The position numbers and the translations under genes are program-made. Below the pieces are notes generated by a model. That model was not told the origin of the DNA. It ran no database searches and saw only the letters and a program-made list of their open reading frames with translations. This document shows, one piece after another, positions 1 to 64,000 of a stretch of 64,000 nt of DNA. Source of the DNA: Lachnospiraceae bacterium (lineage in GTDB: Bacteria; Bacillota; Clostridia; Lachnospirales; Lachnospiraceae); assembly GCA_015056815.1 (NCBI GenBank), contig SVFN01000014.1, positions 1 to 64,000 on the forward strand, read 5' to 3'. Position 1 is the stretch's first letter, and every line of letters begins with the position of its first letter.

Positions 1-75
1 TGTCTTGTCTTGTCTTGTCTTGTCTTGTCTTGTCTTGTCTTGTCTTGTCTTGTCTTGTCTTGTCTTGTCTTGTCT
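1..75. repeat. Pentanucleotide tandem array (TGTCT)n, 15 full copies visible, cut by the window edge
   Basis: tgtct repeated without interruption from base 1 to 75, then diverges. Confidence 0.97.
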
Positions 76-550
76 TGAGTATATGCTTTCTATACTGAAT
101 GTCAAGTTATTTATCATAAAAAAATCAATCCTTTACATTATATATTCCTGCTTTTTTCTATCATGCCTCAACATATATGGTATCGGCATTTTAGGCTTTC
201 GCCTTAACCCCATTTTATACTTTGCTTCAGAATCGCCGTCCTGAATAAGTATGTTTTTATTATATCAAAATCCGGTTGTCATAACAAGGAATTTTTATCT
301 CAATCTAGTATTACGTTCAAATCAAAAAAAACAATAAGACACCGTAATACGACCGATTTCGACCCTTTTTTCTATATATTTCATTTATCTTTTATTAGGA
401 CTACATTTATCGACATAAATCTACACATACCTGTTTAAATATTTTTAAAAAATTACACATACAAATGCAAATTTTCATTTCTGGTAATTAGCAGATGGCT
501 CTTTTCCTTTCAGAATAAAACTTATTCCACAAATGAAAGGAGCAAATATT

Positions 551-784
551 ATGATTTCATTCAGACCTTTATTACGATATCTCAAGGAGCATGAGATATC
601 CATGTACCAGATGATTAAAGACGGAGTGATAACTCCAACAGAATCCACAAGGATTCGGGGAGACCACAATTTCAGACTTTCCTTCGTCGGAAGACTATGC
701 GAATATCTGGATTGTAAACCGGAGGATATCATAGAGTATATCCCATACGAACCCGATGAAGATAACGACTATGATATTTCGTAA
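551..784 (+). CDS. Small Cro/C1-type helix-turn-helix regulator
   Basis: MISFRPLLRYLKEHEISMYQMIKDGVITPTESTRIRGDHNF...LCEYLDCKPEDIIEYI; SD aaaggag upstream of internal ATG at 551 (ORF opens at 533). Confidence 0.75.
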   Translation: MISFRPLLRYLKEHEISMYQMIKDGVITPTESTRIRGDHNFRLSFVGRLCEYLDCKPEDIIEYIPYEPDEDNDYDIS

Positions 785-891
785 CATGACAGTAACAACA
801 GATAGTAGTCTGTACTTTAGCAAATTAAGATAGTAATGAACTAAGTATGTTGAAGGAAGATAGTCATCTGCTTTTACATATCATGTTACAA

Positions 892-937
892 AATAGAGGG
901 CAGTACATACGAATATCTGTATGTACCACCCTCTATT
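892..937. terminator. Bidirectional hairpin terminator between HTH gene and SpoVG gene
   Basis: AATAGAGGG-ca-GTACATAC-loop-GTATGTAC-ca-CCCTCTATT then tttaat. Confidence 0.8.
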
Positions 938-954
938 TTAATAGGTTAGCAAAT

Positions 955-1644
955 TTAGCGAAATGGCGTATTTTCCTTATGATGCGGTGCTTCCCTACTC
1001 TCCTGCACTGACTTATCCTTTGCCTCTTTTATCTTTTCAGCCTTCTTCTCATGATAGACATTAAGTATCTCTCCGAATAGCTGCTCACGGAATTCCTTTG
1101 TTATAGGATAAGCTATCTCACGAAAGCTGTTTTCTCCTCCTCTTGCCTTGGTGCTCGACTTATATGCAGGCATGGAGACAAATTCACCGTTTCTGCCATT
1201 TACGATACTCACACTTCCGATTACGAAAGAATCTTCCAGATAGATACTGGCAAAGCCACGGAGATTGCTGCCATCCCTCTCATAAGGTGTTACCCTTACA
1301 TTAAATACAGGGGCTTCACTTCCTTCTCCAACAGATAGACCATCCTTATCCAGTGTGCCCGCCTTCTTCTTTTCATAAGCCTCTGTTATTGCTCCGGTAA
1401 ACTCCTGCTGAAATTCTGATGTGATGGGATTACAGATATCCTTATAGACAGGATTATTATACTCATCCACCTCAGAGGTCTTCTGGGACGGCATGGAGAC
1501 AAATACTCCCTGTCCGTCCTTCTTCTCTACGATGGCGATATTACGGACTACAAGACTGCCACCGAATACCACCGTTGCATATGCCTTGACACTGCTGTTT
1601 TCTCTGTTTACTTCATTGATCTTGATATTATAATTCATACTCAT
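955..1644 (-). CDS. Tandem double SpoVG-domain protein
   Basis: Two SpoVG-like units, YNIKINEV...VVRNIAIVEK..FVSMPS and FNVRVTPY...IGSVSIVNG..FVSMPA, each followed by a NPIT/YPIT segment. Confidence 0.8.
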   Translation of the reverse strand: MSMNYNIKINEVNRENSSVKAYATVVFGGSLVVRNIAIVEKKDGQGVFVSMPSQKTSEVDEYNNPVYKDICNPITSEFQQEFTGAITEAYEKKKAGTLDKDGLSVGEGSEAPVFNVRVTPYERDGSNLRGFASIYLEDSFVIGSVSIVNGRNGEFVSMPAYKSSTKARGGENSFREIAYPITKEFREQLFGEILNVYHEKKAEKIKEAKDKSVQESREAPHHKENTPFR

Positions 1645-1688
1645 TCTCCTGTTCTGCGCACTTATACGCCTTGTCCATTGTCTGTAAG

Positions 1689-2321
1689 TTACTTATGTGA
1701 CTGTTTAATTCTGTCCGTCTGACCGTCACCGCCAGAAGACAACCTGCACCTGCACACAAATCTCTCAGTACCATGATAGGCGCAGGTAAAAAGAGTAAGA
1801 CACTCCTCATCACTCTCCTTACGCACCGATGCATCATAAGGTCCCACGATAAAGGTATCTGCCACCTCATAGGTATGGACTACCCTATTCTTATTTGTTA
1901 CCACGACCTTTGCACCGGTTTTTATATCAGATAGATTGGTGAAGAATATCCCTCTCCTGCTTCCGTTATGCCCTGCAAGGACACAGTTGCCTTTCTCACA
2001 CAGCCCTGCCGTCTCCATCAGATGCCCTATTCCCATATTCAGTTGTTCATCCCCCGCACCTTCAAATACCGGATACTTAATTCCGAGACTCTCAATCTCA
2101 ATAATGCCGATGGCACTCTCCGGTATCTTATCGGCTGTCTTCTCTTTACTGTTGCCGGTTTTGACTTTTTCCTCCTTATCATCTTCCTTATCCTCTCCCA
2201 TCTGTTCTATCTCTTCTATATAATGCTCCGCCTGCTTCTTATCTCTTACACGGATAAAAAAAGGAACTGTCATAATGGCAATTCCCACGAATATAAGTAT
2301 TAATGCTTTTTTACTGCTCAT
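1689..2321 (-). CDS. Sortase (class B/D-like)
   Basis: N-terminal [27 protein letters not shown]; catalytic [17 protein letters not shown]. Confidence 0.85.
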
Positions 2322-5300
2322 CTTGTATGCCCTCCTGTCTGATAGGTACTGTCTCTTTCCGCTACCTTGGACTCAGTCTTTTCCTCCTGCATATCTTCAC
2401 TGCCCTTATCCCTGTCAAGGTCAAGCTCCGCATTTATCTCATACTGTCTGGCGAGCTTCTGCTTTAATTCCTCTTCATATTCAAAGGGCTTCTCATAGTC
2501 TGCCTTTGCCTGCTCCATGCTTCTTGTGTATTCATCAAGCCTCTGCTCTAAAAATACTGCCTTTTCCTCTATCCCGTTAAAAGTATTCTCAAGTCTCATC
2601 ATAAGTCCTACCGGAGAGGTAGAGGTTTCTACACTGTATCCGGTCTTTCCGGTGAGTATCAGATAATTAACTCCCATAAAGTTCTTTTCCACGGAAAGTG
2701 AAAAACCTTTGTACTTTCCAAGCTCCGTTGTCACTCCGGTCTTTGCCTTGGCGATTGCGGCAATAAGTGCCGTACCACCATCCACTCTTTCATCATAGGT
2801 GGTCGAACCTACGGTTATGGAAAACTCCGGCTCCTTTGCCGACATCTCATCACGGTATATGATATCTGCCTTAACGCAGGCAAGCTTTTCCTTAGCAGCC
2901 GTAATAAGTTTTGGAAATCTTACAGTAAAATCATCCTGATTCCTGTAGTGATTCTGGTCGTATGAAGCCTTTAACAGTTTAAGTCTCTGCACATCATTAT
3001 CCACCTCCATCTTTTCCTTAATAAGAGGATTGCCTGTGGCTATCGCTTTTATCTCGGCATACTGGAATGTCACTTCATCTATATCCTCACAGCTTCTTGA
3101 TACGGATTTACTCGTCATGATCTGGGATATAAAACGCTGCTTATTCTCCACCACGCTCCATGAGTAGGCATCAAAGGTTCCCTTTGTCACATAGCGGTAC
3201 ACGGCAACCTCACTGTTCTCATTGCCCTGTCTGATACCACGTCCCTCACGCTGTTCGATACTGGACGGCTTCCAAGGGCAGTCTACATGATGCATGGCAA
3301 CAAGATGTGTCTGCACATTGACACCGGTTCCGCATTTATCGGTGGAACCTATCATTATCTTCTTTGTGCCCTGCCGCATTTCCCGAAAGAGCGCATCCCT
3401 CTGTGCATCTGTCTTGGCATCATGGACAAAGGCTATCTCTTCTGCCGGAATACCAAGCCTTACAAGCTCAGTCTTGATATAGTTATAAACGTCAAATTCA
3501 TGCCCAATCTTATAGTAGTTTTCATCCAACATTTCCTCTTTCCAACTGCTCTTAGGTGTGCCGATATCAGAAAAAACAAGCTGGGTTCCGATGATACCGG
3601 ACTGTTCAGCCTGTTTATACTCATTATAGATATTCTCTACCACCATATTCAGTTTTCCGTTTGGATTTGCCGGAGCTGTGGGTTCTAATAGTCTTGCATC
3701 TGTTCCGAGTAGTCTCGCATCATTGGTTATCTTAAGAAAATTATCTTCACTTGGGTCTACTCCGCCATTATGGATTGCCTCAGCACGTCTTACGAACTCT
3801 TCCATGACTTCCTTTGTGTACCAGTCCGGCTCGGCACTTCCTATTATATAGTTACCGCCCCGAAGCGACGGCACATCAAGGTCTAAGCTGTCACGCATTC
3901 TGATATCCGCCACCTCTTTAAAGAGGTTCATAAGCTCCGGCAGGTTCTTAAATCGGTTGAAGCGGTTGCGGAAACGAAATCCACTTCCCTCTACATTTAA
4001 TTCCAGTGCTGTTGTCACTTCTCCGAAGTTCGCCGCCCAACTGTCAAAATGATAAATACCGAGCTGCTCCAATACATCCTTTTGAAGAAAACACTGCATG
4101 ACATACATCTCGCACATGGTATTACTGATAGGTGTTCCGGTTGCAAAGACTATGCCCCTGCCTCCGTTCAGCTCCGAAAGATACTGACACTTCATGAACA
4201 TATCCATTGCTCTCTTGCTGCCGCCTCCGGTGATACCCGCTACATTGGTCATCTTGGAAAAGATACTCATATTCTTAAAAGCATGTGCCTCATCCACCAT
4301 GATGGAATCTATTCCCAATTCTTCAAAGGTTATCAGGTCGTCCTTCGGTGCATCGGTAAGCTCCTTTAGCTGTTCCTCCAGCCTTTTCCTTGCTGCTTCC
4401 ATCTGCTTGACTGTCCAGCGTTCTCCGTTGGAATCCTTTATCTCCTCTATGGCATAGGTTATCTCATTTATCTGTCTGTCAAGAAGCTCCTGCTGTCTCT
4501 CCTTTGATACCGGTATCTTCTCAAATTGAGAGTGGGACATGATGATGCAGTCATAATCTCCCGTGGCAATACGTGCTACAAACTGCTGTCTCTTCTTTTT
4601 TGCAAAATCATTCTCTGTTGCAACAAGGATATTTGCCGACGGATAAAGACGAAGAAACTCACTTGCCGTCTGCCCTATCAGTGGCTTCGGCACTACCATG
4701 ACAGTCTTATTCGCAAGTCCAAGTCTCCTCTGCTCCATACAGGCAGCCATCATCTCGAAAGACTTGCCCGCACCTACACAGTGGGCGAGCAGGGCATTGC
4801 CGCCCATTAAGATTCTCGCCACTGCGTTCTTCTGATGGTCCAAAAGATGGATATCGGGATTCATGCCCGGAAACTCCAGATGGGAACCGTCATACTCACG
4901 GAGCCGAATATTGTTAAAGGTCTCATTATAATAGTTCACATACTTCTGTCTTCGCTCCTGATCCTTCCATATCCAGTCCTTAAAGGCTTCCTTTATCTGA
5001 CTCTGCTTTTCTCTTGCAAGCATGGTTGCTTCCTTATTGACTACATAGTGGTACTTGCCTCCGCCATCGTCGATACGGTCTCTTACCGTTATGGTCCTTA
5101 AGTTCAGTGTATTCTCAAATATGGTATAGGCATCCATCCTTTTGGTTCCGTAGGTCTCTGTGGCTGATATGGAATTCCAGTCCTTTGCCTTATTCTCTAT
5201 GAACCATTCCATGGAATAGCGGTTAAGGTTTACCTTTATTCCGTTTTTGTAATAACTGTCCGATCTAGCCCATCTTGGAGTATGAAGCAGTTCATAGATA

Positions 5301-8300
5301 AATTCCTGATAATCCTCCGGCTCTATCCATGTCGTACCGATACCCACATCTATCTCTGATGCATCAAGGTCTTTGGGCTGTACCTTTGTAAGAGCTTCCA
5401 CATTTACTCCGAAAAGCTGTGGATATTCCTTTGCCTGTGCTTTGGCTATTCTTAATTTGTCCCTGACATTACCGGACAGATACTCATCCGCTGTCTCCCA
5501 GCCACGATTACGGTCATTCTCACTGTACTCTGCCGGGTTGCAGAATATCACTCCGCCAAGCTCCTCTATCAGCTTCTCTCTTCTAAGTCCCTGTATCACA
5601 TCATCCGAAAGGGATATATCCTCTATACTCTCCCCGGATTTTTCTGCTATCTCCTGCTTCATAGATGTGATATCCGGCGTATAGATAGATAGCATAAACG
5701 GGATATTTACCTTATTAAATTCATTGATTGAGATATTAAGAGCTTCCACTGCTGTCTCTACACTGTCAACCGACTGCTTCGCCTTAATGGTCTGTTTTGT
5801 GAACATCTCTGCTTTTGTCACATTTCCGTCTTCATCAAGGACTTCCAAGGAACAGAGCAGAGGATAATCACTGTCCTCACGAAATGCAAGGGCATTGCCA
5901 CGGCTGTTAATCGAGCCGTACTTTTTTACAAAGCTGTCGTACTTATCGTTTAGTTCTTTCTGCGCTTTTATAAGTTCTTCTTCGCTGCATCCTTCCATCT
6001 GTATGTTGATAAGATGTCTTGTTATCTGTCTTATCTCATGAAGTCCGAGTATTCTCTTCTTTACCGTATCTCCCGCATCCCACAGATACATCCTGCTGTC
6101 CTTACGGTAATAAATGCTGCCATCCACTACGGTAAAGGAAAAGTTCTTCACATCCGGGTCTGCCGGGATATCCTCGGTCAGTTCTTCTTCCGCATCCGAT
6201 ATCAGCTCAAAATCTTTCATCTCGGCATGGATATTATCTATGGCATTACTTACTGCTTCATATACATTGAAGTTCTCATCATCATTTACGCATATCGTAT
6301 AATTCGAAGTATCTCCGAACCTGCCTCTGTCGTACTGCATATGTCCGAGCATCATCTCCGGGTGCTCTGCAAAGTAAGAATTTACAGGTATCCCATCCTC
6401 AGTCATGCCAAGGTGTACCCAGTCCGGTTCCACTGCTATTTTCCTCTCCCTCTTCTGAAAGAAAAGGATATCGCTTGTGACTCTGGTTCCGGCACTACCT
6501 TTAAATACAGATTCCGGAAGTCTGACTGCACCTATCAGTTCTGCCCTCTCGGCAAGGTATTTTCTTACCATCGGGTTCTGCTTATCAAGGGTTCCTTTTG
6601 TGGTTATCACTGCCACGATACCGCCCGGTCTCGTCTGGTCTATCGCTTTTGCGACGAAATAATCATGTATTTTGAAGTTCAGTTTATTGTATTTCGGATC
6701 ATATACCTTATAATCTCCAAAGGGTACATTTCCTATGACCACATCGAAGAAGTTGTCGGGATAGGCTGTCTCTTCAAAGCCTTTTATCTCTATCTTCGCA
6801 CCGGGATACAGAAGCCTTGCTATCCTTCCACTGATACTGTCAAGCTCCACTCCATAAAGACTGCTTTCTGACAATTCCTCCGGCATACATCCGAAGAAGT
6901 TGCCAACACCCATGGACGGTTCAAGGATATTGCTCTTTGTAATGCCAAACTGACTGAGGGAATGTGTTATGGCACTTGCTACCATAGTAGACGTATAGAA
7001 AGCGCCATTGACGGATGCCCTCGCCGCCTTATATTCGCTGTCGGTAAGAAGCTCCTTTAATTCTGCATACTCATTCTTCCACGAATCGTTGCTGTCATCA
7101 AACACCTGAGAAAGACCTCCCCAGCCGACATAATTCGACATAATCCGCTGTTCTTCTGACGTGGCAGCTCTGTCTTCTGCCTCTATCTGCTTTAAGGTTT
7201 TTATAGCTTCTATGTTCCATGAATATCTTGTCTTGGCTCCGCCCTCTTTTGTGTCCCAGATGGTGAGACGAAAGTTTGTGGGAGTGATGTCTGATTCATG
7301 CAAAGTGTTATCGTTATCCGTAAGAGCAATATCAGATGTTATAGCACCTGTATTATTGCTTATAATATCAGTCTCGGAATGGTCTTCCGGTGAGTTCCCG
7401 ATTTCACCACGAATATAGTCGGGTACTCCCATCAACTCTGCTTCGTCCGGTATGGCATACTCGTCAAGTTCTTTGTCGAGAAGTGTATTCTCAGGGTCTT
7501 CCTCTGGCTGAAATTCACTTTCCTCTTCTGTATTATCCGTTATACTCTCAGCAGATTCTTCGTCAGAAATCTCTACATAGTCGGTATCTATGATGGAATT
7601 TTCAGATGGCTCCGGAGTGTAATAATCATTTGTAAGAATAAGTGCGGATATTATGGACTCTATACTGTTCCAACTGACATATCCCTCTTTTTCTCCTTCC
7701 TCATCACGCCACTGAAATCTCATACCCTTTGAAGTCTTAAAGGTGTCATACCCATGCAGTCCGTAACCCTCAAGCGGCCAGCCGGCACCACCAAGACCAA
7801 ACTCACTCTTGATGCGTCTGACCCTTTCGGATTTGATGGTTTCGGTCTTCATAATGTTATAGACACGCTTCTTGCCATCCACAAAGCCTGTTCCACGTTT
7901 TAAAACATATACAATATAATCATGCGGTACACTGTCCTCTATCTTTGGATTGAGAAAAGTATATTTACCCTCTTTTATATCCTGTTTCTCTTTTTCCGTA
8001 AGATAAGAATCCTGAAAAGAAAGAAGAGATAACTGCTCATAGCCGCTATCTCTTCTCTCTCCAAAGGTATCAATGTCCTTTAGTTCTTTATTCAGTTCTT
8101 CATCAATCTCATTTAGTGGTACTTGTTCACCACTTCGGCTATCACTATCTCCTCCGCCTGCATCATGCCCTGCTGTCTGATCTTCCACATCTCCATGGTG
8201 TCCGCCGGATTCTCCGGCTTGTGGCTTTTCAGATAGTTCTCCATCATCATGTCTATCATCCGGTACGCTTCCTCGTTCACCGGAGAAAGTACCTCCGTCA

Positions 8301-9232
8301 GTCTCCCGAATCGCTTCAGTGACCTGTACCTCTGATAATGATTCTCCTTCAGATAATCCATTGCCATCATTCCGTACTTGCCGAGCTTCGACAGATTCTC
8401 CTTCTCCATTATGATGTTCGGATATAACATTCCGTCCTGCCCCTCGCTGTAAGTCAGTGCTATGCTCATACTGCACTCTCCTTTCTTTCTCCATCTCATT
8501 TATGCTGCGACCTATCTCTCTTAATACCTCGCAGGATATATTACTGACAAATGTGCCAAGCTCATAAATCACATCTTCTTTATTAACCAACGTAATGTCA
8601 TCAAAGGTTGGCTTCTCATCTGTTAATTCAATCCCGCAGCGGTTCGCCACAACATAATAGATACTCCGGGTTACAAGGTCTGTCTCGCCCTCTTCCAAAC
8701 GTGTTCCCGATCTTTTAACAATCAAAGACTGAACAGCCTGTGTTACATTACTACGCATTGCGTAGTTTTCTTCTATTATGGCATCAATTCTTCCTTTTGT
8801 AAAGTCCCAGATTAATCTTTTTATTTCTTCCTGCTCTAATCCGGCTATATCCGGTATCTGTCCGTTATTTGCCAGATACTGCGCATAATGTTCAAGGTTC
8901 TCCCCCTCCATATTCCAAGTAAGCTGTCTCTTTCTGCCTCCGGTATCACTGATATCGAATACATAACGGCAATGCGGTGAAAGCGCTCTTGACGGATAAA
9001 TGGCGATACCCTTACTTCCACGGAGCACATAGCGGTCTACCTTTTTCCATGTATCATAATCTGCTACAAGTGTGCTGTTTGGCTTCTGTGCATAGACCAT
9101 GAGAATGTTGTCAAACTCATAGCGATAGATACGCCCGGTAAGACGCAGAACTTCCATCCAGTTCTCAGGACTTTTCGTAACCTCATGAATTGTCTCTCTG
9201 TATATCTGACTGACCATGTAATCTGCAATCAT
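2318..9232 (-). CDS. Giant ICE protein: ArdC-like N-terminus, LPD-type region, N6-DNA methylase and SNF2-type helicase
   Basis: 2304 aa; methylase [10 protein letters not shown]; Walker [15 protein letters not shown]-type VDEAHAFKN; helicase C motif [11 protein letters not shown]. Confidence 0.9.
8113..8469 (-). CDS. TnpV-like protein, overprinted in +1 frame inside the giant helicase/methylase gene
   Basis: [20 protein letters not shown]...[29 protein letters not shown]...[10 protein letters not shown] resembles TnpV; SD AAAGGAGAG (8476-8484) 6 nt upstream of ATG at 8469. Confidence 0.65.
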
Positions 9233-9301
9233 AATGCCTGTTCCTCCTTATTATCTTTATCTGTAGACGGCTGCGAAACGCCGCAAGCCGCATAAATCGG
9301 A

Positions 9302-10393
9302 TTATCTTCCCTCTTTCTTCCGGATTGGGATATAATCCACACCTTTAAAATCATCTGCATCAAGGACTATCTCCCCTCTCTTGTATTTATCCATAAGCTC
9401 ATCTATGGCTTCTCCAAGATATCCTGCTTTGACACTCTCCGTTCTTGAAAGGACTTCCCGGATTTCGATATCAAACTCACCTTTTGAATTTGGCTCAAGT
9501 GACTTTCCATACTCCCTCTTTAATGCTGCAAAGTCTATCTCGGAGGGAATATTGGAAAGGTATACACCATGTCCCCATTCCATGGAAACATCTGACCTGT
9601 TCACCTCAAAATTCTTCTCTCCCCTCGCAATAGCAAGTTCCTCTTCTGACAGGTAGGTGAGGCTATCAAAATCAAGACATTCCAAAGAATACTCTATAAA
9701 ATCCTGCATAGTTTTATACTGCTCTGCTCCTACTATCTCTCCGTCAACTTCCGTGATAATCTTGAAGTTTTCAAGGTCAGCACTAACTTCGATATTGTGA
9801 TATTTTCCACTGCCATCTCCAATCGTGTCTTCTGTATAAGCAAGCTGAACAATCGGATACTCCTCAAAGGATGCTTCATGCCCAAACTCATTTTCACAGT
9901 AATCATTGATCAGCTTCTTTGCCCTGCCAAGTTCCTCTTCCGTAGCCTTTGGCATCTTTCTGAAAAAATCTACACCTATACCAACTATGAATGAGCCTGT
10001 CTTTATGTTCTGAAAAAGCATGTTGTGTTCTGTATACTTTTCAAGAATACGGTAATCGCTACCATTCAGGTTACGAACGATATCCCCCTCTCGCCAGTCC
10101 ACTTTCTGCCTTTCATAATGATAGCTGATAAGCTTTCTCGGTCTTAATCCTGCCTGATAATCTATCAGATCCATGAAGTCCCTTTCTGACATTTCCATAA
10201 TCCGTTCATCTGATAATTCAACACCAAGAGGCATAAGTCTGTCTCTTATCTCATTAAGAATTATCTGATGCCCGATAACGTTACTGCGGAGTACATTTAG
10301 TCCCGACTTTACTCTCTCACGGATATCTTCTATCTGCTCTTTTATTAAATCTTTGTTCAATACATACACCTCCAAAAAATAAGGCAGTACCAT
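9302..10393 (-). CDS. ICE protein of unknown function (large polyvalent-protein-associated-like)
   Basis: 363-aa ORF upstream of and colinear with the giant gene; likely start MNKDL-equivalent downstream of the first ATG not resolved. Confidence 0.6.
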   Translation of the reverse strand: MVLPYFLEVYVLNKDLIKEQIEDIRERVKSGLNVLRSNVIGHQIILNEIRDRLMPLGVELSDERIMEMSERDFMDLIDYQAGLRPRKLISYHYERQKVDWREGDIVRNLNGSDYRILEKYTEHNMLFQNIKTGSFIVGIGVDFFRKMPKATEEELGRAKKLINDYCENEFGHEASFEEYPIVQLAYTEDTIGDGSGKYHNIEVSADLENFKIITEVDGEIVGAEQYKTMQDFIEYSLECLDFDSLTYLSEEELAIARGEKNFEVNRSDVSMEWGHGVYLSNIPSEIDFAALKREYGKSLEPNSKGEFDIEIREVLSRTESVKAGYLGEAIDELMDKYKRGEIVLDADDFKGVDYIPIRKKEGR

Positions 10394-10416
10394 AATTTGG
10401 CACTGCCCGTTTCTTT

Positions 10417-12435
10417 TTATTTATATGGTCTTGCATAGAAAACCACGTTGCTGTCTCGTAGCGGATCATATACTACGCCTCGTCTCGGATTAGCAGCATG
10501 TACCATCATGCCGTCTCCCACATAGATTGCCACATGAGAGATGTTGCGGAATTCCCCATTTTCTTCATACGAATAAAAGATAAGGTCTCCCGGCTTTAGG
10601 TCTTTCTTGTTGACTAACATTGCATTCTCATAGCAGTACTTTCCCTGCGGGGACGCCGTAGCCGGAAGGTCTATCCCGACCTCTTTATATAGTCTCTGCA
10701 CTAACGAACTACAGTCATAATATCCTTCCTCATAACGCCTGTCCTGACTGTAATGACATCCTATCTTTGTCATGGCAAGCTCAGCAACTGCAGCTCCGGC
10801 GGCACAGGAATAATAAGTATCCCAAAGGTCAGAATCCATAAGGTCTGTAAGCATTGTCTTTTGTTCCTCTGTCAGCGTTCCCTTGTTGATATAATCCTTA
10901 AATGTCAGGTTATGAACCGTTGTTCCGGAAGTAGTGACCATGACCTTATTAGTGTTGCCCTCTGCCAGATATGCCTCTACATGCTGTCTGCCCCACTGTC
11001 CGCAGTCCTCATGGTGGGCATAGAAAATATCAAAGTCATTCCCATAATGGTTCAGATCCCCGGTATCCTCAACCGTATAGGTTACTCCCTCAATCACCAC
11101 CTTAGTACCCATGGGAACTATCGGATTATAGGCATCCACCGCTATGGTATGCTTTGCTCTTGCTGTCTTTCCTGATGCAGTAATTCCATTTGCATAAGGA
11201 CCACAGCAGATAGCACACGGACAGTAAGCTGTCACCCAGACCTTTCCAAGCGAATCACCAACCTCTTTTTCTACTGCAGAACTTGCACTGTCGATATAAT
11301 TCATCTCTTCAAATACCTTTTTGAGATTTCTTTTCCCATCTTCATCCATGACAAATCCGGTCTTTCCATCCCCGTATAGAATCATATAGACCATAAGGGT
11401 ATCATTGAAGTTCGATACCGGAGCGCCGTTTTCCGTATTCTGATAAGTTATCTCATCTCCGTTTTCCTCAATCGCCATTACCTTTTTATTGAATTCCATA
11501 TAGTATGAACTCAGTACTGTCCTCGGATTTTCATAACCGGTATCCGGCAGAGGAAAGAATACGGATAAAGGCGAATTATATATAACGCCAAGAACGGCAA
11601 CAACTATTATTCCCACAAGTGCTATTACGGAAAATATACCAAGAAATGCCGGGAGTACCGAAACCGCTATCTTCTTTGCAAGCATAAGAGCTGCGGCTTT
11701 GACAGATTCCTTCATACTCAAAGCGACTGTCTGTTGGTTCTCATCATCTCTTCTCTTATTTGCAAGAAATACTTCAAGCATCCTCGCCTTTATGAAGCCG
11801 TGATTCTTTACTGCTTTTTCAGAACCGCCTCCGGTACTCTTAGTTTTTACTTGGCTGTGACTTTTTGCCTTAATAGCACTTTTCCTCTTCTCTATGTCAG
11901 AATAAGATGCGCTGCTATCATGCCTCTTCCTCTTCCTTCTGTCATATCGGCTTTTTCTAATGCTTATCTCTTTATCGGAATACCGCTTATTATCATCTGC
12001 TACTATTGCTGCATTCTTCTTTTCAGATGTACCTTTATTTTGCTCCGCTTTCTCTGTCTGCTTTTTCTTCAGATAAATTTGCTTTGCATGATCTGCACCG
12101 TTATAAACAGAAGAAAGTGCAAAAGCCGTAAGCCCTGCACTTTCCTTAATCTCTTCCCCACCTTCTATCTGGTCAGCTGCCTTGGAAGCTCCGATTCTTC
12201 CCATAGTATAGAGATTTCTTCCCTTTACATGAATTGATGAACCGGATTCCTTAATACTCTCCTTCACGCCGGATAATGATAATTTTTGTTTCCTGCGCAC
12301 GGGAGTGTTTTCCCTTATTTTCCTTCTGCCTTTTTTTATACGGAGCTTCGTACCTTTCTTTGTATGAAGCTCCATAGGCTTGTCTTCTACCTTTCGTATC
12401 TTCATACCGAACCTCCATTTTAATAAATCAGCCAA
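10417..12435 (-). CDS. Cell-wall hydrolase of the conjugation system (3D domain + NlpC/P60)
   Basis: VWVTAYCPCAICCG (3D-like), then YYDCSSLVQRLYKEVGIDLP...HVAIYVGDGMMVHA; TM segment. Confidence 0.88.
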   Translation of the reverse strand: MADLLKWRFGMKIRKVEDKPMELHTKKGTKLRIKKGRRKIRENTPVRRKQKLSLSGVKESIKESGSSIHVKGRNLYTMGRIGASKAADQIEGGEEIKESAGLTAFALSSVYNGADHAKQIYLKKKQTEKAEQNKGTSEKKNAAIVADDNKRYSDKEISIRKSRYDRRKRKRHDSSASYSDIEKRKSAIKAKSHSQVKTKSTGGGSEKAVKNHGFIKARMLEVFLANKRRDDENQQTVALSMKESVKAAALMLAKKIAVSVLPAFLGIFSVIALVGIIVVAVLGVIYNSPLSVFFPLPDTGYENPRTVLSSYYMEFNKKVMAIEENGDEITYQNTENGAPVSNFNDTLMVYMILYGDGKTGFVMDEDGKRNLKKVFEEMNYIDSASSAVEKEVGDSLGKVWVTAYCPCAICCGPYANGITASGKTARAKHTIAVDAYNPIVPMGTKVVIEGVTYTVEDTGDLNHYGNDFDIFYAHHEDCGQWGRQHVEAYLAEGNTNKVMVTTSGTTVHNLTFKDYINKGTLTEEQKTMLTDLMDSDLWDTYYSCAAGAAVAELAMTKIGCHYSQDRRYEEGYYDCSSLVQRLYKEVGIDLPATASPQGKYCYENAMLVNKKDLKPGDLIFYSYEENGEFRNISHVAIYVGDGMMVHAANPRRGVVYDPLRDSNVVFYARPYK

Positions 12436-14948
12436 CTATTGTCGTTTTCTGTCGAATCCTGTGTTATGTGTACCGTCTCCGTTAAATGACTGTTTTTCCT
12501 TTCATTTATCAGCCTTTTCACATAATCTCTTGCCTTATTCTCCGGCATAAATACAGTATCCTCTTCATCGACATCTTCCTCACTTTGTTCTACATTATCC
12601 GACAAGCCGAGGGCAATTTTCTCATGAATGTTGGTATTATATAGCTGATAAAGTGCTGTGTCCTTTCCGATAGTATTGTCAAACGGTATCACCGTACTGC
12701 CGCACTTGATAAGTCCTGTTCCGCTTGGAGAATTGCTGACAAATCTAAGCTGTGCATCCGATACCCCTATCACTTCGGAAAGCTTGGCACTGTCGATATT
12801 GCTCTGCTTTAAGAGCGCAACAAACTCACTGTTGGATATGAGTGTCGAAGCGATATAATTCTGCAAAAGGTCTGTTACATTCTGCGATATACCTGTACAA
12901 AGTCCGCCCTGCTTTCTTACCTTTTTCCATAGCTGCTGCAGGTAGGTCGCACTGTAATCGCTTGAAAGCAGGACATGACACTCATCTATATAGAGCCATG
13001 TAGCCCTTCCCCTCTTTCCGTTCTCAATAATACGTGACTGTATCGCCTCCATCATGACGAGCATGGCAACCGGAGCGAGCTGTGTTCCCAAGTCCTGAAT
13101 ACCGTACACTGTGAATCTGTTATTCTCATCCACATTTGTATGATGATTGAATATATTAAGTGAGCCCTCTACAAACAGCTCAAGGCACAGTGCCAGCTCT
13201 CCTGCTTCCATCTCACTCTGTTCCTTTAAGATATGATAAAAGTCTGTCATGAGTGGCACCTGCTTAGTCCTGAATGCCCTCATATAAAGCTCTCTTATAC
13301 ATCTGTCTATGATACTGTGATGCTTCTGATTCAGTGTACTTCCAAGAAGCTGGTCACAGATACCGAGCATGAACTCCGACTTGTCCACAATTACATCTCT
13401 GAGTCCCTTTTCATTGATATTCTTAAGGTCTGCGTCCAAAGGATTCACATAATTCTTAGTGTACGCAGACAGATTAACAACCGCACCGCCGAATGTCTTC
13501 GCTATATCAAAATACTCCGACATTGGATCTATCACTATTACATCATCACCGGTATTTAAGAACACCTGTCCCATACCCTGCTTACAGAAAAATGATTTTC
13601 CACTTCCCGGAACTCCGAACACAAAGCCGTTACCATTAAGGAGCTTCTTTCTGTTTCCTACATTTACATTCTTACTGATCTGGTTGATACCATAATAAAT
13701 GCCGCCCTTATCATTCATTTCCTGTACATTGAAAGGAAGCAGCACCGCCACCGACTGCGTAAGCATGGAGCGCATGGTCTCCACCTGACGTACTCCGATA
13801 GGCAGTGCAGTATTAAGTGCTTCCCTCTGTTTTAGAAAATGTGTGTCAATCACAACGGAATTACGCTTGCCAATGGTCTCTACCGTCTCTGTGATACTCT
13901 CCAATTCTTCCTTGCTCTCTGCTACGATAATGATAGTAACAGCCACATAGAAAAGGCACTGGTCGTTCTCTCTCACATCATCCATAATGCCCTCTATCTC
14001 TTTCTTTTCCGTTCTCTTTGCATAGGAGATTTCCGAAGAAAAATCATTATTCTTATTACGGACTCTCTGCTGCTTAATGATATCCGATTCGATACCAAGA
14101 TACTTTTTCTGAAGCACCTTTGTCGTGATATCCTTGGGAATCGGAACTATATCAATACTTGTAATGCAGTGAACCGGAAGCGATGTTATCTCATTTAAGA
14201 ATCGGTCTGATAGTGAACTCGGATACTTTTTTATAAAAAGTGCCCTGCTGAATTTTCCTTCATCCTCCATGTGGTCGGGGAAATACTTGACCACACCGTT
14301 ACAGAGATCATTTTTAAAATCAGCTCCCACCTTCTTTGCGTGCTTAATGTCAAAATCAAACTCTCCTTCATTTCCCAGATGATAGAAGTCGTGTAATACC
14401 TTTAATCGTTCATTCCCGGAAAGGGCTGTAATATCTGCACCAAGTTCGCCAAATGCCTTATGCACCGTTGCCTCAATCGTTGCAAACTGCGCCTTCGCCT
14501 CTTCAAAATTCTTACGCTCTATGGTGATAGTAAGATACCTTTCCTGCTCTATTCCCTGCCTGCCCTCTCGTATTTTTTCCTCAATGATATCGTTATATAT
14601 CTTTCGATACTTATCATACTCATCTCCCGTAAGCTTTAGCAGGATATAATTCCTGAGCTGGTTCATATCACGGTTTTTATTATTTACCGTTATCTTAAAT
14701 GCACAGTCCATGGAATTAAGGAACTTGCAGTATCTTTCAAAAATATCTATCTGCTCATCCTCATTGGTTGTGGTGTAGTTGATATCCGAAAAACGGTAGC
14801 ATTTGCTGAAGCGGTTCTTTGCCACTTCAAAGATACCATTCTCCGCCACTTTCATGATCTCTATTGTTTCCTGTATGGACTTCGGTGTCCTGTAAAGCGG
14901 TTCGCTCGCTTTTTTCAGCTCCACGAAGCCGTCTGAAAATATTCCCAT
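12420..14948 (-). CDS. VirB4-like conjugation ATPase
   Basis: FVFGVPGSGKSFFCKQ Walker A; VIVIDPMSEY; TWLYIDECHVLL Walker B. Confidence 0.93.
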   Translation of the reverse strand: MGIFSDGFVELKKASEPLYRTPKSIQETIEIMKVAENGIFEVAKNRFSKCYRFSDINYTTTNEDEQIDIFERYCKFLNSMDCAFKITVNNKNRDMNQLRNYILLKLTGDEYDKYRKIYNDIIEEKIREGRQGIEQERYLTITIERKNFEEAKAQFATIEATVHKAFGELGADITALSGNERLKVLHDFYHLGNEGEFDFDIKHAKKVGADFKNDLCNGVVKYFPDHMEDEGKFSRALFIKKYPSSLSDRFLNEITSLPVHCITSIDIVPIPKDITTKVLQKKYLGIESDIIKQQRVRNKNNDFSSEISYAKRTEKKEIEGIMDDVRENDQCLFYVAVTIIIVAESKEELESITETVETIGKRNSVVIDTHFLKQREALNTALPIGVRQVETMRSMLTQSVAVLLPFNVQEMNDKGGIYYGINQISKNVNVGNRKKLLNGNGFVFGVPGSGKSFFCKQGMGQVFLNTGDDVIVIDPMSEYFDIAKTFGGAVVNLSAYTKNYVNPLDADLKNINEKGLRDVIVDKSEFMLGICDQLLGSTLNQKHHSIIDRCIRELYMRAFRTKQVPLMTDFYHILKEQSEMEAGELALCLELFVEGSLNIFNHHTNVDENNRFTVYGIQDLGTQLAPVAMLVMMEAIQSRIIENGKRGRATWLYIDECHVLLSSDYSATYLQQLWKKVRKQGGLCTGISQNVTDLLQNYIASTLISNSEFVALLKQSNIDSAKLSEVIGVSDAQLRFVSNSPSGTGLIKCGSTVIPFDNTIGKDTALYQLYNTNIHEKIALGLSDNVEQSEEDVDEEDTVFMPENKARDYVKRLINERKNSHLTETVHITQDSTENDNSWLIY

Positions 14949-14961
14949 TTTTTACATCCTC

Positions 14962-15501
14962 CTATCTGAAATACTTGTACCAGACCGCAAAACCGATAAA
15001 AGAAAAAACGGCTGCGATAAGGAAAATCAGTGCCTTTACCATTCCCTTCTTAGCCGTTTCAAAATCTTCTTTGTTATCTGTATTACTTCTGTTATTTTCA
15101 TTATTTTTATTGCCGCTATCTATGGAGTTTCCCTTGCCTTTTTTCTTGCCAGCCTTCTTCTCGGCAGTAAGCTCCTCCATGCGTATCTTCTCCACTTCTG
15201 TCTCACCCTCCGTCGATAGATAGGTCAGAGGTTTATTCTTAAAAGCGAAGTGCAGCTTCTTTTTCATCATCTGCATGAAAGTCATTCCATTGTAAGAATA
15301 AAACCCCGAAAGTGCTATCGGTGCAACAGCCGGAATTGCTATGTAGGCGCTGACTGTCAACCCTACATATCTGTATAAGAGCAGCACGATACCGCCACCT
15401 ACCACCACAGATGCGATACTGAATATGAGCTGCCTTGCCGTAAGCCCCATGACCACCGTTTCCTTGTAGCGGTCTATATCCTTGTTTACTTCTATTACCA
15501 T
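14962..15501 (-). CDS. PrgI-family T4SS membrane protein
   Basis: MVIEVNKDIDRYKETVVMGLTARQLIFSIASVVVGGG; TM segments; next to virB4. Confidence 0.85.
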   Translation of the reverse strand: MVIEVNKDIDRYKETVVMGLTARQLIFSIASVVVGGGIVLLLYRYVGLTVSAYIAIPAVAPIALSGFYSYNGMTFMQMMKKKLHFAFKNKPLTYLSTEGETEVEKIRMEELTAEKKAGKKKGKGNSIDSGNKNNENNRSNTDNKEDFETAKKGMVKALIFLIAAVFSFIGFAVWYKYFR

Positions 15502-15551
15502 ATAATCCTCCTTATTTTGTCGAAATATCTATCTAAAAGACAGATATTGAA

Positions 15552-15580
15552 TTGACATTGCAACGCAACAGATATATAAT
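15552..15580 (+). promoter_or_regulatory. Consensus sigma-70-type promoter for the TA module
   Basis: TTGACA (15552-15557), 17-bp spacer, TATAAT (15575-15580). Confidence 0.88.
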
Positions 15581-15612
15581 TTAATTAGAATTAAGCGAAA
15601 GGAGTTGATACT

Positions 15613-15906
15613 ATGTCTGCTGCAACCAAAGAATCAACTACTACTACCTTTAGTGTCCGTATGGATAAGGACATCAAATCACAATGTGAAACTATGTATG
15701 GAGAGCTGGGCATCAACCTTACAACTGCTATCAATGTTTTTCTCCGCCAGTCGCTGCGTGCCGGTGGATTTCCATTTGATGTAAGACTTGATAAGCCTAA
15801 TCAGGAAACCATCGCTGCCATGATGGAAGCGAACAGCCTCGCCCACAATCCGAGTATAAAAAAATATTCCGATGTGGAAGAAGCGCTTGCGGAGCTTAAG
15901 CGATGA
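15613..15906 (+). CDS. RelB/DinJ-family antitoxin
   Basis: TTFSVRMDKDIKSQCETMYGELGINLTTAINVFLRQSLRAGGFPFD. Confidence 0.9.
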   Translation: MSAATKESTTTTFSVRMDKDIKSQCETMYGELGINLTTAINVFLRQSLRAGGFPFDVRLDKPNQETIAAMMEANSLAHNPSIKKYSDVEEALAELKR

Positions 15907-16193
15907 AAGAACAAAAGTACAGTATAGTCTGGTCTACGCAGTTCAAAAAAGACTACAAACGTTCCATGAAGCGACATCTTGACATCACTCTTCTTGATGA
16001 TATAATCCGAAAGCTGTCCAAGGGTGAGACATTAGATGAAGCAAATAAAGACCATGCTCTTTCAGGTAACTGGTCAGGTTTTCGTGAATGTCACATACAA
16101 CCGGACTGGCTTCTCATTTATAAAATTGAAGATGATGTACTTGTGCTTACTCTTACCCGTACCGGTACACATAGTGACTTGTTTGGTAAGTAG
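15903..16193 (+). CDS. YafQ/RelE-family toxin
   Basis: YSIVWSTQFKKDYKRSMKRH...DHALSGNWSGFRECHIQPDWLLIYKIEDDVLVLTLTRTGTHSDLF; 4-nt overlap with antitoxin. Confidence 0.92.
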   Translation: MKEQKYSIVWSTQFKKDYKRSMKRHLDITLLDDIIRKLSKGETLDEANKDHALSGNWSGFRECHIQPDWLLIYKIEDDVLVLTLTRTGTHSDLFGK

Positions 16194-16198
16194 CAACG

Positions 16199-16226
16199 AG
16201 AGGGATATTCGTATCCCTCTTTTTTA
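16199..16226 (+). terminator. Intrinsic terminator of TA module
   Basis: AGAGGGATA-ttcg-TATCCCTCT + T run. Confidence 0.85.
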
Positions 16227-17069
16227 TTACAAACCAAGCGCCTTGCTCGTAAGGCTCTGCGCTCCCTTCACACTTCCCACAGTAAGTGCTATCGTAAATG
16301 TCATCTCGCAGAGATATATGAGTGTCTTAGCCCAGTCTGCATAATTCCCTGTAAATGACGGAAGCCCTGCATTTATAAATGCATTGCACAGTATGATTGC
16401 CAGTGCCATCGTCACCGCCTCCAATACTACCGAGAGAAAATATTTACTGTAGGATACTGCCGTATGCGACACCATGCGGTTGCCACCCATGGTTGAAAAT
16501 GCTATCGAACCAAGAGGCACTATTACAAGCAGCTTCAAAAATCTGAAATACACCGTATATATCAGAAAGAATCCGCAGATTATCACTATGATTGATAAAA
16601 GCGCCGCAAGTATCAGCATGATAAGGGATTCTCCAAATCCCAAATCTTTTATGACATCTGCCTGTGCACTGTCTATCTTAAGCTCTGTTGCCTGCCCATT
16701 CGATAACAGTCCCACCAGATTACCGACAGAGGTAAATATCGACTTCATTATTGTTACATTATTTGCTACAAACCACTCGGCAAGTCCGAGCCTTATCAAA
16801 AGTCTCAGTATCACTTCAAACCGCATTTCTTCTCTTACATCCACCGATTCTGAACAGAAACCGATAACAAAGAAAAGTACCACAAGTGATGAACCGACTG
16901 CTACAAATATCGGCTCTATCCCGGAGATAATTCCCCATGGACCGCCGCTTTTAAATTCCACCGGGGATTGTCCCAAAAGACCAAACACAAGGGCTACCTG
17001 ATTGTTCCAGAAGCCGAATACCATGTTGAGAAGGTCGAGGATTTTGTCCCCTAACTTAAATATGTCCAT
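16227..17069 (-). CDS. VirB6/TrbL-like T4SS membrane protein
   Basis: Polytopic 280-aa protein between Maff2 and PrgI. Confidence 0.8.
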   Translation of the reverse strand: MDIFKLGDKILDLLNMVFGFWNNQVALVFGLLGQSPVEFKSGGPWGIISGIEPIFVAVGSSLVVLFFVIGFCSESVDVREEMRFEVILRLLIRLGLAEWFVANNVTIMKSIFTSVGNLVGLLSNGQATELKIDSAQADVIKDLGFGESLIMLILAALLSIIVIICGFFLIYTVYFRFLKLLVIVPLGSIAFSTMGGNRMVSHTAVSYSKYFLSVVLEAVTMALAIILCNAFINAGLPSFTGNYADWAKTLIYLCEMTFTIALTVGSVKGAQSLTSKALGL

Positions 17070-17091
17070 AACGATTCCGCCAGATTCTCAC

Positions 17092-17115
17092 GGTGGCAGA
17101 ATCCCCTCTGCCACC
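17092..17115 (-). terminator. Hairpin after Maff2 (partial terminator or mRNA-stability element)
   Basis: GGTGGCAG-aatcccct-CTGCCACC. Confidence 0.55.
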
Positions 17116-17152
17116 TCCGGCTTTCCTCCTTTCCCGTAAAACTCCGATTTTT

Positions 17153-17497
17153 TCAGAATCCAAGGAAGGTAAGCACAGTTGAGATACCTGCCATCATTAC
17201 TCCAGCCACAATGCCCTTAAGTGCTGAATTCATGGTTGATGAATCCTGCTGCTGATAGGCTTGTGCAAACTCCATTACATTCTTTGCAAGAATGATCACT
17301 CCTACTGCACCGATTATGGCAATCACAAGTGTCTTTAAGTTTTCGAGAGGTTTTGTGACTGCCTCCGTACCTGCTGCAAATGCTACTGTATTCATAGTAC
17401 TTAAAGCATACGCTGTACCTGCCACAGACGGTACTATCACCTTCTTAGTTACATCCTTAATCTTAGCTAACATTCCATTCTTCTTATTCATAATCAT
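17153..17497 (-). CDS. Maff2-family small membrane protein
   Basis: Small hydrophobic protein with KPLENLKTLVIAIIGAVGVIILAKNVMEFAQAYQQQDSSTM. Confidence 0.85.
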   Translation of the reverse strand: MIMNKKNGMLAKIKDVTKKVIVPSVAGTAYALSTMNTVAFAAGTEAVTKPLENLKTLVIAIIGAVGVIILAKNVMEFAQAYQQQDSSTMNSALKGIVAGVMMAGISTVLTFLGF

Positions 17498-17515
17498 AAT
17501 TCTCCTTTTTTAATA

Positions 17516-19783
17516 TTATTTTGCTTTTTGCCCGCCATACTTTTTACGCATGGCTGCCATCTTAACTACGCTGTTCTCCGGATTGGCATACGATAAGATA
17601 TATTCCTCCGGAAGCTTCTCATCCACAGCTCTTTTTATCTCGCTTTTTTGTGCCGGTGAGAACTTCATGTGTTCCAGTCTGTGGGCGAGAGTATCGCCGG
17701 AATTATTACTGGTGTCGTTGTCAGCGGAACTATTGGTATCATCTTTAACATTCCTTTCTTCCTCAGATTGTTCGACCTTCCGCTTCGCATTCGCTTTCTT
17801 AAGTGCGATAAGCTCTGCCACAAGGTTCCTCTCGGTCTCTTCATCCGGTGTATAGGCAAGTTCTCCGGTATTCTCCTGCTCCCTGTACTCCTGCTCTGCT
17901 TCCTTCCGGTCCATATCCATGAAACGCTTATCTGCGCCGGCATCATCGAGCAGCATGAATTCATCGTATGTCAGTGTATCTATGTAAACTGCTTCCCCCT
18001 TTAGCTTCCGCTTCTCATACTGCATAAGACCTTCTCTGGTCAGTATCACGAATGGCGGGGCAAGCAGGTTGTCGGGTAACTTTGGCACAAATGTAAAAGG
18101 TTCTCCCTCTCCATCTGCACTCTGGATAAATCTCTTATGCTTCGGAGTAAAATACTTATTATCAAGCACCGGATTAAGACCACGGATAAACACAAGACAT
18201 TTCTTGTTATCCAACATCCTCACTTCATCCGGCGTCAGTATCTCCCTTCCGAGAACATCTATGTTCTTTGAGGAACTTCCCTGCCTTCCCTTTGTCTCAC
18301 CACTTGATTTCTTATCAATCGTCATCTTTCCTAAAAGCTTGGAAATGTACTCATGGGTGCTCTGCTCATTGCCACCGAGATAGACGGTCGTATCGCAGTT
18401 ACCGGTGATGGTTTCCCAAGTATCCTTAAAAAGTGCCTTGATCTGAGCAAGGTTCTGTATGATAATGACTGATGAAATCTCCCTGTTTCGCATGGTTGAG
18501 AGCAGTGAACAGAAGTCATCCGGCAGGGCAACATTGGCGAACTCGTCCAAGAGGAATGTCACATGTATCGGAAGCCTTCCCCCATAGTTGAAATCCGCCT
18601 GATAATATAGTTCCTGAAAGATTTGTGTATATAAAAGACCGATAATAAAGTTGTAAGACTTGTCGGAATCCGGTATCACACAGAAAAGAGCGGTCTTTGT
18701 TCTCCCGTCTGCATTTACTCCCGTACCAAGCTCGGCAAGGTTTAAGTCATCCTTGGAAAGCAGCTTCATGACCTGCTTATTTTCCAGCTTCGCCAGTCTT
18801 GAGTTGGCTGAAATGATAATGGAACGAATGGTATCCCCGGCTCCACGCATACATTTGTTATACTGTTTGACAGCAGGGTGGTCGCTTCCAAGTGGCGAAG
18901 TCGCCTCAAGAAATGACATTCTCGCATCAAGGTCTGACACCTTGTCCTTTTCCGTAACCTCTGCCTCCGATAACAGGTCCATTACGGACTTCATATTGCG
19001 GGTGGCTGGCGGCATCTCAAGCCAGACATAATAAAAAAGAGCCTGTAAAAACATGCCCTCTGCTTTGTCCCAAAATGGATCATTTGGTGCTGCGTTCTTT
19101 GGTGTTGTATTACTCATTAAGTTGGTAACAAGCTTTACCACATCCGTCTCTTCACGGATATAGGTGAAAGGATTGTAGCAGTCACTCTTATCCATCTCCA
19201 ATAAATTGATAACTCTTACATTGTAGCCGTTACGCCTTAACATCTCACCCTCACTTCTAAGGATCTCGCCCTTCGGGTCGGTGACGATAAAGGAGGTATT
19301 AAGCTGCATAAGGTTCGGTTTGACTTCATAAAATGTCTTACCTGCACCACTCCCGCCGATGATAAGGCAGTTGTTGTTAAGCCCTGTCTTTCTGGTATCA
19401 AGGCTCATTCTCACATTCTGAGAAAGTATACGATTCTTATCATCTTCCTTATCTGCTATTACCCGGTTAAGTTCCTTTGGAGATGCCAGTCTCGCTGTTC
19501 CATACTCTTTTCCCGGCATGAAATTATACTGGCTTGTGTAATACATGATTACAGCCATGACATATATGAGCAGTGCTATTATCACAGCCTTAAGAGTAGT
19601 CTCACTATAATAATCCCTAAGTGGGTAGGCGAATACCTCTTCCAAGCTCTCCATAAATGCACCAAATTCCATACCTGTTTTCCATGCACCATTTACCAGA
19701 TATCCCAGATATGCCGATAAAAAAGCGCCTATGATTATCATAGGCACGAAAGGTTTCTTCTTATTTGTCTGCATCCGTATCAC
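17516..19783 (-). CDS. VirD4/TraG-type coupling protein
   Basis: NCLIIGGSGAGKTFYEVKPNLMQ Walker A; TFLLDEFANVALPDDF; N-terminal TMs. Confidence 0.94.
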   Translation of the reverse strand: MIRMQTNKKKPFVPMIIIGAFLSAYLGYLVNGAWKTGMEFGAFMESLEEVFAYPLRDYYSETTLKAVIIALLIYVMAVIMYYTSQYNFMPGKEYGTARLASPKELNRVIADKEDDKNRILSQNVRMSLDTRKTGLNNNCLIIGGSGAGKTFYEVKPNLMQLNTSFIVTDPKGEILRSEGEMLRRNGYNVRVINLLEMDKSDCYNPFTYIREETDVVKLVTNLMSNTTPKNAAPNDPFWDKAEGMFLQALFYYVWLEMPPATRNMKSVMDLLSEAEVTEKDKVSDLDARMSFLEATSPLGSDHPAVKQYNKCMRGAGDTIRSIIISANSRLAKLENKQVMKLLSKDDLNLAELGTGVNADGRTKTALFCVIPDSDKSYNFIIGLLYTQIFQELYYQADFNYGGRLPIHVTFLLDEFANVALPDDFCSLLSTMRNREISSVIIIQNLAQIKALFKDTWETITGNCDTTVYLGGNEQSTHEYISKLLGKMTIDKKSSGETKGRQGSSSKNIDVLGREILTPDEVRMLDNKKCLVFIRGLNPVLDNKYFTPKHKRFIQSADGEGEPFTFVPKLPDNLLAPPFVILTREGLMQYEKRKLKGEAVYIDTLTYDEFMLLDDAGADKRFMDMDRKEAEQEYREQENTGELAYTPDEETERNLVAELIALKKANAKRKVEQSEEERNVKDDTNSSADNDTSNNSGDTLAHRLEHMKFSPAQKSEIKRAVDEKLPEEYILSYANPENSVVKMAAMRKKYGGQKAK

Positions 19784-20868
19784 CTCGTCTTTCTCTGAGG
19801 TGTTCTCTGTTTTGTAGTTACTTTCTCATAGTGTTCCCTCACGCCCTTCGATACCGGATCATAGTGGTTCTTGTAAATGATATCCCCCTTAATGGTCTCA
19901 ACCACACGGTTATCATCTGTATAGAGCTTATAGGTCTTTTCACGGTCAATGAAGGATAGCAGGGTTTTACCTCCGTATATCTCCATCACATCGGACTTAT
20001 TAAGCCAGATATATCTTGCATTTTCGCCCCATGTTCCCGGAACCCTTGTCTTAATTGCCCTGTCATTCTCTTCCTTTATCAATGATTTTGCTATGGTAAT
20101 ATCGGAAAAGTTAGTATTCTTTGATGCGGATATCAGCTTCATACGTTCAGAAAGCTCCCTGAATCTTTTTATTTTATCTTCAAAGGTCTCTCTGTCCATC
20201 ATTACCTTGTACTGTCCCTTTTCATCGGGCATATCTACCACTCCGATTTTCGCAAGCTTTTCAAGTGCTTCCTTTACAATTTCCTTATCCGCCGAAAGGC
20301 TCTCCCCTATCTCGTCCACGCTGACACTCTTCTTCTCAACAGCATACTGTCCGACCTTTTCAATCAGGTTGTTAAGATTAGCATCGGCGTGGACATCAAG
20401 GTTTCCCTTTTTCTGCTCCTGCAAAAACTTATCAAATACCGCCAGTTCCTTATCATCTGCTTCTCCAAGAAATGTATCCATAGAACGCATCTTGAAACTT
20501 CCCTTATTCAGCTTCTGTAAAAGTACATTTACTCTCGGAACCGCTTCACTGTGAAATAGAATTTCCACCTTACTACTGTCCTTTTTCATCTCAGGAAGTA
20601 CCGAATAAAGTATTCCATACTTCTTTGCAAACTTCTCCACCTGCTTCATATCATTTTTATCGAACTGAAGCACCTGCAGATCTCCACCCCTCATAAGAAG
20701 CTTTTTCATATTGGTTTTACCCATCTGCTTTTCATAATTCAACATTCCATAGAGGAATTTCACCGCATTTTGCATAGCCTTTATTGAACCGCTTCCTACC
20801 TTCATGGCAATCTCAATCCCTTCAAAGCTGACTCGTATAATCTGCACTGCATCTGCTATCTCTGACAT
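19780..20868 (-). CDS. PcfB/DUF3801-like protein
   Basis: GSGSIKAMQNAVKFLYGMLNYEKQMGKTNMKKLLMRGGDLQVLQF, 4-nt overlap with virD4. Confidence 0.75.
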   Translation of the reverse strand: MSEIADAVQIIRVSFEGIEIAMKVGSGSIKAMQNAVKFLYGMLNYEKQMGKTNMKKLLMRGGDLQVLQFDKNDMKQVEKFAKKYGILYSVLPEMKKDSSKVEILFHSEAVPRVNVLLQKLNKGSFKMRSMDTFLGEADDKELAVFDKFLQEQKKGNLDVHADANLNNLIEKVGQYAVEKKSVSVDEIGESLSADKEIVKEALEKLAKIGVVDMPDEKGQYKVMMDRETFEDKIKRFRELSERMKLISASKNTNFSDITIAKSLIKEENDRAIKTRVPGTWGENARYIWLNKSDVMEIYGGKTLLSFIDREKTYKLYTDDNRVVETIKGDIIYKNHYDPVSKGVREHYEKVTTKQRTPQRKTR

Positions 20869-20876
20869 ATAATCAC

Positions 20877-22082
20877 CTACCCTCTGTCTGATACGATCAC
20901 ATCTATGATGCCTGCCATTTCCTCTGCAGGAAGACCACTCTCAATAAGGTCTTTTAACTCTTCCTCAGAAAAACGGCTGTCCTTCGCTCTCTTTATCTGT
21001 TTCAACTGCTCCGGTGTCAGACGCTTATCTATAAGCATGTTAAGAAGTGCTTTCTGTGATGGTGTTCCTCCAAAAAGTCTTGCAGCCATCGCCATCATTC
21101 CACCCGGTCTTCTCGCTTCACTTTTTTCAATCTGCACCGGTATCTCCCTGCCGTCTGCCGTTTTAAGAACCGTCCTATAGTTACCAAAAATCTCAGCCTT
21201 CTTTGTACTCTGATCATTCACTATATTAGAACTATCTTCCGGAGTATTTTTAATATCTTTTGCTGATTTTAGATTTATATCTGCTGTCAGCTTTGGCTCT
21301 CTCACCAGTGGTGCAGCATTGCTATCTTCATGACCTGCTTTCATCTTAGCCATCTCCTCCCTAAGTCTTCCTATCTCCGATTCCTTACTTTTGATTACCC
21401 CGACAGAACTTGCGAGGTCGCTCCTAAGCTCCTTTACCTGCCTTTCCAGTCTGTCAATCTCAGCACTGAATCTATTGTCATCCGGCTTTAGTACCTCAGT
21501 CAGTCCTTCCGTAAGTTTCATGAACATCGGCTCCATCGCCTTAGCAATATCCTCCGGGCTGCATGATATACTATCCGTTTTTGCAGTTTTATTATTACTG
21601 TCTGTATTACTTACTTCTGCCTTCCCGGATTCTGCATCACTGTTCTCTTCGGCTTCTGAATTATTATTCTCTGCCTGCTCATCTTTGTCCGGTTCCTTTT
21701 CCTCTGTTGTATTTGTCATATCTGCTTTTATCTGGGAAAAGAGCTGCTGCATCCCATGAGCTGTCGCATCCTTGGATAATACATGAAGTATCTTATCCTC
21801 ACTCATTCCTCCCTTTATCTCTTCCAGCACTATCTTAATTCTGTACTCGTCCAGATTGCCAAGCTTTCTGACAAGCTTTGCGGAAGCACCCATATGAAGT
21901 GCCTCGGACATTCCCTTTACTCCTGTATCCGGATACCTGCGACTTGTGTAAATATCCACCTGACTTTTACTAAGTCCGCCAAGCAGGTCTTTCTCCGCCA
22001 GCTCCAACACAAACTCTGAAAGATTTCTCTGACGATACCCGGAAAGTATCACGCTTATATCTTCCTTTGATAATTTACCCAT
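20877..22082 (-). CDS. ICE protein of unknown function
   Basis: 401-aa ORF with SD aaggagg; charged, coiled-coil-like centre. Confidence 0.6.
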   Translation of the reverse strand: MGKLSKEDISVILSGYRQRNLSEFVLELAEKDLLGGLSKSQVDIYTSRRYPDTGVKGMSEALHMGASAKLVRKLGNLDEYRIKIVLEEIKGGMSEDKILHVLSKDATAHGMQQLFSQIKADMTNTTEEKEPDKDEQAENNNSEAEENSDAESGKAEVSNTDSNNKTAKTDSISCSPEDIAKAMEPMFMKLTEGLTEVLKPDDNRFSAEIDRLERQVKELRSDLASSVGVIKSKESEIGRLREEMAKMKAGHEDSNAAPLVREPKLTADINLKSAKDIKNTPEDSSNIVNDQSTKKAEIFGNYRTVLKTADGREIPVQIEKSEARRPGGMMAMAARLFGGTPSQKALLNMLIDKRLTPEQLKQIKRAKDSRFSEEELKDLIESGLPAEEMAGIIDVIVSDRG

Positions 22083-22114
22083 TACTAATTCCTCCTTGCT
22101 TTAAAATTAATAAA

Positions 22115-22242
22115 GCATGTCGCTCGCGACATGCTCCGCGCGAGGCGCGTGTTGCCGTAGGCAACTACCAACCTTTCGCGCCGAGACGCATCCTTAGCGG
22201 AGCGTTTTTATATAATAGGAAACGCAGTTTTCTATTATATAA
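22115..22242 (-). ncRNA. Nested structured intergenic element (three stem modules)
   Basis: GCATGTCG-ctcg-CGACATGC; GCTCCGC[..GGCGCG..GTTGCC-gta-GGCAAC..CGCGCC..]GCGGAGC; 15-bp AT-rich hairpin. Confidence 0.55.
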
Positions 22243-22250
22243 AAAAGCAA

Positions 22251-23675
22251 TCAATCTCTTGACTGCTCCTTTACCGGTTCGGACTTTTCTATCCTGCCGA
22301 TATTATCACTCTCCTGCTCTTTTATAATCCGTTCTGCTATTCGATAGGTTTTATTAACAGAAGCATATTCCTCAGAAAGCTTTGCTGTTTTATCCTTATA
22401 AGTTGTTTTAAGAGCTTCCAGCTCTTCTATGGAATATCCTTCATTTTTTATATCATCAGTCAGTTTACTATATTCCTGATGTTCGTCCTCAAAAAAAGTA
22501 TCGCCTTCCTTATATGCTCTCTCCGCATAGGATAAAGTATTTATTCTCTCAAGCTTTTCCCATAGTCCTCTAAAGCCTGCTCGTGATTTATAGACCTTAC
22601 GACGCTCCTTATCTATGGCTCTCCTTTTTTCCTCTGCCTCTTCTTTAATCCTTATAAGGTCAGCGGCAGAATGAATCTCATAGTCAGAAAGAAACATATA
22701 CTCCTCATGAAGTCTGTGCATCTTCCTTATTTCCTCACGATACTTCCATGCCTGAGAGTATGGACGCTGCTTTAACTTTCCAATTCTGTATAGCCTTGCA
22801 AAATACTTCCTCTGGATACCGGAAAGCTTCGCCCTTCTGATGTGATAAGGTACATTTATCTTTATTATTTTCGCACTGACATGATTATCTCGGTAATAAT
22901 CCATATCCTCAGTAAGAATCCTCTCCCGAATCCTTTCTTCCATATAGTCTTCTCCGAAGAACCTGCACCGCCTGTACTTTTTCATGCCCGGCGGTTTTAC
23001 TGCAAGGTATTTATTCTGTTTTACCTCATATCCCTTCCCGGTAAGCAGCTTTACAAATTCATCGAAATCCTCTGCCTGAAGAATACATGCATCAAGGTCT
23101 CTTTTTATCATATCCGACCATACGAATCTGCCGTCCTTACGATCCTTCCACTCATTGTAGGAATCATGTTCCAAAGCCTCATCTTCTTCTATTGTAATAG
23201 TAGAAAGACCGTACTTCTCACACAGTCTGTTGGTAATGGGCTGTATGTACTTTGCCCAGTCGCCCTTTTCATAACGGTACTTCTTACCCGTAAGATAATT
23301 CACGCTGTTAAAAATGATATGGCCGTGAACATGGGAAGTATTATCATGAATAGCATAAACTGCTTCATATCCCTTGCTGCCAAGGTATTCATCCACAAAT
23401 TCTCCAACAACATTAAATGCCAGATCAGGTGTAATTTCTCCCTCTTCAAAGGATATGATAATGTGATAACCCTGTCTTTTATCCGTCTTATGAAACAGCT
23501 CCTTTGTTTTTATCATCTGCTGATAGGCATATCCCGGCTGGCAGTTCACTGCCGAGACAAGCGTACCGTTTCCACATTTTGCAGGAACGGTTATATAGTC
23601 GATTGACTGCTTTAAATGCTTGCCGGGATATCCTCTTCCACAGTCCTTCATATAAAGAATCTTAGTTATCGCCAA
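22251..23675 (-). CDS. MobA/MobL-type relaxase (MOBP-like)
   Basis: AIHDNTSHVHGHIIFNSVN (HxHxH-type motif); mobC upstream. Confidence 0.92.
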   Translation of the reverse strand: MAITKILYMKDCGRGYPGKHLKQSIDYITVPAKCGNGTLVSAVNCQPGYAYQQMIKTKELFHKTDKRQGYHIIISFEEGEITPDLAFNVVGEFVDEYLGSKGYEAVYAIHDNTSHVHGHIIFNSVNYLTGKKYRYEKGDWAKYIQPITNRLCEKYGLSTITIEEDEALEHDSYNEWKDRKDGRFVWSDMIKRDLDACILQAEDFDEFVKLLTGKGYEVKQNKYLAVKPPGMKKYRRCRFFGEDYMEERIRERILTEDMDYYRDNHVSAKIIKINVPYHIRRAKLSGIQRKYFARLYRIGKLKQRPYSQAWKYREEIRKMHRLHEEYMFLSDYEIHSAADLIRIKEEAEEKRRAIDKERRKVYKSRAGFRGLWEKLERINTLSYAERAYKEGDTFFEDEHQEYSKLTDDIKNEGYSIEELEALKTTYKDKTAKLSEEYASVNKTYRIAERIIKEQESDNIGRIEKSEPVKEQSRD

Positions 23676-23985
23676 TATCGTCCACCACCTTACTTAGCTT
23701 CTCATTCAGTTTGACCATATAGGCTATGAGCCTTGATTTATCTGAATCGCTGTAAAGGGACGAATTATTATTACGGACGATTTCATTGATATTAATGCCG
23801 ATACGGTTGACCTCATCCACAAGACCTGTGAGCATCTGCCGTATCTCCGGATAATCCTTCGGCTTCTCAGTTATCAGAAGTCTGATAAACTCCGACTCCG
23901 TCATGCCAAGTTCCTCAACCTTCCGCTTCAATTCTTCATCCTGCTCTTTGGTGAGACGATAAGCTTTTCTTAACTCCATAGCCAT
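23662..23985 (-). CDS. MobC-like relaxosome protein
   Basis: YRLTKEQDEELKRKVEELGMTESEFIRLLI...EVNRIGININEIVRNNNS. Confidence 0.88.
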   Translation of the reverse strand: MAMELRKAYRLTKEQDEELKRKVEELGMTESEFIRLLITEKPKDYPEIRQMLTGLVDEVNRIGININEIVRNNNSSLYSDSDKSRLIAYMVKLNEKLSKVVDDIGDN

Positions 23986-24623
23986 TATCTCGCCCTCCCA
24001 TGCTCCTCACTTTTTTCAGGTGCTTTATTATCATTCTCTTTATCATCCTTAGTTGGTTTATCTGCTATTGTTGTTACTGCAATTTCCGTCTTATCTGACA
24101 CACTATTCCCAGCAGCATATTCAGACTTCTCCGAAACCTTGTTGTATGCCCCAAGCTCATCCGCTATGGGAATATCATAGATGGGAACAAGTCTCATCTC
24201 CTTCATCATTTCCTTAGCCAGCTTATGTGCGATTGTCTGAACATCTTTACCGTAAATAGTCTGCTTAAAGACACGGTCAAGTATGAATTTGTGTTCCTCC
24301 AGATTTTTCTCAAGCGTACACATACGACAGTAATCAAGAAAATCATTCGGGTTCTCCTTCCTCTCCCTTGTATCGGAAAGTGCCTCATAATTCCATTCGC
24401 ATACCAGATCCACCACATCATCAAGAGTAGTCTTCTCAGTCATTATCTCATCATTTAAGAAAAGCTCTCCCTCCTTATTCGTGGAAAGAGTTTTTCCATG
24501 CCCGGACAGATAGTCAAATATGATCTTCGCTCCTCTTCTCTGAAGCCTGATACCACTTTCCGTAGTCTTGCACCAAGTCATAAGTCCCTCTTCTGAATCT
24601 ATCATCATCATTTTTGTCTCCAT
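23985..24623 (-). CDS. ICE protein of unknown function
   Basis: 212-aa ORF overlapping the mobC start. Confidence 0.6.
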   Translation of the reverse strand: METKMMMIDSEEGLMTWCKTTESGIRLQRRGAKIIFDYLSGHGKTLSTNKEGELFLNDEIMTEKTTLDDVVDLVCEWNYEALSDTRERKENPNDFLDYCRMCTLEKNLEEHKFILDRVFKQTIYGKDVQTIAHKLAKEMMKEMRLVPIYDIPIADELGAYNKVSEKSEYAAGNSVSDKTEIAVTTIADKPTKDDKENDNKAPEKSEEHGRAR

Positions 24624-24730
24624 ATCAATTCCTCCAATCTTAAAATCATCCGCTTAAATGTGCTGCGAGCCTTTTTTTATTTGTCATTAGTCTCACTCCC
24701 GTTTTTGTATAAGTCGGGCTTAAAAATTTT

Positions 24731-24800
24731 TGCCAGATACGCACTTTGTTCGACTTTGTCTCAAAAGTGCAATCCGGTTAGTGGGCTTTGCCCCCTAAAC
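24731..24800 (-). other. Candidate oriT region
   Basis: GCACTTT/AAAGTGC inverted repeat (24741-24747/24764-24770), then GTATCTGGC on - strand; upstream of mobC-relaxase. Confidence 0.45.
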
Positions 24801-24827
24801 CCCCCAATATACAGATAAAATAAAGAT

Positions 24828-25032
24828 ATGGCATAGGTTTCCTTAGCCACTTTAGGAAAATGAACTCACAAACCTATGCCACATTTTTCTAATGGCTTTA
24901 TAAACCTCAGCCACTATTTTTATAAAATATAATTACAAAATTCCTGTGGCTTCATAAACCTATGCCACTTTAGAAATGTGAAGCCATAAACCTATGCCGT
25001 TTTTTCATTATGGCGCAGGTTTCCTTAGCCAC
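24828..25032. repeat. Six-copy 23-bp iteron array, consensus GTGGCTtnATAAACCTATGCCAC
   Basis: Copies at 24828-24850, 24860-24882, 24892-24914, 24946-24968, 24978-25000, 25010-25032; first and last inverted. Confidence 0.93.
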
Positions 25033-25043
25033 TTATTTTGCGA

Positions 25044-26036
25044 TTACCTGCTCTTAAGTGAAATATCATTATGGGATTTTGCATCTATGCCTTGCTTTAC
25101 TCCCACAAGCCACTCATTGTAATCCTTGTACTTATCAGGCGCACCGTCTATCTTAACAGTGTAGCCAAGCTCCTTATACTTCATGGCAAGTTCCATGGAA
25201 GCCTTTCTCCCCGGCTCATCATTATCGAGGCAGAACCTTATACAGCGTATATTCGGATAGTCCTTTAAATACTGTTCCAAAGGATTATCTGCCACCATTC
25301 CGAGTGCCAGAAGATGTTCTCCGGTATCATGATAGATATCCACATAACTCATAAGATCAATCGCTGCTTCAAATACTGCAATCACTTCTGAATTTTGAGA
25401 GGTTATATGAAATCCGTACCGCTTATCATTTCCCTCAACATCACATTTGAAGGCTTTCCCATTCTTATCATAAGTACCACGCATACTTGCAAATCTTGCT
25501 TTGCCTTCTACGTCAGTCCCAACAAATACCACGTTATGATATCCCGCAGATTCATAGATAAGTCCCTTGTCTATAAAGCTCTGTACCGTAGCCTTGGATA
25601 TACATCTCTTCTTTGTAAGATACTCCATCAACCTCATATTGTTCGACGACTTTGGTGGAAGTAAAAAGGGCTTACGCTCCGGTTCCTTTGTCTCCTTGGA
25701 AACAATTCTCCGTTTCATAAGCCCTTCTCTTTTTTCGTCAAATCTTTTATATCCTGCAAAATCCAGCAGCCAGAACACAGCATCTTTTACGCTCATTCCT
25801 GCAAATACTTTTAAAAAATCTATCTGACTTCCACCATTGCTGCCACGTTCTCCTTGTCTTGACCAGCGATACCAGTTTGTCCTGTTGTAGATACGAATGG
25901 AATCCATTTCCTTTATGGTATGATACTTCCCTATACGCTTCACCGTATATCCGAGCATTTCTGCCACAAGGCACAGGTCAACGCTTTTTGCTACCTGAAG
26001 TTCCTCGTCCGTGAACCTTCCTTCCAAAAGTCTCAC
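25044..26036 (-). CDS. DUF3991/Toprim domain protein (primase-like)
   Basis: DLCLVAEMLGYTVKRIGKYHTIKEMDSIRIYNRTNWYRW; toprim-like VIAVFEAAIDLMSY and IRFCLDNDEPGRKA. Confidence 0.88.
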   Translation of the reverse strand: MRLLEGRFTDEELQVAKSVDLCLVAEMLGYTVKRIGKYHTIKEMDSIRIYNRTNWYRWSRQGERGSNGGSQIDFLKVFAGMSVKDAVFWLLDFAGYKRFDEKREGLMKRRIVSKETKEPERKPFLLPPKSSNNMRLMEYLTKKRCISKATVQSFIDKGLIYESAGYHNVVFVGTDVEGKARFASMRGTYDKNGKAFKCDVEGNDKRYGFHITSQNSEVIAVFEAAIDLMSYVDIYHDTGEHLLALGMVADNPLEQYLKDYPNIRCIRFCLDNDEPGRKASMELAMKYKELGYTVKIDGAPDKYKDYNEWLVGVKQGIDAKSHNDISLKSR

Positions 26037-26574
26037 TCCTCTCTGCTACCTTTTCAAACTCAATATCGTCGATATCTTCTGCAGCCCTTATCTTATCATC
26101 GAATTTAACGATTCCCTTTTCCTTAAAACTGAAATAAGACTTATTATCACCGCCTACTATCACATGGTCAAGAAGCGGAATACCAATCAGCTTACAGACC
26201 TTAGCCATACGGTCCGTGACAGCAATATCCTGTATCGAAGGAGAGATATCTCCGCTTGGGTGGTTGTGAAGCATAATCATACTGCAGGCATTTGAAAGTA
26301 TACTTGCCTTTAACATTTCCCTTGGCTCTACCATGGAAGTATTAAGGCTGCCTACACTTACGATATGGCAGTTGATGGGAGTACCGTCTGTTTTCAGATT
26401 GATTACTCCCACCACTTCCCTGTCCAACTCCTTGAACACTTCTCCCATTACCTTTATCGCTGACTCCGGATCTGTAATCTTGATTTTGGATAAAACGGGG
26501 CTGTCCTTTACAAGTCTGACAGATACCATATCCAGACTGTATTCTTCACTATCCATCGTCTTCCTCCTCACCAA
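25978..26574 (-). CDS. RadC-type JAB/MPN protein
   Basis: ILSNACSMIMLHNHPSGDISPSIQDIAVTDRMAKVCKLIGIPLLDHVIVG. Confidence 0.92.
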   Translation of the reverse strand: MVRRKTMDSEEYSLDMVSVRLVKDSPVLSKIKITDPESAIKVMGEVFKELDREVVGVINLKTDGTPINCHIVSVGSLNTSMVEPREMLKASILSNACSMIMLHNHPSGDISPSIQDIAVTDRMAKVCKLIGIPLLDHVIVGGDNKSYFSFKEKGIVKFDDKIRAAEDIDDIEFEKVAERSETFGRKVHGRGTSGSKKR

Positions 26575-26665
26575 GATTCACCTCAACTATTGTTCCCTCC
26601 GGAATGTCGGTTATCAGCTTTATGAGTTCTTCAATATCCTTAATCTCCCTTTCGATCTTCTCCAT
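26549..26665 (-). CDS. 38-aa small protein of unknown function
   Basis: MEKIEREIKDIEELIKLITDIPEGTIVEVNLGEEEDDG read from the sequence; overlaps RadC start region; SD-like ggaggcgg upstream. Confidence 0.5.
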   Translation of the reverse strand: MEKIEREIKDIEELIKLITDIPEGTIVEVNLGEEEDDG

Positions 26666-26678
26666 CAGCTACCGCCTC

Positions 26679-27683
26679 CTATCGCTTCTGTTCTTTTGCC
26701 TCATAGATAAGCGACTGTTCTGCCACCATATCACCGATTCCTTTATTCGGTGTGTCTGTTGCCATCGTGAGCTTTCGCAGGTCTTTATCGTAGTGATATA
26801 CCTGATTGGAAAGTCTGTCCTCAAGACATACACAAGCCATATTGACTTCATTTACCATCTCAGCAAGCTGCTCCGGTTCTCCCATACTTGCAGGTATGCA
26901 GATAACTTCATGGATAGATGATGGTAAAATATATAAATCATCATTGAGCTTTTGTGAGAGCATTTGCAGATTCTCATCATAAAGCATGTTGACTGCTCCG
27001 TTAATACCACTTTCATTAGTTATAACCCACATGGGCAGCTCCATCTCTTCCTGACTACCAATCAGTGATTCTGCGACTTCCCTTGGCATTCCATCCTTAG
27101 TCATTGTACCCATGATAACTTCCTTCATGTTCATAATCTTAGCCGGAAGTATTCTCTTGGTATTCTCTGACGCAGCCAGAAAAAGTTCCTGCTCACTAAG
27201 CTCTGCCGTCTCTGCTATATCATTTGTCACCATGATAGAGGCAAGACCTCTCTCTGAGTTATCAACCATAATTCTGTAGATTACGGAGCAGTCATTTATA
27301 TCTCTATGTACTGCGTTCATAAGCAGTTCCTTATTACTCTCTGTATTTACCATTGTCATAAATACATTTTCTGATACAAACTCTTTTGAAAATACCGGAA
27401 GTCTAAAATCCTTTGCTGCTTCAAGCTCCCTCACATAAGATGCCGCCACCTTGGAAAAAACTTCTTCCAAATCCTCGAAATTCTTATAATGTTCATACAT
27501 ATCATCAAGATAAAAGTTTGGTGTTATTTTCATATCATCATCTGCAAAGATTGTAATCGCATCCTTCGTCTTATTCACTTTGGTAATCGGCTTAATCTCT
27601 ACCGTTGCGTTCTTAAAACTGTCCGGAAAATAATCCAGTATCTTCTTCTCTGCTACTGCTTTAAATGTTGCATAATCCATCAT
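26679..27683 (-). CDS. DUF5688-like protein
   Basis: 334-aa ICE protein, MDYATFKAVAEKKILDYFPDSFKNATVEIKPITKVNKTKDAITI. Confidence 0.7.
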   Translation of the reverse strand: MMDYATFKAVAEKKILDYFPDSFKNATVEIKPITKVNKTKDAITIFADDDMKITPNFYLDDMYEHYKNFEDLEEVFSKVAASYVRELEAAKDFRLPVFSKEFVSENVFMTMVNTESNKELLMNAVHRDINDCSVIYRIMVDNSERGLASIMVTNDIAETAELSEQELFLAASENTKRILPAKIMNMKEVIMGTMTKDGMPREVAESLIGSQEEMELPMWVITNESGINGAVNMLYDENLQMLSQKLNDDLYILPSSIHEVICIPASMGEPEQLAEMVNEVNMACVCLEDRLSNQVYHYDKDLRKLTMATDTPNKGIGDMVAEQSLIYEAKEQKR

Positions 27684-27814
27684 TATAAATTCCTCCTAAA
27701 ATAATGGCGTCTTTGCCGGAATAAATCGTATGTAAATATCGACTGCTCCGGCAAAGCACGCACAAAAATAAGAAGCCTTTTACTTTGGCTTCCATCAATT
27801 AGTTCCACTATTAC

Positions 27815-30800
27815 CTATGCCTGCGGTTTAGTGTTTTTTCTTCTTCTGAAATACATCACGATACCGCTAACAAGTATTGCTCCTCCAACTACTCCGAACA
27901 TCCACGGATTATAATCTCCGCCTGTCTGTGGTAGCTTCGGTTCCTTTGGTTTCTCAGGTTTATTGGTCAGGCGAAGCTGGTAACAGATTGGCTCTGTTGC
28001 ACTGTCATCATAATGGATTGTTACCTTATTTTCTTTGTTATCAAGTACATATCCATCGGCTGCTTTTGTCTCCACCACAGTGTATGAAATATCCTTATCA
28101 TAATCGCCATTTTCCTTATAAGTACAGATATCAAGTTCCTCTGACTTTGCGTAACCCTTTTTGTCCGTGACAAGTGTCTGGACTTTCTTCCCCTTCTCAT
28201 CACGTATCTCAAAGGTTACTCCCTCAATGGCTTTCTTGGTCTCACTGTCAGTTTTGAAGATTTCAATAAACCCTTTTACTCTTTCATCCGTCATGGATAC
28301 CTTCTGAATCTCTCCGGTCTCCTCCACGGTAAATGCTACCTCATTTGCTATCATGTAGCCGTATGGTGCAAAGGTCTCTTTCAGAGTATAATCCCCTGCC
28401 GGCATTGCATTTAAGCTGTAAGGTGTACCATCTGTTGTCCATGCAGCATATACTTCTCCATTTTCATCAAGTATCTCTAACTTTGCACCTGTTATCTCCT
28501 TGCCGGTTGTGATATCCGACTTGGATACTTCAACTATGATAGGTGTCTCTTTTACCTCAATTTCCTTGGTAAGTAATGCCTGCTTAAAGTCCTGATATGT
28601 GAAGTCCACTTCATACTCACTGTCATCCACCAGATATCCCGGTGCTGTTTCCATTTCCTTCACATAGTATCTGCCAAGAGGCAGGTCAGCTTCAAATACT
28701 GCCTTTCCTTCACTGTCCGTCTTAACAGCTTCGATCAGGCTGTCTGCTTCCACAAGCGTTTCTCCATCCTTTGATGTAATATCCACCGTGGCATATACGC
28801 CATAGGTCGCCCCCTCAACAGGTACTTCATTTACTGCATTCTTTTTTACAAGTGTGAGCTGCGTCTTCACTCTTTCATCTGTAAACTCAGCATTTTCATA
28901 CACAACTTCCGTATGGTCATCGCCAAAGGTAAGTTCCACCTGTTTTGCAGTTTCATCAAGTACAAAACCCTCCGGTGCTTCCACCTCTTCAATACGGTAT
29001 TTGCCAAGAGGAAGATTATCTATCTCTGCCTCACCGTTCTCGTCAGTTGTAAGTGTAGCAATCACCGTACCTGCCGCAGCCGGGATATCATCTATAACCG
29101 CAAGTTTACGATTACCTTCTTCATCCGTCTGATGGTCAGGTGTATAGATATCTTCATCGGCTATCACATGATAGGTCGCTCCTTCAAGTGGTGTCTTTTC
29201 GTACTTGAATCTCACGCTTCTGTTATCGCCTGTAACAAATGTAAGAATACGGTCTATGATCGTGTCATACTCCGCACCTGCAAGAACCTCGCCTTCCTTA
29301 TGAATCTTTATGCTTCCCTTCACCGGCTGGTTCTCCATCTCAACTGTAATTACAGGATCACCGTCGTCATCCTCAGTGACTTCAACAGCACCTTCTTTTG
29401 TAACTGTAAAAGGCTTCGCTTCGTCTGTAATCAGATATCCGTCCGGAGCCTTAATCTCAACCACCTCATAATCACCATACTTAAGCTTTAAAGGTGTTGT
29501 GACAGTACCGGTCTCATCTGTTGTAAACTCACTGATTTTCTGATTACCTATCTTTTGCTCAACGTAGGTGTATTCGGACTCACTACCCTCAGAATGTCCC
29601 TTGCGAATCTTGAATGTCACTCCGGATAAAAGTACTGTCTCACCGCTTTCCTTATCCTTTTTCACAAGTCGGATATATGCCTTAAATGGTGCATCATTTA
29701 GTGTTCTCCACGCCTGCGGCTGTCTTGAATCCTCTGTAATCTGCACCGTAAAATCATCTGTTTTATAAAGGTCCTTCGGTGTCTTGGTCTCTTTCACAAG
29801 ATATGTTCCAAAAGGTAGTTCCTTTGACTTAGCAAACCCTGTCTCATCTGTCACAAGAGTATCATAGGTCTTTGCATTGTCCCAGCCGTTCTTATCAATA
29901 TCCGACTGAAGCTTTACTGTAAACTCAGCACCCTGCACCTTGTCCGTCTCTCCATTGTCACCATCTGTCGAGACCTTGATAATCTGGAATGCCTGCTTTT
30001 TAGGTGTCTCTGTCACTTCCCTTTTCAGACTGATATTCTGATGCTTATTCTTATCATCCTTAAACTTCACATCATAGACCGTAGGATTTAACTTATAGCC
30101 CTCGCTCTCCTTAATCTCCTTGATGTAATAATTTCCATAATAGAGATTTCCGAATGCAAAATCAGAATCACTATCCGTCTTTACCGTTGCGATAAGTGTA
30201 TCCTTCTTAGCAGGAACTTCCATATACTTAAAATCTGTTCCCTTTGCAGATGTAATCGGGTCACTTGCTTTATAGGTAACAATTCCACTGCCGTCAGGAT
30301 ATTTAATATCCTCCGCAGCATAAAGTCCATAAGTCGCACCAGCAAGTGTTGCATCACCCTGCGCAGTACCACCTGTCTCACTGTCCTTCTTATCTGCTGT
30401 TACATCACATCTTATCGGAGTATTTTCAACATTTAACTGTGCCACATCTCCAATGCCCGGTGCAACCGTCCATACCGTACCCGGATCTTTGTAGCCCTCC
30501 GGTATCTCTACCTCTTTTACATAGTAAGTATCCTGAGTTTTCATGAACTTCTCTGATACCGCACCACCGAGATCATCATCATAATGAAAGATAGGAACTG
30601 CCGAAGGATTTTTCTCTGCATCTATTACAGTCCTTACGGTACATGCTGCATCATTAAATACCGCAAAACCCGCTGTCTCTATCTCTTTCTTGGTAAATGC
30701 ATCCTTTTTATTTACGATTACACCTACCGGCTCAGAAAGTTCCTCATGGGTAAATGTCTTAGATGCCGCCTTAGTTACCTTTCCATCCTTATCATAAAAA

Positions 30801-32983
30801 GTAAAATAATCCGTACTGATTTCATATACGGTATCATCAAGCTGATAGCCTTCAGGGTTATCCACTTCCTTTAAGTAATACTTATCCTGTGTGATAGTCT
30901 GTACTCCTGTACCATATAATCCTGTTGTACTCGCATCCATGGACAGTTCACACAAAATATCATCACAGTCCTTATCCTCATAGAGATAATAAGTCGCACC
31001 TGCTATCGGTGTCTTTTTGAACTTATCAGTTTTCATAAATGAAAAGCTCCCCGGCTGGAAGTTGGAAGTAACCTTTACATTTGCCTTTGCTGAAAGTGTA
31101 TTAAACTCTTCCAAAAAAGTAATCTTCTGTTGTGATACTACCGTAGGTGTCCATTTTCTTCCACCCTTTTCATCTGCGTATGCCTTAGCCTGAACCTTTA
31201 TAGTGCTTTTATTCGCAATAATCTTCTTCATGGCTTCCTCATTTGCATACAGATAAAAGTTGGAAGATGCCTTATCCTTATCAGTCTGTGCCACACAGAT
31301 ATCGTATTTTTTCAAATCATTCTCGTCAACAATATCAGATGCATCCTTTTTAATCTCACCTACAGTAAGACCGTCTGGAGCACCGGTAATCTTATACTTC
31401 ACATCTGTAATAGTTCCGGTCTTGGTTCTGACAAACTTATCAGATGTCTTATAAAGACCCTTTGATACCTCTTTCCATTCAGTAGTTTTAGGTGATATAG
31501 TATAGGTAACGCTCTTGGTAAGACCTGTTTCAAGGTTGTATTTACTCTTATCAAGCTTCTTGGCATCATTTACCATCTGCTCGATATTCTTATAAACTCC
31601 ACTTCCATCGTTATAATATGACAACGAAACCTCTCCGTTTAATACATGGATTGCCGCACTGGTAATAAAGTAATCGGCAGAGGCAGAATCAGAAGAATAC
31701 TTCGAGGTATGACATTTGCCTCCGAGAGTTCTCGCTCCATTTACAAGGCAGAATGTAATCTGCGCTTTAATCTTGCCGCCTGCATTTACCGTACCATTGG
31801 TGGTATTCTTATTCATGTCCATACAAAACACAAGATGATTCTTATACGCTCCATCCTCAGAAATGTACTTGATTCCTGTCCTGTGACCACAGTATGCGGC
31901 ATACCCCGAATAGGATACCGTCATGCTGTCCTTATTCTCCGCCGCCTGTACGACCTTTGACGGAAAGATAAAGGAAATTGCCGAAGCTAAGAGTGTACTT
32001 ATCTTATCAAATATAGGATTATCAATGCTCTCCACCGGAGTTGTAGCAAGTTCCTTTACGGAATTATTATTTGCTACAATACTATTATCCGCATCAAGCC
32101 CTGCTCCGGCTGTAAGGATACTGCTTCCGGTTTTTCCATCTGCTGTCAGGGCATTGGTTTCTGATTTTGCCTCATCACCGCTGTTTTCTTCAACCCCTTC
32201 ATTACCGGTTTCCGGATCAATGCCTTCTTCAATCAGTTCTGTATCCTGTCCACCATCAAGGTAGATTTTGAAAGATGCCGTATTGCTCTGGATACTCTGA
32301 ATCTCACCCTCAGATAAAGGAAGTTCATCATTCTTTCTCTCTTCCCCGACAATAGGTTCTTCTTTCTCTTTATCCTGCTTGCTGTTTTCAGTGGTGGGTT
32401 CCGTTGATGCTTCACTTGCTGTTTCACTCGTCGCCTCGCTTGCAGCATTATTTCCGGATACAGCTTTTTCCATAATATCCTCTACCGCTTCACCTTCTGT
32501 ATGAGAATCCGGCTCAGGTTCCTCATCGTCAGAGTCTTCCGCTGAATCATTTCCCGATACACTGTCCGAATGAAACTCCGGTTCGTCCACCGACACGGTT
32601 CTGTGTATCAGATAAGCCTTCTTGCCGCTTAAAGGTTCTACCACATAATAGGTATCGTACTTTCCAACAGTAGAAATATCAAATCCGCTTCTCTTGGAAT
32701 CGTATGACACGGATACTTTATTCTCATTAAATGAGATACCGTCCTTTACATCCGATACATCAAAATCAGAATCCTTCAGCACGTTGATATCCTCTGCGGT
32801 TGCCACTTCATCTTCCTCAAGGTCTGTCCTTACCTCTGCATCATACAAAGCCAGCTCCTTAGTGGTATCTTCTTTGTCATCTGTTCCGGCAGCATATGCA
32901 CCGACACTCTGAGTAAAGCCGGTCAGTGCAAGCACCATTGCCATAATAAGTGCAATGCTGCGTTTTAACTTTGTCGATTTCAT
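27815..32983 (-). CDS. Giant cell-wall-anchored adhesin with thioester-like domain and many CnaB/SpaA repeats
   Basis: Signal peptide after internal MKSTKLKRSIALIMAMVLALTGF (ATG 32983, SD gaaagga); YCGHRTGIKY...VFCMDMN; repeated LPLGKYRIEEVEAPEGFVLDE; LPQTGGDYNPWMF + TM + RRRK. Confidence 0.93.
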   Translation of the reverse strand: MKSTKLKRSIALIMAMVLALTGFTQSVGAYAAGTDDKEDTTKELALYDAEVRTDLEEDEVATAEDINVLKDSDFDVSDVKDGISFNENKVSVSYDSKRSGFDISTVGKYDTYYVVEPLSGKKAYLIHRTVSVDEPEFHSDSVSGNDSAEDSDDEEPEPDSHTEGEAVEDIMEKAVSGNNAASEATSETASEASTEPTTENSKQDKEKEEPIVGEERKNDELPLSEGEIQSIQSNTASFKIYLDGGQDTELIEEGIDPETGNEGVEENSGDEAKSETNALTADGKTGSSILTAGAGLDADNSIVANNNSVKELATTPVESIDNPIFDKISTLLASAISFIFPSKVVQAAENKDSMTVSYSGYAAYCGHRTGIKYISEDGAYKNHLVFCMDMNKNTTNGTVNAGGKIKAQITFCLVNGARTLGGKCHTSKYSSDSASADYFITSAAIHVLNGEVSLSYYNDGSGVYKNIEQMVNDAKKLDKSKYNLETGLTKSVTYTISPKTTEWKEVSKGLYKTSDKFVRTKTGTITDVKYKITGAPDGLTVGEIKKDASDIVDENDLKKYDICVAQTDKDKASSNFYLYANEEAMKKIIANKSTIKVQAKAYADEKGGRKWTPTVVSQQKITFLEEFNTLSAKANVKVTSNFQPGSFSFMKTDKFKKTPIAGATYYLYEDKDCDDILCELSMDASTTGLYGTGVQTITQDKYYLKEVDNPEGYQLDDTVYEISTDYFTFYDKDGKVTKAASKTFTHEELSEPVGVIVNKKDAFTKKEIETAGFAVFNDAACTVRTVIDAEKNPSAVPIFHYDDDLGGAVSEKFMKTQDTYYVKEVEIPEGYKDPGTVWTVAPGIGDVAQLNVENTPIRCDVTADKKDSETGGTAQGDATLAGATYGLYAAEDIKYPDGSGIVTYKASDPITSAKGTDFKYMEVPAKKDTLIATVKTDSDSDFAFGNLYYGNYYIKEIKESEGYKLNPTVYDVKFKDDKNKHQNISLKREVTETPKKQAFQIIKVSTDGDNGETDKVQGAEFTVKLQSDIDKNGWDNAKTYDTLVTDETGFAKSKELPFGTYLVKETKTPKDLYKTDDFTVQITEDSRQPQAWRTLNDAPFKAYIRLVKKDKESGETVLLSGVTFKIRKGHSEGSESEYTYVEQKIGNQKISEFTTDETGTVTTPLKLKYGDYEVVEIKAPDGYLITDEAKPFTVTKEGAVEVTEDDDGDPVITVEMENQPVKGSIKIHKEGEVLAGAEYDTIIDRILTFVTGDNRSVRFKYEKTPLEGATYHVIADEDIYTPDHQTDEEGNRKLAVIDDIPAAAGTVIATLTTDENGEAEIDNLPLGKYRIEEVEAPEGFVLDETAKQVELTFGDDHTEVVYENAEFTDERVKTQLTLVKKNAVNEVPVEGATYGVYATVDITSKDGETLVEADSLIEAVKTDSEGKAVFEADLPLGRYYVKEMETAPGYLVDDSEYEVDFTYQDFKQALLTKEIEVKETPIIVEVSKSDITTGKEITGAKLEILDENGEVYAAWTTDGTPYSLNAMPAGDYTLKETFAPYGYMIANEVAFTVEETGEIQKVSMTDERVKGFIEIFKTDSETKKAIEGVTFEIRDEKGKKVQTLVTDKKGYAKSEELDICTYKENGDYDKDISYTVVETKAADGYVLDNKENKVTIHYDDSATEPICYQLRLTNKPEKPKEPKLPQTGGDYNPWMFGVVGGAILVSGIVMYFRRRKNTKPQA

Positions 32984-33068
32984 ATCATCATTCCTTTCAA
33001 AATTAATTTCAGGCACTCGCTTCCCTGCCTCTTTCCCCAAACAGTTCGACCAAACTTGGAAAAAGAAA

Positions 33069-33131
33069 AAGGTACACCAAGAATCAATCCGGCGTACCTT
33101 CATCCCATAAGTCTGAGCCTGTATCAGACTT
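33069..33131 (-). terminator. Two-hairpin leader: AAGTCTGA/TCAGACTT then terminator-like stem with T run
   Basis: AAGTCTGA-tacaggc-TCAGACTT then AAGGTACGCC-loop-GGTGTACCTT+TTT on - strand. Confidence 0.65.
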
Positions 33132-33234
33132 CCCTTATTTAATTCTTATTATCATAATGACCACCTCTGTCAAGACAGCTTGTACAGATAAGTCACAAGC
33201 CTTACAAATCTCTTCATACCTCTCACCTTCTCTC

Positions 33235-33774
33235 TTAATCTTCGCTCCAGTCCATTACATGACTGAGTACATTTTCATAATTACCGAGCCTGTCCGCTAT
33301 ATCCTCCGCTGTTGCTGCATTCCTATTATCATCCGGCAAACCGCTACCTTGTACCGAATTACTTTGAGCATCTGTAGCTGCTCCGCCAACCGGCATAAAT
33401 GATGTATTTGATTCTCCAGATTGCATCACAAGTCCACGATTAGCAGCCGCTCCAAATGCCATGCTTCCAAGGAAACGTATCATTTCCTCATAAAGCTCTG
33501 TCTTTACTTTGCCTGCCATCTTTGCCAGTGATTCATCAACATAATCTTTAGAGGCAAATGCAGCTTCTCTTTCCTCCTGCTCCCTTTTTGCAGTGTAGGT
33601 GAGATTACCATTCTTCATGGCATCCATGTAGTAGGAAATGGCAGTAAGGATAAACTGGTTTTTTGACTTATGAACATCTGTATTCAGATCATCAAGCATA
33701 TCCATTATCCGTAAATGCTCCGGATTGTTGTAATTTAACCTTAGTGACAGATGTCTGCACGAATTATTCTCCAT
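33235..33774 (-). CDS. ParR-like centromere-binding protein
   Basis: HLSLRLNYNNPEHLRIMDMLDDLNTDVHKSKNQFILTAISYYMDAM; immediately downstream of parM-like gene. Confidence 0.75.
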   Translation of the reverse strand: MENNSCRHLSLRLNYNNPEHLRIMDMLDDLNTDVHKSKNQFILTAISYYMDAMKNGNLTYTAKREQEEREAAFASKDYVDESLAKMAGKVKTELYEEMIRFLGSMAFGAAANRGLVMQSGESNTSFMPVGGAATDAQSNSVQGSGLPDDNRNAATAEDIADRLGNYENVLSHVMDWSED

Positions 33775-33786
33775 GCCGCCACCCCC

Positions 33787-34704
33787 TTAAGCTATCTTTC
33801 GGTTCTTAAGATACAAGGTTGCAAGTGTCTCATATCCAATCGCATTTGCCCTAACATCTTCGATATATGATATGTTACGCTGCGATATACCCGCATATCT
33901 CTTCATAAGTCCGGCACCACCTCCCACAAATGTGATAGGTGTTGTCTTTACATTGATTCCCTTTTCTGCAATGATTCTGAAAATGGATTTTGTATATCTT
34001 TCAATCTCACTCTTGATTATCTCAATATACTCAGAATCGAGATTGGCATCACCCTTTATCATTACTTCACGTATCATGTACTCGTCAATCTTGGAGTTGG
34101 TCTTTCTGACACATACCTCGTCAATTTTTCTCATGCATGTAATAATTCCGTTCGGGTCGGAACCACTGTTTGATTCATCCGGCGCCATGTCAATAATCTT
34201 CATATAATCAATCGTCCATGAACCGATATCCACAACATATTCCTGCCCCGCCATCTGTGGAAGTCTGTCAACCACTGCACCGTAGCACTGCGGATAGACC
34301 AACACCTTTTCAATCGTGACAAGATACTGTGTTTTTTCATAACGGAATCTCACCATTCTGTTCTTAGACAGATAGTTGATAAAATCTTTCTTTTCCGCTC
34401 CGAATCTCCCGATGGGAAGTCCCACAGCAAGCACGATATGTGCTTCTTTCAAACCACGAAATTTCAGCTCCTTTGCAACGGCTGCAAGAGTAAGCAGATA
34501 ATAGTTATCATTACAGACCTTATTATCCTGAACCTTTAATCTGTCACCGCCGATACGGTAATACTTGCCGTTATACTCCAAAATGTTGTCATACACCATC
34601 GGCTCATTTCCAAGCTCACCCACACCAGATACAAAGCAGGAATTACGTGTCTTAATGTGGCTCCATCCATGGTCAATGCCGATTGCAATAGTCTTAGTGT
34701 CCAT
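33787..34704 (-). CDS. ParM-like actin-type ATPase
   Basis: IAIGIDHGWSHIKTRN; VVDIGSWTIDYMKI; TFVGGGAGLMKRY. Confidence 0.88.
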   Translation of the reverse strand: MDTKTIAIGIDHGWSHIKTRNSCFVSGVGELGNEPMVYDNILEYNGKYYRIGGDRLKVQDNKVCNDNYYLLTLAAVAKELKFRGLKEAHIVLAVGLPIGRFGAEKKDFINYLSKNRMVRFRYEKTQYLVTIEKVLVYPQCYGAVVDRLPQMAGQEYVVDIGSWTIDYMKIIDMAPDESNSGSDPNGIITCMRKIDEVCVRKTNSKIDEYMIREVMIKGDANLDSEYIEIIKSEIERYTKSIFRIIAEKGINVKTTPITFVGGGAGLMKRYAGISQRNISYIEDVRANAIGYETLATLYLKNRKIA

Positions 34705-34789
34705 TTTTCTTATCCTCCTTTTTCTCTACTCCGAAGTGTTTCTTCAGACTTCTTCTCCCGGTACACTTATCACAAATATCCGGACTATG

Positions 34790-35275
34790 TTCAGAATCCT
34801 TGTCTCAGAGTGCGTAAAGCGAACAGATACATAAGTATCAGCAGGGTATTCGCTTACCTCAACAAACTATCTTCGCAGGTCTGATAATATGCTGAGGTAG
34901 GCGAATACACTTCGCATCGCTTCCATGACATCAAAAATCGTATTCTCCCGATATGATCACGACCTTGCAGGTCTCACTTTTTCAGTGCTTTACTCTAAGC
35001 ACCTCACAGATTGCCAGTCCCCCATCGTTATTGCTTTTGCCTCACGATTTCGGTGATTTCATTTCCCTGATTATGTCCGACTTTGCATGTCGGTAGCCCC
35101 GGCTTAGGCTAACGGTCTTTATATGAGCAGCTATAAGAATCTTATAACCGACCTTCATCGCCGTACCCCGGTGCGTCCCATTTAGGGCAGAGAAACTTCT
35201 CGATCATACCTACTATTCGGTTGTGCATCAAACTCAGTAAGTTACCTAACTTTGTTCGACACGCTTATGATAGCA
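34790..35275 (-). ncRNA. Candidate large structured ncRNA or structured parM leader
   Basis: No ORF >=60 aa from 34885 to 35343; many hairpins including GTATTCGCcTACCTCA/TGAGGTAaGCGAATAC; candidate extended -10 TGCTATCAT. Confidence 0.6.
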
Positions 35276-35343
35276 TAGCGGGATTTTATTAAATCTACAT
35301 TTCCGGATACCTTTGCCTGTTTTTGTCGCCTTTGTGGGATACC

Positions 35344-36633
35344 TTATAATCTGATATCACCTGCAACATATTTCTTAAATAATTCTCCTGATATATCTTT
35401 TGAATTTGCTGTCAAATCAATTCCTAATGCTTTAAATATCACATTAAATGCTTCATCTAAAGAATCACTTGTATAGTCATTTCTCTTGATACAAATGCAT
35501 TCTTCCATACATTCATCCGCAGGCTCAAGAATGCGAAACAGCTTTATTCCTTTTGCCCTGCACAGTCTGTTTCTCACAACCTCCCTTCTGTAAGACTGAC
35601 CTTCCATAATTCTTTTTTCTTGTATAATGATTGCTGAATGATACTCCGGAATATACATCTGAAGCTTTATCCCTATCTCTTCCATATCATCTTCAACAAC
35701 CTTTATTTCATTATCAGTCAGTAAATATTTCATTAATAGCCAAGGATAATTTATTTCAAATGTTTCTTTATACTTATTGATGTATTCTGCCTTCATATTA
35801 TTCTGTACTGTTTCGAGTCTCTTACAGTAAGGACAGCCACCACCATTTACTCTCTTATATATTGCCGTGCTCCATTCATATCCACAAGTTTTACAGGTCC
35901 AGATAACACTTACTCTCGACTTAGCATTAACAGATTTTGGCGACACGGTATTCTTGTCTGACCATTCGCTGACCAATTCAGGATTAGTGGAAGCAAGATC
36001 ATTAAATCCCGGCAAAAGAATAACACCGCTGCAATATGGACATTTCGACCCTTTATTTCTGCTTGATACGGGTGCTTTCCACTCATGTCCTTTATCACAT
36101 TTCCACCAAAACTTTTTATTAGTATTAGCCATAACATCTGATGCCTTAATCGGATAATTGCGCTCTGACCATTCCTTTGCAATGTCCGGTCTTGTACTCT
36201 CCAAGTCATTTTCACCTTTTTTTATTTTATGAGAAGTACAGTAGGGACATCCGGAACCCTTTACCCGATTCTTAATTGATGCCTTCCACTCATGACCACA
36301 ATTCCCATTCCACCAGACTTTTTTCTGAGAACCGGCAGTATAAGAGCTGATATCTGCTTCAACATTTTTATCCGACCACTCCGCTATAAGGTCAGGGCAT
36401 ATGGTAGCAAGGTCATTAAATCCAACAAGCACCCTTTTCCCCGTACAATATGGACAGCCCTCCCCTTTGGTACGTGCTTTTACAGCGGTTTTCCACTCAT
36501 GACCACATTTTCCTTTCCACCATACTACCCTATTAGAACCATAGCTTACATCTGCCGGACTTATGCTATCATTCTTATCTGACCATTCATCCGCCAGCTC
36601 AGGATACTTTACTATCAATGCATTTTCTTTCAT
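35344..36633 (-). CDS. Multi-zinc-ribbon (DUF4379-like) protein with Vsr-like C-terminus
   Basis: Four GHEW...CPYC-type units (4th CGYEW) with NDLAST.P.L..EWSDKN spacers; C-term RREVVRNRLCRAKGIKLFRILE. Confidence 0.8.
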   Translation of the reverse strand: MKENALIVKYPELADEWSDKNDSISPADVSYGSNRVVWWKGKCGHEWKTAVKARTKGEGCPYCTGKRVLVGFNDLATICPDLIAEWSDKNVEADISSYTAGSQKKVWWNGNCGHEWKASIKNRVKGSGCPYCTSHKIKKGENDLESTRPDIAKEWSERNYPIKASDVMANTNKKFWWKCDKGHEWKAPVSSRNKGSKCPYCSGVILLPGFNDLASTNPELVSEWSDKNTVSPKSVNAKSRVSVIWTCKTCGYEWSTAIYKRVNGGGCPYCKRLETVQNNMKAEYINKYKETFEINYPWLLMKYLLTDNEIKVVEDDMEEIGIKLQMYIPEYHSAIIIQEKRIMEGQSYRREVVRNRLCRAKGIKLFRILEPADECMEECICIKRNDYTSDSLDEAFNVIFKALGIDLTANSKDISGELFKKYVAGDIRL

Positions 36634-36657
36634 AAGATTTCAAATCCTTTCTGCCTA

Positions 36658-36686
36658 TTACAAGTGTACACTGTGTCCATTTGTAA
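36658..36686. promoter_or_regulatory. ParB-type palindrome A (degenerate)
   Basis: TTACAAGTGTACACTGTGTCCATTTGTAA. Confidence 0.75.
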
Positions 36687-36691
36687 GCACT

Positions 36692-37552
36692 CTAATGTTT
36701 CTTATTCCATGCTTCTAATATCTGAAACAATGCAAGCTCAATATCGCTGTCTGACATGTTTTTCGGGAAATAACGCCTTATTTTCTCCATCTTTATACCA
36801 TGTTTTCTCAGCTTGTTATCTGATAAAACTTTGCTTAATGTCTCTTCTTTTAATTGTCCGTTCTGGCTTAAGCAGTGTATCTCTTTTGCCTTCTCTTTCG
36901 TAATTCTGTATTTTGCACTGCGTATTTTTAAGAAAACAAGTTCTTGTTCTGCCTTAGTCAGATAAGAAAGAGTTACTCCCTGCACAATACCTAATCTGCC
37001 ACTATCGACCATATCAAGCAAATCTTTTGACAGGTTAGTAAGTGCTATATATCTTTGAATTGTCTTCCATCCATCACCTTCTGTTTCTGCCATTTTCTTT
37101 AATGTCATTCCACCTTTTTTCGTTCCTGAATGCTTTAATACATCATATTTCATTCTATATGCTTTTGCCTTTTCGCTCGGAAGAACTGACTCCCTTTGTA
37201 TATTGCTATCTACCATATATGAGATGGCATCTTCATCACTCAGTTCCATTATCCTCGCCGGAATAGTCTTAAGCCCTGCAAGTTCAGAAGCCCTTGTTCT
37301 TCTATGCCCGGATACTATCTCAAAACCGCCCCCTTTTCTTTTTCTGACCAATATCGGATTCAGGACACCATTTTGTTTTATGCTAACAGCCAGAGCTTCC
37401 ATTTCCGTATTATCTAAAACTCTAAAAGGGTGATTTCTAAACTCATGCAGCTCCCTGATATCAAGTTCTTCGATATTACCTTTTTCTTTAGCTCCTAAAA
37501 TCTCATCCAGTCCCATAATAGTCACTCGATTACCCTTTTTTATTTCTGTCAT
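36692..37552 (-). CDS. ParB/KorB-like DNA-binding protein
   Basis: LDIRELHEFRNHPFRVLDNTEMEALAVSIKQNGVLNPILVRKR..GGFEIVSGHRRTRASELAG; likely start MTEIKKG at 37552. Confidence 0.9.
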   Translation of the reverse strand: MTEIKKGNRVTIMGLDEILGAKEKGNIEELDIRELHEFRNHPFRVLDNTEMEALAVSIKQNGVLNPILVRKRKGGGFEIVSGHRRTRASELAGLKTIPARIMELSDEDAISYMVDSNIQRESVLPSEKAKAYRMKYDVLKHSGTKKGGMTLKKMAETEGDGWKTIQRYIALTNLSKDLLDMVDSGRLGIVQGVTLSYLTKAEQELVFLKIRSAKYRITKEKAKEIHCLSQNGQLKEETLSKVLSDNKLRKHGIKMEKIRRYFPKNMSDSDIELALFQILEAWNKKH

Positions 37553-37848
37553 ACTTTCCCTTCTTTCTTCACAAATGGACACTGTGTCCATTCTTCTTTT
37601 ATTAGTAATTTTGCCCTCTCCTCTGCACTCTTACTTTTATCTGACAGAATAATAAAAAACACATCATTCATATGTTCATCCTCTTCGTTATAGTACTTTG
37701 AATGTCTTTGCAATACGTCATAAACCTTATCTAAATCCTTATATGTTCCTTCTGAATGTCCAAAGCCGGTTAAGAGTTGAAATGCTTTATCCATGTTCTC
37801 CAGTTCATCAACTACAACAATCAAATCCATATAATCTCTTTTATCCAT
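37549..37848 (-). CDS. Small ICE protein of unknown function
   Basis: MDKRDYMDLIVVVDELENMDKAFQLLTGFGHSEGTYKDLDKVYD; SD gaaaggag before ATG 37848. Confidence 0.6.
   Translation of the reverse strand: MDKRDYMDLIVVVDELENMDKAFQLLTGFGHSEGTYKDLDKVYDVLQRHSKYYNEEDEHMNDVFFIILSDKSKSAEERAKLLIKEEWTQCPFVKKEGKV
37575..37591. promoter_or_regulatory. ParB-type palindrome B
   Basis: ATGGACAC-T-GTGTCCAT, 5' of parB-like start. Confidence 0.88.
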
Positions 37849-37866
37849 GATGGACTCCTTTCTCAA

Positions 37867-37883
37867 ATGGACACTGTGTCCAT
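37867..37883. promoter_or_regulatory. ParB-type palindrome C
   Basis: ATGGACAC-T-GTGTCCAT, 5' of small ORF. Confidence 0.88.
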
Positions 37884-38002
37884 TCATCTTTTTTATTGTT
37901 AATATGTTTTTTCGTACAATACTATAAAATGACAAGATCATAACTAAAGAAAAGTCTTTCCAAAATACAGTTTCTTCATAGGAAAAGCTCTTTTAACGCA
38001 AA

Positions 38003-38060
38003 AAAAGCGAGTATGAGTTCTTTTCCTAAGTGGAAATTCTATAAACTCATACTCGCTTTT
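38003..38060. terminator. 17-bp perfect-stem hairpin flanked by A and T runs
   Basis: AAAAGCGAGTATGAGTT-loop-AACTCATACTCGCTTTT. Confidence 0.85.
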
Positions 38061-38080
38061 ATTTTTTCGGACTATTACAA

Positions 38081-38097
38081 ATGGACACTGTGTCCAT
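38081..38097. promoter_or_regulatory. ParB-type palindrome D
   Basis: ATGGACAC-T-GTGTCCAT upstream of the operon. Confidence 0.88.
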
Positions 38098-38192
38098 TTT
38101 TTATGTTTAAAATAAATATTTCCGACTAAAAAACGATATTTCTTATTGAATAATTCTTTATTTTCGACTGTACTCGCTTGTATTCGATTGAA

Positions 38193-38262
38193 TATTTGCT
38201 ACAAATTTGCTACAAAACCGAGTTTCATGTTCTCGGAACCCTTGATTTTACTGGGTTTCTTT
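38193..38262. mobile_element. Putative ICE right end / att region at the 3' end of lysS
   Basis: Direct repeats TTTGCTACAAATTTGCTACAAA next to GGAACCC-ttgattttact-GGGTTTC abutting lysS stop. Confidence 0.55.
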
Positions 38263-39880
38263 AACTGAGACTTTTCAAAGTCGGGAACAACAAAACATCC
38301 CTGATCGCCGCCGAATCTGTCAGCAGCATCACAAGTCTATCGATACCATAGCCGATACCACCTGTAGGCGGCATACCGATCTCAAGGGCATTTAAGAAGT
38401 CCTCATCGGTGTGGTTCGCTTCTTCATCCCCTGCTTCAAATGCGGCATCCTGCGCTGCAAAACGCTCACGCTGGTCGATCGGATCGTTCAGCTCGGAATA
38501 TGCATTACACATCTCCCAGGTGTTGATGAAGAGCTCGAAGCGCTCTACCTTGCTGGGATCGGAAGGTTTCTTTTTGGTCAAAGGAGAAATCTCCACCGGA
38601 TGATCCATGATGAAGGTCGGCTGGATCAGCTCCTTCTCACAGAACTCCTCGAAGAACAGGTTGATGATATCGCCCTTCGTGTGTCTGTCTTCATATTCGA
38701 TGTGATGCTCGTCAGCCAGCTTTTTGGCTGCTGCCGTATCTGCCACCTCATCAAAATCGATGCCGGCATATTTTTTGATGGCATCATTCATGGTAAGTCG
38801 CTCAAAGGGTTTGCCAAAATCAAGCTCGATACCGTTATAGGTAAATTTGGAGCTGCCCAATACCTTCTCAGCAAGATAACGGAACATACTCTCTGTCAGT
38901 TCCATCATGCCTTCATAGTCCGTATACGCCTGATAGAGCTCCATCAGGGTAAACTCCGGATTGTGGCGGGTATCCACGCCCTCATTACGGAACACACGAC
39001 CGATCTCATAGACTCTCTCCAGTCCGCCGACGATCAGTCTCTTTAAATAAAGCTCCAGAGAAATGCGAAGCTTCACATCCTCATCCAAAGCATTGTAATG
39101 CGTCTCAAAAGGTCTGGCAGCGGCACCGCCTGCGTTGGAAACCAGCATCGGCGTCTCTACCTCCATAAATCCCCTGTCATCTAAGAAGTTACGGATCTCC
39201 TTAATGATCTGAGAGCGCTTGATAAAGGTCTTACGACTCTCCTCGTTCATGATCAGATCTACATAACGCTGTCTGTAACGGGTATCCGTATCGGTCAGTC
39301 CATGGAATTTTTCCGGAAGGATCTGCAGGCTCTTGGACAAAAGTGTCATCTCCGATGCATGGATGGAAATCTCACCGGTCATGGTACGGAAAACAGTACC
39401 CTTCACACCATAGATATCGCCGATATCCGATTTTTTGAAAGCGGCATATGCCTCTTCACCGATGGAATCCCGGGAAACGTAGACCTGTGTACGTCCCTTA
39501 AGATCCTGAATATTGCAAAAGCTTGCTTTGCCCATCACGCGCTTAAACAGCATACGGCCTGCGATCGTAACCTCGATGGGGCTTGCATCCATGATCTCAC
39601 GGCGCTTCTCATAGTCTGCTTTTTTGGCAGCGCGGGCATCTGCTTCTTCCATGCCTTCTGTATCAACCGGGGTCCAGTCACCCAAAAGCTTCTTCTCAAG
39701 TTCTTCATATTCGGCATGGGCACGATCCGTGTGATAAGTCACATCATATTTGGTGATCCGGAAAGGATCCTGCCCTGCCTGCTGTAAATTGGCAAGCTTC
39801 TCACGGCGCACCTTTAAAAGCTGGTTTAAATCCTGCTCCTGCGCCTTTGCCTGCTTTCCGTTATTATTTGTATCTGCCAT
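38261..39880 (-). CDS. lysS: Lysyl-tRNA synthetase (class II)
   Basis: [14 protein letters not shown]-type region [65 protein letters not shown]. Confidence 0.97.
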
Positions 39881-39882
39881 CT

Positions 39883-40368
39883 TTATTCTCCTGCTCTTTG
39901 AATCTCAAGTACTTCATATTTGATAACACCTGCCGGTGTCTCCACTTCCACGACTTCGCCCACGCCTGCGCCGATCAGCGCACGACCCACGGGAGACTCA
40001 TTGGAGATCTTGCCCTTTAAGCTGTTGGCCTCCGTGGAACCTACCAGTTTATATTCCAATTCTTCATCAAACTCTAAATCTTTAATGCGAACCTTACATC
40101 CGATATTGATCTTGTCAAGATCAACCTCATCCTCTACTACGACTTCCACGTTCTTAAGGATCTTCTCCAGTTCTTCGATCCGGGCCTCGATATCTCTCTG
40201 CTCATCTTTCGCAGCATCATACTCCGCATTCTCGGAAAGATCGCCCTGCGCTCTTGCCTCTTTGATCTTCTGCGCTACTTCCTTACGGGTAACCACCTTC
40301 AAGTGCTCTAATTCTTCTTCATATTTTTTGAGACCTTCGTAGGTTAAGATATTTTTCTTTGCTTCCAT
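39883..40368 (-). CDS. greA: Transcription elongation factor GreA
   Basis: [50 protein letters not shown]. Confidence 0.97.
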
Positions 40369-40486
40369 CGTTTCTCCTTCTTTCTCTGGATCAACCAGTA
40401 ACATCGAACGGGCACCCTGCTGTGAGCCGGCTCATGTCCGCATTTCCTGATATTCCGGCAATAACCGCCGGATATACGCTATGGTA

Positions 40487-41317
40487 TTATACCCTAGATT
40501 GAAAAGCCCTGTCAAGGTAATTGCGTAAAGATATGTAAGTGCAATCCTTACATTTTGCCTGCAAAAAGCGCTTTTTGGCTCCGTCATCGGTCAGATCGAC
40601 ATAAGTCAGGCTCTTTGGAAGATATCGTTTCGACACCAAAAGCCCGCTTTTAGCGTCCAGTACCAGATCACATTCCGCAAGGGGTTCGAGTGTGCGGGTT
40701 TTGGTCACCACAAGTCCGCTTTCCTCCCGGATACTCTCCAGCTCGATCTCCGGGATGCTGCTCTGATATATAAAAACACAGTTGACCTCCCGCAAAAAGT
40801 AACAGATATAGTCTAACAGGTCTTCACCGTCCAGACAGTCTCCGCAGATAAGAAACCATTTCGTTTCCTTTTGCCAGGAAAATTCCTGTGTCAGATAGTA
40901 AAGACTGTACATTTTTCTTATGGTCAAATCTGTGTGATAGTAGTCCCCAAAGCGCTGCTCTTTCACTGCATTTTTCATCTGTCTGAGGATCTGACGGTTC
41001 CCGCTTCCCTTAAGAAAATGATCCAGCCAATAGAAAAAGAACTTCTGTTTCCAAAAGTTCTCCTGTATCTGTTCGATCTCTTCTTCCGTATAAGGGATTT
41101 TCCACATCCAGATCATGCTGTCGCCGATCTGTACTTCTACGGGTTCTGTAAAACTTTGAAGTTTTTTCCGTATGCCTGCCTGTTTTCTTTTATGATCCGG
41201 GATCAGATTGATATAAAGCTGCATAGACACGTCCGGCCTGTTTTTTTCACTATATGCCGGAGTACTTCTTTCTATTCGCAAAATCAGACTTTCCCCTGTT
41301 GTGGTCAGACTGTGCAC
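40487..41317 (-). CDS. Uncharacterised protein between dusB and greA
   Basis: 276-aa ORF colinear with neighbours. Confidence 0.6.
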   Translation of the reverse strand: MHSLTTTGESLILRIERSTPAYSEKNRPDVSMQLYINLIPDHKRKQAGIRKKLQSFTEPVEVQIGDSMIWMWKIPYTEEEIEQIQENFWKQKFFFYWLDHFLKGSGNRQILRQMKNAVKEQRFGDYYHTDLTIRKMYSLYYLTQEFSWQKETKWFLICGDCLDGEDLLDYICYFLREVNCVFIYQSSIPEIELESIREESGLVVTKTRTLEPLAECDLVLDAKSGLLVSKRYLPKSLTYVDLTDDGAKKRFLQAKCKDCTYISLRNYLDRAFQSRV

Positions 41318-41329
41318 CGGGTTTATCTC

Positions 41330-42289
41330 TCAGATTTCACTGACCAGGCTCTCCAATGCTTCCATGGTCTCGATCTCATTGACTCTGCGGCGCAGGGCTG
41401 CAGAGCGCGGCAGTCCTGCCGTATACCACGCAATGTGCTTGCGCATCTCACGGACAGCGGTATATTCTCCCTTGTACTTAAGCTGTAACTCCATATGGCG
41501 CAGGATAGTTCTTTTGATTTCCTCCGTATCCGGTCTTGCCGGCTTTTCACCGGTCAAGTCATAATGGATGAGCTGCTTAAAGATCCATGGATTGCCTCTG
41601 GCACCGCGCCCGATCATAATACCGTCACACCCTGTCTGCTCTTTCATTCTGAGCGCACTGTCGATATCCGTCACATCGCCGTTTCCGATCACCGGGATCT
41701 TCACGGCTTCCTTGACCTGACGGATTATGTCCCAGTCTGCCTCTCCCGAATAATACTGTTCTCTTGTCCTGCCATGTACGGCAACTGCTGCCGCTCCTGC
41801 GGCCTCTGCGATCCTCGCGATCTCCACGGCGTTGACATGGTCATCATCAAAGCCCTTACGGATCTTGATCGTGACAGGCTTTTGGATCGCGCGTACAGTC
41901 TTTTTGACGATCTGTTCCACCAGCTTCGGCTGTTTCATAAGTGCCGATCCCTCTCCGTTGTTTACGACCTTCGGCACCGGACAGCCCATATTGATATCCA
42001 GGATCGAAAAGGGGCGTTCCTCGATCTGTGCGGCCATCTGACTGATGATATCCGGATCCGATCCAAACAGCTGCAAAGATACCGGTACCTCCTGCGGATG
42101 GATCTCCATCAGCTCCATGGTATTTTTGTTCTTAAAGTAGATCGCTTTGGCGCTGACCATTTCCATGCCAAGAAGACCTGCGCCTTTTTCTTTGCAGATC
42201 AAACGAAATGGCAGGTCTGTCACGCCTGCCATGGGAGCCAGTATATACGGATTATCCAGTATCACATTTCCGATCTGTAATTTCTTCAT
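41330..42289 (-). CDS. dusB: tRNA-dihydrouridine synthase DusB
   Basis: LAPMAGVTDLPFRLICKEKGAGL; INMGCPVPKVVNNGEGSALM; VHGRTREQYYSGEADW. Confidence 0.95.
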   Translation of the reverse strand: MKKLQIGNVILDNPYILAPMAGVTDLPFRLICKEKGAGLLGMEMVSAKAIYFKNKNTMELMEIHPQEVPVSLQLFGSDPDIISQMAAQIEERPFSILDINMGCPVPKVVNNGEGSALMKQPKLVEQIVKKTVRAIQKPVTIKIRKGFDDDHVNAVEIARIAEAAGAAAVAVHGRTREQYYSGEADWDIIRQVKEAVKIPVIGNGDVTDIDSALRMKEQTGCDGIMIGRGARGNPWIFKQLIHYDLTGEKPARPDTEEIKRTILRHMELQLKYKGEYTAVREMRKHIAWYTAGLPRSAALRRRVNEIETMEALESLVSEI

Positions 42290-42369
42290 CGTTTTTACTT
42301 CCTTCATTACGTTGCGGTATCGTCAGATCAACCGCTTTCCCTTGTCATCTATCCTGCAGTCGACCGGGA

Positions 42370-43158
42370 TTACGATTTTTTCCCCGCGTTCTTCTCATAC
42401 AGGATCCGCAGCCCTTCCAGCGTCAGCTTGGAATCGTAGATCTCGATGGCATCCGTATAGTCGGCGATGATCCTGCCCAGTCCTCCGGTCGCCACGACGC
42501 GCATATTGTCAAATCCGGACTCCTTACGTACCTGATTGATGATATATTCCGTCTGCCCCACCTGTCCGTAAAAGAGACCCGCCTGCATACTGCTGACCGT
42601 ATTGCTTGCCAGTATGGATTCCGGTCTCTGGATCTCGATATGAGGCAGCTTCGCGGTGTCTTCCCACAAGGCTTTTGCCGAGATCCCGATACCCGGCGTA
42701 ATGATACAGACGCCGAAATTCCCCTGTTCATCGATCAGATCATAGGTGGTCGCTGTGCCAAAATCCAAAACCAGTACAGGACCGCCATAAATCTCATAGG
42801 CGGCTACCGCATCGACGATACGGTCTGCACCGGTCTCCTTTGGATTCTCACTTTTTACCCGGATCCCGGTCTTGATGCCCGGTCCCACGATAAGGGGATC
42901 GGATTTGACATACCGCTTCATGGCATTCGTCAGCGCATGCATGGTATTGGGCACAACGCTTGCTATGATGCTTCCCTCGATATTGCTGACAGAGACATTA
43001 TTTCTCTGCATCAGGTCACAAAGTAAGATCCCGTACTCATCGGAGGTCCTGGGGATCTTGGTCGTGACACGGAAGGTCGTCACCAGCTGCCTGCCGTCAT
43101 AAACGCCGAATGTCATATTGGTATTGCCTACATCCACCACTAAAATCATTTTCTTCAC
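42370..43158 (-). CDS. coaX: Type III pantothenate kinase
   Basis: [45 protein letters not shown]. Confidence 0.96.
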
Positions 43159-43220
43159 TCCTCCTGCATATCCGCGCCCTCATCAGTCATCATTTTTGCA
43201 CAGTTTTGCGGATACTGTTT

Positions 43221-43601
43221 TTATTCTTCCTCTGTCAGCAGCTCATCCACGCTCTCTTTTAGAATAAACACGCGGTAATAGAGCTTTAACGCCTCAAACA
43301 GCTCCTGCCTGCTGCGGCGTACTTCATTTACCAAAAGACCGCTTCCGATCTCGTCATACAGAATATCCTCTTCTGCGGCATCTGTCTCAAGCTCCACATT
43401 ACCGTTTTCGTCAAACACAACAGAGAACACACCGCCGATCTCCTCTGTGAACAGTACACAGATGATATGCAGATCATCCCGGATCGACTGGGGAAGCTTA
43501 TTAAACTGCTCATTAAAATAATATTTTTTTTCATAGGCATTTGCCGCACAGAGCACTGTTTTTTCCTGCTTTTCGGACATTTTCTCCCTCTTTTCTCTCA
43601 C
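43221..43601 (-). CDS. DUF6145-like protein
   Basis: 126-aa ORF between birA and coaX. Confidence 0.6.
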   Translation of the reverse strand: MREKREKMSEKQEKTVLCAANAYEKKYYFNEQFNKLPQSIRDDLHIICVLFTEEIGGVFSVVFDENGNVELETDAAEEDILYDEIGSGLLVNEVRRSRQELFEALKLYYRVFILKESVDELLTEEE

Positions 43602-44575
43602 ACATATCCATACACGCCACGTACCGACACTTCCCCGGCATAAACTTTCACGGTCTCTCCGTCTTTTTCCACCAGAAGCTGTCCCTGTTCATCAATCCCT
43701 CTCGCAATACCGTCATATTCTCCTTTGGGATCGAGCACACGCACATCTTTATCCAGATTAACGAGTCTTTCATTGTATGCTTCTCTCAGAGCGGACAGAT
43801 CCTCGCCTGCCATAAATTCAGCATAGTATTTTTCAAAATAATGCAATACTCTCTCCACTAACAGAGCCCTGAGCACTTTGTTCCCACTTTCGATCAAAAG
43901 ACTGGTCGCTGTCTGTGAGATCTCGGATGCAAACTCTGTCTGATTGACATTAATGCCGATGCCGACTACCACGGAATGGATACAGTCCAACTCTGCCTCC
44001 AGTTCTGTCAGCATCCCACACACTTTCTTCCCGTTTACTACGATATCGTTCGGCCACTTGATCTTTGCATCGGTCCGGGTCGTCTCGCGGATCGCATCGC
44101 AGACTGCAAGCGCCATGACCAGAGTCAGCATACTTGCCTTATCCGGCGAAATCTCCGGACGCAGTCCCAGAGACATAAAAATATTCGCCCCGGCCGGAGA
44201 GATCCATGTCCGGCCGCGCCTGCCTTTACCGGCAGTCTGCTTATCCGCCACTGCAAGCGTCCCGTGAGGAGCTCCTTCCGACATAAGTCTTCGCACATCG
44301 TTATTGGTGGAACCGGTCTCATCAAAATAATACACAGTCCGTCCCGCCCATTCCGTCGTGACCCGGCTTAACAGTTCACTTTTGGAAAGGACATCCGGCT
44401 CGTTCAAAAGCCTGTATCCTTTCTTGGGCACCGACTCGATCTCATAGCCTTCTTCCTTTAACTGGTTCATGACTTTCCAGACCGCCGTGCGGGATACCCC
44501 GAACTGTTCACAGATCTCCTGCCCGGAGACATAGTTATCTGTATGTTTTAACAATTTAATGATCTCTGTTTTCAT
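43598..44575 (-). CDS. birA: Biotin ligase / repressor BirA
   Basis: N-terminal HTH; GSTNNDVRRL; KGRRGRTWISPAGANIFMSLGLRP; KWPNDIVVNGKKVCGML. Confidence 0.95.
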   Translation of the reverse strand: MKTEIIKLLKHTDNYVSGQEICEQFGVSRTAVWKVMNQLKEEGYEIESVPKKGYRLLNEPDVLSKSELLSRVTTEWAGRTVYYFDETGSTNNDVRRLMSEGAPHGTLAVADKQTAGKGRRGRTWISPAGANIFMSLGLRPEISPDKASMLTLVMALAVCDAIRETTRTDAKIKWPNDIVVNGKKVCGMLTELEAELDCIHSVVVGIGINVNQTEFASEISQTATSLLIESGNKVLRALLVERVLHYFEKYYAEFMAGEDLSALREAYNERLVNLDKDVRVLDPKGEYDGIARGIDEQGQLLVEKDGETVKVYAGEVSVRGVYGYV

Positions 44576-45574
44576 TTACGCCCCCAGCGTAGCTGCCATA
44601 ACTGCCTTAATGGTGTGCATACGGTTCTCAGCCTCATCAAAGACTACACTTCTGTCGGATTCAAAGACTTCATCCGTCACTTCCATCTCACTAAAGCCAA
44701 ACTGCTCACCCTTTTCCCTGCCGATCTGTGTCTTCAGATCGTGGAACGCGGGCAGGCAATGCATAAAGACTGCATTCTCTCCGGCGTTTTTCATCAGTTC
44801 CATATTTACCTGATACGGAGAAAGCTCTCTGATACGGCTCTCCCATACTTCATCCGGTTCACCCATGGAAACCCAGACATCGGTATAAACCACATCCGCT
44901 CCCTTTGTTCCTTCCATGGCATCCTCTGTCAGTGTGATCGTTGCCCCTGTCTCTTTCGCAATCGCCTCGCAGGTCTCGACCAGCTTCGGATCCGGGAAAT
45001 ATGCCTTCGGTGCACATGCCACAAAATGCATACCCATCTTAGCACAGGTTACCATCCAGGAATTGCCCATATTGTATCTGGCATCACCCATGTAGGCTAC
45101 CTTGATGCCCTTAAGTGTCCCGAAATGCTCTTTGATCGTCAGAAGATCCGCTAACATCTGTGTCGGATGAAACTCATTGGTCAGTCCGTTCCAGACCGGA
45201 ACATTGGCGTATTTGGCCAGTTCTTCCACAATCTCCTGCCCGTAGCCTCTGTATTCGATCCCGTCATACATACGGCCCAGCACTCTGGCGGTATCGGCAA
45301 TGCTTTCTTTCTTGCCGATCTGTGACCCTTTTGGATCCAGATAGGTCGAACCCATTCCCAGATCATGGGCTGCCACTTCGAAAGAGCATCTGGTTCTGGT
45401 ACTGGTCTTTTCAAAGATCAGTGCAACATTTTTGCCTTTCAATGTATCGTGTAATTCACCGTTTTTCTTTTTTGCCTTATATTCAGCCGCCAGATCCACA
45501 AGATATGCGATCTCCTCCGGTGCATAATCCAACAGCTTCAAAAAATGACGTCCTTTTAAATTGATGTCGCTCAT
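44576..45574 (-). CDS. argF: Ornithine carbamoyltransferase
   Basis: [29 protein letters not shown]; start [17 protein letters not shown]. Confidence 0.95.
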
Positions 45575-45641
45575 GAGATATATCCTCCTGTCTTCTTCTC
45601 GTCCGGAAAATGTAAAGCGGATCCGCCTTTCCTTAGAAAAA

Positions 45642-45664
45642 GAGCAGTTCTCCATGAACTGCTC
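45642..45664 (-). terminator. Terminator downstream of SPFH gene
   Basis: GAGCAGTTC-atgga-GAACTGCTC + TTTTT on - strand. Confidence 0.8.
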
Positions 45665-45705
45665 CCCTCTATCGTCCATTTTCCTGTCATGTATACCTTC
45701 AAAAA

Positions 45706-46623
45706 CTACTTCGTTACAAGCTCTTTAAAACTCGTGGCAAGTCCCGCGATCCCCTGAATATCGGAAGGAATGATGATCTTGGTAGCCTGACCGTCTGCCA
45801 CTTTTTCAAATGCTTCCAGACTCTTGATCTGTAATACGGCTTCATCTGCACCGGCGTCTTTTAACATACGGATACCGGCTGAATTCGCCTGCTGTACTTT
45901 TAAGATCGCCTCAGCCTCACCTTCTGCTTCGCGGATCATTTTCTCTTTCTGGGCTTCTGCGCGGAGGATCGCAGATTCTTTCTCTGCCTGTGCCTCTAAG
46001 ATCGCAGATTCCTTCTTACCTTCCGCAACAAGGATGGTAGATTTCTTCTCACCTTCTGCACGAAGGATCGCTTCTCTTCGCTCACGCTCTGCCTTCATCT
46101 GTTTCTCCATGGCATCCTGGATCGCTGCCGGAGGAATGATATTCTTAAGCTCGACACGGTTTACCTTGATACCCCACGGGTCTGTTGCGATGTCCAATGT
46201 CGTACTCATCTTGGAATTGATGATCTCGCGGGAAGTCAGTGTCTGGTCTAACTCCATCTCACCGATGATATTACGAAGCGTCGTAGCAGTCAGATTCTCG
46301 ATCGCCATCAGCGGATTCTCTACACCGTAAGCATAGGCTCTCGGATCTGTGATCTGGAAAAATACGATGGTATCGATACGCATCGTTACATTATCTTTTG
46401 TGATAACGGGCTGCGGCGGGAAATCCACCACCTGCTCTTTTAAGTTTACCTTCTTTGCGATCTTGTCAAAGAACGGCGCCTTTACATGAAATCCCACGCT
46501 CCATGTGCCCTGATAAGCACCCAGACGCTCAATGACATAGGCATGTGCCTGCGGAACAATGCTGACACAGCTTGCAAGTACTACAATAAAAATCACTAAC
46601 AATACAATAATCACATACAGCAT
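45706..46623 (-). CDS. SPFH/Band 7 (QmcA/stomatin-like) protein
   Basis: N-terminal [49 protein letters not shown]. Confidence 0.93.
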
Positions 46624-47085
46624 TTAATTACCCTCTTTTCTTTCTTCAATGATTAGTTTCACTCCGTCCACAGCACGGACGATCCCGACCGTACCCACTT
46701 TAAGAGGTGTGTTCTCATCCATATTACGCGCTGCCCATTCCTGGCCGCCCACCGTAACACGTCCGATCCCCTGTAAGTTGTCTACCTCGCTTACCACGAT
46801 GGCTTCTCTGCCAACCATGCTTTCCACATTTGTCCTGACACGGTCTCTGTTAAAATACTTCACCGCGATCGGTCTCGTAAAGATCAGAAGTACGCAGGAA
46901 ACAATGATAAATACGATGATCTGTATCCATACCGACGTCCCCAGCACGGCAAGTATCGTCGCTACCAGCGCGCCGCCGGCAAACCAGATAGTCGTAAGCC
47001 CCAGCGTAATGATCTCGATCACAAGAAACACGATCAGTGCCGCCAGCCAGAAAAATGCAGGCTGCAATGTGCTAAGTGTGCCCAT
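46624..47085 (-). CDS. NfeD-like membrane protein
   Basis: TM helices + OB-like C-terminus VGREAIVVSEVDNLQGIGRVTVGGQEWAA; pairs with SPFH gene. Confidence 0.88.
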   Translation of the reverse strand: MGTLSTLQPAFFWLAALIVFLVIEIITLGLTTIWFAGGALVATILAVLGTSVWIQIIVFIIVSCVLLIFTRPIAVKYFNRDRVRTNVESMVGREAIVVSEVDNLQGIGRVTVGGQEWAARNMDENTPLKVGTVGIVRAVDGVKLIIEERKEGN

Positions 47086-47186
47086 GATGCATCCTCCTTT
47101 CCCCTTTTGCAACTTATTCAAATACTATCATACTATATTTTGGTTTGAATGAAAAGAAAAATTTGAGTATTGCCGATACAATGATA

Positions 47187-47212
47187 AAGGCAGAGGGTAT
47201 AACCTCTGCCTT
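47187..47212 (-). terminator. Terminator after SleB-like gene
   Basis: AAGGCAGAGG-gtataa-CCTCTGCCTT. Confidence 0.75.
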
Positions 47213-47238
47213 CGTCCGTCTCTTTATTCAATCTGCTT

Positions 47239-48396
47239 TTAGTAGAATACATGTCCGCCGATCACGATACCGGCTGCTTTGCCGACACCGCCAAAGTGTA
47301 ATGCACCGCCTACATTGGAAGCACCGTTGATGGCTTCCTGGGCTGCCTGTACGCAGGATGCGCTTGCACCGCTTGCCAGAACGGAAGCTACCTTACCGTC
47401 TACTGCCGGCGGGAACTGTCCGGGTGCTGTGATGACTGCCTGAATGGAATTCGGGTAGGCACCGCTTCTGACACGATTCATAACAACTGCGCCGACTGCC
47501 AGCTTGCCCTCGTAAGGCTGTGAACCTGCTTCGCACTGGATCAGTGCTGCAAGAAGTGCCACATCATTGCCGGCGGTCGCAACCGCGCCTCTGTTTTTCT
47601 TACGCTCTGCCTCTTCCGCCGCTTTGCGTTTTGCCTCTTCTTCTGCCTCGATCTGCTCCATCGTCTTGCCGGAGTCAACAGAAAATTCAACGGAAACATA
47701 GTCTGCGGAAACATATCCGACCTGATCGTTCGGAAGCTCAACCTTTACCCAGTCTCCTGCTTCCTCTACTGCTTCCAGCTCCTCGCCAAGCTCAGCCAGA
47801 TCATAGATCTCTGAATTCTCATCTGCTTCGGTACGGATGCGAAGCGCTTCCGTCTCTACCGTCGCGGTCAGGGAACCGACTTCTTTGCGAAGCTCTGCTG
47901 CCTTGGAATCGAATAAAAGGAAGTCATTCTTTACCCAGCCTTCCAAAGCACCACTCTTGATCTTCGTCCAGCCTTCTGTCTCTTCCAGGATCTCACCGCC
48001 GCAGTCCTTGAAGAGCTTGCCTGCCAGCTCTGCCTCTTCATTCGGCTCTGTGCGGACATTCACCGCATCCTCCACATTCGCCATAAAGATCTTTGACTGC
48101 TCTAAAGCGATCTGCTCTGCACTCTCATCGACTGCCGCCACAGCCGTAGCTGCACCTGCTGTCAGTTCAATTCCTTCAATATCTGAAATCGTAATACTCT
48201 CTGTACATGAAAGACATGTTGTCGCACCTGCTGTCACTCCGCTTTCCGGAACTGTCTCATTTGCTAAAACACCCATCGGACCTGCTACAAGCACTGCTGC
48301 CATAAATCCACTCGCGATCGTGTATCGTAACGGTCTCCTGTTCATCTTTCTCATAACATCCTCCATATAGGAATAAATTCCTATTCTTTGTTGCAT
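47239..48396 (-). CDS. SleB-type cell-wall hydrolase with SH3 domains
   Basis: Signal peptide; two SH3-like units (VNVRTEPNEEAE, LRIRTEADENSE); LLAALIQCEAGSQPYEGKLAVGAVVMNRV. Confidence 0.92.
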   Translation of the reverse strand: MQQRIGIYSYMEDVMRKMNRRPLRYTIASGFMAAVLVAGPMGVLANETVPESGVTAGATTCLSCTESITISDIEGIELTAGAATAVAAVDESAEQIALEQSKIFMANVEDAVNVRTEPNEEAELAGKLFKDCGGEILEETEGWTKIKSGALEGWVKNDFLLFDSKAAELRKEVGSLTATVETEALRIRTEADENSEIYDLAELGEELEAVEEAGDWVKVELPNDQVGYVSADYVSVEFSVDSGKTMEQIEAEEEAKRKAAEEAERKKNRGAVATAGNDVALLAALIQCEAGSQPYEGKLAVGAVVMNRVRSGAYPNSIQAVITAPGQFPPAVDGKVASVLASGASASCVQAAQEAINGASNVGGALHFGGVGKAAGIVIGGHVFY

Positions 48397-48677
48397 TTCT
48401 GTTGCAATTATTACAGAAATGTTAAATGTGTTACAAGATGTATATTAACAAATTATTGCAGTTTTGTCAAATTTATGGTTAAGAAATTATTAAGAAACTC
48501 CGCAAAGCCCCATTTTATGGGCGTTTCAACGCTTAACAATTTAAGAATTTCTGTTTAAAAACGGTTGCTTTTCCGGCTCTTTTCTTAGAAATGATGATTT
48601 TGGATTTAACAAGATATCAGCTTATTGTTTCCTGTTTACTACCATATCCTGTGGATTTTCTGCGGCGGATGGTTTTA

Positions 48678-48734
48678 CATCAAAAAAAGCGTTATATATT
48701 TTACACAAAATATATCACGCTTTTCCTTTTGATG
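48678..48734. terminator. Long hairpin terminator between SleB and proC regions
   Basis: CATCAAAA..AGCG..ATATATTTT/AAAATATAT..CGCT..TTTTGATG. Confidence 0.65.
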
Positions 48735-48861
48735 TATGTAATTATTTCACATTTTTAAGGCAATATTTTCATGCATTTCGCCCTCATCCTGCTGTTTACG
48801 GCCCGCCGTCCATCACAGACACTCCCTGTAAATCTGTTTGGCCATAGCACCGACAAGCTTC

Positions 48862-49656
48862 CTACAGACTTCTTGACTTCTCCACACAAGCCATCTGTGC
48901 TTCGATCACGGCACTGCGGAATCCCGTCTCTTCCAGGACTCTCACCGCCTCGATGGTCGTACCGGCCGGAGAACATACCATATCCTTTAACTCACCCGGA
49001 TGTTTCCCGGTCTCAAGCACCATTTTGGCACTTCCGTAGACCGCCTGCGCAGCAAACTGATAAGCCTGCGGGCGCGGCATTCCGTCTGCCACCGCAGCGT
49101 CTGCCATGGCTTCGATCAGCATAAATACATATGCCGGAGAGCTTCCGCTGACTCCCACTACCGTATCCATCAAATGCTCCGGCACCTCTATGGCTTTGCC
49201 GAAACTGTTTAAGATCTCCGATACTTTTGCAAATTCCTCTGCCGTTACTTTTTCGTTGTGACACACTCCGGTGCAGCCCTCGCCTACCAGCGCAGGTGTG
49301 TTGGGCATACAGCGCACGATCTTTAATTCCTTACCGAACAGCTCTGTCAGCCATGCGATAGTCTTGCCGGGGGCAATGGATACGATGACTGTCTCCTCTT
49401 TGATCCGGTCTTTGATCTGCGCGATGACTTCCGGAAACATCTGTGGTTTGACCGCCAGAAACAGGATGTCCGCCGTCGTCACTACTTCGATATTATCCGA
49501 AACCGCCCGGATTTTGAAATTCTCTGCCGCCTTCGTGACAGCTGCGGAAAACTTGTCTGCACCGATGATATCCGATGCGGAAACGATCCCCTTTCCGGTA
49601 ATGCCTCCGATAATGGCAGATGCCATGTTGCCCAGTCCGATAAATCCGATTTTCAT
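48862..49656 (-). CDS. proC: Pyrroline-5-carboxylate reductase
   Basis: MKIGFIGLGNMASAIIGGI; RCMPNTPALVGEG; VSGSSPAYVFMLIEAMADAAV. Confidence 0.97.
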   Translation of the reverse strand: MKIGFIGLGNMASAIIGGITGKGIVSASDIIGADKFSAAVTKAAENFKIRAVSDNIEVVTTADILFLAVKPQMFPEVIAQIKDRIKEETVIVSIAPGKTIAWLTELFGKELKIVRCMPNTPALVGEGCTGVCHNEKVTAEEFAKVSEILNSFGKAIEVPEHLMDTVVGVSGSSPAYVFMLIEAMADAAVADGMPRPQAYQFAAQAVYGSAKMVLETGKHPGELKDMVCSPAGTTIEAVRVLEETGFRSAVIEAQMACVEKSRSL

Positions 49657-49712
49657 ATTATTCTGTCCTCCCTGTTAAGTAACATATCTATTCTTCTGAT
49701 CCCGTTCTGCAC

Positions 49713-50504
49713 TTAAAACCACTCGGTAACACCGCGTTGTCTGTGCGCCTCATAGATCAGGATCCCGCATGCCATCGCCGCATTGAGCGATTCGACCTGT
49801 CCCTCCATCGGGATGCGCAGATACTTGGTGGCAAGCGCTGCTGTTTCTTTCGTCAGTCCGTTCCCCTCATTGCCGATGAGAAATGCCGTACCCCTGGAAT
49901 AATCCTGTTTATCATAAGAGATCTCTGCCTTAAGATCCGCCGCATAGCTGGTGATCTCGTTTGCCTGAAATTTCTCAAACACATCTTTAAGCTCCGGCAC
50001 GATAAAAAACGGCACACGATAAACCGACCCCATCGTGGAACGGATGCTTTTCGGATTAAAGATATCCACTGTTGTACTGTTCATGATGATCCCTGTCACC
50101 CCGGCTGCTTCCCCTGTGCGGAAGATCGTGCCGAGATTCCCCGGGTCCTGTAAGTTTTCCAATACGATCCACAGGCCGTTTTGCTTCGCCAGATACGTGT
50201 CCAGGTCATAAGCCGGCCGTTCCATGACGCACAAAATCCCCTGTGGTGTCTTCGTGTCGCTGATCCTTGCAAAAACCTCTTCACTTACCAGCTCACAGGG
50301 AATCCCCCATGAAAAGCAATCGGACAAAGACTCCTTCTCACAGAGCCGATTGGTCATATAGATCTCCCGGATCTGCTCCCTGGGAGCTTCCCGGAACATG
50401 CGGATCCCCTCCACGATATAGCAGTTTTGCTCCCTTCTTGCTCTCCCCCGGTTTACAAGCTGTATCACATTTTTGATTCTTTGATTCGATGGTGAAGTGA
50501 TCAT
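49713..50504 (-). CDS. TrmH/SpoU-family RNA methyltransferase
   Basis: VLENLQDPGNLGTIFRTGEAAG; FLIGNEGNGL; IPMEGQVESLNAAMACGILIYE. Confidence 0.95.
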   Translation of the reverse strand: MITSPSNQRIKNVIQLVNRGRARREQNCYIVEGIRMFREAPREQIREIYMTNRLCEKESLSDCFSWGIPCELVSEEVFARISDTKTPQGILCVMERPAYDLDTYLAKQNGLWIVLENLQDPGNLGTIFRTGEAAGVTGIIMNSTTVDIFNPKSIRSTMGSVYRVPFFIVPELKDVFEKFQANEITSYAADLKAEISYDKQDYSRGTAFLIGNEGNGLTKETAALATKYLRIPMEGQVESLNAAMACGILIYEAHRQRGVTEWF

Positions 50505-50549
50505 ATCATTGCCCTTCTTCGCGTATAAAAGCCTGTTCGGAATCGATCC

Positions 50550-51524
50550 TTATTTGCTCAGTTCTCTGCTGACCTGATACTGATATTCCGGGATGCTCTT
50601 GGTCATACTCAGTGCCTCGTCAATATCATAATCCGTAATATCGCCGTTTTTCTGCGCTACCACACGGTTTGTCTTACCCTGGCAGATGATATCCGCCGCA
50701 TAGGCTCCCATCAGGGATGCATAGAAACGGTCTTTACAGGTCGGATTACCGCCTCGCTGCATGTATCCTAAGATCGTAGCTCTCGTCTCAATACCGGTCG
50801 CCGCCTCGATCCGGCGAGCCATTGAGGTGGAATGTCCGATTCCCTCTGCGTTGATGATGATATGATGGGTTTTGCCGCGTTTACGGTTATTGATGATATT
50901 GTTGATGATATCCTGCTCATTGAAATTGTATTTTTCCGGAAGAAGGATATCCTCCGCTCCATTGGCAACCCCGCACCAGAGTGCGATATAGCCCGCATTA
51001 CGTCCCATAACCTCGATGATACTGCACCGCTCATGGGAAGAGGACGTATCTCTTACCTTGTCGATCGCATCCATCGCAGTATTGATCGCCGTATCAAAAC
51101 CGATGGTATAATCGGTACAGGCAATATCCAGGTCGATCGTTCCCGGAATGCCGATGGTGTTGATGCCATGCTTCGAAAGCGCCTGCGCACCGCGGTAGGA
51201 TCCGTCACCACCGATCACCACGATACCGTCAATACCATGTTTTCTGCAGATCTCAGCGCCCTTCTGCTGTCCTTCTTCTGTCTTAAACTCCATACATCTG
51301 GCTGTGCCAAGGATCGTACCGCCGCGCTGTATGATATCGGAAACATCCCGCTTCTCCATATCAACGATCTCTTCGTTTAAAAGACCCTGATATCCTTTTT
51401 TGATGCCTTTTACCGATACGCCATTGGCGATCGCCTTACGGACAACGGCACGGATCGCTGCGTTCATTCCCGGTGCATCTCCACCGCTTGTCAAAACGCC
51501 GATCGTCTTTATCTCTTTTTCCAT
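50550..51524 (-). CDS. pfkA: 6-phosphofructokinase
   Basis: GVLTSGGDAPGMNAAIRAVVR; VIGGDGSYRGA; GIPGTIDLDIACTDYTIGFDTA. Confidence 0.97.
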   Translation of the reverse strand: MEKEIKTIGVLTSGGDAPGMNAAIRAVVRKAIANGVSVKGIKKGYQGLLNEEIVDMEKRDVSDIIQRGGTILGTARCMEFKTEEGQQKGAEICRKHGIDGIVVIGGDGSYRGAQALSKHGINTIGIPGTIDLDIACTDYTIGFDTAINTAMDAIDKVRDTSSSHERCSIIEVMGRNAGYIALWCGVANGAEDILLPEKYNFNEQDIINNIINNRKRGKTHHIIINAEGIGHSTSMARRIEAATGIETRATILGYMQRGGNPTCKDRFYASLMGAYAADIICQGKTNRVVAQKNGDITDYDIDEALSMTKSIPEYQYQVSRELSK

Positions 51525-51797
51525 CTGTTTCTCCTCCTGTATCATAACGGGACAGCTGTCCCATATCTACTCCTGCCGGACAGATCTCTATCTGTATGAT
51601 TCCATTCTCCACACAATGCAGAAAAAAATCAACCCCTTTTTTCATATTTTTCAGATTTCATAGCGTCCCGGCATATGAGTAAGAATCTTTCTCATTTCTA
51701 TACCCTGTCAGTCATTTCTCGCATTTCCACCATGTGGAGAGCCTTTTACCGCCTCTGGATCTTTCTGTTTCAGTACCAGAATTTTTAAAGAAAAACA

Positions 51798-54700
51798 TCA
51801 GACCAGCTTCACATTCTCTTCTCCCAAAAGCGCCATCAGCTGTCCGATGAGTTTTGCATCCGCTTCGATATTGTGATTCGGTGGGAGTTTCTTCATTTGT
51901 CTGGTATCTTTTAATACGATCACCACATTATCCTTTCCCTCGGACTGTCCTAAGATCTTTTGCAGACCTTCATTCATGGCAAGGTACTGCTCTTTATCGG
52001 TAAACTGCAGCCACAGCGTCTTTGGCATCTGTGAAAAGGGAACGATGGAAGAAGCCACCAGTTTTCCGTCCTTTTCATCCTCCGCCTGCACACGCCCGGT
52101 CACAAATACCTTCTCATCCACATTTATATAAGAAGCATTCTTTTCATAGTCTCTCGGGAAGACGATCACCTCCATGGCGCCGTACATATCTTCCAGCGTT
52201 AAAAACGCCATGATCCTGTCGTTTTTGGTATATTTGATCCGTTTCTCCGCGATCATGCCTCCTACTGTCACTAAACTGCCGTCTTTTGCGCGGATCGTAT
52301 CCGTCTCCTCGTCCAGATAAAAGTCTGAGGTTTTGGCAGTACTGTACTTTTTCAGTATGGAAACATATTCCTCCAGGGGATGACCGCTGACATAGATCCC
52401 GATCACTTCCTTTTCGTATGCTAAAAGCTCTTCCTTGTCAAATTCTCCGATATCCGGCAGTTTGATGTCAAAATTTTCTTTCTCTTCTTCATCCACAAAA
52501 TCAAACAGACTCATCTGCCCGGCCAGGTTGTTCTTTTTGTCCTTGACCGTCTGCTCCATGATCGTCCCGTATATGGCCATAAGCTGTTTTCGCGTACCCG
52601 GAATGCTATCAAAGGCGCCTGCCTTGATAAAATTCTCTACCAGCCGCTTGTTGATCTCCGATTCCGTCATGCGGGTGATGAAATCCTGGAGCGTCGTAAA
52701 TTTGCCACGGGCCTTTCGCTCCCCGATAATGACATTCACGATGTTGCGCCCCACCCCTTTGATCGCTGTCAATGCATAGCGTATGGCATTGCCGCTTACG
52801 GAAAACCCTGCCTCCCCTTCATTCACATCCGGCGGCAGGATCGCAATATGCATGCTCCGGCAGGTCACAATATACTCTGCGACTTTGGAAAGATTGTCGA
52901 TCACACTGGTGATCAGGGCTGCCATATATTCCACCGGATAATAATACTTTAGATAAGCGGTCTGATAAGCCACTACCGCATAGCATGCCGCATGGGATTT
53001 GTTAAAGGCGTATTTGGCAAAATCCATCATCTCATCATAGATCTGTCCTGCCACCTTCTCCGGGATTCCGTTGGCAATACAGCCGGGAACGTTTTCTTCC
53101 GGATTCCCATAGATGAAGTTCGCCCGCTCCTTCTCCATGACTGCCTGCTTTTTCTTACTCATGGCACGCCGGACCAGGTCGCTGCGTCCAAGTGTATAAC
53201 CGCCTAATTCCCGCACGATCTGCATGACCTGCTCCTGATAGACGATGCAGCCGTAGGTCGGCTCTAAGATCGGTTCAAGCTGCGGGCAGGAATAGGTCAC
53301 CGCATCCGCATTGTCCTTGCCCTTGATGTATTTCGGGATAAAGTCCATAGGGCCGGGACGGTACAGGGATATTCCGGCAATAATATCCTCTAAGCTCTTT
53401 GGCTTTAACTCCTTCATGAAGCTCTTCATGCCCCCGCTTTCCAGCTGGAACACACCGTCTGTCTTGCCGGTTCCGATGGATGCGAGCACTTCTTTATCCT
53501 CAAAATCGATATGATCGATATCGATGTCGATTCCTTTACTCTTTTTCACATTGCGCACTGCATTCTGGATCACCGTGAGTGTCCGAAGCCCCAGAAAGTC
53601 CATTTTCAAAAGTCCCAGCTCTTCGATGGTCGTCATGGTAAACTGGGTCGTGATCGACCCGTCCGAACCTCTTGAGAGCGGTACAAACTCCTCCGCCGGC
53701 TTCTGACAGATCACCACCCCCGCAGCATGCATGGAAGTATGCCTGGGAAGACCTTCCAGTCTTTTGCACATGTCGATCAGATACTTTACTTTTTCATCCG
53801 TTTCATAAAGTGTCCGGAATTCGGGATTCATATCCAGTGCTTTTTCGATGGTGATGTTTAATTCATTCGGGATCATTTTGGCGATGGAATCCACATAGGC
53901 ATAGGGAAGATCCATCACGCGCCCCACATCACGGATCACACCCTTGGCCGCCATGGTACCGAAGGTAACGATCTGCACGACTTTGTCGGAGCCGTACTTA
54001 CGCCCCACGTAGTCGATGACTTCCTGCCTTCTCTCGAAGCAGAAGTCAATATCGATATCGGGCATCGACACACGTTCCGGATTCAGGAATCGCTCAAAGA
54101 GCAGATTGTAACGGATCGGATCGATATTGGTGATCTTCAGACAGTAGGAAACGATGCTTCCGGCGGCGCTTCCCCTGCCGGGTCCGACCATGATCCCGTT
54201 TTGTCTGGAGAAGTTGATAAAGTCCCACACGATCAGAAAATAGTCCACATACCCCATTTTCTTGATCGTACCAAGCTCATAGTCCAGTCTCTTTTTTAAA
54301 GTACCGTCGTCCTGTGGGTAACGCTCCTTTAAGCCATCCATGCAGAGTTTGTTCAGATAGGTCCAGGAGTCGAATCCTTCCGGAACTTCAAATTTCGGGA
54401 GCTTTGTCACACCGAATTCAATCTCCACATGGCATCTTTCCGCGATCCTGTGGGTATTTTCAATCGCCTCCGGCGCATAGGGAAAGAGGCGTTTCATCTC
54501 CTCTTCACTCTTGATGTAATACTGACCGCCCTCATAGCGCATGCGGTCCTCATCATCCAGTTTCTTGGCCGTCTGGATGCAAAGCAGGATATCATGGGGC
54601 GCCGCATCCTCCGCATAGGTATAATGCACGTCGTTGGTGGCAACCAACGGAATGTTAAGCTCCCGGCTCATCTTTAAAAGTGCTGCATTTACCGTCTGCT

Positions 54701-55247
54701 GATCCGCCAGTCCGTGATCCTGCAATTCCAGAAAGTAGTTGCCTTCTCCAAAACAGTCTCTGTATCTGAGTGCTGCTTCTTGTGCCGCATCGATCAGTCC
54801 TTTTGTGATATAGCGCTGCACTTCGCCCGCCAGACAGGCAGACAGTGCAATGATGCCCTCATGAAACTCCCGCAGCACTTCCATGTCCACGCGGGGTTTA
54901 TAATAATAACCTTCTGTGAAACCGCGGCTGACGATCTTCATCAGGTTAGAGTAGCCGGTATTGTTCTCTGCCAGAAGGACAAGATGGTAATAACGGTCTT
55001 CGCCCCCCGTCAGCTCTTTATCGAAACGGGAATTTGGCGCCACATAAACTTCACACCCCAGGATCGGATTGATCCCGGCTTCCTTTGCCGCCCGGTAAAA
55101 GTCGATCACACCATACATGACGCCGTGATCTGTGATCGCACAGCTGTCCATGCCAAGCTCTTTGACGCGCCTGACACATTCCTTGATCTTATTAGAGCCG
55201 TCCAGCAGACTATATTCGGTATGTACGTGTAAATGAGTAAATGCCAT
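51798..55247 (-). CDS. dnaE: DNA polymerase III alpha subunit
   Basis: FTHLHVHTEYSLLDG (PHP); VGPGRGSAAGS; MPDIDIDFCFERR. Confidence 0.98.
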   Translation of the reverse strand: MAFTHLHVHTEYSLLDGSNKIKECVRRVKELGMDSCAITDHGVMYGVIDFYRAAKEAGINPILGCEVYVAPNSRFDKELTGGEDRYYHLVLLAENNTGYSNLMKIVSRGFTEGYYYKPRVDMEVLREFHEGIIALSACLAGEVQRYITKGLIDAAQEAALRYRDCFGEGNYFLELQDHGLADQQTVNAALLKMSRELNIPLVATNDVHYTYAEDAAPHDILLCIQTAKKLDDEDRMRYEGGQYYIKSEEEMKRLFPYAPEAIENTHRIAERCHVEIEFGVTKLPKFEVPEGFDSWTYLNKLCMDGLKERYPQDDGTLKKRLDYELGTIKKMGYVDYFLIVWDFINFSRQNGIMVGPGRGSAAGSIVSYCLKITNIDPIRYNLLFERFLNPERVSMPDIDIDFCFERRQEVIDYVGRKYGSDKVVQIVTFGTMAAKGVIRDVGRVMDLPYAYVDSIAKMIPNELNITIEKALDMNPEFRTLYETDEKVKYLIDMCKRLEGLPRHTSMHAAGVVICQKPAEEFVPLSRGSDGSITTQFTMTTIEELGLLKMDFLGLRTLTVIQNAVRNVKKSKGIDIDIDHIDFEDKEVLASIGTGKTDGVFQLESGGMKSFMKELKPKSLEDIIAGISLYRPGPMDFIPKYIKGKDNADAVTYSCPQLEPILEPTYGCIVYQEQVMQIVRELGGYTLGRSDLVRRAMSKKKQAVMEKERANFIYGNPEENVPGCIANGIPEKVAGQIYDEMMDFAKYAFNKSHAACYAVVAYQTAYLKYYYPVEYMAALITSVIDNLSKVAEYIVTCRSMHIAILPPDVNEGEAGFSVSGNAIRYALTAIKGVGRNIVNVIIGERKARGKFTTLQDFITRMTESEINKRLVENFIKAGAFDSIPGTRKQLMAIYGTIMEQTVKDKKNNLAGQMSLFDFVDEEEKENFDIKLPDIGEFDKEELLAYEKEVIGIYVSGHPLEEYVSILKKYSTAKTSDFYLDEETDTIRAKDGSLVTVGGMIAEKRIKYTKNDRIMAFLTLEDMYGAMEVIVFPRDYEKNASYINVDEKVFVTGRVQAEDEKDGKLVASSIVPFSQMPKTLWLQFTDKEQYLAMNEGLQKILGQSEGKDNVVIVLKDTRQMKKLPPNHNIEADAKLIGQLMALLGEENVKLV

Positions 55248-55348
55248 GGGTGTATCTCCTGTTTTATTCCCGGTCAGAAAATGTCATATCAACATCTATC
55301 AGTTTATCATATCCTCTTTGTCTGTATCAAGCATATATCAGATCACGA

Positions 55349-55393
55349 AAGAAAAATGCTTTCAGGACCGGCTGATAGCGTCTTGAAAGCATT
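55349..55393 (-). terminator. Terminator after metK
   Basis: AATGCTTTCAgGAC/GTCtTGAAAGCATT. Confidence 0.75.
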
Positions 55394-55402
55394 TCCATTA
55401 TC

Positions 55403-56590
55403 TTATAAATATTTCTTCAGATCCTCGACCTTATCCAGCTTCTCCCACGGAAGATCCAGATCGTTTCTTCCGAAGTGTCCATATGCTGCGGTCTGTTTAT
55501 AGATCGGGCGGCGTAAGTCTAACATCCTGATGATGCCTGCCGGTCTCAGATCAAAGTGTTCGCGGACGATCTCTACTAATTTCTCATCCGAAATCCTGCC
55601 GGTACCGAAAGTATCCACCATGATGGAAGTGGGGTATGCCACACCGATCGCATAGGAAAGCTGGATCTCGCACTTATCGGCAAGTCCTGCTGCCACGATG
55701 TTCTTCGCTACATAGCGGGCGGCATAAGCTGCAGAACGGTCTACCTTTGTACAGTCCTTTCCGGAAAAAGCTCCGCCGCCATGACGGGCATATCCGCCGT
55801 AGGTATCTACGATAATCTTACGTCCGGTCAGTCCGGCATCGCCATGAGGTCCCCCGATCACGAAGCGTCCGGTCGGATTGATGAAGAACTTGGTCTTCTC
55901 ATCGATCATATCCTGCGGAAGCACCGGGTCAAAGACATATTTCTTAATATCCTCATGGATCTGTTCCTGTGATACATCCGCCGCGTGCTGGGTGGAAAGA
56001 ACAACAGCCTCTAATCTGACAGGCTTCCCGTCCTCATCATATTCCACGGAAACCTGGCTCTTGCCATCGGGTCTTAAATAGTCAAGGGTACCGTCTTTAC
56101 GCACATCCGTCAGACGCTTTGCAAGCTTATGCGCCAGACTGATGGGATAAGGCATATACTCCTCTGTCTCATTGGAAGCATACCCAAACATCATCCCCTG
56201 ATCGCCTGCGCCGATCGCATCGATCTGCTCGTCTGACATTTTGTTTTCTTTCGCTTCCAGTGCCTTGTCCACGCCCATGGCGATATCTGCAGACTGTTTG
56301 TCAAGCGCTACCATAACCGCGCAGGAATCCGCATCAAACCCCATATCCCCGCCGGTATAGCCGATCTCGCGGATCGTCTCTCTTACAATAGAAGGAACAT
56401 CCAGGTTGGCCTTGGTCGTGATCTCTCCGGTCACTAAGGTAAGACCGGTACAGCAGGTGGTCTCACAGGCAACGCGGCTCATCGGATCCTGCTCGATGCA
56501 GGCATCTAAGATCGCATCGGAAATCGCATCGCAGACTTTGTCGGGATGTCCTTCGGTTACGGATTCAGAAGTAAATAATCTCTTGTCCAT
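55403..56590 (-). CDS. metK: S-adenosylmethionine synthetase
   Basis: [62 protein letters not shown]-like segment [21 protein letters not shown]. Confidence 0.98.
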
Positions 56591-56677
56591 TTTTTCTCCT
56601 TTACAAAACAACGGGTTTAGCATTACGATCCAAAGCCGGCCTGCCGACCTGCATTCATAATGCTTTAGAAACAAAAA

Positions 56678-56697
56678 GTCCGCTTAAAAAAGCGGAC
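56678..56697 (-). terminator. SAM riboswitch terminator
   Basis: GTCCGCTT-ttt-AAGCGGAC + T on - strand. Confidence 0.8.
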
Positions 56698-56715
56698 CAC
56701 AAAACCTTAACGATT

Positions 56716-56824
56716 CTCTTATTGTTCGAAAATTCGCTCAGGTTGGCACCTTCCATCGGACAGATCCAGATGGGGTTGCCGTGGCTTCGCAGGTCCTATG
56801 TACCTCCACCACTCTGAATAAGAG
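56716..56824 (-). promoter_or_regulatory. SAM-I (S-box) riboswitch upstream of metK
   Basis: CTCTTATTCAGAGTGGTGGAGG...GGACCTGCGAAGCCACGGCAACC...GGAAGGTGCCAACCTGAGCG...AATAAGAG. Confidence 0.95.
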
Positions 56825-57097
56825 TTCATAGTATTCATTGATTCAAGTGCCACTATACACTGTTTTCTTTTTCCCGTCAAGATACTTTTTACCTTTCGTT
56901 GACTTTTTTTCAAACTCTCTTTATAATAATGATGACTGACTTATTATGATAATGATTCGGAATCGGCTTGAAGCACACCGTTTTTTCCTGTTCTGAATTG
57001 TTATAAATAAAATCGATCAACAGGCTGCGTAGGCGGACATTTTTTATTTTACGGGATTTGAGGGGCGCGGAGTGATTCGGAAAGGGATCCTTTATAT

Positions 57098-58201
57098 ATG
57101 AAGAGAATGAAAATCGGAGATTTACGTCCTGGAATGGTCACCGCAGAGGATGTATATAATTATAACGATCAGCTTGTGTTTCCGAAAGGGCACAGATTGG
57201 ATCAGGACAGTATTGATCGTCTTGATATGTTTTCCATCATGTCGATCCGCGTGGAAGACCAGAAGGAAGTCACCTTTTCTCTGGAGCCGGAACAAGATCG
57301 GATCAAACCGGAGCATTATGTGGAAATGCCTTACTCCGAAAGAGTCAGGGAAAGTACGGAATTTAAAGAATTTCAAAAAAAATTCGAGGAAAATCTCGGT
57401 GTATTTAAAAACAGTCTGAATGAGATTGTCCAAAAGGGATCGGATATCGATGTCAAAGGCGTTTTAACGAGTACAATGGATCTGATCAATACCAGCAAAG
57501 GGCGGGTAAACATTTTTGATATGCTGCAGAATATGCGTCAATATGACGATCTTACGTTTGCCCATTGCCTGAATGTGGCACTGATCGCCAATGTACTGGC
57601 CGGATGGCTTCATATGTCGGAGGAAGATGTACAGCTTGTGACCTTATGCGGTGTTTTCCATGATATTGGTAAGCTGGCTATCCCGGATGAAATCGTCAAA
57701 AAGCCCGGCAAACTGACTGCCGAAGAATATAAACTGATCAAAACCCATACGATCGAGGGCTACAAGATCCTGCAGCCGCACCCCATCAGCGAGCATATCA
57801 AAAATGCAGCACTGATGCACCACGAGCGCTGTGATGGCGGCGGATATCCCTTCGCTTTTACATCAAACCAGATTGACGGGTATGCCAAGATCATCGCGAT
57901 CGCAGATGTATACGATGCCATGACGGCTCCCAGGGTTTACCGCGGTGCCCTCTGCCCCTTCAAGGTGATCGAGATCTTTGAGCAGGAAGGGCTGCAGCGC
58001 TACGATGCTAAATTTATTTTGACGTTTTTGGAGAATGTGGTACTGACTTATATGGGAAACACTGTACGCCTGTCGGATGGCAGAGAAGGAAAGATTGTAT
58101 TTATCAACAAGCAGACTCTTTCCAAGCCAATGATCGAATCAAACGGACAGTTTATCGATCTCTCAAAAGAGAAGGAACTCAGCATAGAAATGATCTTATA
58201 A
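57098..58201 (+). CDS. HD-GYP-type phosphohydrolase
   Basis: GVFHDIGKLAIPDEIVKKPGKLTAEEY; HHERCDGGGYPFAF. Confidence 0.93.
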   Translation: MKRMKIGDLRPGMVTAEDVYNYNDQLVFPKGHRLDQDSIDRLDMFSIMSIRVEDQKEVTFSLEPEQDRIKPEHYVEMPYSERVRESTEFKEFQKKFEENLGVFKNSLNEIVQKGSDIDVKGVLTSTMDLINTSKGRVNIFDMLQNMRQYDDLTFAHCLNVALIANVLAGWLHMSEEDVQLVTLCGVFHDIGKLAIPDEIVKKPGKLTAEEYKLIKTHTIEGYKILQPHPISEHIKNAALMHHERCDGGGYPFAFTSNQIDGYAKIIAIADVYDAMTAPRVYRGALCPFKVIEIFEQEGLQRYDAKFILTFLENVVLTYMGNTVRLSDGREGKIVFINKQTLSKPMIESNGQFIDLSKEKELSIEMIL

Positions 58202-58205
58202 AAAA

Positions 58206-58231
58206 GGCAGCAAACGACCGGGTTTGCTGCC
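58206..58231. terminator. Bidirectional terminator (HD-GYP / cobS)
   Basis: GGCAGCAAAC-gaccgg-GTTTGCTGCC. Confidence 0.85.
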
Positions 58232-58249
58232 CTTTATTTATCTGCTTCC

Positions 58250-59023
58250 CTAAAATATGATCAACCTGCTCCACGCCACGATCACCAGCAAAAACACCAG
58301 CTCCTGTATCTGGAGATAGTATCCTGCCAGATCTCCGGTGATGCCACCGAATTTTTCTTTGGCAAAGGATTGATAGAGGACATACATAAATGCCGCCACA
58401 CACATCAGTACGATGGCTTCCAGCCGGTCGATGCAGGCACAGGCACCGAACGTCACGGAAAGGTAAAGGCCGCTGCTGATCCAGATCGCCTTTCTTTGCA
58501 TGGCGTCGGCAAACGTCTTTTGCAGTCCGTCTTTTCGGGCACTCGGTATTGTAATAAAGCACACGGCGCTCAAGGCGCGGGAGATCACAAAGCAGGGGGC
58601 AAACAAAAGAATTTCCCTCTCATCCTCCAGCTCGCTCAGAGCACCAAAATAGAGAAGGGAATACCCTATCAGGCTGATCACCGAAAAAGCTCCGATATGG
58701 GGGTCTTTCATGATCTCCAGTCTCCGCTCCTTTGTCTGATAGGAACTCATTGCATCTTTTGTATCCATATAGCCGTCCATATGGATCCCGCCGGTGATCA
58801 ATATCGGCGCGATAAACAAAAAAGCGGAGCGGAACATTGTCCCGAATCCCAAAGCGGTCAGATGGAAAAAGAGTCCGACCTGCACAGCTCCGATCACAAG
58901 CCCGATCAGCGGGAAAAAGCAAAGGGCATAACGCAGGCTGTTTTCTTCCCATTTGACAGTGGGCATCGGTATTTTAGAATACATGGAAAATGCAATGGGA
59001 AACCCCCGTAAAAAATCTTTCAT
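58250..59023 (-). CDS. cobS: Adenosylcobinamide-GDP ribazoletransferase
   Basis: IAFSMYSKIPMP; TGGIHMDGYMDTKDAM. Confidence 0.93.
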   Translation of the reverse strand: MKDFLRGFPIAFSMYSKIPMPTVKWEENSLRYALCFFPLIGLVIGAVQVGLFFHLTALGFGTMFRSAFLFIAPILITGGIHMDGYMDTKDAMSSYQTKERRLEIMKDPHIGAFSVISLIGYSLLYFGALSELEDEREILLFAPCFVISRALSAVCFITIPSARKDGLQKTFADAMQRKAIWISSGLYLSVTFGACACIDRLEAIVLMCVAAFMYVLYQSFAKEKFGGITGDLAGYYLQIQELVFLLVIVAWSRLIIF

Positions 59024-59059
59024 CTTTCTTTCCTCATAGCCGTACATGCCAGAACGGTT

Positions 59060-59617
59060 TTATCTGCATCTGACTGCGATCCCGCAGACAACCTCATACA
59101 CCTGATCTGCCTTATCTGCAAGCTTTTGATTGCAAAGCCCCAAAAGCGCAAGATAGGACATGGTCATCTCATCATAAACATTCCCGTCCGAAAATACATC
59201 ATTGGTAACGATGATCAGCTCTTCAAGCCTATCATTTAAAGCCGACAATTCCGAAACCATCTCCTCCGAAAGACTTTGAAGCTTCTCTTTGGTAAAAGTC
59301 ACCGCATGAAACGGATCATAGTCTCCAAACATGACATTGGAAGCATAATTGGACATGCACTCAAACAGTCCTGTCTTTCCTGCGTGTTTGTCTCTTCGTG
59401 CCTCCATCAGGGAGCGGCCAAAGCATTCAACTGTCTCATAATCCGCTTCTTTTCTGCGTTCGCGGTGCTTACGGATGCGTTCTTTGCATTCAGCATCGCA
59501 GGGCTTCATCGTCGCAATATATATTTTCCCGCCGGATTCCCGTTCTTTTGCCAGCTTTTCCGCAAATGCGGACTTGCCGCTGGCGCTTCCTCCTATGACA
59601 AGGATCATCTGCCCCAT
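59060..59617 (-). CDS. cobU: Adenosylcobinamide kinase/phosphate guanylyltransferase
   Basis: MILVIGGSASGKSAFAEKLA; IVTNDVFSDG; upstream of cobS. Confidence 0.92.
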   Translation of the reverse strand: MGQMILVIGGSASGKSAFAEKLAKERESGGKIYIATMKPCDAECKERIRKHRERRKEADYETVECFGRSLMEARRDKHAGKTGLFECMSNYASNVMFGDYDPFHAVTFTKEKLQSLSEEMVSELSALNDRLEELIIVTNDVFSDGNVYDEMTMSYLALLGLCNQKLADKADQVYEVVCGIAVRCR

Positions 59618-59640
59618 CCTTTCCGATCATTTCCCACATC

Positions 59641-60972
59641 CTACAGATACCCCTTCAAAAGCCAGATCGGGCTTTGCGGCTCCATACGATGATAGCTGCC
59701 AAGCGGCATCATACGGGATGTCTGAAGCTGTATAACGGAAACCTCCGATAATCCAATGGTTTCTTTTCTGTCTGCCTTCTTTTCATTCACAGCCTCACAA
59801 GCAAGCTCCATAAGTTCCTTCCAGGTCTCTGTCGTCACAGCGCTGATGACCACCGGAAGCCTCTGCCCGGCTTTTTTCTCTTTTAAGGCTGTCAGAATAT
59901 CACGGAGTCTTCCCCTGCTGCCACCGATAAAAACCGCATCTGCATCCTGTAAGTCTGTGAGCGCTTGCGGTGCCATACCTTCCACAACCTTTACCTGGTC
60001 CATGGAATGCTTTCTGCAATTCTGCCTGATCAGTTCTGCCCCCTGTTTTGTATACTCGATCGCATAGGCAGTTCCAAACGGTATCTTCCTGGCAAGCTCT
60101 AACGTCACCGCTCCCGTTCCGGCACCGATATCATAGAGCACGCCGTCCTTTTTTAACTCCAGCATGGAACAGATCTGACAGCGGATCTCCGCCTTCGTCA
60201 TCGGGACATTCCCCCGTATGAAATCTCCGTCCCGGAAACTGTCTGCCGGATTGACATTCTTTTCATTCTCGATCAACAAACATAACAACGGCCCCTCCGA
60301 CAGCTGCGTCCTGCTTTTTAGAAGCTGCTCAAATGTCTCACCATATTCGCACGCCCTGCAGGAAAAAAGAGTTTCTGCCTCATAGGAAAGGAAAAAACCT
60401 GCATAGATCTTCACATCTGCCAGTCCGTATTCGCACAGACGCTTCGCAAGCTCACATCCATCCCCCTCCATCAGTACAAAGGTAAGACGGTGAGTATGCA
60501 CTCTGTATGCGATATTCTCATTTCGCCCATGAAGACTGGCGATGGAAACTTCATTATAATCCTTGCCAAATGCCGCACACAGATAAGACAGACTGGAAAT
60601 TCCCGGATGGATCTCTATCTGCACCCCGGCTGATTTTTGATAGCCTTCGTCCCTTAAAAGTGCAGACAGCTTCTTCGTCCCACTGTAAAATCCGCTGTCT
60701 CCGGACATTAACACGCAGTACCGACTTTCTTCCGATTCTTTTATGATCTGCGCGATCTGATCCGGCAGGTACTGTTCGACATAACGCTTTTTGTCTGTCA
60801 TCTGTCCGGATTTCCCCGGTGTGGCACCATTTTCCGACAGCTTTCGGGCCATCCCGATCATACGCGGCGCACCGATGACCACCTGCGCCGTTTCAATATC
60901 CCGGCACACCTGTCGGGTCGCAAGCAAAGTATTTCCCGGTCCGATTCCCGCCAGAATGACTTGTTTTTTCAT
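59641..60972 (-). CDS. cbiET: Fused precorrin-6Y methyltransferase/decarboxylase (CbiE-CbiT)
   Basis: GIGPGNTLLATRQVCRDIETAQVVIG; second domain LYDIGAGTGAVTLELAR. Confidence 0.93.
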   Translation of the reverse strand: MKKQVILAGIGPGNTLLATRQVCRDIETAQVVIGAPRMIGMARKLSENGATPGKSGQMTDKKRYVEQYLPDQIAQIIKESEESRYCVLMSGDSGFYSGTKKLSALLRDEGYQKSAGVQIEIHPGISSLSYLCAAFGKDYNEVSIASLHGRNENIAYRVHTHRLTFVLMEGDGCELAKRLCEYGLADVKIYAGFFLSYEAETLFSCRACEYGETFEQLLKSRTQLSEGPLLCLLIENEKNVNPADSFRDGDFIRGNVPMTKAEIRCQICSMLELKKDGVLYDIGAGTGAVTLELARKIPFGTAYAIEYTKQGAELIRQNCRKHSMDQVKVVEGMAPQALTDLQDADAVFIGGSRGRLRDILTALKEKKAGQRLPVVISAVTTETWKELMELACEAVNEKKADRKETIGLSEVSVIQLQTSRMMPLGSYHRMEPQSPIWLLKGYL

Positions 60973-60976
60973 AAGC

Positions 60977-61753
60977 TCAGTCCTTTAATTCCTTCCTGAC
61001 ATCGTTCATGGCTTCCTGCAGCGAAATGCCGGAATCCATCGGACGTCTGATGATCAGCACAAGGATCTTTTCTTTCTCTGCCGCCTGCATTTTCTCCGCA
61101 AATCCTCCACTGATGCCGGATTCTTTCGTGATCAGATAACGAATGTTTAATCTTTGGAAGGTTTTCAGATTGTGCTCCATGCTAAAAGGTCCCTGCTCCA
61201 TCAGGATATGGGATTCCTCCATTCCTTTTTGCATCAGCTGTGTTTTGCGCCATTCATCCGGCAGGATGCGGATATATACGCGTTTTTGAAAATCGGGCAG
61301 TTCAAAAAGGCAGCCCGTTTCTTTGCTTCCGGTAGTCACAAGCACATTTCCCTGCGTTTCCTTTAAAAATGTGATCGCCTGTGTGAGATTGTTGAACCAC
61401 TCAAAGCTCCCTTTTTCCAGATAATCTTCCGGATTTAACTCCTCCCGCAGGATCCTGCGGTAAGGAATGCGCAGATAGCGGCAGGCATTTTTACAGTTTT
61501 GGGTCACTTCCTTCGCATAGGGATGAGTCGCATCATACACATGCGTGATCTCACAATCATGAAAGAAATATTTTAGCTGCATCTCATCAAAACGTCCGAC
61601 ATGGACTTTACAGTATTTATACTCCGGCAATACTTTTTCCCCGTATTCCGTAGCCACCAGAACATGGCTTTCCACCCGGTTTTTTTCCAGAAATTCCGCA
61701 AATAAGCGCCCTTCCGTCGTTCCCGCGATGAGCGCGATCTTTAATGGTTTCAT
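60977..61753 (-). CDS. cbiJ: Precorrin-6A reductase
   Basis: IALIAGTTEGRLFAEFL; VYDATHPYAKEVTQNC. Confidence 0.92.
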   Translation of the reverse strand: MKPLKIALIAGTTEGRLFAEFLEKNRVESHVLVATEYGEKVLPEYKYCKVHVGRFDEMQLKYFFHDCEITHVYDATHPYAKEVTQNCKNACRYLRIPYRRILREELNPEDYLEKGSFEWFNNLTQAITFLKETQGNVLVTTGSKETGCLFELPDFQKRVYIRILPDEWRKTQLMQKGMEESHILMEQGPFSMEHNLKTFQRLNIRYLITKESGISGGFAEKMQAAEKEKILVLIIRRPMDSGISLQEAMNDVRKELKD

Positions 61754-61757
61754 GAAA

Positions 61758-62492
61758 TCAGTTTCCCCCTCCGATCCGATATCCTCTCGGTGTTACCATC
61801 CTGCCATTTATCAACTTCGTGGAGGAATTCCCGATGAATACCGTCGTGAACATATCCACCGGAGTGTCTTTTAGTTCTTCCAATGTCAGGATATGACTTT
61901 CTTCGCCCTCTCTGCCGATATTTTTCACATAGCCGCAGACTCTGTCTGCCGGCAGGATCTCAAGCAGCCACTCACAGGCTTTCTTAAGATAATCGCTGCG
62001 GTTTTTCCCTCCGGGATTGTAGATCACGATCGACAGATCCGCCTGTGCCGCCAGGCGGAGACGTTTTTCGATCCGTTCTAACGGTGTCAGTCTGTCACTT
62101 AAGCTGATCACTGCAAAATCGTGTGTCAGGGGTGCTCCCAGAACCGCACCGCCGCTTAGTGCCGCAGTGATCCCGGGGATAACCCGTATCGTTACAGACG
62201 GAAAATTCTCCGCCAATTCATAGACTAACGATGCCATCCCGTAAACGCCGCTGTCTCCACTGCAGACAAGCGCCACCCTGCGTCCTTTCGCCGCTTTTTC
62301 CAACGCCCATTCACACCGTTTCGTTTCCTGTGTCATGGGTGTTGTATAATACTCTTTGTCTTTTATGAATTTTTGTACCAGTTCCGCATAGACCGTATAA
62401 CCGACGATAACTTCACTTTCTTCCAAAGCCTCCAGAGCCTCGATCGTAAGATATTGCCTGTCGCCCGGCCCGATTCCGATGATCGTAAGCAT
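61758..62492 (-). CDS. cbiH: Precorrin-3B C17-methyltransferase
   Basis: LTIIGIGPGDRQYLTIEALEAL; CSGDSGVYGMASLVYEL. Confidence 0.95.
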   Translation of the reverse strand: MLTIIGIGPGDRQYLTIEALEALEESEVIVGYTVYAELVQKFIKDKEYYTTPMTQETKRCEWALEKAAKGRRVALVCSGDSGVYGMASLVYELAENFPSVTIRVIPGITAALSGGAVLGAPLTHDFAVISLSDRLTPLERIEKRLRLAAQADLSIVIYNPGGKNRSDYLKKACEWLLEILPADRVCGYVKNIGREGEESHILTLEELKDTPVDMFTTVFIGNSSTKLINGRMVTPRGYRIGGGN

Positions 62493-62523
62493 ATTTTTCC
62501 CTTTTATTGTATTCCTGACTCTT

Positions 62524-63594
62524 TCAGGCAGACTCGTGACACAGGATTCTTAGTCCTGTACTGTTTTGATAGCAGATCTCTTCCGGAAGGTCTGTAACTT
62601 CACACTGTTTCTCATAAACAGCGATGGTCATACCGTCTTTTGCCTGCCTGGCAACAAGGCACCTGCCTCTGCCGGATGCAAGAAAAGCCGCCCGTTCACA
62701 GACATTATCCACCCCGGTGATCTGCGATACAAACTCTGAGGAAGAAAAACTTCCTTCTATCTCTCTTAACTGCTCTGCGCTGTAAAAACAGACCGCGCTC
62801 TGCAGGGACTCTGCCAGCTTTAAAATTCCTTTTTCTTCTTTTTTCAGATCGATACTTGCGATCGCTGCGATACTCTCTTCGCAAAGATCATATCGAGCAG
62901 TCGTCTCTTTTACAAATTCCGACAGTTCGGCAAAGCCTTTGCCTCTGCGACAGCCAATACCAAGATAAAGATTGCGGGGAAGCAAAACCGCCGTATGCTC
63001 ATAGGGACGTGCATTATCTGCTTCACTTTTGCGGTTCGTAAATAGGATCCCGCATTCCGTTCCCTCTAAAAGAGCTGCCGAGAACCGCTTTAACTGTTCT
63101 CTGTCATAAATGCAAAGCTTCTTCTCCTTTGCAAACACATCAACGGCAAAGGTATCATTGACGTCGGTAGCTGTGGTAAGCACCAGGCTGCTGCCTGATA
63201 CCTGTGCCAGTTTTTTGCCGAATGCATTCGCTCCACCGATATGTCCGGACAACAGCGGAATGACAAAATGAGCCCTCTCATCCATGACAAGCACCGCCGG
63301 ATCCGTATATTTATCCTTAAGATGCGGAGCGATGGCCCGCACCGCAATCCCGCAGGCTCCGATAAAAAGAAGGACTTCCTTATGCCAGAACGCCTGTGTC
63401 ACTCCGGATAATGTCAGAGAATCCTCCTGCTCTTTCTTACAGGCTGCCCCGCTGCTCCCATCGGTACGGCTCCGCCCAAGCAGACAGATCTTTTCTATTT
63501 TATAAGCGCTTCCCTCTTCTGCCATCAGGAGGGACGCTATCTTCTCTGCCAGTAAACCTCCTGCCTGTGTGAAACTGATGATCCCTATTTCCAT
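62524..63594 (-). CDS. cbiG: Cobalt-precorrin 5A hydrolase CbiG
   Basis: RAIAPHLKDKYTDPAVLVMDERAHFVIPLLSGHIGGAN; start MEIGIISFTQAGG. Confidence 0.93.
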   Translation of the reverse strand: MEIGIISFTQAGGLLAEKIASLLMAEEGSAYKIEKICLLGRSRTDGSSGAACKKEQEDSLTLSGVTQAFWHKEVLLFIGACGIAVRAIAPHLKDKYTDPAVLVMDERAHFVIPLLSGHIGGANAFGKKLAQVSGSSLVLTTATDVNDTFAVDVFAKEKKLCIYDREQLKRFSAALLEGTECGILFTNRKSEADNARPYEHTAVLLPRNLYLGIGCRRGKGFAELSEFVKETTARYDLCEESIAAIASIDLKKEEKGILKLAESLQSAVCFYSAEQLREIEGSFSSSEFVSQITGVDNVCERAAFLASGRGRCLVARQAKDGMTIAVYEKQCEVTDLPEEICYQNSTGLRILCHESA

Positions 63595-63711
63595 CTTATC
63601 TGTCACTTTCCATCTCTTTTTGCCCAACCTTCCGGAAACGTAAAAAGATATCCTCTGCCTGACGCTTGCCGGCTTTGATGCATTATCCGACACCCGTACA
63701 GTCTGCGCAGA

Positions 63712-64000
63712 TCATACTCCTCTTCTGTATTCCGTCGTAAAATGTTTATCATACAGTTTCGACAGGGCATAATCATCACCGAGCACCTTTCCGACAATGA
63801 TCAGTGCTGTCTTTTTGATCCCGGCCGCCTGTACCTTCTCTGCCAGCTCATCCAGGGATGCCCGCACGATCTTTTCATCTTCCCAGGTAGCCTTATATAC
63901 GACTGCTGCCGGTGTGTCCGGCTGATAACCGCCCTCTGTCAGCTCCCGTACCACATCCTCGATCATCCCGACGCTTAAAAACAGGATCATCGTCGCCTGA
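63712..64000 (-). CDS. cbiF: Precorrin-4 C11-methyltransferase, C-terminal part, truncated by window end
   Basis: ATMILFLSVGMIEDVVRELTEGGYQPDTPAAVVYKATWEDEKIVRASLDELAEKVQAAGIKKTALIIVGKVLG. Confidence 0.9.
   Translation of the reverse strand, partial: QATMILFLSVGMIEDVVRELTEGGYQPDTPAAVVYKATWEDEKIVRASLDELAEKVQAAGIKKTALIIVGKVLGDDYALSKLYDKHFTTEYRRGV

Follow-up and report, generated by a model that had tools for sequence, protein, structure and literature searches.

In parMRC loci, parC typically takes the form of a repeat array that lies upstream of parM (PMC9426499). The parMRC loci of plasmid R1 and C. perfringens pCW3 have the same order of parM and then a ParR-like gene as the window analyzed here, which is a 64,000-nucleotide stretch of the genome of a Lachnospiraceae bacterium, but in the window what is very probably a structured RNA stands where the parC repeats would be expected, and no iterons were found. 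GOLLD and ROOL, like the window RNA, are large, elaborate RNAs found on mobile elements; the window RNA differs in being smaller, in having no match in Rfam, and in lying on a conjugative element rather than on a phage. No tRNA gene was found in the window, another difference from GOLLD and ROOL. Clostridiales-3 (RF02942), reportedly among the RNAs described in a 2017 study of 224 structured-RNA candidates, is also a structured RNA of Lachnospiraceae with a 5' UAGUAG block and an end near CCUAC (CCUGC in the window), although its conserved motifs and helices are different and it has neither the GTCGAAC 5' hairpin nor the GATGANGGTCG/TGCTCA subdomain of the window RNA. A full-text literature search found no paper naming Clostridiales-3.

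What might occupy the space upstream of this parM gene? The window contains an integrative conjugative element encoding a relaxase, a coupling protein, a TraG-like ATPase, an SpaA/LPXTG protein, a sortase and SpoVG, and adjoining lysS- and greA-type genes. A sequence-only reading of positions 34790-35275 had proposed an ORF-free, hairpin-rich region that could be an ornate large RNA, a parM leader, or contain parC. There is indeed no ORF of 60 amino acids or more from 34885 to 35343, and all the hairpins it named are found in the window sequence, including a 29-nt inverted repeat (34843-34871/34883-34911), although GATAC-ttat-GTATC lies outside the element, 3' of it, and is part of an alternative hairpin. 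Comparison with homologues refines the region to a conserved element of ~420 nt on the minus strand (Table 1), of which TGAGGTAAGCGAATAC is the 3' arm of the last hairpin. The predicted folding energy of the minus strand is -183.6 kcal/mol, compared with a shuffle mean of -149.6 (z -4.74; 0 of 100 shuffles as good), and the plus strand gives a z of -3.5. A coding origin was rejected because the element is ORF-free and homologue indels, frequently not multiples of three, would break the frame.

Homologues were sought through the downstream ALP_N protein as query, and a related parM locus was found in 89 of 299 Lachnospiraceae genomes. The two closest (L033 and L034; 73% and 68% identity), both from one sheep-rumen Lachnospiraceae genome, have a region directly upstream of parM that aligns with the window element. 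A pattern scan over 85,488 genomes produced 64 matches and added L111 and L128, from Lachnospiraceae contigs of "Lapin" (rabbit) samples, the former a full copy with parM directly downstream and the latter a partial copy. Model R1 confirmed exactly four of the 64 matches, namely L033, L034, L111 and L128; the other 60, which fail the model, are chance, as are the pattern matches on viral contigs. R1 also found a divergent homologue, L167 in G165, at 28.8 bits (E 1.8e-6, a rough value since the covariance models were short-calibrated), which carries the AATAGTAG block at the right place even though this block is absent from R1. L167 is on a mobile element without a nearby parM and has a serine-recombinase-like gene downstream. 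In total the family comprises five full-length copies and one partial copy, and of the five loci with a known 3' flank, four have parM immediately after the RNA on the same strand. It is rare, being present in 3 of 397 genomes sampled from Lachnospiraceae, and blastn of the window element against plasmids and phages gave no matches, nor did searches of the L167 and L034 RNAs against plasmids. Candidates set aside were a hit inside a topoisomerase-like ORF (G123; R1, 20 bits), two hits in which the main helices are missing (G065 and G526; R2, 27 bits), and a 22-nt identical match in G026 that is a chance match in the coding sequence of a purine-biosynthesis-type protein. L167 also contains, roughly 1.1 kb beyond the homologue, another long region that is poor in ORFs and may be structured (5950-6560); it has no match in Rfam.

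The helices predicted for the window are supported by compensatory changes in the homologues. In a sequence-only MAFFT alignment, tested with 93 pairs derived from the window sequence, 89.3% of cells are paired, and 31 pairs change on both sides compared with 15.5 in shuffles (0 of 500 shuffles reach this number); when partners are slid as a control, pairing falls to 34-46%. In a hand alignment, which is biased towards structure, 48 of 95 pairs show double-sided changes and pairing fails in 12 of 360 cells. On the parM strand the same alignment has 34 G-U cells and only 2 A-C cells, so it is the parM strand that folds. A separate sequence alignment that includes L167 has 17 of 44 pairs double-changed (0 of 500 shuffles). 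It is well supported, from comparative sequence data, that the region is a structured RNA. None of the 4227 families of Rfam 15 matches it: ROOL, GOLLD, raiA, OLE and HEARO give no score, and the weak sub-threshold matches in the region are chance hits to microRNA models only. Since Rfam 15 has no match, the window RNA and its homologues are, as judged by these searches, a new structured-RNA family; strongly covarying large structured RNAs absent from Rfam are uncommon finds.

Table 1. Position of the RNA element, its parts, and the downstream genes in the window
Feature	Positions	Strand	Remarks
Extended -10 TGCTATCAT	35267..35275	-	6 nt before RNA 5' end
Structured RNA element (well supported), ~420 nt	34841..35260	-	homologues, covariation, no Rfam match
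P1, 5' hairpin GTCGAAC/GTTTGAT	35227..35260	-	7 pairs
AATAGTAGG block	35209..35217	-	near-invariant
P2-closed domain	34952..35208	-	35208-35202 TATGATC with 34958-34952 GATCATA
P3 subdomain TTTCTCTG/CAGGGAAA with P4, P5, P5b-d, P6	35062..35195	-	
CACCGAA...GTGAGNC...GGGG block with P7, then P8, P9, P10	34961..35051	-	
P12, long terminal hairpin	34846..34908	-	
P13, putative alternative hairpin	34817..34855	-	P12 3' arm AAGCGAA with downstream TTCGCTT
parM-like actin homologue	33787..34704	-	Pfam ALP_N; downstream of RNA
ParR-like protein, probable ribbon-helix-helix	33235..33774	-	homologues after related parM genes

From 5' to 3' the order is the extended -10 TGNTANNAT, P1, AATAGTAGG, P2 enclosing P3-P10, GAGAGAACACGAT, P12, and CCTGC. 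The possible extended -10 noticed earlier at the upstream end is found there, and in the alignment L033, L034 and L111 have TGNTANNAT at the equivalent place, with 6-8 nt between it and GTCGAAC, so that all four sequences have the element ahead of the 5' hairpin; a good -35 was sought nearby and none was found. Every cell of P1 is paired across the four sequences, with one-sided changes only. The AATAGTAG block, as already mentioned, extends to the divergent L167. RNAalifold predicts that GTAGG of the AATAGTAGG block could pair with CCTGC (34845-34841) as P0 and close the main domain, but P0 is unproven because both strands are invariant and provide no covariation support. Both sides have changed in six of the nine hand-aligned pairs of P2, and there are several double-sided changes in each of P3, P4, P5 and P6; the conserved motifs of the P3 subdomain are GATGANGGTCG, TGCTCA and TAGCC. 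Covariation is also seen in P7, P9 (GTGCTT/AAGCAC) and P10 (GACC/GGTC), and all of the outer eight pairs of P12 have a double-sided change in the hand alignment.

In all four sequences a segment lying 18-34 nt downstream of the 3' arm of P12 can also pair with this arm to form an alternative hairpin, P13, of -9.7 to -15.0 kcal/mol that is mutually exclusive with P12. The three strands covary, reading GCGAA/TTCGC in the window and AGTAGA/TCTACT in L034. P13 is only suggestive because its single-locus shuffle frequencies (0.01, 0.3, 0.0065 and 0.05) are modest and the observation was post hoc; a sequence-only test of P13 with alignment A10 was discarded because the short arms were misaligned. 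These features suggest that swapping P12 for P13 may be a regulatory switch in a parMR leader. The ParM protein scores 46.3 bits against Pfam ALP_N (cut-off 26.3) and weakly matches ALP12 in the PDB. The product of the gene after parM has no match in Pfam but a conserved motif that is ribbon-helix-helix-like by sequence; the predicted helices fit, and Foldseek with the model returned nothing informative.

How might such an RNA act? Transcription of the ~420-nt RNA would start at its own extended -10 promoter on the minus strand and run on, without a recognizable terminator, into parM and the ParR-like gene; a T-run terminator was sought on the minus strand between the RNA element and parM and none was found. 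The RNA would then be the 5' leader of the partition operon of the integrative conjugative element, or a noncoding RNA processed from that leader. Its main domain (P2-P11) would do the sensing or binding, and parMR expression would be set at the 3' end by which of P12 and P13 forms, such that segregation proteins would be produced only when appropriate, for example when the element is excised or replicating, or according to free ParR or ParM. We give a regulatory parMR leader with the P12/P13 choice as output a probability of about 0.5. The compensatory changes, the absence of an Rfam match and the conserved extended -10 support the earlier proposal of an ornate large RNA or parM leader, but a strict parM-leader role is unproven because L167 and 4 of 17 strong Clostridiales-3 matches have no nearby parM. 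The RNA has a definite partner in parMR, a promoter-like element and a candidate switch, and its operon can be tested.

The main rival, because L167 lacks parM, is a trans-acting noncoding RNA or ribonucleoprotein of the mobile element, as Clostridiales-3, GOLLD or ROOL may be, that merely sits beside parM and does not regulate parMR, an explanation that we consider somewhat less probable than the leader. In its favor are also the several Clostridiales-3 copies without a nearby parM, the promoter-like element of its own, and a fold far larger than those of usual leaders; the same-strand parM that follows the RNA immediately, with no terminator, in four of the five loci with a known 3' flank, and the P13 hairpin between RNA and parM are arguments for the leader instead. 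A parC centromere with hairpin-rich ParR sites would fit the ParR-like gene after parM, but the usual repeat array is not present: between 34700 and 35400 a single 9-nt sequence occurs twice, 32 nt apart, and no ParR-type direct repeats were found within the element or immediately beside it. At least 31 pairs have, moreover, compensatory changes on both sides, which are unexpected for protein sites in double-stranded DNA, and the parC option of the sequence-only reading finds no support and is very improbable. Folded single-stranded DNA (an oriT, sso or other origin formed during conjugal transfer) would yield compensatory changes as well, and the relaxase and T4SS genes of the conjugative element would make such a structure plausible. 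It is nevertheless improbable, although a little less so than parC, given the large excess of G-U over A-C pairs on one strand, the conserved -10 element before the 5' hairpin, the distance of ~11 kb to the relaxase gene, and a folding energy that, when the minus strand is folded as DNA, is hardly above shuffles (z -1.5, compared with -4.7 as RNA).

The position of the RNA is shared with Clostridiales-3. At the equivalent place, less closely related parM genes of this clade (46-54% identity) have RF02942; 13 of the 17 above-cut-off matches in the 299 genomes are on the parM strand, 0.03-1.2 kb ahead of the gene, and a viral-contig parM likewise has Clostridiales-3 upstream; of the four strong matches without a nearby parM, two are on or near short contig ends. 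This location is not in the Rfam definition, and the orphan Clostridiales-3 thereby gains a genomic context, upstream of the same parM clade, that makes the functions of both RNAs testable together. Could the window RNA simply be a very divergent member of RF02942? This would be a claim of ancestry, compatible with either the leader or the trans-acting reading, and place, strand and the common 5' block and 3' end speak for it. However, RF02942 membership is set at a covariance-model score of >103.4 bits, and searches of the window region up to E 5 and of L033 and L034 up to E 3 gave no RF02942 match, nor did models R1 and R2 match Clostridiales-3 loci, so that membership is unlikely. As far as sequence comparison can tell, there would be either two RNA families with one role at the same place, or a kinship beyond detection. 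It is a rather doubtful, larger proposition that a new class of large RNAs is integral to actin-based segregation, with at least two unrelated-looking families, in the usual place of the DNA centromere in this parM clade, switching or scaffolding ParM and ParR.

Several other features accompany these loci. Directly upstream of the putative RNA promoter in the window is a gene (35344-36633, minus strand) for a DUF4379 protein with four zinc-finger-like repeats, and the next gene is of the ParB family (36692-37591). In L034, three direct repeats GTATRCGACTATGTAT (1768-1859) lie upstream of the putative RNA promoter; they may be a parC-like array, or else the operator of a divergently oriented gene. 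A further conserved noncoding element, 0.35-1.15 kb upstream of parM, is found in L035, L036, L050, L053-L058 and L060-L062, and partly in L033; conservation in it begins at GTTATAATA, then comes RGGACAARTTAGAAGAAACCCAGTAAAATCAAGGG..CTAATTTAGTCCT, and ~150 nt on it has AGGACTAAATTAGC..GCTGATTTAGTCCT and a T run. It has no Rfam match, is absent from the window, and is possibly another small RNA or attenuator of this parM clade. The genome of the window has a sub-threshold Clostridiales-3-like match elsewhere (L154; G000:C56:15029-15240; 90.5 bits) that overlaps a long ORF, has no nearby parM, and fails to align in its last third. An ordinary SAM riboswitch (RF00162; 74.7 bits) is present in the window at 56716-56824 on the minus strand. 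In L171, a Clostridiales-3 copy is located just beyond greA-lysS and an excisionase-like gene, and as the window element is also beside greA-lysS, the two perhaps share an integration site.
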